A stretch of 64,000 bases of DNA, from positions 30,193 to 94,192 of the forward strand of contig JANBRJ010000066.1 in NCBI GenBank assembly GCA_027577595.1, read 5' to 3'. A model generated the notes under the pieces. That model was not told the origin of the DNA and ran no database searches. It saw only the letters and a list, made by a program, of their open reading frames with translations. How positions within the stretch are numbered: position 1 is the stretch's first letter; each line of letters opens with the position of its first letter. The position numbers and the translations under genes were made by a program. Source of the stretch: Coemansia sp. RSA 487 (taxonomy: Eukaryota > Kickxellomycota > Kickxellomycetes > Kickxellales > Kickxellaceae). Shown here piece after piece: positions 1 through 64,000 of this stretch.

Positions 1-512
1 GTGCATCACCGCCTGAGCTGCTCTCACTTTGCTGGTTTAGGCTATCTGGAATGACGCGAGGAAGAAAACGGCGTCCGTTTGCCGAAACCGATAGTAATAC
101 CTTGCCACTTGCGCTAAACGGACCAGGAACCGGACGCAGTAGCACCGTCTTTGCTGACGACGGCATCTGGAGCGCATGGTTCGATTCGTCATTGTTTAGG
201 CCGACGTGCATAAACATGGAAGCATCGGGTGTAGCGATTTGTATCGCAAGCCCTTTCATAATACGCTGGTTTCCATGAGAAACAAAGATTCGAGTTGATT
301 TCCTCCAAAGCTCAATTGCATCCTGGCTTTGCGGCTGACCAAGGACTTGCAAAGAGGATTGAGTAGGGGTGGTCATTGGGCTATCGTCATGCGAAGTTGC
401 TCGTTGCCCATTTGCATACGACATATCAGGACTCAGCGGAGTGTGTGTTGGTTTTGGGGGGTTCAGTTGCTGCTGTAGCTGCTGCTGCTGCTGTTGTTGT
501 TGCTGCTGTTGC

Positions 513-563
<51 letters not shown>

Positions 564-3500
564 AAAAGCATGGCCATCATTGCCTGCGCGTTCACGCCAG
601 ACGCCAATGGCGATGACATACCCGGTTGACTCATGACGGCATTGCTTGAAGGCATCGATGGTGTAGAAGGTCTTGCCATGGAATTGAAGCCTGTCATATC
701 GGTAGAGTTGAACCCTTGCGACAAAAGCGCCGGCGACATTGTCATTCCAGGCCGAACCATTGCAGCTTGCGGGGATCCTAACATATTATTAGCCGAAGAA
801 GTCATTGGCACCGATAAGGATGCTGAACCAACTGCTGGCAAAGACATTTGCATCTGCCCAAGCGGTGACATTGGAATGGCCATCGACACATTCACTGGTC
901 TGACGGAATGGGGAGACGAAATGGCCATCTGGTTCATGGCTGGATTAAGCGTCATTGTTGTAGGAGACGCAATGCTATGGCCACCGCCCACAGACTGGAT
1001 CGGGAGCATAGACGCCATTTGTTGGGCATACATACCCGCCTGCGATGCACCAGACTGGGCTTGCTGCTGTAACGTCTGGTTAATAACCTGCATTTGTTGA
1101 TTATACATCTGCTGCAGCTGCTGGATCTGCGTCAAGTAGGACTGCTGCGATTGCTCAACTAACTGAGACTGCTGCTTCATAAGCGCCTGATGGTGAACAG
1201 ATCCTATAAAGCTTGGATTCTGCTGCTGGACAATTGTGACCTGGTCCATGAACTGCTTGCGTATGGCGTTTTCACGCTGAGAAAGTTGAGCCTGTGCCTT
1301 GGCCATATTCTGCTGATGGTTCATCGTGAGCATCTGGTACGCCTGAGCGAGGTTACCCTGAGGAGCCATGGCCTGTTGACCATTGATCGGAAGCTGCATG
1401 TTGGTTTGTGGCCGCATGGCTGCAGGCGGGGAAAACATGGAGGTTTGTCCTTGCTGGAAAGAGGAAACTGGCGACTGAGCTACCGCTGACGTCTGCATTG
1501 CTGGCCTCATCTGTATCTGTGACTGTGACTGCGCTTGCGCGTTTGCTCTGGCCTGGGACTGAGCACGCGCTGCGGCATCGCGATTGAGAACCGTTAGTCC
1601 CAGATGAGGAAGCATGTGTGTGCTATTCCATAGCGCGGCGGGCTGCTTGTTGGGCACAAACGGCACAATGTAAGGAATGAACGAAGGTGGCTTCATCAGT
1701 GGCGTTTTGAACTCGTGCGCCCAATTAGTCAGTGGCTTGAGTGTTCCAGGTTGACCCACAACGGTGCTGGGTTCGTATCTACTTTCGCAGATAAACAGAT
1801 CAGCTGGCAAGAAGCCCTGGGGATAGACCCGAGCGTAGACATTGGGCAGCAATACATAGCACTTGCCGCATATACCACGGACGCCCAAACCTTCAAAGGG
1901 CGGACCAACAAAGAGCTGATGCGGATAGAACGTCTGGCCAATAAGTTCTGGCACTTCAGCAGGCGTCAGCAGCCAGTAGCCATCAATAAACTTTCGCCGA
2001 TCACTGACCCCACCGACGCGGATCTTGCTTATCATTGCCACCCTTCTGTCTGTCCCTGACTTCACATATATAAAGTCGCCCACAAACAGATCGTTGTCAC
2101 CTGTGGTGACGCGGCTGACGTATCGGCCCTCGGGCGGCACCGCATCGATGTACGACGTATCAAACGGAATACCATGTTTTTCGATTGCCGCGTGACATAT
2201 ACGCTTATACTCCTTTTCCAAAGCTATCGCAGACAGATAAATGTCAGACTCCGCTTCGTTAAAGAACGTGGCATTGTTGAATATCCACAGGATATCATAG
2301 TTGAATGCGTCAAAACTGCGATACCCAGCCTTAATCCTTTCTTTGACCAGGTTGAACGCCATCGGGTGAAGGATAACCTCAAAGTACTCTGGATACTCGT
2401 CCTTGTCGGGAAGATCCTCAAACGGCTCGACTATCCGCTCGCCATCACTGTCTTTGATTTTGCACAGTTCTTCAACAATCTCCCTCATCGCGTCAGCCAT
2501 TTTGGGATGAGAGGTCTCTTGATGACCGATGCCTCCAATGCACTGTGGAATATTAGGGCCGCTTGAAGGGACTGGGGTACTTGAGCCTTGTGCCTGGATT
2601 TGGGTTGTAAATGGCGTGGCCAGGTGCGTTGGTAGGTTATGCGCCATCGAAAGATCGGCAGTCCGAGCTTGCGCTGCGCCCTCTGCAGCTTGAAGCCGTG
2701 CCTTTCTTGATGGAAGCTTTTTGGACTCATGACTAACTTCCTTAACCTCACGTTCAAGCGGCTCCGGCAGATCAACTTTGGTACCATCTGTTGGCAACAG
2801 GAACTCGGCCCAGAGCGGATTACCCGGGTCCATTGCAATTTCGATCGGGAGCTGATCGTGCGCGTTACGAGAGTTAACGTCTGCATGGCATATACGAACA
2901 AGGAACTTTGCCAGACGCTTGCGCCCGGTATATGCAGCCCAGGATAGCGGGCTCGATTTGTGCATTGTATCCACAGCCTCGATATCTGCTCCCTTTTCGC
3001 AAAGAATCTGCGCGACCTTGAGTCGTCCATAGCATGCAGAGGCGTGCAGCGGTGCCCACGTGAACTCGTCGTTGTCGATATCATTGCCATCCGCATCCTT
3101 CATGACTACCTTGCGATACCCGTTGATAGGAAGGTCTGGCGTCTTTAGCAAACGGGTAGCCTTTGACAGGTCTGCATCGTATATAGCTTGGAACAGCTCA
3201 TCCAGCGCAGCTTCGGCCCGACTGTCCTTTGATTTGGAACCAGCCCCCTGGCTGCCTCTCTGCACTTCTTCATTATCGTCGCTATTGTCTTCGTCAATGT
3301 TGTGCTCGTCATGGAAATCCTCATCTTCGCTGCTCTCCAAATCACGCTTACGCTTGACTGATTTCGTACGCTGCCCCGACGGCGCACTGCCACCATCCTT
3401 GCGCGACCCACTGGTTTCCGTGCTGCGATGGCTCTGGTCAGAGGCTGACTTGCGGATCTTGAGTTTCAGTCCAGCTGATGGTGTGGAAGCAGCCGCCTCG

Positions 3501-4161
3501 TCGACAGGAGCTAGTCTATGCACAAGCTCTCTGATATCTCCTGCAGCTTCGTATATATACGACTCAGGCATGTTGTACGTCTGGGCATTGCTGCACATCA
3601 AATCGATATCCACAATAAAGTTAGAGACGCTGGTATAAACGCCACGTGTGATTTTTCCTTTGATAATATCCAGAGCAATGGGCTTCTTAATCTCTAAGTA
3701 ATAGTCTGGGTACTCCTTTTTCGGCGGTTGCTTGTTGAATGCTTTGCAAAGCAACTCGCCACTACAGATCCGGTAAAAAGAAAAGAACAGGTTGGATAAT
3801 GGATAAAAAGCACAGACAATACTCCAGGTTATTAGTAAAAGTTATCGCCGCAAACAAAGCAGGGTGGATCATATCAGTGACCAGCTTGCATGACAGGCAA
3901 ATGCGTAACTTACTCTTTTTCCATCTCCTTGACTGCCTGGTACAGTCGCAAGCATTCATCCTTTACATTAGCAGAGCCATCCAACGCGCTGCCGCTACCA
4001 CCATGCTTGTTAGAATCCAATGACGCATCGGACTTGCGAGACCTTTTGGGGCGGCTGGTAGCAGGGGTCGTGCTTCCCTTTCCATGTGAGGTCATTTTCT
4101 GTGAATCGTCATTCGTGTTATCGACTTCCTTACTGATAAGCCGCAATCGAGGTTGACCCAT
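1..4161 (-). CDS. RSC-type remodeller subunit with bromodomains, ankyrin repeats, BAH domain and polyQ tail (3' partial)
   Basis: Chromatin-binding subunit, most like fungal Rsc1/Rsc2 and animal polybromo proteins of the SWI/SNF class. The start is ATG at 4161. Exon 1 is 4161-3914. A 152-nt GT-AG intron (3762-3913) interrupts the first bromodomain, and exon 2 begins at 3761 and stays open to the window edge (at least 1336 residues). Domains in order: bromodomain 1 around residues 70-175 (YPDYY at 100-104), an acidic/NLS-like linker, ankyrin-type repeats about 315-400 (begins WAPLHASACYG), bromodomain 2 about 500-620 (EYPEYF near 538), and a BAH domain about 631-760. A long Gln/Met/Ser-rich tail follows, with 28 consecutive Gln codons, one Leu and three more Gln at 562-467. 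Bromodomains read acetyl-lysine and BAH domains bind nucleosomes. The ankyrin repeats between the two bromodomains are unusual for yeast Rsc1/2. It is divergent from the WBP11-like gene. Confidence 0.85.
464..562 (-). repeat. CAG/CAA polyglutamine-coding repeat
   Basis: Mixed CAG and CAA codons encode 28 glutamines (562-479), then one Leu codon, then three glutamines, inside the C-terminal tail of the RSC-type protein. The CAA interruptions and the single Leu codon make the tract less pure than a simple CAG microsatellite. Confidence 0.95.
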
Positions 4162-4820
4162 TGTGAAATTCAAGTTGAATAAATCCCCGAAATGTAGAGC
4201 ACTGAAAGTAAGAAAGATTTCAAATCACCAATGCCTCGCACGCGTCTTTGCAATAGAAACAGTACAAAGAGCAGAATATGGAGTGTATTTGGTGCTACTA
4301 GATGCTACGAGTGACGAAATGCCAAAAAGAAAAAACAAATAAATAAATCGCGAAACAAAAAAAAATCAAAGAAATTTCAAAAGCGGAAGAAAGTGTTCTG
4401 TGGGGCCTTTTTCGCACAACTTTTTTTTTTCAGCAACCTTTCGGCTTTTTTAAGCTTGCAAAAACAAGAGACAGAAAGTAAAGAAGAATCGTGTTCCCTG
4501 TTTTGTGAAAGATATAAACCATGTGTGAACGAACGCGTCCAAAAACAGGAACTGCTTGCCAAAAATAAAAACATTCTTAAAAGTCAAAAAAATTACAAGG
4601 CACGTGCTTTCACCCAGAACACGTCATTGCTAGTGCTTACATGAACAAAAGTTTTATATGTAGCGGCGTATGGCGCTTTTTTGGGACCCTCATTGACTTT
4701 TTCAAATAAACAGCTAGCAGAATTAGGTTCACATACTTTTTTGTACTTTTTTTGTTGTTTTGGTTAAAACACTCTTCTCTTTTATTTGCTGCTGCTGGTT
4801 TCTCAAAAGAACAACACACG
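4162..4820. other. Divergent promoter region, RSC-type gene / WBP11-like gene
   Basis: A stretch of 659 bp between two divergent ATGs. It is A/T-rich with several poly-A and poly-T runs (4330-4380, 4430-4440, 4740-4760), as in fungal nucleosome-poor promoters. No RNA gene or repeat was recognised. Confidence 0.6.
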
Positions 4821-6158
4821 ATGGGCAAAGACGCGCAGCTGGGAATGAACCCAACCGAGCATCATAGAAAAAAAATGCACGAACGGGAAAGGAAGAAGAA
4901 TAAGGAGACAAAGAAGCGGATGCACGATGCCGCTATGCTCTGCAAGGATACTTCAAAGCTGGAAAAGAAAATCGAACAATACCGCAACATAAAGCGCAAG
5001 CTGACAAATGTAGAGACCGAAAAGCTGCATGGTTTAGAAGCTGAGCTGAAGGAGACAGTTAAAAGGCAAAAAGAAGCAGGGATTGAGCCAATAAAGAGAC
5101 TCCACATTGAGGGCCAGGCCATTGGGTATGATCCGCTGGCTGCTACTGAAGATCAAAGTGATCTTGTAGATTACGGCTCGTCGCTCGACGGTGAGAGTAT
5201 CGACGAGGAGGCCATCGGCAAGGAAATATATCTTGACGGAGAAGAAGGAGATCGAGAACCAGTTGTCGGAGATGGTCCTGAGATTGGAATGGATGAAAGG
5301 GGGTCTTCTTTAGGAGGACATGAGAGCGACGCATTAGACGATGAGCAGTTTCCTCCTATGCCTGCAGAGACCCCACCACCTTTACCAGAAGACATGGATA
5401 GCGAGGGAATCTGGCCAGTTGTTCCCAGCGGACCATCACCACAATTCCAAGCCCACCATCTCCAGCCCAACATCCAGAGAAAAAATAACAGCTTTGGAAC
5501 TCGTGGCCGCGGTCGTCAATATCCAAATAACGGCGAAAGAGGGGGCGGGGCACAGAGAGGCCGCGGTCGTGGACGCGGAAACACTCACCATCAGCATTAT
5601 ATGCAAGAACCAACACGACCCATACAAACTAGAACAGGTCAGTTTCCGCCACAGCCACCACCTGCTCCGCCCTTTGCTGCCTCTACCCAGAACCCAGCGA
5701 TACGACGACCACCACCACATCATCCGCAACCTTCCACTTCGTCGGGAACTGTACTGGCTGCTGAACCTCAAGTACGCGATCTTAAAAAGGAGCTTACAAC
5801 ACTTGTCCCATCAGCAATTGCTCGCAAGAACAAACAGAAGGATAGACAGCGTGTCTTGGAATCAGTACCAATGGCGCCCCAAATGGTCATCAACTCAGCA
5901 CCTGATGTTGGCATTGATCAAGCCGACCCTGCCAACAGATCTGAGCAAAAGGATGTATCTTCAACCACTAGAGACATCATAGGAAACGTCAGACCAGCTG
6001 CAGGCATGAACTTTAGTGCGGCCCTTAAATCTAACTCTAACTCTAACTCATCGAGAAATGGATCCAAGCCACCCAAGAAAGAAGTCGACAAAAACGACTC
6101 GGGCTCTTTGGACAACCAGTACCAAAAATTCATGTCCCAGATGGACAAAATCCTGTAG
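4821..6158 (+). CDS. wbp11: WBP11-like spliceosome-associated protein
   Basis: Likely pre-mRNA splicing factor of the WBP11/SIPP1 family, nuclear. The 445-residue frame starts at ATG 4821. The open frame upstream (from 4752) has no convincing earlier Met. The N-terminus has the family signature: MNPTEHHRKK followed by a strongly basic helix (about residues 8-40) and a charged coiled coil to about residue 95. The middle is acidic (about 110-180) and then carries proline runs (PPMPAETPPPLP, about 195-210) of the kind that bind WW and SH3 domains. An RGG/RG-rich patch (about 240-270) and further proline-rich sequence follow, and the C-terminus is Ser/Asn-rich (NSNSNSS). The family match rests on the N-terminal block, since the rest is low complexity. 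Compared with human WBP11 (641 aa) it is shorter. Confidence 0.8.
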   Translation: MGKDAQLGMNPTEHHRKKMHERERKKNKETKKRMHDAAMLCKDTSKLEKKIEQYRNIKRKLTNVETEKLHGLEAELKETVKRQKEAGIEPIKRLHIEGQAIGYDPLAATEDQSDLVDYGSSLDGESIDEEAIGKEIYLDGEEGDREPVVGDGPEIGMDERGSSLGGHESDALDDEQFPPMPAETPPPLPEDMDSEGIWPVVPSGPSPQFQAHHLQPNIQRKNNSFGTRGRGRQYPNNGERGGGAQRGRGRGRGNTHHQHYMQEPTRPIQTRTGQFPPQPPPAPPFAASTQNPAIRRPPPHHPQPSTSSGTVLAAEPQVRDLKKELTTLVPSAIARKNKQKDRQRVLESVPMAPQMVINSAPDVGIDQADPANRSEQKDVSSTTRDIIGNVRPAAGMNFSAALKSNSNSNSSRNGSKPPKKEVDKNDSGSLDNQYQKFMSQMDKIL

Positions 6159-6342
6159 AATCTGCACGTGATAATAGCCCGTAAACGCCAGATGTGTCTT
6201 TTGCGCATTTCGCGCTGAAAACGATTTTTGTCTTTTTTTGTTTCGGTTGTCAACATTTTGTCCTTTTCATGCTTTTCGGTTTCGTGTAAAAAAACGATAT
6301 TGCTATACTTTTGTTGACAAGCATCTTTTACAAGCAATAAGA

Positions 6343-7356
6343 ATGTCATCTGCGCTATATGTACCCAGTGCAAGCATCGAGCCAGCACACGAGGATGACA
6401 TATGGAACTCGCGCTGGGTTCCAGGAAGAAATATCCTGGCGACCGCAGGCTCAGACGAAGTTGTAAAGATTTGGGATGCGCAGACTGGTGAATGCATAAA
6501 GTCGCTAAAGGACGGCGATTACGCCATAACATCGCTTGAAACAAATGCACAAGGAACACGGGCGCTTACCTCGTCAATGGACGGTAAGATCCGTGTCTGG
6601 GACATTGAAAAGCTTGACAAGCGGACATCCAAAGCGGACAGGCCAATTATTACAATTGATGCAAAGAGCAGCACCAATGCCTGGAAAACGTGTTTCGTTG
6701 GCAAAACACCCAGCAGTGATAGCGGCACACAGAACGGCGAATCAGATTCGGCCGTAAGTCAGATCGGGCTCATAGCATCAAGCACCGACCGTGGCGTCAT
6801 CAAGCTGTGGTCCACTAACGATGGTCGCGAGGTTGGCGAGCTAGACACCTCGCGCCCAAGCTTTTTGTCCTCGCTTGCGGTAAGCCCCGATTCCACAAAG
6901 ATTGCTTGCGGCAGTGCCAGCGGCGACATTTACGTTTTTGATGCGGCTGCCGGCAGCTTGCACTGTACCTTTTCAAGCCATTCGGGGAATATCCGATCGA
7001 TATCCTTTTCCGAGGACTCAGGTCTCTTAGTTACCAGCTCCGATGACAAGCAGATCCAGGTGCATGATGTGCGCTATGGAAGTCCTGTGGCAACACTTCT
7101 TGGTCATTACGGCTGGGTCATGTCGGCTGAGATGCACCCGAACGGAAAGTACATAGCGTCAGGGTCGGTTGATGCAAAGGTAAAAATCTGGGATGTTGCG
7201 CAACGAGCCTGCGTAGAGACGCACAATCAGCATTCGCAAGCAGTTCTGAGCGTAGCATGGCAGCATTCGTCCGAGACACTGACCATTAGCCGGCCCATGC
7301 TCGCATCCGCGGGCGAAGACTGCAATGTTCAGCTCTACGATCCACTACTTGCTTAG
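6343..7356 (+). CDS. SKI8: Ski8/WDR61-type WD40 protein
   Basis: Seven-bladed WD40 propeller of 337 residues. In yeast, Ski8 binds Ski3 in the Ski complex, which feeds RNA to the cytoplasmic exosome, and it also acts with Spo11 in meiotic break formation. In animals the orthologue WDR61 additionally sits in the PAF1 complex. The start is ATG at 6343, giving MSSALYVP. Repeats are clear: AHEDDIWNSRW at the start, then ATAGSDEVVKIWD, TSSMDGKIRVWD, ACGSASGDIYVFD, VTSSDDKQIQVHD, ASGSVDAKVKIWD and a closing ASAGEDCNVQLYD. The order and spacing match WDR61 better than generic WD proteins. It converges on RAD2 with 139 bp between stops. Confidence 0.88.
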   Translation: MSSALYVPSASIEPAHEDDIWNSRWVPGRNILATAGSDEVVKIWDAQTGECIKSLKDGDYAITSLETNAQGTRALTSSMDGKIRVWDIEKLDKRTSKADRPIITIDAKSSTNAWKTCFVGKTPSSDSGTQNGESDSAVSQIGLIASSTDRGVIKLWSTNDGREVGELDTSRPSFLSSLAVSPDSTKIACGSASGDIYVFDAAAGSLHCTFSSHSGNIRSISFSEDSGLLVTSSDDKQIQVHDVRYGSPVATLLGHYGWVMSAEMHPNGKYIASGSVDAKVKIWDVAQRACVETHNQHSQAVLSVAWQHSSETLTISRPMLASAGEDCNVQLYDPLLA

Positions 7357-7495
7357 CTACCAGAAGTACTAGTACATTTTCTGTGATCTGTCGAATACCA
7401 AGACATTGCTTTCCCGCTTAACGCAAAACAAGTGTATGAAATATAAGACAGGCGCAAATAAAGTTTTCAGTTGTTATTTGATAATTAATGGCTGC

Positions 7496-10400
7496 TCATA
7501 TAGCCTCCGCCTTTCTTTTGCCCTTTGCTTTGTGCGATGAGATGGCGCTCCCGACGCGCTTGCTATGCCTTTGCGTTTCAACAATCTCTGCTACGGCTGG
7601 TGTAGCCCTGGAAAATGCGCTTTCAATGGTTGTCTGGCGCTGTCGTGACCTATCCTCTTCCGTCTTCGCATTATCCACAATCTTTCTGGCGAGAGGAACA
7701 AGCGTCTCGTCTGTCCTTTCCACAGACCATCCAAGCTTTTCGCCAAGAAACTGCCGGAGGAGATCCAGCCTTGGAAACCCCCACTCGAACTTGGCGTCTG
7801 ATCTGTCGACCTGAGGATGGAAATAAGCGTGAGCAACCCGCGGATCTGGAAACGATGCAGCAACTCCGGACCTGCGTATAACCTGTGCCAGTCTACGACG
7901 CCTAGCCGTGTCAACAAGCTCTGCCGGGATCTCGATCCCTGGAAGAATATCGAGTATTGCATCGCACCAGCACTTAAATCTGCGCAACGACCCAAGCACT
8001 TTTTGTTCATCGTCTTTGCTGCTGTCGGAAGCGCCATCCATGACCTCATCATCTCTGTCAACGCCACCACTTCTTGGACTGTTCATGCTGTTGTTTTCCA
8101 ATTTGTCGGAATTGGGCCCAAATTCGGCCAATGCCTCCATGGCCAGAACAGGGCCAATTCCCTTGATCCCGACAGTGTAGTCGCTGCCCATCAGATATGC
8201 CAAAAACACATGGTCGCACTGCGTCAAGCTCGAGTCCTGGTATATTGCACCACTGGAATACATCTCAACATACTTGTCCTTTTGGAAAAAGTGACGATAA
8301 ACCAGCGTGGGTCTTGCAGAGTTGGGGGCAAATAGAAAAGAGTCAGAGTCGTCGGTCACCATTCCATCTACCAAGCTCTTAGCTATGAGTGTTGCGCACT
8401 GTGCCTCGGCTTCCATCGGTGCAGTTATGTACGGAATCCCAAACAAGGTAAGCAGCATTCGTATATCGTCTACCATATCACTCTCTACGCCAGAAGCGTC
8501 CCGCTTGCTATTTTTCACCCGCGAGCGCAGTACTTCAAGCTCGCTCTGCAGCTCTGCGCGCATGTTACTGCATGATGTTTGAATCAAGGTTGGTGCTGCT
8601 ACGGAATCCTGCGCACTGGACTTTAGCTTATCCAAAAACCGCGCATACTCATTCTGTTCGTCGCGCAAGAGGCCAATGCGCTCATTATTGGTAATATCCA
8701 GGTCGATATCGTCATCTTCATCATCGCCTTCATTTCCGCCATGTGCCATGCCTGTAAAATCATGTCCATTAGCCGCACTAGCAGTACTTGCGTCAACGGT
8801 GCCTCCATCAAGCACAGACTTATCTTCATCGGCGCTACCCTCGCTTCCGCTGTCAATGTTGCGGACTCTGGTCTTCGTATCCGCCTTGATTTCGTTCTCC
8901 TTATCCGCACCATCCAAGTTAACCGACTCCATGCCAAGATGGCGAGCCTTTTCAAATATCGTATCATGATATGCTCTGTCTTTCACGACATGGTGGTCAT
9001 TATAATCACTCGCATTACTATTGGTAAGATCGACCACATCGCCACTTGCATTCGGTTGTTTAAGATCAGCGGTTACTCGATCAAGTCCGTCGGCATGCTG
9101 CTGCACATAGGAGGCAAGTGGACTGCTGGATTTGAGGTCCATAGCTTCCATGTCCCTGCTCTCACCACTGCTTTCAGAATCAACGCTCACAATATCTGGG
9201 CTTCCCTGAATGCCCATATCCTCCGTCTCAACACCCCGTTCATAGTCTGGCTGATTAGCCATCGGCATATCTGAAGCCTGCGCCCGGCACTGCCGCCACC
9301 TTACAGCAAATGACAAGTAGTTGGACATGAACGTCAGATATGAGGTCTTTGTGCGTAGCATATTCAGCTCCCTTGTATATATTGCAGCCGATGCGCTCTG
9401 TCCATTGTCTACAGAAGTATCGCTATCTGAATCGTTGTCTATGTCAAATACATCTGGCAGCTTGTCAAGCCGCCTGTTTGCACGCCACAGAGCATTCTGC
9501 AATCCAGCCAAATCACATTCAAGCAACCAGCAGCGAATGCTATCATGAATAGCTGGGTCATATCCGGCAACCTGCTGAGGAACAGCACGCATCCAGACAT
9601 CCAAAAATTCCGCCGCAGGCATTGCAAGGATGGCCTGCTCCTCGCGCTCGCGCTGCAAGCGCATCTCATCCTGTGCGTGATCAAGATACTGATCCTGAGA
9701 GCTTTGCGAGTAGCCGTAGTCATAATCGCTATACACTTCTTCAGTGCCTGGATAGAAGTCTACGTTGCTGCCGTCGTCGATATAGCTGGCCGCACTGCTG
9801 GTGCTAATGCTCATGATGTCGTCCTCTATACCAGTATTTCTCTCATCATTTAGCTGCACGAGCTTTTGGGGTGCAAGCCCGCGGCCCTGTGGCAAGCTCT
9901 CTGCTATCTGTGTATGTCCTTGGCCCACAAGCGAATCTCTGGTGATACTCGAGTTGTTATTCATGATATTTGCATCTGACTGTAGACGCTGGTGTTCAAG
10001 CGAGAGTTCTGTAGATACATCCTCAAACTCAACCGAGTTGACGCTATCATCGTCGTCATCGCCAAGCTCGCTACCCTTGCTCTCCTGGCTCCCAATGCTG
10101 CTATCATCTAATGTAATGGCCCTTGCAGTGGGCTTTCTGCCAACCCTTTCGTTCTCATTGCTACTCTGAGAACCAGACTGTGCAGAGCTCATTTTTAGAG
10201 TCCATCCACCACCCGCCTCATCGCTTTTAATCAACGTATACTGGCGGTTGCGCTCAGCAGCAATCCGACCGCTAGTTTCAACCTGGCCGTTGGCGCCGGG
10301 CTGTCCAAGCTCAGTAATGCGGTGTGCGTTGCCGGTGACTTGTAGCCACTGTTGAGTCAACGTGTTGCGCTTGACTAAAAGATCGATTTGCTGCTTGCTA

Positions 10401-11146
10401 AAGTCCATTGCGTCCTTAGAGGACTCGAGCATGTACTGAAGGCGGTTGTGAGAGGTCTGCCGTGATCTGACTTTGAGCGCAACAATGATATCGTGTTGGT
10501 TCTCTGGAGACAGAGATTTAAATGCGTCAGATTCAATGTCAATTGTGTCTATATCGCCGGTGCCGCCAAATGATTCGGGGTATTTTGTTGCCAGGGCCAC
10601 AAGCTGGCGCAGGTCGTCTGGATGCGCCATACGCAGGTCGCGCTCATTCTCCTCACGCGTGGAAAGGGCGCCGCGCTGTATGGGTGGTAGCTCGTACTCG
10701 TCACGCTTGCGCTTCTTTGTCGGGCTGGTTGAGCCATCAGGGCTGTTTCCTTGCTTCTGGGCGTTTGCCGGACTGGCATGGTTTCTTTCAAGAGCGTGCA
10801 GCTTGAGTTGTGTCTGAAGAAGCTGGTGAGCGGTGTGCCTAGCGTCTCTGGCCCTTATATCTCTCATTGCCTGGCGCTCGGCAATTGTTGTGCGCTTAAG
10901 TTCCGGTGCACCGCCATCAAACACAAACACTGGTTTTATGCCATAAAACAAAAGTTTGCAGATGCGCCGGTAGAACCCTACTATGTGTGCGTCTTCGAGC
11001 GGGTTGCCTTCTGCATCCGTCATGGCCTTGAGCAGCTGATACAGCCATATGGAGGCATCGATTGCCAGCCGTTTGTGCCCTAGCGACTCTAGGCGCACTG
11101 GACGTGCTGCGGGCTCCAGCAGCGTCCATAGACCCTTTACGCCCAT
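7496..11146 (-). CDS. RAD2: Rad2/XPG nucleotide-excision-repair endonuclease
   Basis: Structure-specific 5'-flap endonuclease that makes the 3' incision in nucleotide excision repair. It is a complete 1216-residue single exon beginning MGVKGLWTLL. The N-terminal nuclease region (1-95) has D30 and D77. The I region has E912/E914 (MEAEAQ), D933/D935 (TDDSDS) and D989 (GSDYTVGIKGIG), the residues that bind the two metals in XPG, FEN1 and Exo1. A spacer of about 800 low-complexity, acidic residues separates the two halves. That spacer is the feature that distinguishes Rad2/XPG from FEN1, and in known homologues it binds TFIIH. An acidic insertion (about 1010-1045) follows the helix-hairpin-helix. 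The tail has a partial PCNA-box (QTTIESAF, 1171-1178) and a basic NLS-like KGKRK. Divergent from the MRH-domain gene. Confidence 0.95.
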   Translation of the reverse strand: MGVKGLWTLLEPAARPVRLESLGHKRLAIDASIWLYQLLKAMTDAEGNPLEDAHIVGFYRRICKLLFYGIKPVFVFDGGAPELKRTTIAERQAMRDIRARDARHTAHQLLQTQLKLHALERNHASPANAQKQGNSPDGSTSPTKKRKRDEYELPPIQRGALSTREENERDLRMAHPDDLRQLVALATKYPESFGGTGDIDTIDIESDAFKSLSPENQHDIIVALKVRSRQTSHNRLQYMLESSKDAMDFSKQQIDLLVKRNTLTQQWLQVTGNAHRITELGQPGANGQVETSGRIAAERNRQYTLIKSDEAGGGWTLKMSSAQSGSQSSNENERVGRKPTARAITLDDSSIGSQESKGSELGDDDDDSVNSVEFEDVSTELSLEHQRLQSDANIMNNNSSITRDSLVGQGHTQIAESLPQGRGLAPQKLVQLNDERNTGIEDDIMSISTSSAASYIDDGSNVDFYPGTEEVYSDYDYGYSQSSQDQYLDHAQDEMRLQREREEQAILAMPAAEFLDVWMRAVPQQVAGYDPAIHDSIRCWLLECDLAGLQNALWRANRRLDKLPDVFDIDNDSDSDTSVDNGQSASAAIYTRELNMLRTKTSYLTFMSNYLSFAVRWRQCRAQASDMPMANQPDYERGVETEDMGIQGSPDIVSVDSESSGESRDMEAMDLKSSSPLASYVQQHADGLDRVTADLKQPNASGDVVDLTNSNASDYNDHHVVKDRAYHDTIFEKARHLGMESVNLDGADKENEIKADTKTRVRNIDSGSEGSADEDKSVLDGGTVDASTASAANGHDFTGMAHGGNEGDDEDDDIDLDITNNERIGLLRDEQNEYARFLDKLKSSAQDSVAAPTLIQTSCSNMRAELQSELEVLRSRVKNSKRDASGVESDMVDDIRMLLTLFGIPYITAPMEAEAQCATLIAKSLVDGMVTDDSDSFLFAPNSARPTLVYRHFFQKDKYVEMYSSGAIYQDSSLTQCDHVFLAYLMGSDYTVGIKGIGPVLAMEALAEFGPNSDKLENNSMNSPRSGGVDRDDEVMDGASDSSKDDEQKVLGSLRRFKCWCDAILDILPGIEIPAELVDTARRRRLAQVIRRSGVAASFPDPRVAHAYFHPQVDRSDAKFEWGFPRLDLLRQFLGEKLGWSVERTDETLVPLARKIVDNAKTEEDRSRQRQTTIESAFSRATPAVAEIVETQRHSKRVGSAISSHKAKGKRKAEAI

Positions 11147-11688
11147 ACAAGCAAGGTAGGTGTCGTCAAGGCTGTGGCGCTTGGGCTAGGAACGAGAAAT
11201 ATAGAGTAGAAAGGCAGCGCTGTTTGAAGTTCTACCCTGAAGAAGAGAAAAAAAAGAATGATGAAAAATAACAAAAGAAAAAAACAGACGATACCCAGCC
11301 ACGGATGCGAAACAGTGGAGCACGGCAAAGCCAGAGCAGTAGGGTTTAGTGGTTCTCCCTGTCAACTTAGAATCACTATTTGGAAGAAAGGGAGGTTTGC
11401 TGTTTTTAGAGATAGAAATAAAAATGGCAACAGAAGGAAAAGAAAGAAAAGCTTGCTCTTGCCCAAACTTTAAACAAGGAATAACCTGTCTGTGGAAGCT
11501 CTTTCTTTTTCGTTTTTTTTTTTTTGCTTTTTTTTTGCCCTTTTCCACCTTTTTACGTCGATTTGTATTTTTGGCTGTGCATTCTTTTAATGTCTTTAAT
11601 TATATTCCTTTTCATGCATTTATTCTTCTGATAAAACCCCCTCCCGAAGAATTAAACACAAAGTTACTTTAATTTTCGAATCAGCAAC
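11147..11688. other. Divergent promoter region, RAD2 / MRH-domain gene
   Basis: A stretch of 542 bp between divergent starts. It is purine-rich on one side and pyrimidine-rich on the other (long poly-T around 11509-11560). No gene, RNA or repeat was seen. Confidence 0.6.
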
Positions 11689-12663
11689 ATGAACCATCAT
11701 AATTTGAAAATACGACCTTCATTTTCATTGCACCCACACATTTTGTTCTTATTGTTGCTTCCAGCTTTGCTGTTGCAAACTGTATTAGCCCTCCAGCCCA
11801 CAGCAGCCGATTCGTCCGACTGCACGATACGAAACGTCTCTGGTCAGATTGAATATGACCTGCGGTCGCTTCAGCTGAAGAGCGGCAGCTATGCGGTTGA
11901 TGGTTTGGAGAGCGGATACAATTTTGAGCTTAATATATGCCTGCATTTGCCAGGATCCAACAGCACATCCATTGCTGCTCGGTGGCAGACGTACGAGGAA
12001 AGGGGCACTCTAGGGCTAACAAACGACCGCTTAAGACTGCAAGGTGAAAATGTCATCTTAGAGTATACTGATGGAGATATATGCGCAAACATACCGCAGA
12101 AAAGGCAGTCTGCTCAAATTACCTTTATTTGCGATAATGGCGTAACTGGCCTTGGAAAGCCCGAGTTTATTGGCGAATGGGAGCAATGTGCGTTCATGTT
12201 TCTATGGCGAACTTCTGCTGCTTGCAAAGTCAGCATCGACGACAGCAACAAAGCGTCTGGAGATGGAATTGCAGCCGACGATGGCACTGAGGACGACGCA
12301 CGGGGCACGAGCAGAGGGGCTGTGGTGTTTGTGGCGGCATTTGTTTTTGGAAGCATATACATGCTTGGTGGGTTTCTGTACAACCGCGTGTTGAACATGT
12401 CGAGCGGCCTACGTGGCATTGAACAGCTTCCAAACTACAGGTTCTGGCGTGCCATATATCTCTTTGGAAAGCGGGTCGTCGTTAGTGCAGTCAGTGGGGC
12501 AATGTATGTTGTTGATCTGGTTAGAGGGCGTCCAAGAGGACTTATTCGCATCGACTCTGCGGAACTTAATATGCGGAGCGAGATATTTGATTCAGCGAAT
12601 GAATTCCCAGACGACGATGACGATGCTAACTACAGCGATGACCGCGGTTTATCGCGAGTATAA
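11689..12663 (+). CDS. Mannose-6-phosphate-receptor-like (MRH-domain) type I membrane protein, Mrl1/Atg27-like
   Basis: Predicted single-pass sorting receptor of the Golgi/endosome system. It has 324 residues, starting at ATG 11689. An N-terminal signal peptide (about 1-36, with the hydrophobic core LFLLLLPALLLQ) leads into a Cys-containing luminal domain (about 40-185) whose cysteines (C46, C85 and others) and Gly/Tyr spacing fit an MRH fold. One membrane helix follows (about 206-228, VVFVAAFVFGSIYMLGGFLY). The cytosolic tail contains GIEQLPNYRFW, which resembles the tail of cation-dependent mannose-6-phosphate receptors, and ends in an acidic stretch. Atg27, Mrl1 and CD-MPR are related, and the tail favours the receptor branch. 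Whether it binds phosphorylated glycans cannot be judged from sequence. Confidence 0.7.
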   Translation: MNHHNLKIRPSFSLHPHILFLLLLPALLLQTVLALQPTAADSSDCTIRNVSGQIEYDLRSLQLKSGSYAVDGLESGYNFELNICLHLPGSNSTSIAARWQTYEERGTLGLTNDRLRLQGENVILEYTDGDICANIPQKRQSAQITFICDNGVTGLGKPEFIGEWEQCAFMFLWRTSAACKVSIDDSNKASGDGIAADDGTEDDARGTSRGAVVFVAAFVFGSIYMLGGFLYNRVLNMSSGLRGIEQLPNYRFWRAIYLFGKRVVVSAVSGAMYVVDLVRGRPRGLIRIDSAELNMRSEIFDSANEFPDDDDDANYSDDRGLSRV

Positions 12664-12879
12664 ATATTCCTATCTTTGTTTGCGTGTATTTGATTTTCGC
12701 TGTTGAGCGCTCATCTTTAAGCATCTGCCGCGTACTTTCCAGCGGTGCTATAAGGGAAGCTTATTTGAACAAGATAATAATTTGGTAATAATAGAACGCA
12801 ATTAAAATATAACATAATAACTAAACCATTGGAAATAGAAAAAAAAACACTTGCTGAGCAATGCTTTTTTCTACTCGGG

Positions 12880-13965
12880 CTACAGGACATGGGTCCTTCC
12901 TGCTGCATACACTGCCTCAGGAGGCTTAAAGCTAAGTTGTATGTTGGAGTCAATTTTGTGGATGTGGCTACCCATGTTTTCGCCAGCCAGCTCTTCGCCA
13001 TTGCCGTAAGAGGAGTGCGCGTAAATCTCGTTCTCGGACACGCCATAAACCTGCGACTCGAGACCAAATGCGCGTGTCTGCTGGGCAATTAGAGCGTCCT
13101 TGTGCAAGCTGTTCATAAATGTGCGCATGGTATGTTCACGCCAGAACATGTGTCCGAGGACTGGAACGCCAAGAATAAACCATACATAGCCGTTGAATAG
13201 CACCATGTTGCACAAGGCAATTGTTACGCGGCCCCAGGTAGAATTCGAGCCCTTGACTATGTTGATGGTCATGTTTATGACGAGAGCAGCTGTAAACACA
13301 ATCAGCGTCCAGATTGCAATGCGGAACCCGTTGAACGCCTGTGCTACACTGCGCATGCGGAGATACAGGATCCAGGACAGGACAATCTGTGCGGCAAAAT
13401 ACGCATAGATCCAGTACAGGTAACCATGGCTAAAGTCACACGCACTCAAGCCATGGTCCTTCAAAAGCCATGCTCCCCGTGGACCAGGAAGAGCAGATAT
13501 CACAATGCTTGAGATAACAGCAGGCGTCCAAAGAGCGAAGAATGGCCAAAAGCGGCGGAAAAAGTTGAATGCGCTAAACTTTGACCGTGTATAGGTGTTT
13601 CCTGTGACAAATATCCTGTAAAACAAAACAAGCCGCATGTTGATTGCTGACAGAAACAGCCCAACCCCAAATGTCATGATAACCCATGCTCCCCAGAACT
13701 TGCAAACACCAAGGAACCCATGGTATTTGGCCATCCCTTGCACAAGGTTGTTTGAGATATTGAAGATTATACTACCAATCCCAATTGAAGCCGTGATGCC
13801 CACATGCTGGGCGCGCATAGGCGGATACGAGCGGAACACAAAGGCATAGATAATGAGAAGAATACTGGAAAGATTAATAGCGAGGGACACATAGAAAACT
13901 ACTGTTTCTGCATTTGTTGGAGGGACAAAGATGTCTTGTGCCGTTTCTAATGATTGATCAACCAT
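12880..13965 (-). CDS. Seven-transmembrane receptor-like protein (fungal GPCR type)
   Basis: Integral membrane protein of 361 residues from ATG 13965. Seven hydrophobic helices are visible at about 22-44, 55-75, 89-118, 138-159, 180-204, 212-235 and 246-273. A short N-terminus and a polar C-terminal tail of about 85 residues (starting HMFWREHTM) give the layout of a G-protein-coupled receptor. Candidate extracellular cysteines (C87 before helix 3 and C176 before helix 5) could form the usual disulphide. No RGS or kinase domain is attached. The ligand is unknown and no pheromone-receptor signature was recognised. It converges on the MRH gene (216 bp between stops) and faces a long gene-poor region upstream. 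Confidence 0.65.
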   Translation of the reverse strand: MVDQSLETAQDIFVPPTNAETVVFYVSLAINLSSILLIIYAFVFRSYPPMRAQHVGITASIGIGSIIFNISNNLVQGMAKYHGFLGVCKFWGAWVIMTFGVGLFLSAINMRLVLFYRIFVTGNTYTRSKFSAFNFFRRFWPFFALWTPAVISSIVISALPGPRGAWLLKDHGLSACDFSHGYLYWIYAYFAAQIVLSWILYLRMRSVAQAFNGFRIAIWTLIVFTAALVINMTINIVKGSNSTWGRVTIALCNMVLFNGYVWFILGVPVLGHMFWREHTMRTFMNSLHKDALIAQQTRAFGLESQVYGVSENEIYAHSSYGNGEELAGENMGSHIHKIDSNIQLSFKPPEAVYAAGRTHVL

Positions 13966-14161
13966 TTTGGAATGGCTAACTTGTGGTGGAGCTAAAGTTT
14001 AAACAGCAGATGTGAGCTAGTATTTCTGTGCCAGATATAGACTCAAAGAAAAAGAAAAACAGGAGGGCAAAAAAATTAACCTTTTTTAGCTATAATAGCG
14101 TGAAGAGTAGTCACTTCTAGAGCAAATTAGGATTTGAAAAAGAAATACAGAGGCATTAAAT

Positions 14162-14335
14162 ATGAACAACGACAACAACAACAACAAAAGAGAATGGTAT
14201 CTAAGCTTTCTTGCTAAAGTTGCCAGCTTGGTTTATTTATATTACAAGCAAAAAAACAGCTTGCTCAAATCTTGGTTCCTGCGACAATATGTCAAAGAAG
14301 GCAAGGTATTTAATTGGCATCCGCAACTGTCATAA
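14162..14335 (+). CDS. Small open frame of 57 codons, unrecognised
   Basis: ATG-to-TAA frame beginning MNNDNNNNKREW, with an Asn run from an AAC repeat followed by an aromatic/basic segment (SLVYLYYKQK). It lies about 200 bp upstream of the receptor gene on the opposite strand. No family is recognised. The Asn run comes from a simple AAC repeat, so it may be non-functional. Confidence 0.15.
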   Translation: MNNDNNNNKREWYLSFLAKVASLVYLYYKQKNSLLKSWFLRQYVKEGKVFNWHPQLS

Positions 14336-15004
14336 GGATCCAGCTTTAGTTTATCCTTTCATGTTTTTTTTAGCAGAAAGGGTGATCACCATATTTGGCC
14401 AATGCAAACTGCGCATGTGCTCCGTTACAAAGGATCTTTGCGTTTTTTCTTTCACAAAGAACAGGTGAACTGAAAAGGACTTTCAAGATTTCTCCATCAA
14501 CCACTTTTTTCCTTGGCCAGAAATGATGAACAGCAAAGCAGGTTTTTGCGTATGCTCTCGCAATTTTGAATCATTGCCATTATCACCCCATGCATAATGC
14601 GCCATGGGCATCATATGATTGAGCACTTTGATTTACACAAGGAGCTTCTTGTAGAGGCGTAAAGGACTTTACCTTATTTCATTGCCTTTTCTAAAAAATC
14701 GATAGTCGATCAATTGGCCAAAATATAGCTTGTGAAAGCAGCGGCCCACGCCGTGCAATCCATTTATTGCTGCTTTTGTGGATTGACCGATTCACGACAA
14801 TCATGCCTTTAAGATCCAAACCTTTCCTTTAGATCTGTAATTTACAAACGTCTTTTTATAAACCAAAACGTATGTAAAGCTCCCAATGTTTCTTTTCCAC
14901 AGTTGCAATTACAACGATCTGCAATACCCAGCAATTGAGTAGAAAATCTAATTTAAATGCGTGGAAATATGCACCAGTGCTTTTCCTTTTTAGTACAATT
15001 GCGA

Positions 15005-15140
15005 GCCAATGTTTTTTACTTTCAATATGCTTGCTTCTTTCACCAGTGGCATAACACCAAGATATGATAAACTTGTAACGTTTGTAGAAACAGCGAGTAT
15101 GATAGATTGTTTGTAGTATTATTATTGTTTTATAGCTATT
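15005..15140 (+). repeat. Dispersed repeat, copy A
   Basis: Copy A of a three-member family, with copy C at about 28.5 kb on the minus strand and copy B at about 45.2 kb on the plus strand. The 52-bp core is 15049-15100. It matches copy B at 47 of 52 positions, including a 24-bp exact stretch (15071-15094). In one frame all three copies read YD-(K/T)-LVTFVETA. In copy A this frame ends at a TAG shortly after the core. Similarity fades over about 45 bp upstream and 40 bp downstream. Confidence 0.8.
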
Positions 15141-15710
15141 ACCGAAAAAGCTCCTTGATTGTTTGTGTTCTTTGTAGGTTATAGCTTGGGGTATTTGGCA
15201 GTGGGTAGGGATACCATCATTCATATAGGCTATCTTGCTTTAGCTGGAACATTTTATTGGTAGTGGACATGGTTAATTGAACATTCCTGTCTGGTATTTG
15301 TCTGGTCGCTATCTTTTTGGCTAAGGATTCGTTTCTAGTTGAAGAGATAGTGGATGGAGCCAACTGACTAGTTCATATATGATCAGAACCTGCTACTGTC
15401 TCTTTATAAGAAGCTTTGGCGAGTACCTGTGAATTGTGGCATAATACTGGTCGAGAGTGCTGTGCAGACCTGCTTTCATTGCTTAAGCTAATCGTCGAAA
15501 GCTACCATCTAGTCGCCAGGCGAATTAAATAAAATTCTGGACTTGTAGCCTTCGATCCTTGTGATTTATTGATTTGATAAAAAATAATAAAACTAAGAGA
15601 AAACGGTTTAGTTGTTTGGCAGGCACGGTTTTATGTCTTCGTGTATCGGGTTCCTTTATATCAGGAATCATGAGAGTATCGCTCCAGATCACCACATCTT
15701 ACCCAGATAG

Positions 15711-15780
15711 CACCCATAATTATTGAAGTCATACCTCCCAGGCAGTACCCATAATTGTTGAAGTCAAGCCTCCCAGACAG
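15711..15780 (+). repeat. 35-bp tandem duplication upstream of the sirtuin
   Basis: Units 15711-15745 and 15746-15780 match at 30 of 35 positions. A partial third unit (about 15699-15710) precedes them. The array ends 85 bp before the sirtuin ATG, so it lies in the promoter or 5' leader. Confidence 0.85.
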
Positions 15781-15864
15781 GCTAGCCGAAAGTACATCTG
15801 TTCGAGATAATTTACAAGCCAGGCTGTCATTGAGAACTTTTGCCTACAATCTATAGCCTGAACT

Positions 15865-17088
15865 ATGACTCAAAGCGACGCAGCGATCAATGAGCTGGCT
15901 GAAAAGCTGGATGCCGCGTTGAACCTTGAGAATAAAGATGTGGCCTTTTTAAAGGAAACCGCTGAAGTTGTGGTCGAAACGGATTTCTCTGTTGTTGTTC
16001 CAGATCAGATCAGTGGCGAAGAAAACGATGTAGACAGCGTACCAAGCGATACAGATTATGTTTCTCCTATATCTGATTCCGATAGTGATAGCGATGTAGA
16101 TGATACATATGAAGGACCTGCTTCTCCGTTAACCGTGCACAGTCCTCTTATCGCCAAGGGTGTGGATTCCGTGTTCACGAGCGAAATGTCGACGCTTGAC
16201 TCTATAGCGCAGATGATAAAGATGCGCTCAGTAAAAAATATTGTAGTGATGGCCGGCGCTGGGATCTCGACAAGTGCGGGTATACCCGACTTTCGCTCAC
16301 CTAGAACGGGTGTATATGCCAACCTAAAGCAGTTCAATCTGCCACACGCAGAGGCCCTATTCACAATCGATTATTTCCGCAAGAACCCAAAACCGTTCTA
16401 CGTTCTAGCAAAGGATCTTTATCCGGGACAGTTTTCTCCTACAACAAGCCACTTTTTTATCAAGCTTTTGGAGCGGAAGGGGATTTTGCAAAGGCACTAC
16501 ACGCAAAACATTGATTGCTTGGAACGAGTGGCAGGGCTAAGTCCTGACCGTATTGTTGAAGCACACGGATCCTTCCACACTGCACACTGCATTGAGGGAT
16601 CTTGTAACAAGGAGCACTCGCAGGATTGGGTCAAGAAGAAGATAATGGACAACAAGATCCCACACTGCACAAAGTGCAAGTCTCTTGTAAAGCCTGACAT
16701 CACGTTTTTTGGAGAGAATCTTCCTTCTCGGTTCTTTGAGCTATCGGAGGACGACTTTTCATCGTGCGACCTTTTAATAGTCATGGGCACATCGTTGCTT
16801 GTGCAACCATTCGCTTCTCTTGTCAACGAAGTCAAGAGCAACGTGCCTCGTCTGCTTATCAACCGCGTGCGTGTAGGCGAATCAAGCGCACCAAATCTAG
16901 GGTTTGATTTCGACGGAAAGCGCTCCTCCAGAGGAAGCAGGGGTACGCGTGGGCTACACCGCGACGCTCTTATCCTTGGCGATTGCGACGAAGCTTGTAC
17001 ATTGCTTGCCGATCGCTTGGGATGGAAGGACGAACTTTTGGACCTTAAAAGGTCTTTCTGTTTTCGACAAAAACTAGGCCAAGCGTAA
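15865..17088 (+). CDS. HST2: Sir2-family NAD-dependent protein deacetylase, Hst2/SIRT2 type
   Basis: NAD+-dependent lysine deacylase of class I, 407 residues from ATG 15865. The Rossmann NAD site is GAGIS (131-135) followed by GIPDFRSP. YTQNIDCLE is at 212-220, and the catalytic His is H234 in EAHGSF. The zinc is held by C242, C247, C268 and C271, with GTSLLVQPF at about 308-316. The core matches Hst2/SIRT2 (for example PKPFYVLAKDLYPG and VKPDITFFGENLP). The first 110 residues are an extra acidic region with SDSDSDSDVDD. Yeast Hst2 is mainly cytosolic, and no membrane or clear mitochondrial signal is seen here. The promoter carries a 35-bp tandem duplication. Confidence 0.93.
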   Translation: MTQSDAAINELAEKLDAALNLENKDVAFLKETAEVVVETDFSVVVPDQISGEENDVDSVPSDTDYVSPISDSDSDSDVDDTYEGPASPLTVHSPLIAKGVDSVFTSEMSTLDSIAQMIKMRSVKNIVVMAGAGISTSAGIPDFRSPRTGVYANLKQFNLPHAEALFTIDYFRKNPKPFYVLAKDLYPGQFSPTTSHFFIKLLERKGILQRHYTQNIDCLERVAGLSPDRIVEAHGSFHTAHCIEGSCNKEHSQDWVKKKIMDNKIPHCTKCKSLVKPDITFFGENLPSRFFELSEDDFSSCDLLIVMGTSLLVQPFASLVNEVKSNVPRLLINRVRVGESSAPNLGFDFDGKRSSRGSRGTRGLHRDALILGDCDEACTLLADRLGWKDELLDLKRSFCFRQKLGQA

Positions 17089-18073
17089 TATATTTGGTAA
17101 AAAAAAGTTGGACTCGCTTTAGACATTTAATATATGGTATGGTTCTAATTGCTAAATGCTGTCATCACAGTAACAGCTATAAAATTCAAACCAATCGCCG
17201 ATCCAATTGACCGGGTTGAGGGCGACGAGCCAATGAATGATACCGGCGATAAAGAAAAAAGAAAGGACACATTTCATTTAATGAACAAAGTGGGCTCTTC
17301 TAGACCTACTCTTGTCAACAACAGTGGGGAGCCTTGGTGCCGACTTTTTTTTTTTGGTTCAAGCACCCATTCATCAGTTACTTAGTGAATGTGGTGGGCT
17401 AGACCACGGTCGCCAATATATTTAGTCAAAGTCCAACAGGGTGCTTTTGCAAAGGAGTTGGCCAACTAGAATGTACTTGTAGTATCTGTAGTCTAGAGCA
17501 TGAAAGTGCGTGCATTCCTACACTTTTTACTTTATCAAAAAAGGACATCTGTCTGGAAACAGATTGTAAATGAAAAAGTTACATGTTTGCATGTATTTAA
17601 CTCAAGCGATCCGCACTCGTGGTATGCTGTTTGGTAAAATTAAAAATACTCTTACTATTAAATATAACTAATCCATACCACTTTGCTTTACATACACATA
17701 TATACACGTACTATAAAGAGATTCGCTATCACTATATATTAGCTGGTTGTTTTTACTTCAAGGTAATTATTCTGTTTCTGCTACACGACTGTTTTCTCCC
17801 AGCAATCGCTCTCCCTTTGAGCTGCTGATATGTTCCGCAGTACTGGTTATGTAAAAAAAACATTTGAAACTAAGCTATATCGACAGGATCTTACTACGCC
17901 AGAAATATAAAGATAAATAAGAACCCGAAAACCCTAATATATTCAATATTGAAACCCAATTGCATGCACTTGTTTTGCAAAGTGTAGACTATTCCTACTT
18001 CCTTTCTGTTATCCCCAGCGTCGTATATTTACACCTGGAATATTCTTCGCACTGCTTTGTTGAACGAGTAACA
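17089..18073. other. Intergenic region between sirtuin and C2H2 gene
   Basis: A stretch of 985 bp, A/T-rich. Nothing gene-like was seen. There is a poly-T run near 17345-17355. The open frame just upstream of the zinc-finger ATG has no usable Met and is taken as 5' leader. Confidence 0.55.
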
Positions 18074-20029
18074 ATGACCTTTATCGATGAGCTAGAAGCA
18101 CTTATCGCCCCTTCAACGAGCTGTAGCTCATATACAACGCCACCTTTTAATAAGAACATTCCATCACCACCGGAAAAGGATCTTTTGTTGGACACCGCAA
18201 GGAGTTCAGACAGTTCAAGCAGCACTTTTTCAACCACACCATCACCAAGCGCACAAATATACCAAACAAACACACAGCCATATACAGGTGCCAATGGAAT
18301 GTTGGCAACCCTCGCTGAAAATAGCAACAAGTGCCCAAAGCCTCAACCCCTTTCGTTGCTCGAGGAATTCCCTGCGCATACCATGCCAAGCGGTGTTTTA
18401 GATTCGCTAAACGATAAGCCTAGTAAGGGCAACATCTCTAAAACAGAGCCGATTTTCGTCCAGTATACGGAAAAGGAGAAACGTGAACGCAAATACGAAT
18501 GCGAATACTGCAGGAAGCGCTTTTCTCGGCCAAGTTCTCTCATGTCGCACATCTACACGCACACAGGTGAGCGACCCTTTGCCTGCGACTTTCCGGAGTG
18601 TACCAAGCGGTTTTCGGTGTTGAGCAACCTCCGCCGCCATTATCGGGTACATTCAAACTGCCGACAACGCAATGGCAAAAAGCGGTGTCGCGGAAGACCA
18701 CCGGCAGTTTCTAACCAACTTGTTGGACACAACCACCTCGGCCCTTCGTATTTCGGCAACAGTAACAGCAATACCATGCAGTCGCTGGACAACTTTATCT
18801 CCACTAGTCAATTCCTTGTCGGAAACACGCTCCCAAACTCGATCACCGACGGCGTCGGTCGGAGCAGAGGCATATACTACCAGCCATTTAATGCCAACCA
18901 CTCCACTGCGTCGTCAGAATTACTACAGACCCCGCTAAATTCGCAGGCACTTTTCACTACCAAGGGCCAAGATTACATGCAGTGCTCGTATGCTCCTAGC
19001 TTTAGAGCCACCGCAGCAATACATCCACCCAATGCGTCGCTAGCTAGCATGTGCAATCCATCGACTAACCCTGAATGTATTCTAGGCGCGAGTATGGAAG
19101 CTGGGGGATGTGTGCCTCCTGCATCTCAAATGCCGTTCACCGAAAGGCCTATCCTATACAATAGCAAGCCAATATTGCTCTCAGCCCAAAATGATTTCAG
19201 ACAAAACGGAACAACATCGCCTAATTCCAAATACTGCAAGTCGCTGCTATCGTCGCTTTCTACAAGTCCAGACAACATTGTACACGGCGGTGCTAGTCAC
19301 AGCAATGATACGACAGGCGGCAGCTACAAAGCGGATATCACAGCAGCCCAACTCGAAGCGCTTTTCAACAGCACATCTGCAGGTCCTGGATGCACCAGCA
19401 ACAAAATAAGCAGCATAAGCAGCATCAGTAGTCGCAGCAGCACGAGCAGCAACGATGGCGGATGCAATGATTTGTTATCCGCCAGTATGTGGCCGTTCTC
19501 GGCAGAAGGGGCTGGTGTCACATCGAAAGGGATGGATTCGCTCGAAACATTAACCACCGTTGCCTCAAATGCCACAAACGATTTCTTGACAAACGATAGT
19601 TGTAAGCGTCAGCAATTTCCTCCAGGAATAGCTGAGGATTGCGATGCACTATCAATTGCTCGACCAGCGATTGCAACAAACAATTTTGTCACAACCAAGG
19701 CCATGAACGCAGGCATCCATGTTCTCCCGGAAAGCAATATGCTAGACAGCGACAGAACAAATAACCTATTCTCATTTCCGCAGCAGAAACATGGCCCTCA
19801 CGAAAGCAATTTGAGCCAGTTTACAAACCAACAGCTCTCATCCACGCGCACCGACAAACATAATCCAACTGTGGCACATATTGGCGCCATTGGTGGTATG
19901 GTTTTGGATCACTATGTTCAGAATCCAATGGCCAACGTGCAAGATGGGTTTTCGGATCCACTGCTGCGGAATTTAACCAAGCAACAAGATAGCCATCATA
20001 AGTATACTAGTAGAGGAGCACCTTGGTAG
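18074..20029 (+). CDS. C2H2 zinc-finger transcription factor
   Basis: Probable nuclear DNA-binding regulator of 651 residues from ATG 18074. The open frame extends 38 codons upstream without an ATG. Two adjacent C2H2 fingers are complete. Finger 1 has C143, C146, H159, H163 ([10 protein letters not shown]). A TGERPF linker leads to finger 2 with C171, C176, H189, H193 ([10 protein letters not shown]). A basic KKRCRGRPP follows at about 202-210. Everything else is low-complexity Ser/Thr/Asn/Gln-rich sequence, common in fungal activation or repression regions. The paired fingers resemble the Azf1 and Msn2-like groups, but finger sequence alone does not settle orthology. It converges on the coiled-coil gene (102 bp between stops). 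Confidence 0.8.
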
Positions 20030-20131
20030 ATTCTATATCAGCTAATCAGATGTGGGCCTCTTTTCAAGCCACATAAATGGTATCATCAAAAAGCACTCCA
20101 GTTATAAAAACAGACAACACTCTCTTTGGAT

Positions 20132-22449
20132 CTAGAGAATGTCTTGCAACTTGCGACATATATCAATAATTTGCTCCTTTTCCGCAATAGCTGGCGTGTC
20201 CCTTCCACTACCAGAAGCCGACTTGGATGGCGGGGTTGGGCTTGCGATTAGAGAGCGAACAGGTGTGCTCTCTGAGGCGACGCCAAAGCTGCTGATTCGG
20301 GTGCTTGCAGATTTGACTGGAGCCCGTAAACCGACTTTCAGCGCGCTTGGTGGTCTGCTTGAATTAGAGGTTGCTGCCGATGCTGAGCCTGCCCGCATCG
20401 GAATGCGTGAGTTAATTTTTGTCTGGTTTGTGGATTCCTGTGACGCCAGCGCCAGAACCATCAAACGAGCAACAAGCTCGCGTGCCTCCTGAATCTTTTC
20501 GTCTCTGGGATCTGGAAGCGTGTCTGTGTCCGCTGGCACGTCTTTGGTCTTATCTGCGGAAGAAGTACCCTCGCCACCATCATTTTCAGAGCCGGTATCG
20601 TCTGTGCTGTCGTTTTCTTTCTTGGCCTCCCTCTCTTCTCCGTCTTCGCTCGCTACATCATTTGCACCGCGGGTTTTGCTGGCGCTGATTTCGCTCGTTG
20701 GCTTTTGGCCCAATTCGTTTCCTGCACTCTTGCCGATCGTTAGCTGCGAATCTCCTACACCTCACAAACACAAATAGATTGGAAACAGTATATTTTAAGA
20801 CAGTCGTGCAAAATGCGACATATATATACCCTTTCAGATATAAAATCGCTGCTCTATGGTTTGCACACACATAAACATACCTTCATTTAGATCAGCCGCG
20901 CTGATGACCTTGCCCGCAGCGATCGTCGATCGATATTCGAGAGCAGCCTTCGCATCCTGTATGAGGTGATCCAAATTAGAAATCAGGCGTTCAAACACTT
21001 TGTCCTCCTTAAGCGCCGATCTCAGAGCCTACTGGCATGTATGAGAAGCGGGTTTTATGTGGTGTATAGCAAGTCTGTGCTTGGTTTCTATCTTCTGTCT
21101 CACCAGCTCTCTAATATCTCTCCTCCTCACAAAAGGCTGAGAGAAAGAGAATTAAAAATAGAGGCCTTGAGAAGTAGAGGATTTGAAAGTCCCAAAATAA
21201 AATAAATACTTACCTCGTCAGATATTTCATTGTCAGCAAGCGGATCGGAGATGAATGGTGCCTTCATCTGAAGTTGCTTCTTCAATTCGTTTATTTGCTC
21301 GCGTTGCGACTTGACGCGCGACTCCAGTTGCGTGTTGATCGTCATTAGAGAGTTGTTTGATATCTCCAAGTCCTGGATCTTGCGACTAACACGTGCCTCT
21401 GCCGCCTCCATAAACTCTTCGGTTGGTGGTAGGGCGCTGTTGGAGCGGCTACGCCCAGAGCCAAGCGAGCTATTTGAAAGCGCCGAATGTGCGTTGACTT
21501 CGTCGCTAGCCCCCTTGTCTGGTTTGGCGGCACCAGGGATCCTCACTCCCAGCGCGGATGATGGCGACTGAGGAATAGGGTTCAAAAAGGAAGGCGTCTC
21601 AGTAGAGGTCGCCTTTGCACGCATCGGCCCAATTACCCGGGCACCACCGCGAGCAACATTCACCACAACCGGGCTGTCACCATTGGTATTGGTATTGGTA
21701 TTGGCATTGGAACTGCGAAATCCGGCTGAAGATGCAGATCTTGCCGGCTGAGACACCTGGAGAGAGCTTCCAGGGCGGCTTCCAGGCAGATTAACAAAAG
21801 GCTGCTGCTGTTGCATTGGCATCTGCATTTGCTGGTACCGCTGGTTCATTGGGGAAACCGGCCCGAAATCTCCGCCCATGGATCCAAATCCGCCCCCAAA
21901 CAACCCGTTAATGCCCATCTGGCCAGGAGCACCGCCACCAGCCCACATGGACGCACCGCCGACGCCAGGGCGCCCGGCACGTGAGGATGATCTAGGCTGC
22001 AGTTGCTGGTTTTGGTGCTGAGGCTGCATTCCTTGCCCTGGCACTAATTCGGCACGGCTGCCTGAACGGCTTAGAGAGCGGGTTGCGCCCGACGGATCAA
22101 CCATGGGCATGGTGTTCTCAAAGTATGTGCTTGCCCGCTGCTTGATCATACCTCCTCCATTTCTCGTCAGCTGCTGCTGATCAGCAGAATGGCCCGTATG
22201 GTGCGCCAAATCAAGTTGCTGGTTGAGGAACTGCGACGCCGATGGAGGTCGCCTAAGCATTCCAGGCACTCCAGAAGAGGTAGCCCCGCCCGTCCCTATA
22301 GAAGCCCCTGCCGTTGGGACAACAAACCGAGGCCCGCCAGGAGGAGCAGTGCCACCCAGTGCAACGTTGCCGCCATAGGAAGGTGTCTGCGCACTGCTGG
22401 ATGGTCGTAGGATATTCGTGGCTTTTGCTCTGCTGGGCGCTCTTTCCAT
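20132..22449 (-). CDS. Coiled-coil, low-complexity protein of unknown function (three exons)
   Basis: The product is 668 residues. Exon 1 is 22449-21214 (412 codons, phase 0), intron 21029-21213 (185 nt), exon 2 21028-20881, intron 20755-20880 (126 nt, phase 1), exon 3 20754-20132. Both introns have GT and AG ends, and the joined frame is open. The N-terminal 300 residues are Gly/Ser/Gln-rich with GRP/SRS-type stretches. A coiled coil follows at about 365-400 (VSRKIQDLEISNNSLMTINT and after) and exon 2 adds a helical segment. The third exon is acidic and then Ser/Arg-rich, ending in a helix (EKEQIIDICRKLQDIL). The form suggests a cytoskeletal or spindle-associated scaffold, but no family was recognised. 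Confidence 0.65.
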
Positions 22450-22858
22450 TTGCGCGTCTCTTGCTTGTTCGATTCCGAAACAATAAAAAACTAACCAGTG
22501 CAAGAAATGACTAGAAACCAAACACTTGAATGAGAGAGGGAAGGGGGTATCACAAATAAAGCAACAGAATGCGCTATATGCCTTGTTAATCAGAATGTGC
22601 GCTAAAGTGGCAGTTTACAAAATGAATAAATGCTTCTCGTCGTCCGCTGAGAGAACAAGGATGTTGAAAGGATTTGTGCAAGAAAGGTGGTGGAAATGTA
22701 TTAGAATAAGCAAAGTTAAAGTATGTAGAAAAATAACAAAGGGGAGAAAGGAGCTGTTGCGATTTTTTGGAGCATTTGTTTTCCAATGGGAAATTCACAC
22801 AAAGAAAAACAATAGCACCAAAGACGCCGAAAGGACACCCTCCAACAGAGCTGGTTTA
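22450..22858. other. Intergenic region between coiled-coil gene and NPR3
   Basis: A stretch of 409 bp between two minus-strand genes, holding the 3' end of NPR3 and the promoter of the coiled-coil gene. No extra gene or repeat was seen. Confidence 0.55.
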
Positions 22859-25800
22859 TTAGACGTGCTGTGGTAGGTGAATGATTCCTTCAAACTCACG
22901 CAGTATACTCTCAACACGCGCGATTGAAGCCTGCTCGCTCTCAAGCAGCTTGACCAAGTGAGTTTTGCCAGTGAAGAGGTGCGAGTGCCGGATGAACCAG
23001 TCCTGAAGATTCGCCGGCTTTCCCTGGACAAGGCTGTCCATAAAGACCTTCTCTGCTTCTGTGCGATGTGCCAGATCATCGGCAGGGACAAAGGACACGT
23101 ACTTTTGTGTTATCTCCTTGGCCAAATCGCCAAGGACCGGGTCACTTTGAACAAAGCTGTACCACTTGTGTAGTTGCGTGTCTTTGCCTGGACGCACAGA
23201 GTCGTCGGGAATGCCTCTTCCGCAGCTGCGCCTTGACTGTATGCGCTCTAGACGCGTGCGCTCAAGAACCGAGTCGCGCTGGCTTTTGGCAAGGATCCAA
23301 GCCTCCATCCGCTCCCTTTCTATGCGATTGCAGAACGCATGGATCTTGTCCTCCTCCTCGGCCATCTGCTGCTCAACCTCCCGAAGCCGCCTGCCGTGCT
23401 TGCCGCGCTTCTTTGCTTCCCATATGTCGCGCATTCGCCGCAGCGCAAGCTTGCGCATGACACGGCACAGCATTGCCTTGTGCTCAGCCTCACGCGATGC
23501 TTGCTCCACAAGCTCCATGTCCGCCTGCTCTCGGAGCTCGTCGCTACACCAGCACTCAAACTCTGCCTTGTCCAGCAGCGCTTGCGGGTATGCGCCCAGC
23601 AGATCGGGGTGCTCTGTGTGCAGCGAACGGAACCATGCTATCGAAAGTCGCATGAACTGCTCCTCACTAAGGTTGTACTTCACATAGTTAGGGACAAGGA
23701 CCACCGGCCATGTGTGATACTGCGCAATGATCTCCTCGCTAAGCAGAAACGCAAGCATATCTTGAAGCTCTGCTCGGAATACGTGGGCCTTTGCATTGCG
23801 TGTTTCTTCGTTGCCGCTAAAGCCGAGGGCAACCGCGCCTGCATTGTCGTCACTGCAGCTCGTTGCAGACGCAACAAGTGCCTCGAACACCTGCGAGATA
23901 GGCCGCGGCGGATGCATTGCGGCAAAAAGCTGTGGAAGCGTGCAAAGCTGGAACGACTTTTTGCGGAATTTCCCAGATATCTCGCGTGTAATGCGCGTCA
24001 CTGCTGGAACATACGTGTACGCCATTTTGATCGGACAAATGAGCCTAGCAATATTCCAGTACACAAGATGTGCGACAAGACGGCATAGCTGAGCATACGA
24101 GCAGTCGATTATATTGTGCAGCGTCGACAGAGCACGTGTGGGCTGGATGGCGTCAATCAGTGTCAAAAGAGTGGGGGACACATCGGAATATAGAAGGTGG
24201 TTCCGTATGTTCTCCATGGTATCAAGAAGCAAAATAGCATGGAACGGCTCTATGCGCGGGTATCTATTATACTCCCCAGGATGTAGCTCGCTGTCTGCGA
24301 CAACAGAGCCACATCCATTGCGCGCTGTGAGCTTCTCGCCAGCCATAAACAGCGACTGCTTCGAGGATAAGATGTTTGCGTCCAGCGACGCATGTCCATT
24401 GCAGTCTCCGACCCCATTCTTTGCGTCAGAAAGATGTGCGTCTTTGGAGAAGAACAAGGGTCCGCTGTAGTTTTCGACCGCAGGAGCAATCGACTGTGTA
24501 GCTTGCGATGTCTCTGGTGCTGCTGCGGTCGCAGTGCCATCTGCGGGGGTTGTTGGGCGAGGGGTGTGCGTCGCTGATGCTGCTGTACTGGTGTTGGCTG
24601 GTGTTGTGCTACTATAACCAGCTATATTGTAGCCGGTGTTAAGAAATGGCCTTGGCCTTGCTATCGGCAACGGCCTGTCCAGTCTTGGGCCGCGTGGGAT
24701 TTGCAGTGAAAGCATAATACGCTTGTGCACATGCAAACATACACGACCGCCCTTGCGTAGACCATTGTACAGCCGAATAAGGTCTGTAGCCAGCGTTGAG
24801 ATCCGCAGGGCTTTCTGGATGTAGCGCGCAGATGTGTAGCTTTCAGACAACGCTGCGTCATTCAGCTGGCGGATCAGCCGCGACTGAATCATAACATAGT
24901 TGCTGTCCATCTGCTCAATCATCAGCGCTTTGGTCAGTCGCTTCAACACATCTTCGTAGAGGCGATCGGCAAGACACTCGACTCCAGGATACGTGTTGTC
25001 AAGCATGAACACAATATTGAACAGCTTTGGGTACACTCGCTTAAGGTAGCCACGCCGCTTCCATTCCCGGCTGTCGCGCACTGCACGCTCACCCTCGGAT
25101 ATGGTGCTATCTCCGGTCTCGCTTGGCTCGCGGCTTAGCATTAGGTTCATCAAGCCAAGATCGGCCAGCAGCTTCGTTCCCTGCTGGTTTGACCCATGGC
25201 TCATCATGATGTCAGATCTCACTTTCCATCCATCCTGCTCTGCAATCGATGCTAGCTTTAGCATGGTTTCATCGTCGTCCTGTTCGGCATCATAGTAGTC
25301 TGGATCCCTAACCTTTTCCTTTGGGTCATCCCTAAGCGGATGGCCTACAAATAGCACATTGTCGATTGCTACCTGGAACCGCCGGTCGCTCATCGATGGT
25401 CTAGGAGAGAATAGCTGTGCTAGAAATTTTGTATCAAACCCGTGTGTATCTTTCGTCATGTACGGATGATGGCTGGCGTCCTTGCTCATGTCCCCAGACA
25501 CCAGCTGGTCGTCTGTAAACGCACGAGTATCGGAACTGGAGCTGGGAAGATGCTCGCCTCCAGCCTGTCTGCTCTCAGTTTTGGAGTCTTTTTTGTGCTT
25601 AGAGGTCCCCGTTCCATATGGCAGCGCTTGGTTCTGGTTGCTTGTCAGTGCTGCCAGATTTGTCTGGCCAGATACAGTCGACTTTGAGGTGCTCGAGCTC
25701 GCATTCGTGACAGAGGTATAGCTTGCATTGCGCGAGGGCGGTGCTTTACCTGATTCAAGATCGGGTGCGTAGCTATCTGCAGAAATGGCGGAGCCACCTT

Positions 25801-26113
25801 CGCCTGCTTGTGCAACGGAGCCATTTGTCACATTAGTGCTAGATGAGTCTTTAATGCTAACCCCTGCGTTGCCGCCGCCTTTACGTTCGGACGAAGCAGC
25901 GGCCGCACCTCCAGCAATGGTGGTATTTCCGCTAGTGCCAAATCTTTCTTTACGAGCATTGCGTTTGCGTGTCTCCTCGTCTGCTGCGGCCCTTAGTGCT
26001 GACTCTGCATACTCGTAGTCAAACTGGGACAAGGGATAGCGCAATGGTAGATAATCACCCTTTGACGAGTATGTGGCCAGGAAAATGCCAAGAATAGCAT
26101 CACCTTCGTGCAT
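22859..26113 (-). CDS. NPR3: Npr3/NPRL3, subunit of the SEACIT/GATOR1 complex
   Basis: Subunit of the complex that restrains TORC1 when amino acids are scarce, acting at the vacuole/lysosome as part of the GTPase-activating assembly for the Rag GTPase Gtr1/RagA. The start is ATG at 26113 (MHEGDAILGIFLATYSSKG), giving 1084 residues. The N-terminal block, with its hydrophobic strand and LPLRYPLS, and the internal blocks VAIDNVLFVGHPL and LFNIVFMLDNTYPG are Npr3 hallmarks. Long Ser/Ala/Thr-rich inserts lie at about 60-220 and 490-580. The C-terminus is helical with a conserved-looking tail (HLFTGKTHLVKLLE). The size is close to yeast Npr3 (1146 aa) and about twice human NPRL3. Single exon, divergent from the Ctr-like gene. 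Confidence 0.85.
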   Translation of the reverse strand: MHEGDAILGIFLATYSSKGDYLPLRYPLSQFDYEYAESALRAAADEETRKRNARKERFGTSGNTTIAGGAAAASSERKGGGNAGVSIKDSSSTNVTNGSVAQAGEGGSAISADSYAPDLESGKAPPSRNASYTSVTNASSSTSKSTVSGQTNLAALTSNQNQALPYGTGTSKHKKDSKTESRQAGGEHLPSSSSDTRAFTDDQLVSGDMSKDASHHPYMTKDTHGFDTKFLAQLFSPRPSMSDRRFQVAIDNVLFVGHPLRDDPKEKVRDPDYYDAEQDDDETMLKLASIAEQDGWKVRSDIMMSHGSNQQGTKLLADLGLMNLMLSREPSETGDSTISEGERAVRDSREWKRRGYLKRVYPKLFNIVFMLDNTYPGVECLADRLYEDVLKRLTKALMIEQMDSNYVMIQSRLIRQLNDAALSESYTSARYIQKALRISTLATDLIRLYNGLRKGGRVCLHVHKRIMLSLQIPRGPRLDRPLPIARPRPFLNTGYNIAGYSSTTPANTSTAASATHTPRPTTPADGTATAAAPETSQATQSIAPAVENYSGPLFFSKDAHLSDAKNGVGDCNGHASLDANILSSKQSLFMAGEKLTARNGCGSVVADSELHPGEYNRYPRIEPFHAILLLDTMENIRNHLLYSDVSPTLLTLIDAIQPTRALSTLHNIIDCSYAQLCRLVAHLVYWNIARLICPIKMAYTYVPAVTRITREISGKFRKKSFQLCTLPQLFAAMHPPRPISQVFEALVASATSCSDDNAGAVALGFSGNEETRNAKAHVFRAELQDMLAFLLSEEIIAQYHTWPVVLVPNYVKYNLSEEQFMRLSIAWFRSLHTEHPDLLGAYPQALLDKAEFECWCSDELREQADMELVEQASREAEHKAMLCRVMRKLALRRMRDIWEAKKRGKHGRRLREVEQQMAEEEDKIHAFCNRIERERMEAWILAKSQRDSVLERTRLERIQSRRSCGRGIPDDSVRPGKDTQLHKWYSFVQSDPVLGDLAKEITQKYVSFVPADDLAHRTEAEKVFMDSLVQGKPANLQDWFIRHSHLFTGKTHLVKLLESEQASIARVESILREFEGIIHLPQHV

Positions 26114-26806
26114 TTTTCGCAAAGCGGGACTGTTTTCTGTATGTGTCCCCAGAAAAGTTAAAGAGCGAGAGAGGGGGAATGGATAGAACCTGCTGCCAAT
26201 CTAGTATTGCTATTTGTGATAGCAGAAGCAGTAAATATAGCCTCAATACAAATACTCGCAACAGAAAATAAATGCAATTGTTACAGTCGCAGTTAAAAAA
26301 AAAAAGGCAGACCATGGCAGATCGGAGAAATATGGCAAAATTTTGCTTCAATTATCACTCATGGGATATGACCACGGGAGGTAAATGGAACTTTAGGAAA
26401 GAATGTGTGGGTGCCCAGTTCGTGGGGGTGGATATGACAGAACAGGTCACTCTCTGAGCCCTCAGTTTACTGTGAATGAGAAAGGGATCGTCATCGACCT
26501 GAAATGTTGACAAAAGGGCGGAAAATTCCCCACCTTTCTTGTGTACTCATTTATCTGCACGATTGATGCATGTAACTTTTGTGGAAGCAATCTTTCCTTC
26601 TTTCGAAAAGACAAAAAAGACATCAAAAAAGGCGTTTGTGTTCCCTTTTTTTCGTTCCTTGAATGTTCTTCGCTCCTTCCTTTTCTTTTCCATTCTGCCA
26701 AAGTAGTTATTTTTTCACCCAGCTGCACACTATCAGACTTTTTCTCTCATATCAAGAGTTCATTTGCCTCTTTTTACTAAGCCGATTCAGCTATATTTTC
26801 TCTTTA
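26114..26806. other. Divergent promoter region, NPR3 / Ctr-like gene
   Basis: A stretch of 693 bp, A/T-rich and with T-rich leader sequence before the Ctr ATG. No gene, RNA or repeat was recognised. Confidence 0.55.
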
Positions 26807-27292
26807 ATGTCCACTACATCAGGGCTTCTTGGCTTGTTCCACGAGTCTCATCAACGTCTGGTTGCTCGCTCAGGCTCCACAACAAGAGCGCCAGTCTATC
26901 TAGGACTGGTCTTCAAGGCATACTATCTGCGCACAACCGGACAGTTTGCACTGGCATACTTCTTCCTGATTGTGCTTGGCATAGCTGAGAGACTGTTCTC
27001 GCTGTCAATCGACTCCATTCCCGATAAGCGTGGCCAGCCGTGGAGGATATTCCTTCGTGCGTGTCTGTACTTTGTGGTGACCATGATTCGCTATGTGCTG
27101 ATGATAGCGATAATGGGTGGGTATATTCCAATGTTTTTGGTCATCTGCCTCGGTCTTACGCTTGGCCAAATTGCTGTGGAGGTCATAAGATACTTTGCAA
27201 TGTTACGGCGCATCAAGCGCAGCAAAACCACCAATTCATCGTCCGAGACAGAGATCCTAAAGACGAGTCACGTCAGCGAGTCCTGCTGCTGA
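26807..27292 (+). CDS. Ctr-family copper transporter-like protein
   Basis: Small membrane protein of 161 residues from ATG 26807. It has three helices: about 37-58 (TGQFALAYFFLIVLGIAE), about 80-103 and about 108-128. Helix 2 contains the MxxxM pair (MIAIM) and helix 3 the GxxxG pair (GLTLG) that define Ctr copper channels, which work as trimers. The N-terminus is short and lacks the methionine clusters usual in plasma-membrane Ctr1, so it could be a vacuolar or organellar member of the Ctr2/Ctr6 kind. The C-terminus ends in two Cys (SESCC), possibly metal-binding. It converges on the RBM42-like gene (94 bp between stops). Confidence 0.75.
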   Translation: MSTTSGLLGLFHESHQRLVARSGSTTRAPVYLGLVFKAYYLRTTGQFALAYFFLIVLGIAERLFSLSIDSIPDKRGQPWRIFLRACLYFVVTMIRYVLMIAIMGGYIPMFLVICLGLTLGQIAVEVIRYFAMLRRIKRSKTTNSSSETEILKTSHVSESCC

Positions 27293-27386
27293 ATAGAGTA
27301 CATTCGAATGCTATATTTTTTTTCAGAACCAATGCTTAAATAAATATTTATAACCCCCCACATTTCACTATTTCTTGCTTTGCTCT

Positions 27387-28277
27387 CTACTTTCTTCCTT
27401 GTTTATACTCCAGGAATGCCCTCTTGTCAAGCCGCTTGACCTTGCGAATGTCTGCGTTGCGTTCCTTCCATGTACTTTTACGTAGCTTTATTGGCCGGCT
27501 ACCTACATATTTGCCGTTAAACTCCTTCCACGCTGCCAGAAAATCGTCGGCATCTCCAAAGCTCAAAAATCCATACCCACGGCTCTTGCCTGTTTTCTTG
27601 TCCATAACCACATGTGTTCTTTGTAGCGTTCGGAACTTGCCAAACGCCTGCTGAAGTACCTCGCCAGTAACTTCGGGCCCCAGGTCACCTGCAAACAGTC
27701 GGTAATCGTTTGTTGGCCAGTCATCCAACGTCGAGTCCTCCCACACCTGCCCGCCTGCTAGCCGCACAATCCGCCGTTTATTTTGTGGCTTTCCCCGTTT
27801 TGTTTCTCCATGGCTGTTGCTATCTCCGTCAGGTTTTGCTGCCTCTGCTATCCCAGAAGCCGCAATATGTGTCTGTGCATCAGAATAATAGCTGCTATCT
27901 GTCGCGCCTTGTTGGCTATACGGGATATATGTGCCTTGCACACTGTCGTAATAGTAATACTGTCCATATACGTTGTCATACAGCCATGTATACCCGCTCT
28001 CGTCAGTAACATATGTATACTGCTGTCCTTCAAATGCACTCTCGTTGCCAGTCTCAGTGGCGCTTGTAGTAAAGGGTGTTGTTATAGCAAGGGTTTTTGA
28101 GGCAGATGTGTTGTCTATCGATTGAGTGCACTGTGTTTCTTTGCTGCTGGGTTCTCCAACCCCTTTCTCCTTCTCCTTCCCTTTTTCCTTAGTCAGCACA
28201 GGTGCTGACGAGAGCACGACCGATCGGGAGCTCTGAAGGATCTTTTTCGCCTGTAGGCGGTTCTTCGATGGCAACAT
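27387..28277 (-). CDS. RBM42: RBM42-like RNA-binding protein (one RRM)
   Basis: RNA-binding protein of 296 residues from ATG 28277. The C-terminal third is one RRM with RNP2 LFAGDL (about 195-200) and RNP1 KSRGYGFLSF (about 230-240). NGKYVGSRPIKLRKS and a basic tail follow. This combination, with FAGDLG at RNP2 and GSRPIKLRKS after the domain, is characteristic of RBM42. The N-terminal part is Ser/Thr-rich, with an aromatic stretch at about 92-140 (tyrosine repeats such as YTWLYDNVYGQYYYYD) that resembles OCRE-type octamer repeats of splicing proteins. RBM42 associates with splicing and translation factors. The role here is inferred from the RRM only. Confidence 0.85.
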   Translation of the reverse strand: MLPSKNRLQAKKILQSSRSVVLSSAPVLTKEKGKEKEKGVGEPSSKETQCTQSIDNTSASKTLAITTPFTTSATETGNESAFEGQQYTYVTDESGYTWLYDNVYGQYYYYDSVQGTYIPYSQQGATDSSYYSDAQTHIAASGIAEAAKPDGDSNSHGETKRGKPQNKRRIVRLAGGQVWEDSTLDDWPTNDYRLFAGDLGPEVTGEVLQQAFGKFRTLQRTHVVMDKKTGKSRGYGFLSFGDADDFLAAWKEFNGKYVGSRPIKLRKSTWKERNADIRKVKRLDKRAFLEYKQGRK

Positions 28278-28691
28278 TATTATAGCTTTTATGTCTTGTC
28301 CCCAGCTTTAAACTATAACTAAAAGGCGGTAATACATAAAACTAATTCATTTTGTTTGTGCCTCACAAACCGCATAATATTTTTTAATTCTGGTATTAAA
28401 GTACGAGACGTCTAAAAATAATGATTTACGGGATTTGCCCAGTGATCTCTATCGCTTTTCTCATTCTCTCTAGTTCTTTTATTTTATAAAACAGTAAAAG
28501 ACAACAGCGCATACCTGCTGTTTCTACAAATGTTACAAGTTTGTCATAGCTTGGTGTCGTGCCACAGGTAAAAGAAATAATGAATATATCAAGAATGAAA
28601 AAAACATTTATTCGCTCCTGCATAAAAGAGGAAAAACATATCTTGGCCACTAATACAAATAAATTAATACATATAGTTCATGCCTGCATCA
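28278..28691. other. Intergenic region containing dispersed repeat copy C
   Basis: A stretch of 414 bp between the DHHC stop and the RBM42-like start, both minus strand. It holds the promoter of the RBM42-like gene and copy C of the dispersed repeat. No separate intact gene was found. Confidence 0.6.
28440..28600 (-). repeat. Dispersed repeat, copy C, with open frame
   Basis: Core 28511-28562 on the minus strand. Similarity to copy B continues downstream of the core through a shared TTTTATAAAATAAAA block to about 28465. The frame shared by the copies is open in C from about 28650 to 28429 and reads TPSYDKLVTFVETAGMRCCL, then YKIKELERMRKAIEITGQIP and a stop. A 3-nt in-frame gap separates C from B. 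It has no ATG in a convincing position and is probably a gene fragment. Confidence 0.75.
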
Positions 28692-30476
28692 TCATGGTGA
28701 TCCTGGAGACATAACCGACTCGCCAGAACCAACAATCAATGTGACGCCTTCGGTGTGCATACAAGTGATATCTGGACCAAGTATAGCACTCCCAGAGGGC
28801 ATATGACCGCTGCTTCCTGATGGAAGCGAATCACCGCCGATCGTGCGATAGCGTCTTGTGGTCTGAAGCCAGGACGTGTTTCCACGCAGGTTCTGTGAGT
28901 GCGAAAGGTAATCAACGGTTCGCATGCAGTACCACCACAAACGAATGTGGAAACCCAGCAGCAGAGACAGTCCTAAAAAGGACGTCAGAGCCATTAGCAT
29001 ACACAAAACTAGAGACGCCAAAAAAACGACCAGAGTTACCTCTGCCAGCAGAGATGATGCAGGCAGCGAGAACGGAGATCCAACTGCGCGCCATAGAACC
29101 TCTTGGAACGATCCTATATCCTTGCCTGTGCCGATGGCAACATATGTGCCGCATATCAGGACCAGGATTGTGTATAGCAGCGCAGCGACCACAAACCCAA
29201 AAAAGATCCTATAGTTTGCATCGCCTATACACGTATTTAGCCAACGGCAATGGTGGTCGTATCCCGAAATGCACTTGTTGCACAACTTGCAGTGCCGTGT
29301 CCCAGGGTTAACAAGCACACAACACACACGGCATGTGCTTGTAGCTGCGCTGACTGCCGGCACACCCCGCTCAAATACATAGCTTGGGTTTCTCCGCGAT
29401 AGCTGCACACCTGCCAGCGCTGTCTGCATGTTGCTTGTCGCTTTTGTTTCTGGTGCCTCAACGTCGCGAGCTGCCACAGCAATGTCCAATATAATCGCCA
29501 GTGTCGCCAGAAATATGTCAATTCCCAGGACAGCATACCATCCCGAGATGCTGCGAGATTCGGCAACCCGCAGATACAGCGCTAGCGTAACATTAAACAT
29601 TGCTACTAGCATCACCGTAACTACCCAGTGGATAACAAACAGCGGATCCCACGGTCCAGAGAACCCGTTTTTACGAAACCAGAAAATCGTAGCATCTTTG
29701 GGGACAGATGCAGCTGGTGGCACTAGTTGTACAACTTGCGACAGCGGTGTATGGGCTATTGCGCTGATACTGGATTCAAACCGTCCAAGTAATAACCGAT
29801 CGCTTGTAGCATCACCACCAGCACAGGCACCATTTCCCACACCACCATCTGATGTGACAAGTGTGGATGCATCTGAGGAAGTTGGACCACCTTCTGCAGA
29901 CGACTTGCTTTGTGTCTTTGATACTGACATCCCCGAAAATTTTAGGGAGTGTGTAAAGTAGCCATAGCTAGTCTGGTTGCTGATACGACTAGCACTGCTG
30001 CTTACGTTGGTGCCATCGTCAGGAGCAGATCCATGTAGAGCAGGAGAGAAACTGCAAGACGAGTCAGAGAACTTACTATATATGGACTCTTCATCCTCGC
30101 TAGAGCTGGAATAGCCATCATCCATTGAAAGACAGCCAGTTGACATCTCGTCGTCTGATCCAAGAACCGAGACAATATCGAATCTATGCAGAGCCTGCGT
30201 TGATGCAGTACGCTTTCGAGAAAATGTAGGCACAAACTCAGTTCCAAGCCCTATACTGCAGTGCTCCGCCTGGTCGGTGTCGCTGTACTGGTCATCCTTG
30301 TTGAGCTCATCATACTCTTGGTCAAATGGTTTCCACTGCCTTTTGCTACTGGTGCTGCACCTGTTGCTGTTCCCGTATTCTTCTTGGACTTGCAACATGG
30401 CAGGCAGCTTTGACTGGCTCTTTAAAGCACCCTTAGACATATCGTCCTCGTCCTTCCCATGGTCAATGTTTGTCAT
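28692..30476 (-). CDS. DHHC-type protein S-palmitoyltransferase
   Basis: Membrane enzyme that attaches palmitate to cysteines of target proteins. It has 594 residues from ATG 30476. The Cys-rich domain has the pattern [21 protein letters not shown] (about 382-402) and the catalytic D407-H408-H409-C410. Four membrane helices are visible at about 278-300, 312-336, 424-446 and 478-508, two on each side of the DHHC domain, as usual. The first 270 residues are a Ser/Asp-rich cytosolic extension, longer than in most yeast members. The [15 protein letters not shown] after the DHHC and the layout resemble animal ZDHHC1/11, but the substrate is unknown. Confidence 0.9.
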
Positions 30477-30864
30477 TTCAAAAGCCAGCAGCGACTTTTG
30501 TGGCGAATTTTCAAAAACAAATGGAAAACTTAAAATGTGAGCGGCTCTAACAGATAAATTACTAAAGTAAAATAGTGTAAAAGGTCGTGGAAAAGAAAAA
30601 GTCTGTCAATTGCTGTTGGCAATATCCCTTCTGTCCACCCAGAATTCTGGAAAACACAAGCAATAGGAACAACGATAAAAGTAGAGAAAAAATATAAAAA
30701 TCAGTTACACACAGGAACACAGCAGCCTTTATACTCATGCACCTACGCCTCATCTACATAAAAAAAGGCTTACTCATCAGCTATGTGCTAACAAAGATAC
30801 ACTACCATCTGCTCAGCTTCACTGCTATGTATGGCGTGAACGACCTGAACAAGCTGTGCTGCTT
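30477..30864. other. Intergenic region between EF-Ts and DHHC genes
   Basis: A stretch of 388 bp containing the 3' end of EF-Ts and the promoter of the DHHC gene, both minus strand. Nothing else was seen. Confidence 0.5.
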
Positions 30865-31887
30865 TTATGCAAGCTGCTGGCGAATCTCTTCGGCAAAATC
30901 TGGTTTTGCGGGTTTTTCGATGCCTTCGCCACGCTCAAAGCGCACAAAGGACGCGATCTCCACGGGCGCACCAATCTCATTGGAAACCTTTGCAAGCACC
31001 TCGCCAATGGTCCCTCCACCAAAGAGAAACTGCTGCGCCTCAAGGACCACAACCTCGGGGCCTTCGTTCCCATTTTCAACACCACTTGTCCGAGCGCGCT
31101 CCCACTCTGCAATCGTTGCATATCGTGGAGCATAGCCAACCACCTGCTGTGCAAGACGCTTGGTTAGCTGATTGAGCGCATGTCTGTGCTGGCTGTTGCA
31201 GATACTGCTTCGAACCGCAACAAGGCCGCCAATCTTTCCGGTTGAGACACCGCTACTCCCAGAAACCCCGCCGTGTACATAGCCGCTGACTACAATGCTA
31301 TCCACCGCACCAGGAGATCCGACAGTCTTCCCTCTGCGCAGAACAATGTTCTCTCCAAGTCGGCCAATTGTCTCTGTGATTGTGTCTGCAACATTGTGGT
31401 TATCCAACATCTTCGTTGCTAGTTCCTCGGTCTCAATGTTGGCCAGAACACCGTTTCTGTCGCTTTTGGGAGACTGCTCCATGGCTGATCGAGCGATGGC
31501 TGAGGCTAGCTCAACAAACATTGCGTTACGTGCAACAAAATCGGTCTCACAGCCTATCTCAACGATCGATGCAACAGTCAGATCCTCGCTAATGTGCACC
31601 GCAATGGCTCCCTCAATTGCCGCTCGGTCCTTGACCTTTTCAGCCTTCTTTGCACCTGATGTGAGTGCATCCTTATCTAACCACTCTACCGCCTTCTCAA
31701 TATCGTTTCCCACGCTAATAAGCGCTTCTTTTGCTTTGGTGATCGAAACTGGGTTTATTTCGCGAAGTCGTTTGAGTGCCTTGATATCGACCTTGGTTGC
31801 GTACGCACGCACGCTTGAAGCGCCTGCCCGTCTCAGCGCGGCTGGGAGTTGGTTGCACAAGCAAAGAATCTTGCCGCTAGATAACAT
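30865..31887 (-). CDS. Mitochondrial translation elongation factor Ts
   Basis: Guanine-nucleotide exchange factor for mitochondrial EF-Tu, 340 residues from ATG 31887. The N-terminus (MLSSGKILCLCNQLPAALRR, then Arg/Ala/Ser to about residue 30) is a basic, acid-free mitochondrial presequence. The UBA-like domain follows (IKALKRLREINPVSITKAKEAL, about 34-75). The EF-Ts core comes next with the signature VEIGCETDFVARN (about 110-122), which contacts EF-Tu. The C-terminus ends in FAEEIRQQLA. It is divergent from the GAR-transformylase gene, with 312 bp between starts. Confidence 0.93.
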   Translation of the reverse strand: MLSSGKILCLCNQLPAALRRAGASSVRAYATKVDIKALKRLREINPVSITKAKEALISVGNDIEKAVEWLDKDALTSGAKKAEKVKDRAAIEGAIAVHISEDLTVASIVEIGCETDFVARNAMFVELASAIARSAMEQSPKSDRNGVLANIETEELATKMLDNHNVADTITETIGRLGENIVLRRGKTVGSPGAVDSIVVSGYVHGGVSGSSGVSTGKIGGLVAVRSSICNSQHRHALNQLTKRLAQQVVGYAPRYATIAEWERARTSGVENGNEGPEVVVLEAQQFLFGGGTIGEVLAKVSNEIGAPVEIASFVRFERGEGIEKPAKPDFAEEIRQQLA

Positions 31888-32199
31888 TCCAATTGCAATA
31901 TTTTTATACAAAATAGTTTTCCAAATACGAAATGAAAAAAGGCTGCAGCCTTGTCGCAAACCCCCAGAATAGTGAGCAAATGGCAAATGAAAGAAATTAT
32001 AGAATAAAATCGAGAGAAGGAAAGATAAAGCTGATCAATCCAGCTATAAGAAAAGTTGATGGTGAAAATCACGGTAACAGGCAAGTGTTTCTTTTTTAGC
32101 TTTGCATTTGTCTTTTGTCTGTTGCTTTCTTTAATATACTGCTTGGCCGACATTTAGTTCGTACAAACTCATTTGCGTACTTTTAAATTTGCTTCTCAA
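31888..32199. other. Divergent promoter region, EF-Ts / ADE8
   Basis: A stretch of 312 bp between divergent ATGs. No other element was recognised. Confidence 0.5.
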
Positions 32200-32802
32200 A
32201 TGGACAAACGGATTGTTGTGCTAATCTCGGGCAGCGGGACCAATTTGCAAGCCCTAATCGACGCAGATAAGAAAGGACAGCTCGGCGGCAAGATCGCGCT
32301 TGTGGTGAGCAACAAGAAGAGCGCATATGGACTGGTTCGTGCTGCAGATGCTGACATACCGACGTTTACACAAACGCTAAAGGAGTACAGGGATGCTGGG
32401 AAGAGCCGTGAGGACTTTGATCAGGACCTTGCCAAGCACATTGCCTCAACGCAGAATCCAGACCTCATTGTGCTTGCGGGCTGGATGCACATCCTTTCGC
32501 CTGCTTTCATTGACGCCTTTAGCGGCAAGATAGTCAACCTACATCCTGCGCTGCCTGGCGAGTTTGACGGCGCGCATGCGATTGACCGAGCGTACAGCGA
32601 GTTTTTGGACGGCAAAAGGACGGGGACTGGTGTCATGGTACATTATGTTATTCCGGAGGTTGACAAGGGCGAGCCAATTCTTACCCAGAAAGTCCCTTGC
32701 GTGGAGGGCGATTCGCTGCAAGACTTGGAAAACCGCATACATGCTGTTGAACACGAGATTCTTCCCAAAGCAGTTAAGCTTGTGCTAGACCATAGCACAT
32801 AG
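32200..32802 (+). CDS. ADE8: Phosphoribosylglycinamide formyltransferase (GAR transformylase)
   Basis: Third step of purine synthesis: transfers a formyl group from 10-formyltetrahydrofolate to GAR. It is a complete 200-residue single-domain enzyme from ATG 32200. The phosphate loop ISGSGTNLQALI is at 9-20. Catalytic residues N113, H115 and D155 lie in IVNLHPALPG and IPEVDKGEP. The length matches yeast Ade8 (214) and bacterial PurN (212), so the enzyme is free-standing as in fungi, not fused as in animals. It converges on the DTW-domain gene (206 bp between stops). Confidence 0.95.
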   Translation: MDKRIVVLISGSGTNLQALIDADKKGQLGGKIALVVSNKKSAYGLVRAADADIPTFTQTLKEYRDAGKSREDFDQDLAKHIASTQNPDLIVLAGWMHILSPAFIDAFSGKIVNLHPALPGEFDGAHAIDRAYSEFLDGKRTGTGVMVHYVIPEVDKGEPILTQKVPCVEGDSLQDLENRIHAVEHEILPKAVKLVLDHST

Positions 32803-33008
32803 ACGGAAACAATCCAGCAGGCACTACGCGCTCTGTAACACAGCTCGAACAGCACACGGTTTTTTTTAAAAAAAAAAAAAGAATTCTGGCTACATTTGCG
32901 TATCTTATCAAGTAAATACTCTAGTGGACTTTTGGTGGATAGACACAGAGCTCTAGAAATCTATTTATTCGCAGATGCACACGTAACCGCGGTGCCAAAA
33001 AGCACATA

Positions 33009-33984
33009 CTAAATGTTTGCTGTCTTATCGTTGCTCTGCTCGCAATCTACAAAAACCTGGTCCAGATCAAGATCGTCAAAGTCATAGTTGACCTTGGCAG
33101 TGGTGCTTGGTCTAGATAGGCGAGGGTTTGCGGCTGGAATTGCGCTGTCGTAGCGAATATATCCCTGCTGGTGCTTTGAGTGGAACTGTTTTCGTGGCAC
33201 GGCAGCATACTCGCTTTGAATGAGGTCATAAAAGTACTTGTAGAAAAACATGAGCGCATCATACTCGCCGTCGTAACCACCAGACATGCTATCGCGGTAA
33301 AGAAAATAGATAGCCTCAATGGTGGCTAGATAGCTATCATCAAAGTTCTGGTACCTCCAGAACCGCGTTTTCCGTGGGCTTATTGTAACTTTTTGCATCC
33401 GTCCAAGCTCGGGATTGTCTCGAACCATCATCTTGGCTTGTGACCATGTGCCGTCAATAACAATCGCCTTATCAATCTGCTCAACATTCATTTCTGAAAT
33501 GTTTTTTGCATCCTATATAATACATGGTAGCATCCTGGTTCAAATTCTGCAAAGGGCAACCATTTAGCGAGCCAGTCAGGTCAAGGGTTGAAGCTACAGT
33601 AGACATCAGATATGTTCATACGAGAATCGCAAGACACTTTACCGGCCCAGGAAACAGCAGTACAGTTCTGCTCGTGTCTACTCCGCTCATGCAATCTTCG
33701 GAATACGGCACTATCTCCACATCCTCGGGTGCAATGACCTTGGCATGCAATGCTGTCGATTTGCCGTTAACCTCCTTTGGGTGTTTTATGACATCTAGCT
33801 TGAATGGAAGGCAAATTGTTGGAATCTTTCCGTCCAGTTCCTGCACCGCTTTGCAGCAATGGTAGCAGAAAAACTTTACGCTCTTCCCACACGATCTGCA
33901 AGATATGCGCTCGCTGCAGGTGTCAAGAATGGGTTTCGGGCACACCTTTAAGGCGTTTATGTCGTAGGGAACTGCCTTTTGCAT
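33009..33984 (-). CDS. DTW-domain tRNA-uridine aminocarboxypropyltransferase (DTWD1-like)
   Basis: Makes acp3U in tRNA from S-adenosylmethionine, by analogy to DTWD1 (U20) and bacterial TapT. Two exons: 33984-33643 (114 codons) and 33512-33009. The intron is 130 nt, phase 0, with GT and AG ends. This junction joins LLFPGP to DAKNISEM, as expected for the family, whereas a donor 24 nt further on would not. The product has 281 residues. An N-terminal Cys-rich segment (CSERISCRSCG and CYHCC) looks zinc-binding. The DxTW signature is D134-G-T-W137. The tail is basic and then acidic. The choice between DTWD1 and DTWD2 type rests on the N-terminal cysteines. Confidence 0.85.
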
Positions 33985-34236
33985 CACAAAGTTTGCAAAA
34001 CGGATTTAAAAAAGAGAGGGACACGTTTACTACAAAATTCCAAACAACAAAAAGCAGCAAAGGCTAAGATCTAGCTGGGATGCTCCTCAAATATATTTTT
34101 TGCTAGAGGTCCTTGAGCTCGGACCAATAGAAAAGATATGGGCAAGTAACATATGACGGGACCAGGGAATGGCAGCATGGGTATTTCTTTTTGTGATATT
34201 TGTGTTTATTTTAATTTTTTTTTATAAAACCAACAA

Positions 34237-36685
34237 TCAAAAGTCAAACTTTGCACGGAAAGCGTTCAGATCTTGCTGTTCGCAGGCTTCAGCAAGCTTC
34301 GGCTCGCCTAGCATATACATTGACAGCTGCAGAGCGTTCCAAATTGTCGCACTCATACCACTCCCTGGAATTGTGTTTGCAGCAGTGCCCATGTGTGCTG
34401 CTTTTCCCTTTTCGTCCATTGTCTGGAGTTCGCGTTGCTGGAGAGAAAGTGCAATTAGGCAGTTTTCGGCGGCTTCTCTATGCTGGCCCATGTTTGTTGA
34501 CGCAAGTGACATGTTGTAGCGGGCACGGATAAAGCTGGGATGCAGCTCCAAGGCCCGGAAGTACGCTTGCGTAGCCTCTCTGTTGTTGCCAGTGTGGGCC
34601 TCGGTAGCACCAAGCCTATTCCACAAGATATAGTCGTCTGGTCGCTTTGACAGGGCAGCCTTAAAGCAGTCAACGGCCTTATCATACTCTGAAGATATGT
34701 TGAACAGCACGCCAAGCGCAACCTGAACGTCCGCATCCCAGTCCTGCCCTGGCGACATGCGTGCTGCTTTGATGTAAAGATCCTGCACGTAGTTTTTGCG
34801 AGTTTCGTTGCTTGCCATGTTCTCCGGCGCCGTGGAGGGGACAAGAGACTTGTAGCGATCATGCCGGGCAATCCACTCGTGAAGCTCGTCGTAGGCATCC
34901 ATCTGGTACCCTTCGTTCGTGTAAGACACAGCAAGAGCGAGGTGGGCACCAAGTGCATCTGGATCAAGCGAGATTGCCTTTCTCAGCGCAGCGATGGCAG
35001 CCTGCTCTTGCTCATTCTCTTGCTGCTTCAGGCCAAGCTCCAGCCACCCACGTGCGTCCTGTGGATTCTGCGACACTGCGGTTTCTAGCGCAAGAATGCT
35101 ATCACCTAGGCTCGAGGATTCTTGGTCTTGCTTCATGTGCTGGATCGTTTCTTGTAGGGCATCGGCAGACAGCCCTTCATAATAGTTGTTGGACTGGAAG
35201 CGGTAGATATTGAGCTCTGGATCAACGGCCCTATGCGAGGCTTCTAACGTATTGAGTGTCTCCCACTCCTTCTGAGTATCCAACCATTCACGGTCTTGCT
35301 CGTTGAGCATTGGCTCAATGTTGTCCTTGAACTGCTCCAACCAGCCCTTGTCTGCCTCACCATGGATAAAATCACTGCTGGGTTCATCTAGCTTTGCACC
35401 GAGCTCCTGTGGATGGCCGCTGACAGTAGATTCCTTCAATGGCCCATCAAGGGTCTGCTCAAACTCCTCAGCCCAGTTGCGCTCTAGCCCACGCGCAAAC
35501 TCTTCGGAAAATATTTTGCCGTCCTGGGGTGTTTGCCCATCCAATTTGGTGGCCGCTTCCCGACCAACAAGCTCATCTGCCCTTTTTTCAAACTCGGTAG
35601 CCCATGTTGGCCCGTCTGTCGCTGTCGCACCCACGCCGTTCTGTTCGGCTTGCTTTCCCTTTGCGTTGGAAACCACCTGGTCACCACTGATAATCGACTG
35701 GCCATCAGCGAGCTGCTGCATAAATGAAAAAAACTCAGAGTCTTTAAACTTTGGATTAGCTGATCCACTTACAGACTCTAGAATCTGGGCAGCGGTCTTT
35801 GCAAGATCGTCATCACGGCTGGATCCGTCTTGCGAAAGATCCTTCTCGGTCTCCTCATGTACCGTCTGGTGAATTTGTCCACCTACCTGCTGTTGTTGCA
35901 TCATAGGCCGATGCAATGCAATCATCGGGTTCATTATCATGTTTGGGCCGCTGTGTGGCATCATCGAGTACATGCGCGCCTCGCTGAAAGCCATAGCCAT
36001 AGGATCAGGGCCAGCTATAGCGGCCTCTGGGGCGACGCTTCCCGCATTTTGCTGGCCCGGCTGATGGAATTGGTTCGCCCAATTTGCTTGGCGACCAGCC
36101 ATTGGCCCAGCTGCCGTCGGATGCATGTGCATCGGGCCAACAGGATTCATTTGGGCCCGTCCAGCTGGGCCTGAATAAGCAAACGCGCGCTCAAAGTCTG
36201 CCATACTCGCTCCTGACGTGGCCGCTGCCTGGTGTTTTGCAAAGTCAGCAGACCAGTCAGCACGCGGCCTTGCTTGGACGCTGCTCAGCTCACGATGCAT
36301 ATCCGAGAAGCTGAACGATCCAAGCCCTTGTGTTCTGCCTCCCTGAGCCATGAACTCGTTTGCCATTGCGTTTGGTGACGGGGTGGGGCCATTCTGCCGA
36401 AATGCCTGGCGAAAGGCCTGTTTGGAGGTGGACGCTTGCGATGGGCCAAAACGATCCTACTCAAACAACAATAGGTATGCCATACGAGGTACATAGCAAA
36501 CATCAGTAATCTGCTAGCAATCCATTATATATACTCCTCAGCAACATACGAAAAGAAAAAGGTTGCTTGTATATACTTGCCTGCTCCAATGAATGGTCTC
36601 TATCAAGCTGTTTCATAAGTCCGTTGACTCCATTTCCAGGGCCACATTCGGCACCACTCCCAACAAGGTCTGCGAATCCGGACAT
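34237..36685 (-). CDS. PEX5: Pex5, peroxisomal targeting-signal-1 receptor
   Basis: Cycling receptor that binds the C-terminal SKL-type signal of matrix proteins and carries them into peroxisomes. Exon 1 is 36685-36581 (35 codons), a 124-nt intron with a GC donor (GCAAGT) and AG acceptor spans 36457-36580, and exon 2 is 36456-34237. The product has 774 residues. The N-terminus has GAECGP with C14, the ubiquitin-acceptor cysteine of the family, and the splice joins HSLEQ to DRFGPS exactly as in other Pex5 proteins. Five WxxxF motifs (WSADF, WANQF, WATEF, WAEEF, WLEQF) bind Pex14/Pex13. The C-terminal half carries the TPR repeats that hold the cargo peptide (for example DARGWLELGLKQQENEQEQ and DYILWNRLGATEAHTGNN). 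Confidence 0.95.
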
Positions 36686-37446
36686 TGCAGTATGTTCTGT
36701 ATGGATTTTCTCAGAGTAGTAAAAAAGCGTGGATACGCTAGTTGTTTTTCTTTATATAAAATACAATATGTGAAATCTAAAGTAATTAAGAAAAATAGCA
36801 AACGAAAAAAAAGCAGGCAGCCATTTCACTTGCACAAAACCAGACCTGCCTTTTATCATGTGCAAACGGAATTTAATTTCCCGCGCTCCGAGCGCACCAC
36901 TCACTTTTTTCGTCCACTCAAACACCTAAAAAATATGCCGCACCTTCTCACCCTCACTCGCTCCAAAATTTACAGCCAAGGGAGCAGCTGCTGCCGAAAA
37001 AGGCAGTGTGTAAAAAGAACCATTATATTTAGATCCAGACTCCAGGCCATCTATATCCATCCTGCTTCAATTAAAGCTACATTTACAGGCGAGTGTGTAC
37101 AAGAGATGGACGCAAAAGGATCATGCTGTTGCTGCTGTAGCGCAATAAGCACGGCTTATCCTTTACATGCTCTCAGATATTATAGTATGTCATCCTGGCA
37201 AGAGGTGTCAACTCCCGCTTATGAAAGCCATGCATGTATAATACAAGCTAATCATCACGGAGCAGCACCATCTCTTGTACACAAAAGAAATGCAAAAATA
37301 AAATAGCTAAAACACAAGTTGGGTCAAGAGCCGAAAAAGATAAACTGTCATGCGATGTTTGCCTTTTGAACGATTCAAAAAATGAAAAATTTTCTTTATC
37401 CCTGAAAACTATGATCCGATAATTCCAGATTCCGGATCAATTATTT
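36686..37446. other. Intergenic region between PEX5 and PLD-domain gene
   Basis: A stretch of 761 bp between the promoter of PEX5 and the stop of the PLD-type gene. A 237-codon plus-strand frame (36593-37306) has unstructured composition and overlaps PEX5 exon 1 on the other strand, so it is not accepted as a gene. No repeat was seen. Confidence 0.5.
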
Positions 37447-38373
37447 CTAAAACTCGTTCCAAAGCTTTTCAAATTCGTTGGAAAAGGCTTTGGCTGTGGT
37501 CTGGTCGTTTGTGCAGATGACTGACTCGTTGTTGCTTCTGCGGGCCGCAATGGTCCAGTTGTACGATCCAGCCCATACTGCACGCCTGTCGATAACGGCG
37601 AACTTGGAGTGCATAAACTTCTGTGGATCGTTATCGGTCTTGAACGGGATGCCATACTGGTCAGACAGGCGCTCAACATCGCTGCCCTTACACTTGAGCT
37701 GTTCGTCGTCGGTGATGATTCGGACCTCAACACCACGCTTTTTGGCGTTGCCGATGGCACGTGCAATGTCGTTGTCGGTGATATTGAAGACACAGATATC
37801 AAGTGTCGACTGTGCCGAGCTCAGAAATTCGATGAGCTTGCCAAAGCTCTCCTCAGAAGGGAAGAAGTAAGAGCGGATGTACACATCGCTGCCCTGGTGA
37901 TGCGCCGGCTGTGGCTGGTATTGTTGCCTCCGCTTTGTCTCTTGCATCTCCCACTCGCCGCCATTCCCCGAACCAGTGACTTGCGCATAGCTCTGGTTCT
38001 GCGCCTGTGGAGGCTTGTACATATCATTACCTGCCCGACCCGTCTTCTGTGCGCATTGTGCTAGTAGCTGACATGCCCATTGCGCTGTGGCCTTGTCCGT
38101 ATTATTGCTTGCCAGCCGTACAAGCTCGCTCTGGATGGTCTGTGCGATGTAAGCAGTGTCAGCTCCGTTCTGCAGATGACCTTGGAATATGTTGGCAAAA
38201 GCGCCGCTTTGCTCCAGCGCACTCGGCGCGCTTTCAAGACTGCGCTGGAGAAACGCCTCAAGAGGCATGCGCGATGCCTCGTCTGCGCTCAGATAAGTTG
38301 CTTGGCGGCCGCCAGACGATGACTGTTGCGACGTACCGCCTAGACAAGCTGAAAGGATGTCAACAAGGCTCAT
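37447..38373 (-). CDS. Phospholipase-D-superfamily protein, mitoPLD/Nuc type (single HKD)
   Basis: Protein of 308 residues from ATG 38373, with one phospholipase D domain in the C-terminal half (about 162-308). The HKD motif is H255-S-K257 with D262 (HSKFAVIDRR), followed by AGSYNWT. Members with a single HKD act as homodimers. Relatives include PLD6/Zucchini (cardiolipin hydrolase or RNA nuclease) and bacterial Nuc endonuclease. The N-terminal 150 residues are helical and then Gln-rich, with no clear membrane anchor, unlike PLD6. Substrate therefore cannot be assigned. Confidence 0.8.
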   Translation of the reverse strand: MSLVDILSACLGGTSQQSSSGGRQATYLSADEASRMPLEAFLQRSLESAPSALEQSGAFANIFQGHLQNGADTAYIAQTIQSELVRLASNNTDKATAQWACQLLAQCAQKTGRAGNDMYKPPQAQNQSYAQVTGSGNGGEWEMQETKRRQQYQPQPAHHQGSDVYIRSYFFPSEESFGKLIEFLSSAQSTLDICVFNITDNDIARAIGNAKKRGVEVRIITDDEQLKCKGSDVERLSDQYGIPFKTDNDPQKFMHSKFAVIDRRAVWAGSYNWTIAARRSNNESVICTNDQTTAKAFSNEFEKLWNEF

Positions 38374-38740
38374 ATTATTTTGCACTTTGAAATACAGATA
38401 CTTGTTAGAGGTGAAAAAAGAAATGAAAACGAAAACGAAAACGGTTCAAGAAAAATAAACAGCTTTGTCAAAGAAAAACCTATTATGTGGGTTGTTCCTT
38501 TAATCATCTGTTCTCAGCTTATCTTGATCAGTGTATTAATCAATCAGCACAAAATTAATAATTTAAAATGAGCCAAAAAAAAAGTTTAACAAATGCATTC
38601 AAGCAAAAGCAAAAGCAGACGACTTTTTCTTTTTGGCTTGCTTCCGCATTTATGTGTATTGGCTCTGGTTGTATCTCTTTATTCTAATTTCTTTCATTCA
38701 CATTTTTTGACTAATTGGTCTTGAGACCAGACGACAGAAA
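38374..38740. other. Divergent promoter region, PLD-domain gene / ECM16
   Basis: A stretch of 367 bp between divergent starts, A/T-rich, containing a short GAAAAC repeat (about 38421-38446). No other element was seen. Confidence 0.5.
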
Positions 38741-41700
38741 ATGGGAACCAACAAGTCAAAGAAGCAAAAGCGCTTCCAAAAGTTTGTGGTACGTATATAA
38801 GGAGCTCTTATTCAGGCTTCTCGCGACCGCAAGCTGACATTTGATCCTGGATCTTATAAACTACTCTGCCCAGATTTGATTGATTCTACTTATACACAGG
38901 CCTGTTTTTTTACTTTCTTGTGTGACTACGCGGTGTATTATATGCTATTAGGAGAAGCAAGTCAAAAAGGATGAGAGGGCAGCATTGCTAGAAAAACTTA
39001 GTACGTCTACATGGAAGAGTGAATTGATGCGGTCTTCAAAAAATCTTGGACGCCAAACAGAGACAAAGCGTGAAAAGCTACATCGGGCAGCGCTTGAGGA
39101 AAAGCTTGGCTTGACTAGATCCGATCCGAGTGTGCAGCTGTATGTGTCTGAACGCGATCCAAACGAAGTTGGACGCCAAGCAGACAGCTTTCCCAGCTTG
39201 GTTGTCGACTCTGTTATCAAGACACAACAAGAAGGACCCTTAAGTAAAAGGAAGCGAAAGCGCAATAAGAAAAACAAAGCTAGCGAATTGACACCCGATC
39301 TCACGGATGACCTCGAGAACAGCGATACTGAGGCTCAAATGACAAAAGACGCCGTTCAGGTACCTGATAAGCAAAGCGAAACTACAGGTGTGTCGAATAG
39401 GCCGCTGGTTACCGAAATTTCTGCTGGGTGTGCACTAGCAACAGCCACTATTGTAAAGCGCAAACGTCAGAAGAAAGGGCACATTTTGAAAAAGCTAGGT
39501 CTGTCCAAGCACCAAGACGAGAGCGATGGAGACGAGTCGGCAGATGAAGGCCCATTTGCTATTGATGCCATGGAAGTAGGTAATGATTCTGATCCAGCAA
39601 TTTCGACCGAGAGTGATTCTGAATTCGACAGCTCAGCGTCGGAGAGTGATGAGCAAGACGACGAAACAGCGAACGGGGGTTCCAGCGAAGAGACAGCCAG
39701 CTCCAAAGTAAACAGCAGAAAAGACGACGAATCTAAACAACAAGATGATCCAAAGCAAAAGGAAGAGCCTCAGCCCAAGCGCGAAAAGACGTACTACACT
39801 GGGAGCATGCTTAAACCATTGCTTTCGCAACGTGGGGTTATAAGCGCCGAACCCCAAAATAAGACCGAGATGAAAGCGTACTATGTGAATGTCAAGCGGG
39901 ACGAGAGCATCCAAGAACAGAGAATGAAGCTCCCGGTGTACGCTGAAGAGCAGCAGATCATGGAAGCCATAGTCGAAAACCCTGTTATTGTGCTGAGTGG
40001 CGAGACGGGATCGGGAAAAACAACGCAGGTTCCCCAGTTTCTATTCGAGGCCGGGTATGGAGACTCTGGCTCGCCTAACCCAGGTATGATTGGTATAACT
40101 CAACCACGACGCGTTGCCGCTGTGAGCATGTCGTCCCGCGTAGCCGAGGAGCTGGGCGACTATGGCTCCACCGTTGCGCATCAGGTACGCTTTGACACAA
40201 CCGTGTCGGAAAAGACACGCATAAAGTTCATGACCGAGGGTGTGCTTTTGCGCGAGATGGCCAGCGACCTGCTTTTAACAAAGTACTCTGTACTCATCAT
40301 TGATGAAGCTCACGAGCGATCCCTAAACACGGACATTCTACTCGGTGTCCTTTCTCGCGTTGTGCGCCTGCGACATAAGATGGCACAGGAGACGCCAGAC
40401 AGGCACCGCCCGCTCAAGCTGGTGATCATGAGTGCCACTCTGCGTGTGGATGATTTTGTAAAGAACAGCCGCCTTTTTTCTGTTCCGCCGCCGGTAATTA
40501 ATGTCCAGGCTCGGCAGCATCCTGTTCGGGTGCATTTCAACAGACGCACGCCGGCCCCTGGCGAGCATCTCAGCGAGGTTGTTAAAAAGGTTGGGAAGAT
40601 TCACCAGCGTCTTCCTAGCGGAGGAATCCTTGTTTTTCTGACTGGGCAAGCAGAAATCACATACGTTTGTAAGATGCTACGGGCACAGTTTCCGACCGAG
40701 GCAAACTGCGAAGCAAAGCAACAACGTGAACAGCACAAACAGTCGAACGAATATGGTAGGCGCCAGGGCGAAAAGGCGCATACTGCAAACGGCCTCGAGG
40801 CAAGCATCGAAGACGAAGATGTTGATATTGGCGATATCGATCTGTTTTCCGAGAATGGAGACCTGCACGATGATTTTGCGCTTGATTCGGGCTCAGAATC
40901 AGATTCGGAAGAGGAAGAGGAGCTGATTCTGGGCGGCGATGACGATGACGATGCACGCAACATTCTGCTCAGCGAAAACCTCAAGCCAGGTCCAACTGCA
41001 TCCAAGTCTTCAGGAGAAGGTAACAGGGATGCTCTTTCGCCTCCATTGTACGTTCTGCCGCTGTACTCGCTTTTGCCTGCCGACCAGCAGCTCAAAGTGT
41101 TTGCTCCGCCGCCGCCTGGATGCCGCTTGTGTGTTGTTGCCACAAATGTTGCTGAGACATCGATTACGATTCCTGGTATCCGCTATGTCGTCGACACGGG
41201 CCTTGCGAAGGAGAAGACGTACGATTCGCAGACACAAGTACAAACCTTCGAGGTAGGCTGGACTAGCCAAGCATCCGCCAACCAGCGCATGGGTCGCGCT
41301 GGGCGAACAGGCCCTGGGCACTGCTATAGGATATTTTCGAGCGCAGTTTTCAACGACCAGTTCGTAAAGTTCTCTGAGCCGGAGATTATGCGCATGCCAA
41401 TCGAAGGTGTTGTCCTCCAAATGAAGGCGATGTGTCTGGACAACGTGGTCAATTTCCCTTTCCCCACACCACCAAGCCGGCCTGCACTCTCAAAGGCCGA
41501 GCGGCTGCTCAGCTGGCTCGGTGCGCTGGATGCAAAGGGCTGTATAACTGACCTCGGTCGCCTTATGTCAGTGTTCCCTGTTGCACCGCGCTTTGCAAAG
41601 ATGCTGATCATTGGCCAGCAGCACGGTTGTTTGCCCTATGTCATTGCGATCGTTGCAGGTCTGTCTGTCGGCGATCCGTTTGTCAAGGAGTTCAGCCTGA

Positions 41701-42578
41701 ACCTTGACAACTGCGACGATACGCTAGCCGATCTAAGCGAAAGAGACTTTGTTGAAAGTAACCCGCCCAACAAAGTCCGAAACATGGATAGCGACGAGCT
41801 AGCAGCAAAGGAGCACTTTCGTGCAATGCGCAAAAAGTACTGGTCGGCGCAAGCAAAACTTGCAGGAGCAGACCCCACTAGCGACATTTTAAAGTGGCTA
41901 ACAGTCATAGGCGCCTTCGAGTATTCAGGTGGCACAGAGGCTGTGTGCGCAGAGTATTTTGTCAGACCAAAAGCCATGAACGAAATCCGCAAGCTGCGTG
42001 GCCAGCTAACCAATCTTGTGCAAATGTATTGTCCTGGTATTGACATTTCCATGGATCCGCGTATGCCACCGCCAAGCAAGCTCCAGCAGTCGGTTATTCG
42101 TCAGATTGTTCTTGCTGGATTTTTGGACCATGTAGCCGTTCGTGGCGATATCGCTGGCTTCCACAGCTCTGAGGATGAGGCTGCTACGAAGAAGCGAGGC
42201 ATTCATGCCACGCCATACGTGACAATGTGGAGCGACGAACCTGTATTTGTGCATCCAGAAAGCGTTTCCTACATTGCTGCACGAAAAACTGGTGTCATGC
42301 CGCAGGCAATCGTGTTCTCGGAGCTGCAGCATACGACCCGCCTTTGGGCCAAAGTGGTGACAATTGTCAACACAAAATGGCTGGCCACAATCGGACAGTC
42401 GCTATGCACATTTGGAAACCCACTGCCATACCCGATTCCCAAATACAATGAGGCTCGCGACCACATGACGTGCTATGTAGAGCCACGTTTCGGTCCAAAG
42501 TCCTGGGAGCTATCCATGGTAAAAGTCGAGGAAAAGAGAACAGGAACGCGTTGGCAAATATCAAAAGTAATTGGCTAA
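38741..42578 (+). CDS. ECM16: Dhr1/Ecm16 (DHX37) DEAH-box RNA helicase
   Basis: Nucleolar RNA helicase that in yeast releases U3 snoRNA from pre-ribosomes during 18S rRNA maturation. Exon 1 is 38741-38788 (16 codons, MGTNKSKKQKRFQKFV), intron 38789-38951 (163 nt, GT-AG), exon 2 38952-42578. The product is 1224 residues. Helicase motifs: I GETGSGKT (366-373), Ia TQPRRVAA, II DEAH (467-470), III SAT, V NVAETSITIPG, VI QRMGRAGRTG. A long acidic insertion lies in the second RecA domain (about 620-700). The C-terminal ratchet and OB domains end in YVEPRFGPKSWEL. The short basic first exon matches the conserved start of Ecm16/DHX37 proteins, which supports the splice. Confidence 0.94.
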
Positions 42579-42732
42579 ACACGCAAAAAAAACAGGTGTT
42601 TGGGTTGAAAAAGTTACGCGTTTCGCGTTGTTTTATTTAGATTTGAGATAAATTTTGGATTGATTTGGCTCGCTGGTTTTCATGAGCCTTTTCTCCAACC
42701 CTGTCGCCTTTACTAGTTCTCAGTTTCACTCA

Positions 42733-42753
42733 AATATATATATATATATATTT
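42733..42753 (+). repeat. AT dinucleotide microsatellite
   Basis: About ten consecutive AT units in the 249-bp spacer between ECM16 and POL12, 75 bp before the POL12 ATG. Confidence 0.9.
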
Positions 42754-42827
42754 CTCTTGGTATTTTTCTTGAATCTCATTTTCTTTGTAGCTCTAATCGA
42801 TACTCGAAGAATCTGCCCAGTAGTAGA

Positions 42828-44786
42828 ATGCCCACTCCAAGTGAAATCGATCTGCATAAGGAATTTGGCAACACAAAGCTTGAGGCCGACGCTGTCGTTG
42901 AAGGCATCTCCATATGCCAAATCTTTGACTTAAGTGCAAGCGACCTTTTCATCAGATGGCAAACGTTTGTTATCAACAGACATGGCGGCGATGCCAGTGT
43001 CAAGCCAACGCGTGAGCGGCTACTAGAGGTGCGGTCAATGTTGCAGCAGGAGCTGGAGCGAAAGTCGTCTCAGCGGCGTGGTGGTGCTACTGGTTCGGCG
43101 ATGAAGCTGCCGAGGCACAAGGAAAGGGTTCATTACGACAAAAACTCTGTAGAAGGACTTTTGCAGGGCATGGTTTCTGGCAGTCAGCGCGAGTTTATGA
43201 AAACCCCCCAAAGCACAAAAAGGGTTGGACTGCTAAAGGGTGGCAACGTTTCGGCATCACACGGACGCACAATGTTTTCGCCCATGACTCCAAGCGCGTT
43301 TGCCGAGCCATCGCCCAGCGCAATCCGCTATTCAAAACGCACAAACATGGGCCACACGGAGGATACACTGCGCTCGGAGCTTCCACCACTCAACCTACCA
43401 GAGACACGAATCCCTATTTTTGTTTCTGAGCACGGCGCACGGGTAGTCGAGTCTGAGGAGATCAGTAGTGATGAAAGCGACAGCGAAAATTCCAGAGATG
43501 AAAACGGCAAAGGCGCTGGACCGCGGCGCGTAGAAAAACGCATGCGCTACATGTTTGAAAAGATGGCAGCGCGCACAGAAACGGTCAACAAGCGCATTGA
43601 ACGCATGGCTATCAGTGTCAAGACAGAGTACAACATCGAGGCACTGGCCAACCCCACTTATCCGCACCAGAACACAGTAACCGCGGTAGGTCGCATTATG
43701 AATATTGGTTCTGATGACAGCCAAACCGCTGCACCAATTTCGAGCGATACCTTATACCTGGAAACATCCCGCCGCCTTGGAAATGGCCGACGCATACCCT
43801 TGGATGTACGCTCTGCGCCGTCGTTTTCGCTGTTTCCCGGGCAAGTTGTTGCTGTTGAAGGAAAGAACCTCAAGGGCACAGAGTTCTCTGCGCTCAAATT
43901 CCGCCAGCTCCCACGCTTAGTCCATGCGCCTGTCGACGACCGTAAAGATTATGCTGGGGCATTCTCTGTTATGGTGGCATGTGGTCCATATACCTTGGCA
44001 GATAATTTTGAGTATGAGCCGCTAGTCGATCTGGTAGACAAGGCAATTGCTGAATCGCCCTGTGCTGTTTTCTTGCTTGGACCATTTGTGAGCGAATCCC
44101 ACCCGATGCTGAAGGACGGTCAGACGGATATGCTGCCTGAGGAAATATTCCACATGAAAATCAGCCCCCATCTGACGCGCCTCCGCAATGGGCTTCCATC
44201 GAGCGCATCAGTGTTTCTGGTTCCATCAACAGATGAGCTTTGCTGTTCCTATGTATCGTTTCCTCAGCCACCGCTAAGCCATAGTGTTTTGTTACAGCTT
44301 GGCGTTCCAGAAGGTGTGGTGTCGCTTAGCAATCCAGCACAGATATCGGTCAACGGCGTGAACTTTGCAATTTCCAATATCGACATCCTATTACACTTGG
44401 TGAAAGAGGAGGTCTCCAGATTGCCCGCCTTGAGTGACCGTTTGCCACGCCTAGCATGGCACCTGGTCGAGCAGCACCATTTCTATCCTCTCTCGCCGCC
44501 ACCAGCCGATTGCGCAGCCATACTTTCCTCGCAAGATGCCAAACTGAAGATGCAGGTGATGCCCGATATATTGATTACGCCTTCTCAGCTAAAGCAGTTT
44601 GCGCATATCCACGAAAACTCTATATTACTCAACCCTGGCTACTCCTCAAAGGGGCTATCAGGCGGCACATTTGCAAAAATAAATGTTCATTCGCCTAGTG
44701 ATGTTCGCTCGGTAAACACGATGCTTGGGGACTCGGAAAGAGTGTTTCCAGCAGACTGTACTAGTGTAGCCATTGTTCGTATTTAG
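42828..44786 (+). CDS. POL12: DNA polymerase alpha subunit B (primase complex, Pol12/POLA2)
   Basis: Regulatory subunit of the DNA polymerase alpha-primase complex, which lays down primers at origins and on the lagging strand. It has 652 residues from ATG 42828. A helical N-terminal domain (about 1-75) precedes a linker with RVGLLKGGN and Ser/Thr-Pro sites (about 125-170), likely CDK targets as in known homologues. An OB fold (about 275-365) follows, then the inactive calcineurin-like phosphodiesterase fold that marks B subunits: MVACGPYTLADN (about 382-393), LLGPFVSESHPML, FLVPSTDELC and LNPGYSS near the C-terminus. Single exon. Confidence 0.92.
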   Translation: MPTPSEIDLHKEFGNTKLEADAVVEGISICQIFDLSASDLFIRWQTFVINRHGGDASVKPTRERLLEVRSMLQQELERKSSQRRGGATGSAMKLPRHKERVHYDKNSVEGLLQGMVSGSQREFMKTPQSTKRVGLLKGGNVSASHGRTMFSPMTPSAFAEPSPSAIRYSKRTNMGHTEDTLRSELPPLNLPETRIPIFVSEHGARVVESEEISSDESDSENSRDENGKGAGPRRVEKRMRYMFEKMAARTETVNKRIERMAISVKTEYNIEALANPTYPHQNTVTAVGRIMNIGSDDSQTAAPISSDTLYLETSRRLGNGRRIPLDVRSAPSFSLFPGQVVAVEGKNLKGTEFSALKFRQLPRLVHAPVDDRKDYAGAFSVMVACGPYTLADNFEYEPLVDLVDKAIAESPCAVFLLGPFVSESHPMLKDGQTDMLPEEIFHMKISPHLTRLRNGLPSSASVFLVPSTDELCCSYVSFPQPPLSHSVLLQLGVPEGVVSLSNPAQISVNGVNFAISNIDILLHLVKEEVSRLPALSDRLPRLAWHLVEQHHFYPLSPPPADCAAILSSQDAKLKMQVMPDILITPSQLKQFAHIHENSILLNPGYSSKGLSGGTFAKINVHSPSDVRSVNTMLGDSERVFPADCTSVAIVRI

Positions 44787-45089
44787 AAACTGCAAAGCAC
44801 ATATCTGTTTTTTTCTACAATGCGAGGATTGAGCAAAGCATTCTAAACAGTCAGCCAAAAATAAAAGAGAGGTAGCCTAAAACTATTTGTGGCGTACATG
44901 TAGAATTCAATGCAATGATTTTTTTTTGAAAACGCAGACATTTATGTATATAGGCTTGCTGTGTCAACAGCGAATAAGGGTGTAAAAATAGGCATATGAA
45001 AAATAAAGTTATTGCTAGATGCATTGTGCGTACTCGAGGTATTCTGAGAGACATGGAATTGGCCGCCAAAAATAGCATGGGGAAAGGAT

Positions 45090-45262
45090 GTTTTTTCACT
45101 TCTGAAAAGTGGTGGGCTAATATTTTTTTACTGGTGATATATCTATTGTTTCCTTTGCCCACGGCATGGCACCAATATATGATACACTTGTAACGTTTGT
45201 AGAAACAGCAAGTATATATTGTTGTCTTTTGTTTTATAAAATAAAAAGAACTAGAAAATGAA
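45090..45262 (+). repeat. Dispersed repeat, copy B
   Basis: Core 45164-45215, sharing 47 of 52 bases with copy A and about 44 of 52 with copy C. The common 20-mer gtaacgtttgtagaaacagc is identical in A and B. Downstream, B and C share TGTTGTCTTTT and TTTTATAAAATAAAA. The shared frame reads MAPIYDTLVTFVETAS, then CCLLFYKIK, and stops. It lies about 0.7 kb upstream of the Fanzor ATG. Confidence 0.8.
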
Positions 45263-45640
45263 CTAATATTTAAATGTTAAACAGAATAAACATTGGCTAA
45301 CCACTGTACTATCCGCTCATATGGAAGTCCACCAGTTTTTCTATCCATCAATATCATCCACCAGATGCTAACTCAGTAGCTGTGTTCTGTAGATGTTGCT
45401 TTCTTTATTGCGCCTTTTAACAAATACAGCTGTTATGTTTATGTTGTTGTGTTTGTGTAGACACTCCCAGTGTAACTTCCTCTTATTTGAAGTGCTGCGT
45501 AGATTATGTTCATTAGCTTACAAAATAAACAACGGCATACAAATATAAAATAATAAAAACAGTGGCTTTTATCACCATCAAAATATTATTAAGGATGCTT
45601 ATAATGATCAGTAGGCATAAATCGTATGCTTGCCAACAAT

Positions 45641-45699
45641 ATGATTGGCTCAGCATGAGTCAATCATTTTGCGGCTCAGCTTAGCAACTTGTAAGCTGA
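45641..45699 (+). repeat. Two adjacent strong hairpins upstream of the Fanzor gene
   Basis: Hairpin 1 pairs 45641-45652 with 45656-45667 around a 3-nt loop (12 pairs, one G-T). Hairpin 2 pairs TCAGCTTA (45676-45683) with TAAGCTGA (45692-45699) around an 8-nt loop. They sit 270 bp before the ATG and could be transposon subterminal structures, part of the leader, or chance. Confidence 0.6.
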
Positions 45700-45970
45700 A
45701 TCGTCACCACACTGATAAAGGAAAAATACAATATGATAAAAAGAAAAAGAAATATATCTACAAAAAATAATTGAGAAACAAAAAACGGATGGGAGAGGAG
45801 CTCGCCTTCATATCGCAAGAATAAAAAAGCTATATTCCCAAGAAATGGCTACAAAAAGCAGAGAAAATCCTTTTCCTTGTATTGCAGCTACATTTTCTTA
45901 TTATTTATTAAACCTACAAAATCTCTTTAACTTCATCTTTTCCTTTTATTTCAACACACACACATCTCCG

Positions 45971-48190
45971 ATGGCACGCAGCGACGAGGTGTGTGTTGTC
46001 AAGGTTCCTTTGCAGGCTGTCAGCTGGCGCCGCAAGTACCAACCGCCTCTTCGAAAGCTTGTCAAAACAACAAACTACAACACCCGCCATTCTTATAACC
46101 TTTCTCGCTGGATATTTATAAACGAGCTTCATGAGGACATTGATTTCAAGCTCGACCGCTATGCCTGTGTTCCCTTTTTCAGGGAGGTCATCTTGAAAGT
46201 CAACGGTGAAAAAACCAGGTCTGTCGGCAGTGCGCGGAAAAACACAAAGGAACCTAAAGCAGAAGCAGAAAGTGACCAGCCAGACACAGCAGAGTTTCGA
46301 ACCCTCATAGCAAAACATTGGGATACATATGCACAGGCGTCACATATCAAGCAACAAAAGCAGGCATATATGACTCAAGTCGCTGGGTACGAAGCCCAAA
46401 AGATACATACTGCGTTCGTTGTCTCTGTTAAAAACAGCCTCGGAAACCGCCTACGCGGAGCTGTCAACATGCTCTGTAGGTCTAAAACCGAAGCACTTGC
46501 CAAGCGGATCGAACTCAAGGCTGCCGGTGCATCAGCTGATACTATCCGAGATACCCTAAGAGCTGAGGTGTGGGGGCCAGCAGACAAGGCCAAGAAATGT
46601 GTTGAGCGTGGCAAGATCATCGAAGCTGAGCTAGACGCACACATTTACGAACGGATCAAGGATCTTCAATCAGTACTCTACATCTACGAAAATGATACAC
46701 CTAGCGAAAAGGATCTCTACTATGACATCAAGTGCGACCCTGTCAAGCATATCAAAACCTTCTTTCTTCTGGCTCGGTTCTTCCAGAAAAATAAGCCCCG
46801 CAGCTTTCAGTGCACGCCACTTCGTACACAGTGGATCCCATGCCATGTCCACATTGATAAGGTTATCCTTTGTCAGTGGTTCCTTGGTGGCATCAAGAAG
46901 GGACAGAAGCTTACGAATGACCTTTGGGGTGAGGTCCTTGACATAAACTGCCAGGCAATCAAGAGTAAACAGGGTGGCAAGGTGTTTGAAGGCTCAGTTC
47001 AGACAGATGGTGTGTCAATCTCTATTTTCAAGAAGCGCAAGGCCAAGAAGAAAACCAACAAGAGCACAGACCAGACCAGCGAAACCAAGACATCTGACAT
47101 TGCCAGTACTGCCACGACCAAGACGCCAAAGACCAAGAAGGGCAAGAGCAAAGATAAATTCGAGTTTGAATACATTGAAGCGATCGACCAAGACAAGCTG
47201 TGTGCAATGGAGGGCAACTGTGTGCTGATTGACCCAGGCAGGAGGGACCTCCTGTTCTGCATGCATGAGTATGGCTCCATTGGGAATCCGTGGCTATTCC
47301 GGTTTACGCGCAATCACAAGGCCAAGCTGACTTGCTCTACCAAGTTCTGCAGGATCCTCGAAGCAGCCAAGAAGATGTATCTTGACAATGCTGTCATCGA
47401 AGCAGAGCAGCGTCTGGCTGAGGTTTCGTGCACCGCTGTTGATCCTGGTCAGTTCAAGAGGTTCATTGAGGTCCAGGCTGAGGTGTGGCCCCTTCTGAGC
47501 AAGTTCTACTCCTGCACACAGACAAACAGCACAACGAACAAGAGACCTCTTCATCGGCAGCTGCGTCTGGCAGCCTACCTTAACAGCCAAAGGGCAGACC
47601 ATGTCCTTGCCAACCTTATCCGTGAACAGTTTGGTCCTGATCCTGTCCTGGTTCTTGGGAATTGGTCTGCTGGCATGTGCAAGTACCACGAGCCCATCCA
47701 GGGTGTAGGTATGCGCAGGATGTTGCGAAAGCATGGATTCAAAGTGTACCTGTTGGACGAATTCCGTACCTCGACTTTCTGCCCTGGTTGTTGCGAAGAC
47801 AGGCTTGTGCATCCTGAAGAGCTGGTTCCAAACCCAAGACCCTACCCGAAAGAGAATAGGCGTGAGTATGTTACTAGCCATGGACTCCTAATGTGTCAAA
47901 ACAAAAAATGTGTGGAGTACGTGGCAGATAACATGAAGCCTGCTAACCACCTCGGGAAAGAGCCTGCTGCTCGGTTTTGGAACAGGGATCTTGCTGCTGT
48001 GTTGAATTTTAGGCATATTCTCCATAGTCTGCGCCAAATACACAAGAGGCCTGAGCGCTTTAGGCGTGGCACCACTCTTCCGCTGGCAAAGAAGACCAAG
48101 AAACCTGCGAGAGATGCCAAGAGGTCTGCCAGTGGCTCTGCGCAGCCCAGTAAGAAGCCCCGTTCAGCGACCTCGCAGCAGCAGTCTTAA
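45971..48190 (+). CDS. Fanzor (eukaryotic TnpB-like, RNA-guided DNA endonuclease)
   Basis: Predicted RNA-guided nuclease of the OMEGA class, related to TnpB and Cas12. It has 739 residues from ATG 45971, and an in-frame ATG at 45845 would add 42 unlikely residues. Helical N-terminal and RNA/DNA-binding regions (about 1-350) precede a Lys-rich insert (about 354-395) that could serve as a nuclear signal. The RuvC nuclease follows. RuvC-I is D421 in LIDPGRRD. The RuvC-II segment VLVLGNWSAG (559-568) lacks the usual Glu, but E597 in LLDEFRTSTFC supplies the displaced glutamate typical of Fanzors. The zinc ribbon is C604/C607 with C642/C647. RuvC-III is D673 in NRDLAAVLNF. All catalytic residues are present and the frame is intact, so it may be active. 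The tail is basic and NLS-like. No transposase lies beside it, and a structured region directly follows the stop. Confidence 0.9.
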   Translation: MARSDEVCVVKVPLQAVSWRRKYQPPLRKLVKTTNYNTRHSYNLSRWIFINELHEDIDFKLDRYACVPFFREVILKVNGEKTRSVGSARKNTKEPKAEAESDQPDTAEFRTLIAKHWDTYAQASHIKQQKQAYMTQVAGYEAQKIHTAFVVSVKNSLGNRLRGAVNMLCRSKTEALAKRIELKAAGASADTIRDTLRAEVWGPADKAKKCVERGKIIEAELDAHIYERIKDLQSVLYIYENDTPSEKDLYYDIKCDPVKHIKTFFLLARFFQKNKPRSFQCTPLRTQWIPCHVHIDKVILCQWFLGGIKKGQKLTNDLWGEVLDINCQAIKSKQGGKVFEGSVQTDGVSISIFKKRKAKKKTNKSTDQTSETKTSDIASTATTKTPKTKKGKSKDKFEFEYIEAIDQDKLCAMEGNCVLIDPGRRDLLFCMHEYGSIGNPWLFRFTRNHKAKLTCSTKFCRILEAAKKMYLDNAVIEAEQRLAEVSCTAVDPGQFKRFIEVQAEVWPLLSKFYSCTQTNSTTNKRPLHRQLRLAAYLNSQRADHVLANLIREQFGPDPVLVLGNWSAGMCKYHEPIQGVGMRRMLRKHGFKVYLLDEFRTSTFCPGCCEDRLVHPEELVPNPRPYPKENRREYVTSHGLLMCQNKKCVEYVADNMKPANHLGKEPAARFWNRDLAAVLNFRHILHSLRQIHKRPERFRRGTTLPLAKKTKKPARDAKRSASGSAQPSKKPRSATSQQQS

Positions 48191-48210
48191 CATCAACCAT
48201 ATTTTTCCCT

Positions 48211-48318
48211 GGGTGCTATAGCACTCCAACTACCCAGAACCGTTCTGGGCGGAAATTAATGCCAGATACAAGGCTTTGTTTGCCACACGTTAGTGGTAAT
48301 CGGAGGTCATTGGCATTA
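48211..48318 (+). ncRNA. Candidate Fanzor guide RNA (fRNA/omegaRNA) scaffold
   Basis: Begins 20 nt after the Fanzor stop. Hairpin 1: GGGTGC (48211-48216) with GCACTC (48221-48226), TATA loop. Hairpin 2: CCCAGAA (48233-48239) with TTCTGGG (48243-48249), part of an 8-bp inverted repeat with a single central base. Stem 3: TAATGCCA (48257-48264) with TGGCATTA (48311-48318), 8 perfect pairs enclosing an inner hairpin CCAC (48283-48286)/GTGG (48293-48296). In known Fanzor loci the guide RNA scaffold lies at this position, overlapping or following the 3' end of the gene, and the guide comes from sequence just beyond it. If so, the guide would start near 48319. Expression is not shown by sequence. 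Confidence 0.5.
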
Positions 48319-48513
48319 CGTCATTCCCCTATTCTCGATTCAACGTACAAACTACCGTGTATATTCTTTTCAACGCCAAAATTAATCAATTGAGCTACAC
48401 AGCCACCACACTCATTTTTGTTTAATTTTTCAAGGACACTGAGTAAGCAAGCGTATGTGTCTATCATCTTGTCGGGAATAATGAGCCTGGTGCCGGCCAG
48501 AAAGTATATGCGC

Positions 48514-48566
48514 TTACACCTCGGCTCGGAATAAAAAAAAGCGAACTCCGCCGAGACGGGGTGTAA
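48514..48566 (+). repeat. Long imperfect hairpin downstream of the Fanzor gene
   Basis: TTACACC-TCGGC (48514-48525) pairs with GCCGA (48550-48554) and GGTGTAA (48560-48566). A 5-nt bulge lies on the 3' side, and GGA/TCC pairs extend the stem inside. About 15 pairs close a loop of A-rich sequence. It could be a second RNA structure or a transposon end. Confidence 0.55.
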
Positions 48567-49697
48567 AAAAACTACCATCCCTTCTCCAGTGTAGACAACT
48601 CCCGATTACCTGCATGTGCTCAGGTGCAAGTCCGATAAATTCGAATAAGGTCAGGAAGCACTTTCCAACGATTATGCACACAATCGGCCCCCAAAAAAAA
48701 AGAAGCAAGCTAGTCTTGGCAATATGGGGAGATAAGATGTGCAGAACATGTTTAGAAAAAGATGAGGAACAAGCGCTAGGAAGCCACTTGGCCAAAGAAA
48801 ATAGTTGTGGATATGTGAGCATCTATTTATAGATGCAATGATATGTAAGAGATAATAGTATGTCATTATGCTTTTGCCTGCAGACAATCGCAGGTATTTC
48901 GCGCAAGCTTTTGTCTTGTGGACGTCCAGAACAACCGCAACAGTTGGGGACAAGGAAAGCTTGAAGAAAAGTACAAATCTGCAAGATTGTGCAGGTCAAG
49001 GCCCAAAACAACTGAATGCCGAAAAAGGCTGTGCCTCCTTTCCCTGGACACTTGCGACAAAGCTGCGTGGCGTCCATGATCAGAATAGGCGTGCCTTTTT
49101 CTATTTTCGGTAGGAAAGCAATCGGAGAACGGCCATTATCTGAATTACTAATAATAGAGAAATGGTGTTGCGATGACCGCCTTCTCTGAACATAGCCGAT
49201 CTCTTGGCGTAGATATAAAACCGCAGACGAATCGTCGTCGAGACCATGACTTTTTTATTTTAGCAAGAACACACTCTTCACCACAGCATCATAAATAATA
49301 TTTGGACGAGCAATTAACGTCAAGTGACACTCATCTTTTTCTCATATTTTGGCATTACAAATACATACACCCATTGCTGTGCAAGCGAACTAGACTGCAT
49401 CGTTGCTTGGCATTATCACAAGGACCCTTGCCGCCGATCTTGCCAGAAATAAATACGTGGCCTTTAACAAGAACACATTAAACGCTCGTTTGACTACCGT
49501 CATTATATTTATTCGTTTTTATTCCTGGCCTCTATTGCCTCATTTCCAATCTTGATCTACTTTAGTCGCTCCGGCTCCATTGACACTATACACACAGCGC
49601 ACATAACTCCCACGGAGAGCTATACACAAAAAATTCAACACCATCCTCTCGTAACGGGCGCTTCCCCCATATTTTCTGCTATCGGACAAACTACACA

Positions 49698-49865
49698 ATG
49701 TCGATGCTTTCTACAGCACTCACAAGAGCCCAACCTGCGCTTGCATTGTGCTTATCAACTATATGGAAATGCAGTGTTTGCGGTGCTTGCTTCGGTAGTG
49801 AACCTGAAGTGCGAGAGCACTTTGCATCGGAGCATTTGTTTGCGCCACTAGACGAATTCTGCTAG
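49698..49865 (+). CDS. Small C2H2 zinc-finger open frame (55 codons)
   Basis: ATG-to-TAG frame of 55 residues. Residues 25-46 form a complete C2H2 finger: C25-x2-C28, twelve residues, then H41-x4-H46 (CSVCGACFGSEPEVREHFASEH spans it, with F32 and V38 in the usual hydrophobic places). The first 20 residues are Ala/Leu-rich with one Arg, like a short targeting peptide. A TATAAA-like sequence lies about 480 bp upstream. The perfect finger spacing argues for a real product or an exon of one, but the frame is short and isolated. No orthologue is recognised. Confidence 0.4.
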   Translation: MSMLSTALTRAQPALALCLSTIWKCSVCGACFGSEPEVREHFASEHLFAPLDEFC

Positions 49866-50449
49866 CCATCCAGCATCTATTCAGCAACAAGCACGAGGCA
49901 TGCTCATCCGGCAAATGACCGCTTAAACCACGGCGCGTGTGCCATTTGGCGCAAGATGCGAGTGATCTGGGCAATTCCGTTGCGGCAACTTTCTGCATAT
50001 CCATAGCCACTTGTATTTTTTTATCCGCACACATGTCGCACCATTTCCCCTTTTTTCATCCACACAATTATTCCCTCGGGCGTGTGTGCTGCCCGCCTTT
50101 CCATGTGACGCCGTTTCCTGTGTGTTTGAATACAAGCAATATCATCGGCTCCGTCACAAGTTAATGTCGACGCTCCACATCTTTCCTTTCGCCTCATATA
50201 TCTTTAGTCGCATGAAAATAACACCAATATTGTACTTTATCATTTTTATTTATCAAAAACTTTATAAAAAGATTTAAAAGATATAACCAACCCGAAACAT
50301 GGGCTATTACAGCATCGTTGGTTTTCAGCTGCTAAAGAATAAAACACTATAGCAGCAGCACAGTTAAAATGCCATGGTAACAATATTTATTTGCTCCTTT
50401 AATTTTGAATGTCAACTTTAACAGTTTGCCTTGCATTTTTCTTAAAAGT

Positions 50450-51703
50450 CTAAGAGAACTTCCAGCGGTTGTCGCAGACCAAACACGTAACAAATGTCGT
50501 CATAGGCTCGTCAGCGCTACGCGTTTGCATCTGGTAGTAGGAGCATCTGCGCTGTCTGCAACGTGAGCATTTGAATTGATCTGTCTCTGCTTCAACACGC
50601 GTTGCACCTTTGGCCTTAAATAGATTCTCCTCTTTTATGCGCTCAATAGTTTCTCTCAGCTCCTTTGAGGCCATCTCTTCGCTTGTCATCGAGCAGAATC
50701 GATCGACCGAGATATTCCCCTCAACAATATTTTTGCGCAGGTCCGGGTTCTTTTTGTCTTTCAAGTTAAGGCATAATGAACGAATTCTTGCCCTGAATGC
50801 GGTGGATGTTGATCCTGCTTTGTTAAATTCAACCAGCTCAATTCCCGCTGCACGCTCGGCCAGATCTCGAGAATCAGCACTACTGTCAAGTGCCATCGAA
50901 TTGTACAATAATTCAATGCACTTATCGCGTACATTGTCGCCAGTTTGCGGAAGACTGGCCTTATCGGATGCCGCCGTGCGCAGTGCCGGGCTGCCTAAAT
51001 TTCTAGTGCCTTCCGAATTTGCTGACGACCCATTTGTGCCTTTGCTGCTGTTTGGTTCAATCGGTGCATGTTTTGTTGTGCTGGAGTCTACACCCACTGC
51101 TGGAGATTCAGGGCCAGCACGGCTTGTTGTTGCGGATGAGCCATTTGAGGCTGCTTCGCTGTTTGTCAGAGTTGCTCCAACATGCTGTCCACTAGCATTT
51201 TCACTTTCGCCCTTTTGTTGCTGATCGCCTTTAGCGCCCTGTCCCGACACTTTCTGTGGCGTCTGTGAACGTGAGTCAGTCTTTGTGCCCGAACCAGAAG
51301 CACCCGATGTGCGTGAATTGGCAGCCACCACGTCCTTCTTCCATTTGTGCACGACCTTTTTTGCCATAACGGCGATGTTTGCATCCTCATAGTTGCGCAG
51401 CCGTCCAACAACCTGCCCAGCGCCTGTTGCTCTCAAAAGCTTTTCGTCGACTCGGACTAAATAGAGTTTTCCTAAAAGTTCCTTGAGATCCTAAAAGACA
51501 AAACGATAAAGTACACAGCTTTTCCATTTTGCACACACTGAGTGAATAATATTCGTATCAACATTTTTTGGGTATCTGCTGAGCTCAGGTAATAAAAAAC
51601 GACCATAGTAAATGCTTACCGTTTTGTTTTCAGCTTCTTGTGCAGAGCTGAGAGCTTTGCACAGCGCCTTTATATCATTGTGTTTGTTTGCTGTTTCCGA
51701 CAT
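50450..51703 (-). CDS. DST1: Transcription elongation factor TFIIS
   Basis: Rescues backtracked RNA polymerase II by stimulating cleavage of the nascent RNA. Exon 1 is 51703-51620 (28 codons), intron 51491-51619 (129 nt, GT-AG), exon 2 51490-50450. The product is 374 residues. Domain I (LW/TFIIS N) spans about 1-85, a Ser/Gly/Thr-rich linker 90-190, and domain II (central, polymerase-binding) about 195-300 (begins RDKCIELLYNSM, contains KDKKNPDLRKNI). The C-terminal zinc ribbon has CSRCRQRRC and CLVCDNRW and the essential acidic pair in RSADEPMT. Size and order match fungal Dst1 (309 aa in yeast), with a longer linker. Confidence 0.95.
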
Positions 51704-52088
51704 TGCTGAAATTATGTATTCGACTTATAAATCGTTACAGTTGGAATCGGCTATTTGCTATTCAGCTTTAAAAGAGTATTTAAATCTTAATTGTTGTACG
51801 TTTCGTTGTCAGGTAGTATGTATGCGATTTCGAGGAATTAAAAAAATAAGGAAAGATTTAGATTTAGTGTCCAGGTCGCAAAAATATAAGCGAAGAAATG
51901 CGACTGTTTTTTAGAAAGCAAAAGGAGAAAGATTTATCTTTAAAAGAACGCGACGTGACTTGCAGAATGGCAACGAAAAAAGTGTTTTTTTGAAGATCAT
52001 AAGCCTTTTTTGTTTTGTTTCGATTCGCTGTGGCCTTGAGAGTAGATCCACAGAACAGATCTCTGCTGTTCTACGGGACAATCAAAAT
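51704..52088. other. Spacer between TFIIS start and AFG2 stop
   Basis: A stretch of 385 bp holding the promoter of TFIIS and the 3' flank of AFG2, both minus strand. Nothing else was seen. Confidence 0.5.
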
Positions 52089-54527
52089 TTATTGGCTGTA
52101 TGAACGAATATTTCTGCGCTGCTCCGCCTCAAGCTTCATTTTTCTGTCATATGCAAGCGCTTCCGGCGAAACGCGCGACTTTAACTCTGCGAAGCATTCA
52201 ATGAAATGCCGCATATCCACGCAAGCTGCATCAGGGTCGTCGTTCATTGCCTTCATTCCAGCTTCCTGGCATAGCGAGACAACTTCTGCTCCCGAAACCC
52301 CGTCAGTCTATAGCAAAAAGAAAGAAAGAAAGAAAGAAAGAGGACGATTTAGCAGTCAAAAAGGTATCGATGACTTTATGGCATTAATTAAACTGAAATC
52401 ATCGACTGACAGCCTGAATGCCAATAACCAAAACAACACCAAACACGAAACACAAAGCTGTGCGCTGAATTGAAAATGGCAACAATACATTACCTTTGAG
52501 ACAAGTTCTTCAATGTCGATGCTAGGCCCACATGCCATCTTTCGGAATTGGATATCAAAAATTGCCTTCCTGGTGCTTTTGTCGGGCAACCCGACATATA
52601 TTTTCCTGTCGATGCGACCCGGCCGCAGAATTGCCGGGTCGATGTTCTCCAACATGTTTGTTGCTGCCACTACTGTCACTTCTACAAGAGGTTCGATCCC
52701 ATCAAGCTCTGTCAAAAGTTGGGAAAGAACACGATCCGCCACTGACGTTCCCTCACCAGCCGAACCACGGCTGACTGTCAGGGCATCGATCTCGTCAAAA
52801 AATATAATTGACGGCGCTGCTGCTCGAGCTTTCCGGAACAAGTCGCGAACTGCCTTCTCTGACTCGCCAACCCATTTGCTAAAGAGCTCGGGCCCACGCA
52901 CAGCTATAAAATTCACTTTGGCTTCGGTTGCAAGCGCCTTGGCAGTAAGTGTCTTGCTACAGCCAGGTGGTCCATACAGCAAAACGCCCTTTGGCGGTCT
53001 TATTCCTAAACGCCTGAACGCTTCGGCGTGGTTAAGCGGCCAGTCAACTGCTTCCTTCAATTGGTCTTTCGTGTCCTGCTGGCCGCCAATGTCGTTCCAG
53101 CTGACGTTTGGGATCTCAAGCATAACCTCGCGCATGCTGCTCGGCTTAACTGTTTTTAGGGCATGGTGTATATCTTCGTATCCGATACGGAGCAGATCAA
53201 GTGCAATGCCTTCGCCAGCCGCGTATGCTTTTGCCTCCTGGTTATCAAACTCCCGAATCGCATGGATGCCCGCCTCTCGTACAAGTGCTTCAATATCGGC
53301 ACCAACAAACCCATGCAGCTCTGCTGCTAGGGTTGTACGCTGTATTTCTGTTAGCGTATTTGGTGTTTGACCGAGTTTTTTGTTTAGGATACTCAGCCGC
53401 GCTTGCTTGTCGGGTATCGGGATCTCAATTTCTTGGTCGAAGCGCCCTGGGCGACGCAATGCCGAATCAATTGCGTTTGGTCGGTTTGTTGCACCGATAA
53501 AGAAAACGCGGTCAAATTGTGTGTTTTTCGTGCCGTCCATCAACGTAAGAAGTGTAGCCACAATACGCTTGCCTGTCTCACTATCGCTATCGCTTCGCTT
53601 TGGGCATAGCGCGTCAATCTCGTCAATAAAGACAATGCTTGGACTATTTTCCTGAGCCTCTCGAATTATTGATGAAATCATCTTTTCGCTTTCGCCGTAG
53701 TACTTGTTGGTGATCTCGGCGCCATTGATTACGGTAAAAAAGGCGTTGCTGCTCTTCGCTATGGAGCGAGCAACAAGCGTTTTTCCTGTTCCTGGTGGAC
53801 CATACAGAAGCACGCCCCGAGGCGGATTCAAGTGATAACGAGTATAAAGCTCTGGCCGCTCTAGAGATGCTTCGACCAGAAGGCGTATTCCTTTGATTTC
53901 GTCCGCAAGCCCACCAACAGAATCTAAATGCGATTGTCCCGAGGATAACGCACCGAGATTATTCTCGCCACCATCGTTAATCGATACAACTGTTGTTTCA
54001 ATGAAAAATTCGGCACAGTCGCTTTTTGAGGCAAGTTTCTTGCTCTGCTTTAGATCGACGCTTTCAATGCATATTCTACATGGCATCCCGTGAATGCTAA
54101 TATCTACGTATTGTCCGAGGTAAATATATTTGACGTCGGACAACTTCTTTTTCACAAGAGTCTCGGCGAACGAATCAAGCTTACTGCCCTTGGCACAGAA
54201 GGAAATTCCAACTTTGCGAGCCACTTCAGGCACGCACGAAATGCATTCTATGCGAACCTTATCCCCAACGTTTGCTTGGCAGTTTATCTGTATTGATTCA
54301 GGAAGCCAGGTGTTGTCGCCTACAAAGGACGATGGCCACGCGCTTGCATAGGCTGCAGGTCCTGTGTATTTGTCGTTTATCGTATTGATTCGGACAACAT
54401 CACCGGCAAACATTCCCTGTGCTCGCATACATTCAGGGCTTAACCGTACTGTATTCAAGCTTGATGCTCTCCCGCTACTGATGTTTACCGCGACAATAGC
54501 CTCTACGACACCTCGAGGCCGATCCAT
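52089..54527 (-). CDS. AFG2: Afg2/Drg1 (SPATA5-type) AAA-ATPase
   Basis: Hexameric double-ring AAA-ATPase that removes Rlp24 from cytoplasmic pre-60S ribosomes in yeast. Exon 1 is 54527-52494 (678 codons), intron 52308-52493 (186 nt, GT-AG, containing a GAAA repeat near 52318-52341), exon 2 52307-52089. The product is 750 residues. The N-domain (about 1-190) precedes two ATPase modules. D1 has GPPGTGKT and DEIDAL. D2 has GPPGCSKT, with the Ser in the Walker loop typical of Afg2, and DEIDAL. Both have arginine-finger segments (RRPGRFDQEI, RPGRIDRKI). The splice joins LVSK to TDGVSGAEVV, completing D2, and the tail ends QRRNIRSYSQ. Confidence 0.93.
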
Positions 54528-54880
54528 GGTAAGCTTCTGCTGTGTATGTATATAAAACTATTAATTATCGAATACTTGAAAATATAAAAATAACCTCCCC
54601 ACATACGCACAAACAGCTTGAGCTTTTGCGGAAGGCAGAGGTGCAAACATTTCCTCATGTTTTTATGGGGCTGATTGGGAGCGTATCTGTAATAGATATA
54701 ATCTGAGAAAAAGAATAAAACCGAAACTAACCAGTATGAAAAGCTTAAGCACATTCTATGTGTGTACACATGTTACAGTGGAACTTGACCCCCGATCACA
54801 GCTCTGTTGATCTAGATCGCCACACATCTCTGTTTGATTTCAAAATATAAATCATTTATTAAAAACCAGATAATTTGTTT
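54528..54880. other. Spacer between AFG2 start and first HSDL2-like gene
   Basis: A stretch of 353 bp holding the promoter of AFG2 and the 3' flank of the dehydrogenase gene. Nothing else was seen. Confidence 0.5.
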
Positions 54881-55750
54881 TTAGTTACTGTCGGCAGCTC
54901 CAGCAAGCTCACGAAGCTTCATTAGCTTGGAAAATTGCTCCGGGGAAACCATATGGTCCCTGCTGAGCTCCGATAGCTTGGCATCCTCAACAGCATTATA
55001 CTGCGCAAAGTCGGTGGTGCCTGCTTCGCGTAGCACAATCTCGTCAATGCAAAAGTTTCCTGTGAACGCACGGCTATCCTGGGTTATGATCCAAAAGGCT
55101 GCATCAGCCATAATCGTTGGCTTGCGTGGATACGCCTGAAATGCTTTATTGCCACACTCTGCTAGCCCGTCCGTGTCAATTGTCGTGAATGGCCATAGGG
55201 TATTCGATGCCACGCCAAATGGTCTCTGCTCCTCAGAGAGACCAAATGCCATCAGGCCCATGCTAAACTTGGACATCGTGTAAGGCAGATTCTTTTGGAA
55301 CCATTGTGGATCGATCTGCGGCATTGGGCATAGGGTCAGAATGTGACCGTTGGAGCTTTTCTGCAGGTACTTCAACGCATGCTTGACTACCGAAAAGGAT
55401 CCCCTTGTGTTGATGTTCGCCATCAAGTCATATTCGCTCATCGAGATATCGGCAGTGCTTTTTAGAACAAGGATTGTTGCGTTGTTCACGAGGATATCGA
55501 TGCCGCCAAACTCGTGAGCCGTCTGCTCAATTGCTGCTTTGACCTGGTCCTCATGCTGCACATCGCAGGATATAACAAGGGCCCGTGCACCAACAGCCCG
55601 GATCTCTTCAGCAATCGTGTTTCTGGCAGTGTTTCTTGCCACCACTGCAACGTTGGCACCGTTTTGGGCACACTTAAGAGCAATAGCACGCCCAATGCCA
55701 CGTGTCCCACCAGTTATGAAAACAGTCTTTCCGTCCAATGGTCCACTCAT
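54881..55750 (-). CDS. HSDL2-like short-chain dehydrogenase, paralogue 1
   Basis: NAD(P)-binding oxidoreductase-like protein of 289 residues from ATG 55750. Cofactor motif TGGTRGIG is at 13-20 and NNATI near 89-93. The YxxxK pair is Y157/K161 (YTMSKFSMG). The Ser that completes the catalytic triad is replaced by Cys in LTLCPMPQ (C141), where its neighbour has ISPPL. No SKL-type ending is present (GAADSN). The overall sequence matches the N-terminal domain of HSDL2, without the SCP2 sterol-carrier domain. It lies 180 bp downstream of a paralogue in the same orientation, a tandem duplication. Activity is uncertain because of the Ser-to-Cys change. Confidence 0.82.
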   Translation of the reverse strand: MSGPLDGKTVFITGGTRGIGRAIALKCAQNGANVAVVARNTARNTIAEEIRAVGARALVISCDVQHEDQVKAAIEQTAHEFGGIDILVNNATILVLKSTADISMSEYDLMANINTRGSFSVVKHALKYLQKSSNGHILTLCPMPQIDPQWFQKNLPYTMSKFSMGLMAFGLSEEQRPFGVASNTLWPFTTIDTDGLAECGNKAFQAYPRKPTIMADAAFWIITQDSRAFTGNFCIDEIVLREAGTTDFAQYNAVEDAKLSELSRDHMVSPEQFSKLMKLRELAGAADSN

Positions 55751-55930
55751 CTTACAATGTTAACGAGATTTAAAGGAGGTACAAGCAGTTCTTTTGAAGA
55801 AACATAAAAATAAGAATAATACGGCAAGAAAGAAAGAACGAAAGAAAGACGCCTTACAGCATGCACAATCTGCGTGCTTGACGTCAGAAAGTGCAGCGAA
55901 AAGGCGTGGGAAGAAAATGGAAAAAGGGTG

Positions 55931-56827
55931 CTAGAGCTTAGAGCTGTTGCTCTTCTGTTTCTTGCGCAGAGTATCAAGCTCATCGAGCTGCTTCGAATCC
56001 AAGAAAAAGTCAAGGCTGAGTTCCTCCAGCTTTGTGCCAGGTATGTTATTGTACTTTTCAAAATCAGTTATCCCGGCCTTTCGCAGAAGCAGCTCGTCTA
56101 GGCAAAAGTTTCCTGAAAACTCTGTGGATTTCTGGGTCAGGATGTGGTGAGCTGCATCGGCCATGATACTCGGCATGCGGGAACGGCGAGGCGTGTCTTC
56201 ATTTCCCTTGTCAGCAATCTTTAGCGCAGCAGTCTCAATCATTGTCAGCGGCCAAAGGGCGTTGACAGCTATTCCAAGCGGCCTGAACTCGCCTGCCATG
56301 CCAAGAACGCAAAGACTCATATTGTATTTGGCAATAGTATATGCAGGGAACGGTGCAAACCACTTTTGTTCCATCGAGAGTGGTGGACTGATATTTAAGA
56401 TATGAGGATTGTTGCTATTTCTGAGATGCTCGACGGCGAACTTTGATACAACCCACGTTCCACGTCCATTAATGCCATGCATCAGATCATAGCGCTTGAC
56501 GTCAGTCGCCTCGGTCCCTGCAAGGTGGATAGCGGATGCGTTGTTGACAACGATATCAATGGCTCCGAAGGTCTTGACCGTCAGGTCGATTGCGGTTCTG
56601 ACCTGGTCCTCCTTGCGAATATCACATTGAATGGGTAGGGCCTTTCCGCCAGCCTCTTCTATTTCGCGCGCCGCAGAGTATATTGTGCCCGGAAGCTTTG
56701 GATTAGGATCAGCGGTTTTTGCTGCGATAGCGATACAAGCACCGTCGCGCGCAGCACGAAGCGCAATAGCCTTGCCGATTCCACGGGAAGCGCCGGTGAT
56801 AAAAAGAACCTTCTTGTGAAGAGACAT
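55931..56827 (-). CDS. HSDL2-like short-chain dehydrogenase, paralogue 2, with C-terminal SKL
   Basis: Oxidoreductase of 298 residues from ATG 56827. The upstream open frame has no ATG. Cofactor motif TGASRGIG is at 11-18 and NNAS at 95-98. The catalytic set is complete: S147 (NISPPL), Y163 and K167 (YTIAKYNM). The C-terminus is SNSSKL, a canonical peroxisomal targeting signal, so it should be imported by Pex5, whose gene is also in this window. HSDL2 of animals is found in peroxisomes and mitochondria and linked to lipid metabolism, and the substrate is not known. It resembles human HSDL2 more closely than its neighbour does (for example HILNISPPL and AYTIAKY). Confidence 0.87.
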   Translation of the reverse strand: MSLHKKVLFITGASRGIGKAIALRAARDGACIAIAAKTADPNPKLPGTIYSAAREIEEAGGKALPIQCDIRKEDQVRTAIDLTVKTFGAIDIVVNNASAIHLAGTEATDVKRYDLMHGINGRGTWVVSKFAVEHLRNSNNPHILNISPPLSMEQKWFAPFPAYTIAKYNMSLCVLGMAGEFRPLGIAVNALWPLTMIETAALKIADKGNEDTPRRSRMPSIMADAAHHILTQKSTEFSGNFCLDELLLRKAGITDFEKYNNIPGTKLEELSLDFFLDSKQLDELDTLRKKQKSNSSKL

Positions 56828-57254
56828 GGGCAAAGATAATAGATGATAGATTTGGTGAGAGGAGAAGGTTCTTGGCTTTGTCACCCTCAAAGGATATGCT
56901 TGGTCGCTGTTAGAGGTAGAATAAATGTACGTTCAAAATAAGAGAAAAGTAAAGCATATCAGTGAACAGGAAAGAGAGGTGCTACTTCCGTTCTGCCCAA
57001 GAAATATCTGTCCTGCAAGTGCATATGCTAGCACAGCAGATCAAAAGTCCTAGCATTTCAAATTAATTGACACGTGCACGCCTCGTTTTGAGGCAGTAGG
57101 AAGCAAAGCTCAAGCTGTGGAAAAAAGAGTTGTAAGCAATTCTTTTCTTTCGTCACACACGATTGAATTCCATTTCAGTTATTTTACCGCATTTGAGGTC
57201 ACTTGTGTTTTTTTATTAGTATCTGGCGCTTCTCTGTCATTTAGTGCGGAAAAC
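56828..57254. other. Divergent promoter region, HSDL2-like / calcipressin
   Basis: A stretch of 427 bp between divergent starts. The calcipressin frame is open upstream to 57117 without an ATG. No other element was recognised. Confidence 0.5.
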
Positions 57255-58088
57255 ATGGCATGTCATAGCAACAACAGCAGCTATCAATTCAAACCAGAGG
57301 CTACAAACTCCCTGGTTGTGATTTTCGACCACTATTCCGACGATGCGTGTAATGCGTTGCGCTTAAAGCTTGAGGGCTGCGGACCACTGTGGCACTTTGT
57401 CAAACTCAAGTCCTTTGGACGCTGCCTCGCAGTGTTTTCTGATACTGCGAATGCGCAAAAGGCCCGGCACACCCTCAATTCGATAGAGTTACTTCCTGGA
57501 AACAAAATGCGAATGTACTATTCCAGACATACGCCGCTGTCGCAAACCCAGGATAACTTTCTTAATGTTCCTGCGCAAGAAAAGCTTTGGCTTATCTCGC
57601 CGCCGGGCTCGCCAGCGATTAACTGGCGCCAGACACGCGAGGATCCACCGAATGCCACGCATCTAGAACGTCGCCTTGAAGAGGCGCTTCAAGAGCTCAG
57701 CATTGGCCAGTTTTCTCTCAACCCCGAAGATGTTGCCGATTATGACAGCGCAGAAAGCGATGCTGATATTACGCCTATGCAAGGAGCTTCCAATGCATTG
57801 AACCAGAGCTATAAGGTTTCTGCTCATAGCGTGGACAACATCAATGGCTTCACTAACGAAGCCGGCCAGGCAGCAGCTAGAGAACCCGATGGGTTTACGA
57901 CGGCACAGGAGCAGCGCCTTGTTGACTCAAAGGGGGTGCGTACTTTAACTCCAACTATACTCATTCAGAATTACGACTATCACACAGATGCGTGCCATCC
58001 GGGATCCAACGACTCGCTTGCAAATAGGCCATCAACACCTGGCACTTTTCCAAAATATATTCAGACGACAGCCCGCCCGCCATTGTAA
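57255..58088 (+). CDS. RCN1: Calcipressin (regulator of calcineurin)
   Basis: Cytosolic regulator of the phosphatase calcineurin, 277 residues from ATG 57255. An RRM-like fold occupies about 15-85 (NSLVVIFDHYSDD, then CLAVFSDTANAQKA). The family signature LWLISPPGSP is at about 112-121, whose serines are the kinase sites that control activity. The C-terminal third contains PTILIQ (near residue 234), which fits the PxIxIT docking pattern for calcineurin. The rest is Ser/Asp-rich. Yeast Rcn1 has 211 residues, so this is a longer version. It converges on GPN3 (164 bp between stops). Confidence 0.85.
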   Translation: MACHSNNSSYQFKPEATNSLVVIFDHYSDDACNALRLKLEGCGPLWHFVKLKSFGRCLAVFSDTANAQKARHTLNSIELLPGNKMRMYYSRHTPLSQTQDNFLNVPAQEKLWLISPPGSPAINWRQTREDPPNATHLERRLEEALQELSIGQFSLNPEDVADYDSAESDADITPMQGASNALNQSYKVSAHSVDNINGFTNEAGQAAAREPDGFTTAQEQRLVDSKGVRTLTPTILIQNYDYHTDACHPGSNDSLANRPSTPGTFPKYIQTTARPPL

Positions 58089-58252
58089 TATCTCTCCTTG
58101 CGTGCAACAGTTTTTTTGTGTGTTCAATTTTGTTTTTCAGTTGAGTTGGCTTTAGGGTGGTTCCTACCTTTATTCCAAAACGTTTTGTAAATTCCGCATA
58201 GAAAATATATAATCAGTTACACTATTAGCTTTATTGATAGCTGATAAAAAAT

Positions 58253-59065
58253 CTACTCAAACGCATGCTCCGCAACCTCGTCGTTGGGCTCCTTCGGCTC
58301 TTGGTCTTCGCCCCATTGAATAGCGTTGTCTGCATGCGATAGAACGTATGCCACCGAATCCTCGTCCTTGACATTAAGAGGCAAGAAGCTCACCATGCTG
58401 AACTCATCAATTAGGCGGGCTAATGCTTCATTCAGCTCTTTAAACCTGTCGCTGGTATACATGTTTGCATCCTCCGCAAGCAATAGCGGATCGGGATCAA
58501 AATAGCGATCCATATTGTTCCGTAGCTCCTCAGACACCAGATCCATTTTTGTCATTACGTTTATATGTGGAATTTCCAACAGACTCATGGCCGATGTTGC
58601 GCTCATAACACCGGCAAAGTATTTCGACGTGTCCTCGATAAACTGACTTTCAAGGCAGTAGATTCCTACAACTCGAAAGTTCCATTGCTGTAAAATCTGC
58701 GTCATCTGCCGCATTATTGGTATATGCGTATAAAGCTCGATTTGCCCAGGGCAGTCAAGAATAAGATAGTCGTCCTCGTAGTCTCCAATCTGCTCCTCCA
58801 GCCAGTCAAGGTTTTCCATAAGAAACTCAAAGCAGTATATCAGGCCGCCATTGGGTCCATATCCCAGTTCGTCCATAACATCTTCTAGCGTGATCAGCTC
58901 ACGAATATCAATCGTTGGTGGGTATTCAAATCTCTCGGCTGCTGGATCCAGGTTGACAAGATGGACTCTCCTCTTTGTCGCCTCGCAGTGTTGCATGATT
59001 GTCTGACAATATGTGGACTTTCCGCTGCCAGCAGGGCCCATGACAAGCTGACAATAACGGCCCAT
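58253..59065 (-). CDS. GPN3: GPN-loop GTPase 3
   Basis: Small GTPase needed, with Gpn1, for assembly and nuclear import of RNA polymerase II. It has 270 residues from ATG 59065, close to yeast Gpn3 (272). The P-loop is GPAGSGKST (10-18). The family-defining Gly-Pro-Asn loop is in GYGPNGGLIYC. Switch regions include DCPGQIELYTH (G3) and TKMDLV (G4). The C-terminus is acidic (DEVAEHAFE). Single exon, divergent from the importin gene. Confidence 0.95.
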   Translation of the reverse strand: MGRYCQLVMGPAGSGKSTYCQTIMQHCEATKRRVHLVNLDPAAERFEYPPTIDIRELITLEDVMDELGYGPNGGLIYCFEFLMENLDWLEEQIGDYEDDYLILDCPGQIELYTHIPIMRQMTQILQQWNFRVVGIYCLESQFIEDTSKYFAGVMSATSAMSLLEIPHINVMTKMDLVSEELRNNMDRYFDPDPLLLAEDANMYTSDRFKELNEALARLIDEFSMVSFLPLNVKDEDSVAYVLSHADNAIQWGEDQEPKEPNDEVAEHAFE

Positions 59066-59451
59066 TTCAACACGTCAATATATTTTTGTTTAGAGACGCT
59101 CGAATCAGCTTCCTTATTGTTCTAGAAACTTCCTGAGTGTACTTTTTTCTCCCCCGTTGTTGATTTTAAGAGGCGACTGATAAAGGCTATTTGTAAATTG
59201 CAATAATATGAAAATGAAACAAAGTAAAAAAGAAAGAAGGGTATTCTATTCTATCCTTTCGGGTTCTCAGCTTTGTGTAAATATGCCCTAGATTTGATCG
59301 AGAATTAAGAACTAACAAAAGATCAGTCAGGAAAGAAGTAATTTTTCAGGGAGTTTGTTTTAAATTTTGGCGTTTTCTCATTTTCTCTTCTCTATTTGGC
59401 AAATATTTGTCATACAATCAAATTTGGTATTTCTTTCTTTCTAATTCAAGG
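59066..59451. other. Divergent promoter region, GPN3 / KAP114-like
   Basis: A stretch of 386 bp, A/T-rich. No other element was recognised. Confidence 0.5.
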
Positions 59452-62400
59452 ATGGAGCACAGGGTATTCGAAGCTCTACAGGGGTCTCTCTCCCCAGAGG
59501 CAAACGCACGCATGAACAGCGAGCTTGCTCTAAAGCAACTGGAGCTGGAATCGAACTTTTCATTGGCTATAACAAATGTGGCTTTAGCAAGCCAAGCAGA
59601 AATACCCATCCGTCAAGCAGCAATTGTTCAGCTCCGTGGATATGTGAGCCGTCATTGGAGCATTGGCTCTGCAAAGTATGAGCCTGGGCCCATCCCCGAA
59701 CAACAGCTCAAATCGCAGGTGCGTGAAAAGGTGTTTGCGCTTCTGATAAGCGATGACCGCAAGCTTCGCAATGTGGCGGCTGCCGTCGTTGCTAGCATGG
59801 CTAAATATGACTGGCCTGATGAATGGCCGCAGCTGTTTTCGCAGCTTGTTGAGTTGCTTCATAGCAGAAACAGGAGTAATACTCATTCGGCGATGTGTGT
59901 CTTCAGCGAGTGGGTTAATGCCGACATGTCTGAGCAGCATATGGAGCAAATTGGGATCCTGCTTCCAGAGCTTCTGCGTATATTTGTTGGTGCTAGCGAA
60001 TATGAGCTGAGCACACGCGTGATGGCGGTTAGGGTATTCAGTGACTGTATAGAGATCATATCAAACATGTCGTCGGAAAGAAAATCTTTTGCTGAAGTCC
60101 ATGCACCACCCATTCTCAAAGATTGGATGGAGCCCATCTTGGATATATTCAAACAGCCAGTCGTCAACAGCGAGTCTGGGTCTATAATTCAGCTCAAGGC
60201 AGAATGCATCAAATCCGTCATTAAGGCTATGGAAGGGTTTCCAAAGTATATGCTACCGTACACTGCGCCCATGCTAGAGACGCTATGGCTTCAGCTGAAG
60301 GAGATACAGGACCCTTTTGTTCATGCATTTGTCTATGGGGATAGCGAGCACAGCGAGTCTGCAACAAACATGCTTGTGCACTATGACGAGGATGGCGAGG
60401 CTTATTCGGTCGACAGCTATCTACTAGGCATTTTTGAATGGCTCGCAAAAGCCGCTGAAATCAAATCAATGCGGTCGTTCTTTGTAGCAAAATCCGAAGG
60501 CGCTGTGGGCAACATCGTTCCAACTCCGTTCCTCAGCCAGCTTGTTTCGGTGTTAATGGGATATGCACAGATCACAACCGAGATGCTTGATGACTGGGCT
60601 GATGACATGGACCTCTTTGTTGCTGACGAGGACGAAGAAGGATACCGCTTTAACGTGCGTGTTTCGGTGCAAGAGCTAATACAGACGCTTGATATGCTAT
60701 TTCCTCAGCCGCTTTTAACTGCTCTTGGGAATGCCGCACACGAGCGTGCTGAGCTAGCCGCGCAATGGAGACAGAACCAGAACAGCAACTGGTGGCTGGT
60801 TAGTGAGGCCATGCTTTGGGCAATTGGTCTGGTCGCAGAAAGCGTCATTGACCGATACGAAAATAACACACTTGGCAACCAGCTCAATCTTGGCGCTTTA
60901 TTTGAAAGCGACGTATGGCCCCTGGGCCAAAATGCGTCTTTTCCATTTGGCCAGGGTCGTGCGTTTGTATTTGCATCAAGCTTCGCCAAGACCCTTCCTC
61001 CAAGCATCGCATCTACCTTTGTAGACGCCTCTTGTAACGCGGTTTCCAACACCCACCTTCACCCAGCAGTCCGTCTGAGCGCTGTTCGTGCAACAAGCAA
61101 TTTCTGCTCCGATCTTCCAGAAGAGGTGGCCAGGCCACGTCAGGCTGCATTCATTAACGGACTTGCCACAATCATTCCTCGACTCAGCGAGGATTCGGCT
61201 CACATCGCGCTGGACGCGTTGCATTCTGCATTGCAGGTTGACCAGGACATCACCGCCTCGTTGGAGCCAGTGATTAGCGAGATGGCAATGGGTATCTGGC
61301 AGAAATACCCTGGCGACGTTCTTCTAACAAGCATAGTCATCGATATTGTCGAAGATATGGCAGGAAACACCCACGCTTCTGAAGCGTTTACACGGCATGC
61401 ACTTCCTATCATCGGAACGGCGATTACGCAAAGCACTGATGGGATGGTAGTTTCTTCAGCGATTGATCTCTTAGCAGGACTTGTCAAAGGCGGATCGTCT
61501 CCAATGCCTGAGGGGTATACAGATGCTGTTTTCCCGTCGCTTATGCACGTCCTGTCAACAAGCAACGACAACGAGGTCCTTCAAAGCGGCCAGGCTTGTC
61601 TTAAATACTTTGTGCAAAAGGATGCCGAGCGCATATCCAAATGGCACGATAGCCATGGAGTTTCTGGTTTGGAGCATATTATTCGCTTTGTTGCTGTCCT
61701 GCTTTCGCCTGACAGCTCCGAGTCCGCAGCACTCTTTGTTGGAGATCTGGTTGTGAAGATTGTGCAGAAATGCAACGCATTCATAAGTAGCGACGTTTTG
61801 ACTGAGCTTATTCGAGTTGTTACAGAACGCCTGGCGACTGCACGGACCTCATCATTCTGTTCATCGCTTGTCCCGTTGTATGCACAGCTTTTCTTGCGCC
61901 ATCCGGCTGAACTTGTTGAGCTGCTTAGCGGTATGAGCTTTGGCGGCCAGTCTGGCTTACACATTGTGCTTTCCACATGGTTCAAGAACTATATGGATGT
62001 GCAGGGCTATTACAGCCGTAAGGTCTCCGCTGTAGCATTGACACGCTTGTTTGTGCTTGGCAACGACTCCCGCGTTGGCGACTTTGTAGCACAGGGCGAT
62101 TTGATCCCTAACGCTGAAAACAAAGGGAAAATAGTGACAAGATCAATGTCGCGTATCAACCCCGACCAATACACGCAGATCCCAGCACCAGCAAAGATTA
62201 TAAAACTTCTTTTAGCTGAAGTGGGGATGGATGTTGAGAGTCTATTTGCACGCGCGAATGGTGCTGGGTTGAGTGCAGCTGTGGACAATTCGGATCTAGG
62301 CAACGGGGGTAATGATGATGATGATGATGACTGGGAGGACGATGGCGACAGCGACATAGATGGAAACAGAACTGGCGGTGGCACTGCTACTGACAAATAC

Positions 62401-62634
62401 AGCTATCTTTCGGACCTCATTGACAGTGGTGCAGACTTTGAAGAGGGAGACGATGATGACGACGACGAGGATGTTTTGGCTGATCCGATTTACAGCCAAG
62501 ATCTTAACGTGACCCTGGGATCATTTATGAAGGAGGTTGTTCAGAGAAACCAGGGAAGCTTCCACGAAATAGTTCTCCCGACTCTGACAGAAAAGGAGAA
62601 TGACCTGCTTAGCAGGCTCTGCTCAAGTGACTAA
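59452..62634 (+). CDS. KAP114: Importin-9/Kap114-type nuclear import receptor
   Basis: Importin-beta family receptor, known to import histones H2A-H2B and TATA-binding protein. It has 1060 residues from ATG 59452. The N-terminal importin domain is clear (about 20-110, including IRQAAIVQLRGYVSRHW and the WPDEWPQLF helix-pair motif). HEAT repeats follow to the end. Two acidic loops stand out: DDDDDDWEDDGDSD (about 953-966) and a DDDDDDE stretch near 1000, matching the acidic loop of Kap114 that helps hold basic cargo. The gene is a single exon with an acidic GAT repeat at about 62312-62330. Confidence 0.9.
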   Translation: MEHRVFEALQGSLSPEANARMNSELALKQLELESNFSLAITNVALASQAEIPIRQAAIVQLRGYVSRHWSIGSAKYEPGPIPEQQLKSQVREKVFALLISDDRKLRNVAAAVVASMAKYDWPDEWPQLFSQLVELLHSRNRSNTHSAMCVFSEWVNADMSEQHMEQIGILLPELLRIFVGASEYELSTRVMAVRVFSDCIEIISNMSSERKSFAEVHAPPILKDWMEPILDIFKQPVVNSESGSIIQLKAECIKSVIKAMEGFPKYMLPYTAPMLETLWLQLKEIQDPFVHAFVYGDSEHSESATNMLVHYDEDGEAYSVDSYLLGIFEWLAKAAEIKSMRSFFVAKSEGAVGNIVPTPFLSQLVSVLMGYAQITTEMLDDWADDMDLFVADEDEEGYRFNVRVSVQELIQTLDMLFPQPLLTALGNAAHERAELAAQWRQNQNSNWWLVSEAMLWAIGLVAESVIDRYENNTLGNQLNLGALFESDVWPLGQNASFPFGQGRAFVFASSFAKTLPPSIASTFVDASCNAVSNTHLHPAVRLSAVRATSNFCSDLPEEVARPRQAAFINGLATIIPRLSEDSAHIALDALHSALQVDQDITASLEPVISEMAMGIWQKYPGDVLLTSIVIDIVEDMAGNTHASEAFTRHALPIIGTAITQSTDGMVVSSAIDLLAGLVKGGSSPMPEGYTDAVFPSLMHVLSTSNDNEVLQSGQACLKYFVQKDAERISKWHDSHGVSGLEHIIRFVAVLLSPDSSESAALFVGDLVVKIVQKCNAFISSDVLTELIRVVTERLATARTSSFCSSLVPLYAQLFLRHPAELVELLSGMSFGGQSGLHIVLSTWFKNYMDVQGYYSRKVSAVALTRLFVLGNDSRVGDFVAQGDLIPNAENKGKIVTRSMSRINPDQYTQIPAPAKIIKLLLAEVGMDVESLFARANGAGLSAAVDNSDLGNGGNDDDDDDWEDDGDSDIDGNRTGGGTATDKYSYLSDLIDSGADFEEGDDDDDDEDVLADPIYSQDLNVTLGSFMKEVVQRNQGSFHEIVLPTLTEKENDLLSRLCSSD

Positions 62635-62926
62635 ATACAAATGCCTTAATTTTCTTTGATACAGTCTCCAAAAATATTATCTTTTAACCAGCTGGCATTA
62701 TTCTTGCTAAATTTGGCCTATCCTAAGCAACGTCGACTGTCCTAAGGCCATCCTTAGCTTTGCTAGATAGCTGTGGCCGGCCATGTCCTGTCTGTAGATG
62801 CGATATGCTTTACGACACCTTTACCTTGCGCTTGAGTTCTCTAGAGAACTATGCGTACTATGTTTTAAACAGAAAGGCGGGTGCTTTACTTGAAGGTGGC
62901 ATTTCAGGGGCAAGCTATACTGATTT

Positions 62927-63421
62927 CTAAAAAAGATCTAGTCGCTTTGAACGAGGAACTGACAGCGCGGCTTGGACATTGGCAGTCAGGCGCCGACGTT
63001 CGGTGAACAACAAGCCAATTTGCTTAGCAATCTGTTGCACCCACTCATCTAGGCTTCTCGTGTCATTTAGCTCGATATTTGGCTGATCAGCGCCCGAGCG
63101 TGGTAGCGTAGCAGCCGATTCACCTAACACCGGATCTGTAGCTGCGGTTGCCACATTGAGCAGTGATGTGGCCTTGGCATCGCTGTCCATCTGCTGACAT
63201 GTTTGAGACATGCTAACAAGCTGCGCCGCGAGGAGTGAAGGCGGACCTTGCCCAACCATTGCTAGAGAGGCAAAGAAATTCTCAGCAGTGTGTTCCAAGC
63301 GATCCAAGCTTTGTAACATGGAATCAATGCCTTGGTACTGGATATCAACAGCTGTGGTGGTTCTGTCGCCGTTGTTGAAACCTGTGCTTTTACCACTGAT
63401 TCCGGTGTTTGAGATTGACAT
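62927..63421 (-). CDS. Small helical protein, unrecognised
   Basis: Complete frame of 164 residues from ATG 63421. Two predicted helical parts: GIDSMLQSLDRLEHTAENFF (about 31-50, amphipathic) and SLDEWVQQIAKQIGLLFTER (about 123-142). An Ala/Thr/Ser-rich linker lies between them, and the C-terminus is basic. The helix-linker-helix form resembles small subunits such as those of Mediator (for example Med11 or Med30), but no signature could be confirmed. It converges on the importin gene (292 bp between stops). Confidence 0.6.
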   Translation of the reverse strand: MSISNTGISGKSTGFNNGDRTTTAVDIQYQGIDSMLQSLDRLEHTAENFFASLAMVGQGPPSLLAAQLVSMSQTCQQMDSDAKATSLLNVATAATDPVLGESAATLPRSGADQPNIELNDTRSLDEWVQQIAKQIGLLFTERRRLTANVQAALSVPRSKRLDLF

Positions 63422-63546
63422 TTGCTCTGTTGCAGAGTTGTTATTTATAGTCTTGTGCCTTTGAGTCGTTTGTATTGTAGTTGTGAGAGCTGGAAAATGG
63501 CGAAATAAATTAAACAGACAGTTGCAAAAATGAAATTACTCGAAAC

Positions 63547-64000
63547 TTAGACCTTAGCTGTCCTAATGATGTTTTGTTGAGGAAGGTTCGTATAAATACA
63601 ACCCTCCAGTAGTGCATTTGGTTTTTTGGTGGATTCCAGATTAGGGATAATAAGAGCATAAAACTCCGTGCTTGGGTGGCGAAGCTTTATCCCTGGCGAA
63701 GGACGCGGCCACTTAAGAGAGCCCCTTGCAGCAGACTTCTCTTTGAGCCGTTTTAGTAAGGGGTTCGTTTCTAGGGCAATAAGGCGTGTAAATAGGCCTT
63801 TGGGGGAGTTCAAATCCTCCAGTGAGAAGCTGTAAGTTGGATATTCTACTGTATTTTGTGGAAGTTTTTGCGGTTGTAAGAAATTATTTTGCATTCCTCG
63901 GAAGAGAGGACTTGCGCCAAGTAACAAGATCGTTTGCGCTGTGTAGGAGGCGTTGTTTGCGTGTGGACAGTGAAGCATTGGCGGCATTGGTTGGCGTTGA
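63547..64000 (-). CDS. Unrecognised protein, partial at the right edge
   Basis: Open frame on the minus strand ending at TAA 63549-63547. The first ATG in the window is at 63987, but the frame stays open to the edge, so the true start may lie outside. The 146 visible residues are basic and fairly hydrophobic (TILLLGASPLF, SFSLEDLNSPKGLFTRLIALE, KWPRPSPGIKLRHPSTEFYALIIP). The composition would suit a mitochondrial protein, such as a mitoribosomal subunit, but no family is recognised. Confidence 0.5.
   Translation of the reverse strand, partial: QRQPMPPMLHCPHANNASYTAQTILLLGASPLFRGMQNNFLQPQKLPQNTVEYPTYSFSLEDLNSPKGLFTRLIALETNPLLKRLKEKSAARGSLKWPRPSPGIKLRHPSTEFYALIIPNLESTKKPNALLEGCIYTNLPQQNIIRTAKV

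Follow-up and report, generated by a model that had tools for sequence, protein, structure and literature searches.

Identity of the gene

The DNA analysed here, a stretch of 64,000 nucleotides (the window), carries a long open frame that a sequence-only reading had taken for an intact Fanzor nuclease gene in a fungal chromosome. Is the gene what it appears to be, and what might such a gene do at this place? Fanzor1 proteins are the eukaryotic relatives of the RNA-guided enzymes behind CRISPR.

Translation of 45971-48190, checked residue by residue, gave 739 residues followed by a terminal TAA, with zero internal stops, confirming a complete frame without stop or frameshift. RuvC-I D421, the displaced glutamate E597 and RuvC-III D673 were each found where the sequence-only reading had placed them, as was a zinc ribbon made of two pairs, C604/C607 and C642/C647. 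The gene and its motifs are as follows.

45971..48190, + strand: Fanzor1 gene, single exon, 739 codons and TAA (translation, sequence matches, copy comparison)
47231..47239, + strand: RuvC-I, D421-P-G, the DPG being the Fanzor form of the motif (alignment, residue check; PMC10711439)
47759..47761, + strand: E597, interpreted as the RuvC glutamate at its alternative position (alignment, residue check; PMC10711439)
47780..47911, + strand: C4 zinc ribbon, C604/C607 ... C642/C647 (alignment, residue check)
47987..47989, + strand: RuvC-III D673 (alignment, residue check)

From residue 421 to residue 673, the order and spacing of the motifs agree with the pattern D-X(125,275)-[TS][TS]XX-C4 finger-X(5,50)-RD, given for Fanzor and TnpB proteins in PMC3627910, and the earlier statement that they stand in Fanzor order is thereby borne out. 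The DPG motif and the glutamate at an alternative position (Ealt) are described as marks of Fanzors (PMC10711439), and both are present in the window protein (D421-P-G423 and E597). A longer frame of 781 codons runs from an in-frame ATG at 45845. This start was dropped, its upstream in-frame ATG being present in 1/12 copies, the window copy alone; 45971 is the better start because an ATG is found there in 12/12 copies read at that position.

When the window protein was searched against PDB chains with phmmer, 2/2 matches at E values up to 1 were Fanzor1 proteins: PpFz1 of Parasitella parasitica (PDB 9cf0-9cf3), matched over most of its length at E 8.4e-97, and SpuFz1 at 5.7e-40. An E value of 8.4e-97 to a solved Fanzor1 means that the likeness of the frame to Fanzors is not a product of chance. 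A profile built from 11 Fanzor proteins of this genome gave 3/3 Fanzor1 matches among PDB sequences at E values up to 10, adding GtFz1 (6.4e-9). The best matches were Fanzor1 proteins with solved structures and none lay outside the TnpB/Fanzor family, in line with the family first proposed; the assignment to Fanzor1 is by matches among PDB sequences. Searches of Pfam and NCBIfam returned 0 families for the window protein, and Cas12f1-like_TNB matched 5/11 of the aligned Fanzor copies of the genome at E values up to 1 (best 3.3e-5). When viral contigs were scanned with a profile for relatives, 30 pattern matches came up and none was confirmed.

The catalytic and zinc residues of the window protein align with those of PpFz1 and SpuFz1, E597 being aligned with the glutamate of DEFRTS in the former and of DEYKTS in the latter. 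The RuvC fold rests on this sequence homology, since the AlphaFold model, made from an input alignment of 11 sequences of this genome, was of low confidence and reached a mean pLDDT of only 42.6. On a model of this quality, the second outcome that would have spoken against the first reading, a predicted fold lacking a RuvC nuclease, did not arise.

The window protein has the DPG, EFRTS, C4 ribbon and NRD motifs in common with PpFz1 and differs from it in skipping, between query residues 523 and 528, about 105 residues of PpFz1 (chain residues 992-1095). PpFz1 carries FRI, a cyclophilin-binding domain of about 100 residues inserted in RuvC (PMC11423790). Judged by its size, the stretch missing from the window protein is probably this FRI insertion, and in the alignment to PpFz1 an FRI-type RuvC insertion of ~100 residues is absent from the window protein. 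On these alignments, the window gene encodes a Fanzor1 of the PpFz1 branch.

The right end of the element and a candidate omega-RNA

DNA similarity between copies of the element stops at one point, which in the window is 48315, 125 nt past the stop codon. A query of the genome with 167 bases of the right end found 21 copies (23 rows, of which 2 were short reverse matches). The consensus of the 21 right ends finishes with ...GGAGGTCATTGGCA, after which the copies diverge; the last bases are degraded in L041, L047 and L049. The flanks beyond this fixed end are variable and match each other only within five copies followed by a repeat, X, described below, 6/21 of the right flanks compared being only 218-260 nt long.

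48191..48315, + strand: the element's right end (125 nt), a likely scaffold of the omega-RNA, with ...GGAGGTCATTGGCA as its last bases (similarity stop in 21 copies, fold, pair counts)
48316..48335, + strand: flank at the guide position, its first ~15 nt a putative guide (differs from the flanks of other copies; single exact genome match)

The segment 48187-48316 has a stable predicted fold (z -2.96; 1/200 shuffles as good), in which 48310-48315 pair with 48260-48265 and close the final stem beside the guide position. Each of the six pairs of this closing stem is a standard pair in 17-20/21 copies. Across the 21 copies, 90.3% of cells were paired as compared with 28.5-49.3% when the structure was slid, a comparison that is favoured by the structure having come from the window's own fold. 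Two-sided changes were seen at 5 pairs, a number reached in 88/500 shuffles, so covariation among the 21 copies does not rise above that of shuffles. The predicted scaffold structure is therefore plausible, though covariation does not prove it. A covariance model run over 19 sequence sources matched the window together with L046 and L047, both of which were in its training set, and gave 2 further weak matches in the window (E 0.14 and 0.28) and no match in the other 16 of the 19 sources searched.

The boundary at 48315 is an observation; from the predicted fold and the pair counts, 48191-48315 is likely to be an omega-RNA scaffold. At 125 nt, this predicted scaffold after the stop is longer than the 75-nt RNA of PpFz1 (PMC11423790). 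The unique flank that begins at 48316 would then likely be the guide. Its first 18 nt have one exact match in the genome, their own place, and at 3 mismatches there were 7 other places versus 14 in a control, giving no sign of secondary targets in the genome. The 285-nt right flank matches itself alone in the genome; because it has no second copy, no empty site can be read at the window locus.

The left end and the predicted TAM

The left boundary motif is CAGTGGTGAGCCAAT, which could be placed in 10/21 of the copies that have a right end. Where more than one motif match was present (L032 and L034), the one at the edge of copy similarity was used; the unused ones do not follow ATA. The three bases before the left end are ATA in 7/10 placed copies (background 0.016 in the same loci), and the two bases before it are TA in 8/10 (background 0.048, same loci). 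The placed copies with other bases are L050 (TCA), L053 (CTA) and the window copy itself, whose left junction reads GAA followed by AAGTGG. Two copies that carry no protein, L052 (275-1181) and L053 (285-1133), align at 72% identity from the TA and CAG junction to one base past GGCA, an alignment that supports both boundaries of the element.

45107..45121, + strand: left end, a decayed form of CAGTGGTGAGCCAAT, with GAA before it instead of ATA (motif search, copy comparison)
45107..45308, + strand: MITE-like and Tc1/mariner-like stretch, whose inverted ends are the left-end motif and, at 45292-45306, the inverse of this motif (motif search)
45108..45470, + strand: dispersed repeat, left part of the window element (genome search)

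The TAM measured for PpFz1 is 5'-ATN (PMC11423790). Read from the better preserved left ends, the TAM of the window family is most likely 5'-ATA, in agreement with that of PpFz1. The ATA before the left ends may instead reflect target choice by a transposase, since Tc1/mariner elements use TA.

A genome search with the repeat at 45108-45470 gave, apart from one row at chance level, 40 scored matches, and 6/40 of these adjoin a copy of the window's Fanzor family. Elsewhere in the window, at 14994-15101 and 28460-28608, there are two more incomplete copies of the MITE-like left-end repeat.

Ghosts and mobility

Right ends were found at 6 places without a protein match, that at C114 being cut by a contig end. 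Ghosts, in which most of the gene is missing in the DNA read, are present at C140, C20, C71, C4 and C6. Most of the gene is missing from both L046 (C37) and L050 (C140), which lie at different genomic places and have an identical deletion junction, from element position 528 to about 2867. This suggests that the deleted form common to the two has itself moved.

In one member of the window family, L035, the place that corresponds to the MITE-like unit holds a broken Tc1-type transposase, directly upstream of the Fanzor gene (L035 2700-3300, reading SPDLNPIENLWG), with an inverted end motif 9 bases past the transposase stop; the DDE_3 match of this transposase does not reach the family cut-off. 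The combination that strictly defines a Tc1/mariner element, inverted repeats at both ends and a TA duplication, was not found in the window family, because the right end, ...CATTGGCA, has no fixed TA and no full inverted repeat. The two ends share GCCAATG/CATTGGC only.

A second Fanzor1 family, of ~40% identity, is present in the genome. Its own query matched at least 72 stretches (63/260 candidates scored), a list that overlaps that of the window query, and by number of places the second family appears from these matches to be larger than the window's. Matches to the DDE_3 transposase were found at 51 places, 40 of them over the cut-off, and 15 of the 51 lie upstream of the second family, on the same strand and within 3.1 kb, positions having been compared by hand (C19, C7, C5, C23, C78, C1, C71, C82, C41, C10, C22, C140, C81, C151 and C28). 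Inverted repeats of about 100-130 bp are present at the ends in 3/14 loci of this family that were examined. Long open frames of more divergent Fanzor1-like genes were also seen, at C18:46475-48439 (875 codons), C29:3668-5659 (902) and C57:5609-7519 (748), and are possibly further Fanzor1 families.

Carriage of Fanzor1 in Tc1/mariner elements has been described for PGv-1, PUl-1 and PUl-4 (PMC3627910). The likeness to these carriers is found in the second family, with its upstream DDE_3 and some inverted ends, and in the transposase remnant of L035, whereas the window family differs in having a right end without full inverted repeat or TA duplication. SpuFz1/Spu-1 of Spizellomyces punctatus (PDB 8gkh) is likewise a multi-copy fungal Fanzor1. 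Spu-1 resembles the window family in an RNA scaffold (a candidate here) that extends from the stop to the right end, in conserved bases outside the left end and in ghosts that carry no protein (PMC10432273). In contrast, both ends of Spu-1 carry inverted repeats of 30 nt, whereas the ends of the window family are asymmetric, and the TAM of SpuFz1 is CATA rather than the predicted ATA (PMC10432273).

Constraint on the family and the state of the window copy

With 61/206 candidates scored, the window protein was found to match at least 72 stretches of the genome. Its own family has at least 8 copies, the window copy included, at 82% or more identity over most of the length. Among the scored matches, 6 copies including the window copy are free of internal stops across 732 or more of the 739 positions (86-100% identity), and stops are present in 3/9 aligned copies (C41, C65 and the divergent C57). 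In pairwise comparison of the 8 family copies (28 pairs), the dN/dS ratio is 0.166-0.330, demonstrating that the protein was kept under constraint while the family spread. The changes private to the window copy, 8 amino-acid versus 4 silent, are not distinguishable from neutral, the numbers being small, and give no sign of constraint since insertion.

The explanation that we favour, with a probability of roughly 0.8, is that the window gene is a PpFz1-branch Fanzor1 without the probable FRI stretch, carried by a mobile element that has a scaffold at its right end, a guide in its flank and ATA as its TAM, and that the nuclease aids persistence of the element by cutting the unoccupied site. The right end of the element would give rise to the omega-RNA scaffold and the adjoining host DNA to the guide. 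At the insertion site, an allele without the element, which has the TAM and the guide sequence, would be cut by the RNP, and the element would be regained when the break is repaired from the occupied copy. By analogy with TnpB and SpuFz1, scaffold copies without protein could be served in trans; the TnpB model and the idea of ghosts in Spu-1 have both been published (PMC10432273). Movement would probably depend on a Tc1/mariner-like transposase encoded elsewhere. Since its left end is decayed, the window copy may do no more than supply nuclease and guide, if it is expressed.

The role of Fanzors for elements or hosts is stated to be unknown in the Discussion of PMC10432273. Available in this genome are several intact copies, 21 or more scaffold ends whose flanks can be read, a TAM prediction based on the insertion sites, and a target, X, that is apparently common to several copies. 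The insertion sites of the window family are an unusually readable set, with which the idea that Fanzors hold elements in place by cutting unoccupied sites can be tested directly. For the role of FRI, a natural comparison is also provided by a PpFz1-like protein in which the probable FRI insertion is missing.

A reading with a smaller yet appreciable chance of being right is that the gene is an intact-looking but dead transposon relic, in a family that is active now or was formerly, and that the window copy has drifted and is silent or inactive. The private changes (8 amino-acid to 4 silent), the decayed left end of the window copy and the stops in 3/9 aligned copies (C41, C65 and divergent C57) are as expected of a relic, but its 739 codons have remained without stop or frameshift, the catalytic and zinc residues are kept and the right end is well conserved. 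The relic reading shares with the favoured explanation the identity of the gene and the mechanism of the family; the two part only over the window copy. The suggestion in the sequence-only reading that the gene may be a working nuclease is reasonable as far as the kept catalytic and zinc residues and the conserved omega-RNA-like right end go, and the private changes of the window copy, which show no constraint, weigh against it.

Domestication of the Fanzor by its host, for a function other than persistence of the element, is highly improbable: the family-level dN/dS of 0.166-0.330 would be compatible with it, but the many dispersed copies have transposon ends and are accompanied by ghosts, and the window copy alone is without detected constraint.

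The gene has DNA polymerase alpha subunit B (POLA2, 42828-44786) and TFIIS (50450-51436, minus strand) as neighbours, and the same assembly (17.8 Mb in 184 contigs searched) contains one complete chitin synthase 1 domain (E 1.2e-74). Neighbours and domain support, and do not prove, a fungal host for the Fanzor1 gene. Scans of the window with Rfam (gathering threshold) and for tRNAs gave no matches. The Helitron protein PF14214 gave no match either; a control likewise matched nothing, so absence cannot be read from this search. A prokaryotic TnpB-like protein or contamination, in place of a eukaryotic Fanzor, would account for a motif order common to TnpB, but is already contradicted by the eukaryotic neighbour genes on both sides, the 3/3 Fanzor1 profile matches among PDB sequences and the presence of DPG and the alternative Glu, and we give it practically no weight.

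Repeat X at the guide position

Sequence related to a repeat, X, is found directly after 5/21 right ends (C113, C65, C77, C140 and C37), and X is present at 7 genome places in all (9 rows).

L034 6141-6380; L038 6314-6554; L043 6120-6380; L046 4647-4750; L050 1129-1280: repeat X after right ends
C57:66362-66599; C69:642-887: repeat X without a Fanzor right end beside it

In 4/5 of the X right ends, the first 15 nt, which are the guide position, are nearly identical (GGYAARTTTYTCATG); the first part of X is missing at C37 (L046). At C57, X is found on the opposite strand, immediately upstream of a divergent Fanzor. The X place on C69 has no right end in the 21-copy right-end search.

Fanzor-guided homing, that is repeated insertion into X as one target, is an unlikely origin of this arrangement. 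TATA occurs just before X at both C57 (...TGTATA) and C69 (...TTATA), which fits what is expected of unoccupied sites with TAM and target. A search of the left side of C57 against the flanks of the five copies gave no match extending X leftward, and the left side of C69 gave matches only within X itself. In a tree of 19/21 right ends (L053 and L054 left out), the five X copies are not grouped and 5 changes are needed; a single origin of X was found in 0% of 200 bootstrap trees, the tree being weak, with 1/16 inner branches well supported. X starts exactly at the junction even where the right end is absent, and this suggests that X has a boundary of its own there; a plain target site could do without one.

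X may instead be a single inherited extension of the element that is carried along, or an intron-like repeat that inserts at the junction. Read by eye, X is intron-like in beginning with GTAAGT or GCAAGT and in having TACTAAC or a close form in the five copies after right ends, and it reaches a pyrimidine tract and AG in L043 and L050. The search for X as a known RNA gave one chance-level match only. A bolder variant, in which splicing of X at the scaffold/guide junction would swap the guide, is very doubtful. As to the left ends of the X copies, that of L038 was not placed, TCA is found before that of L050, and ATA is found before those of L034, L043 and L046.
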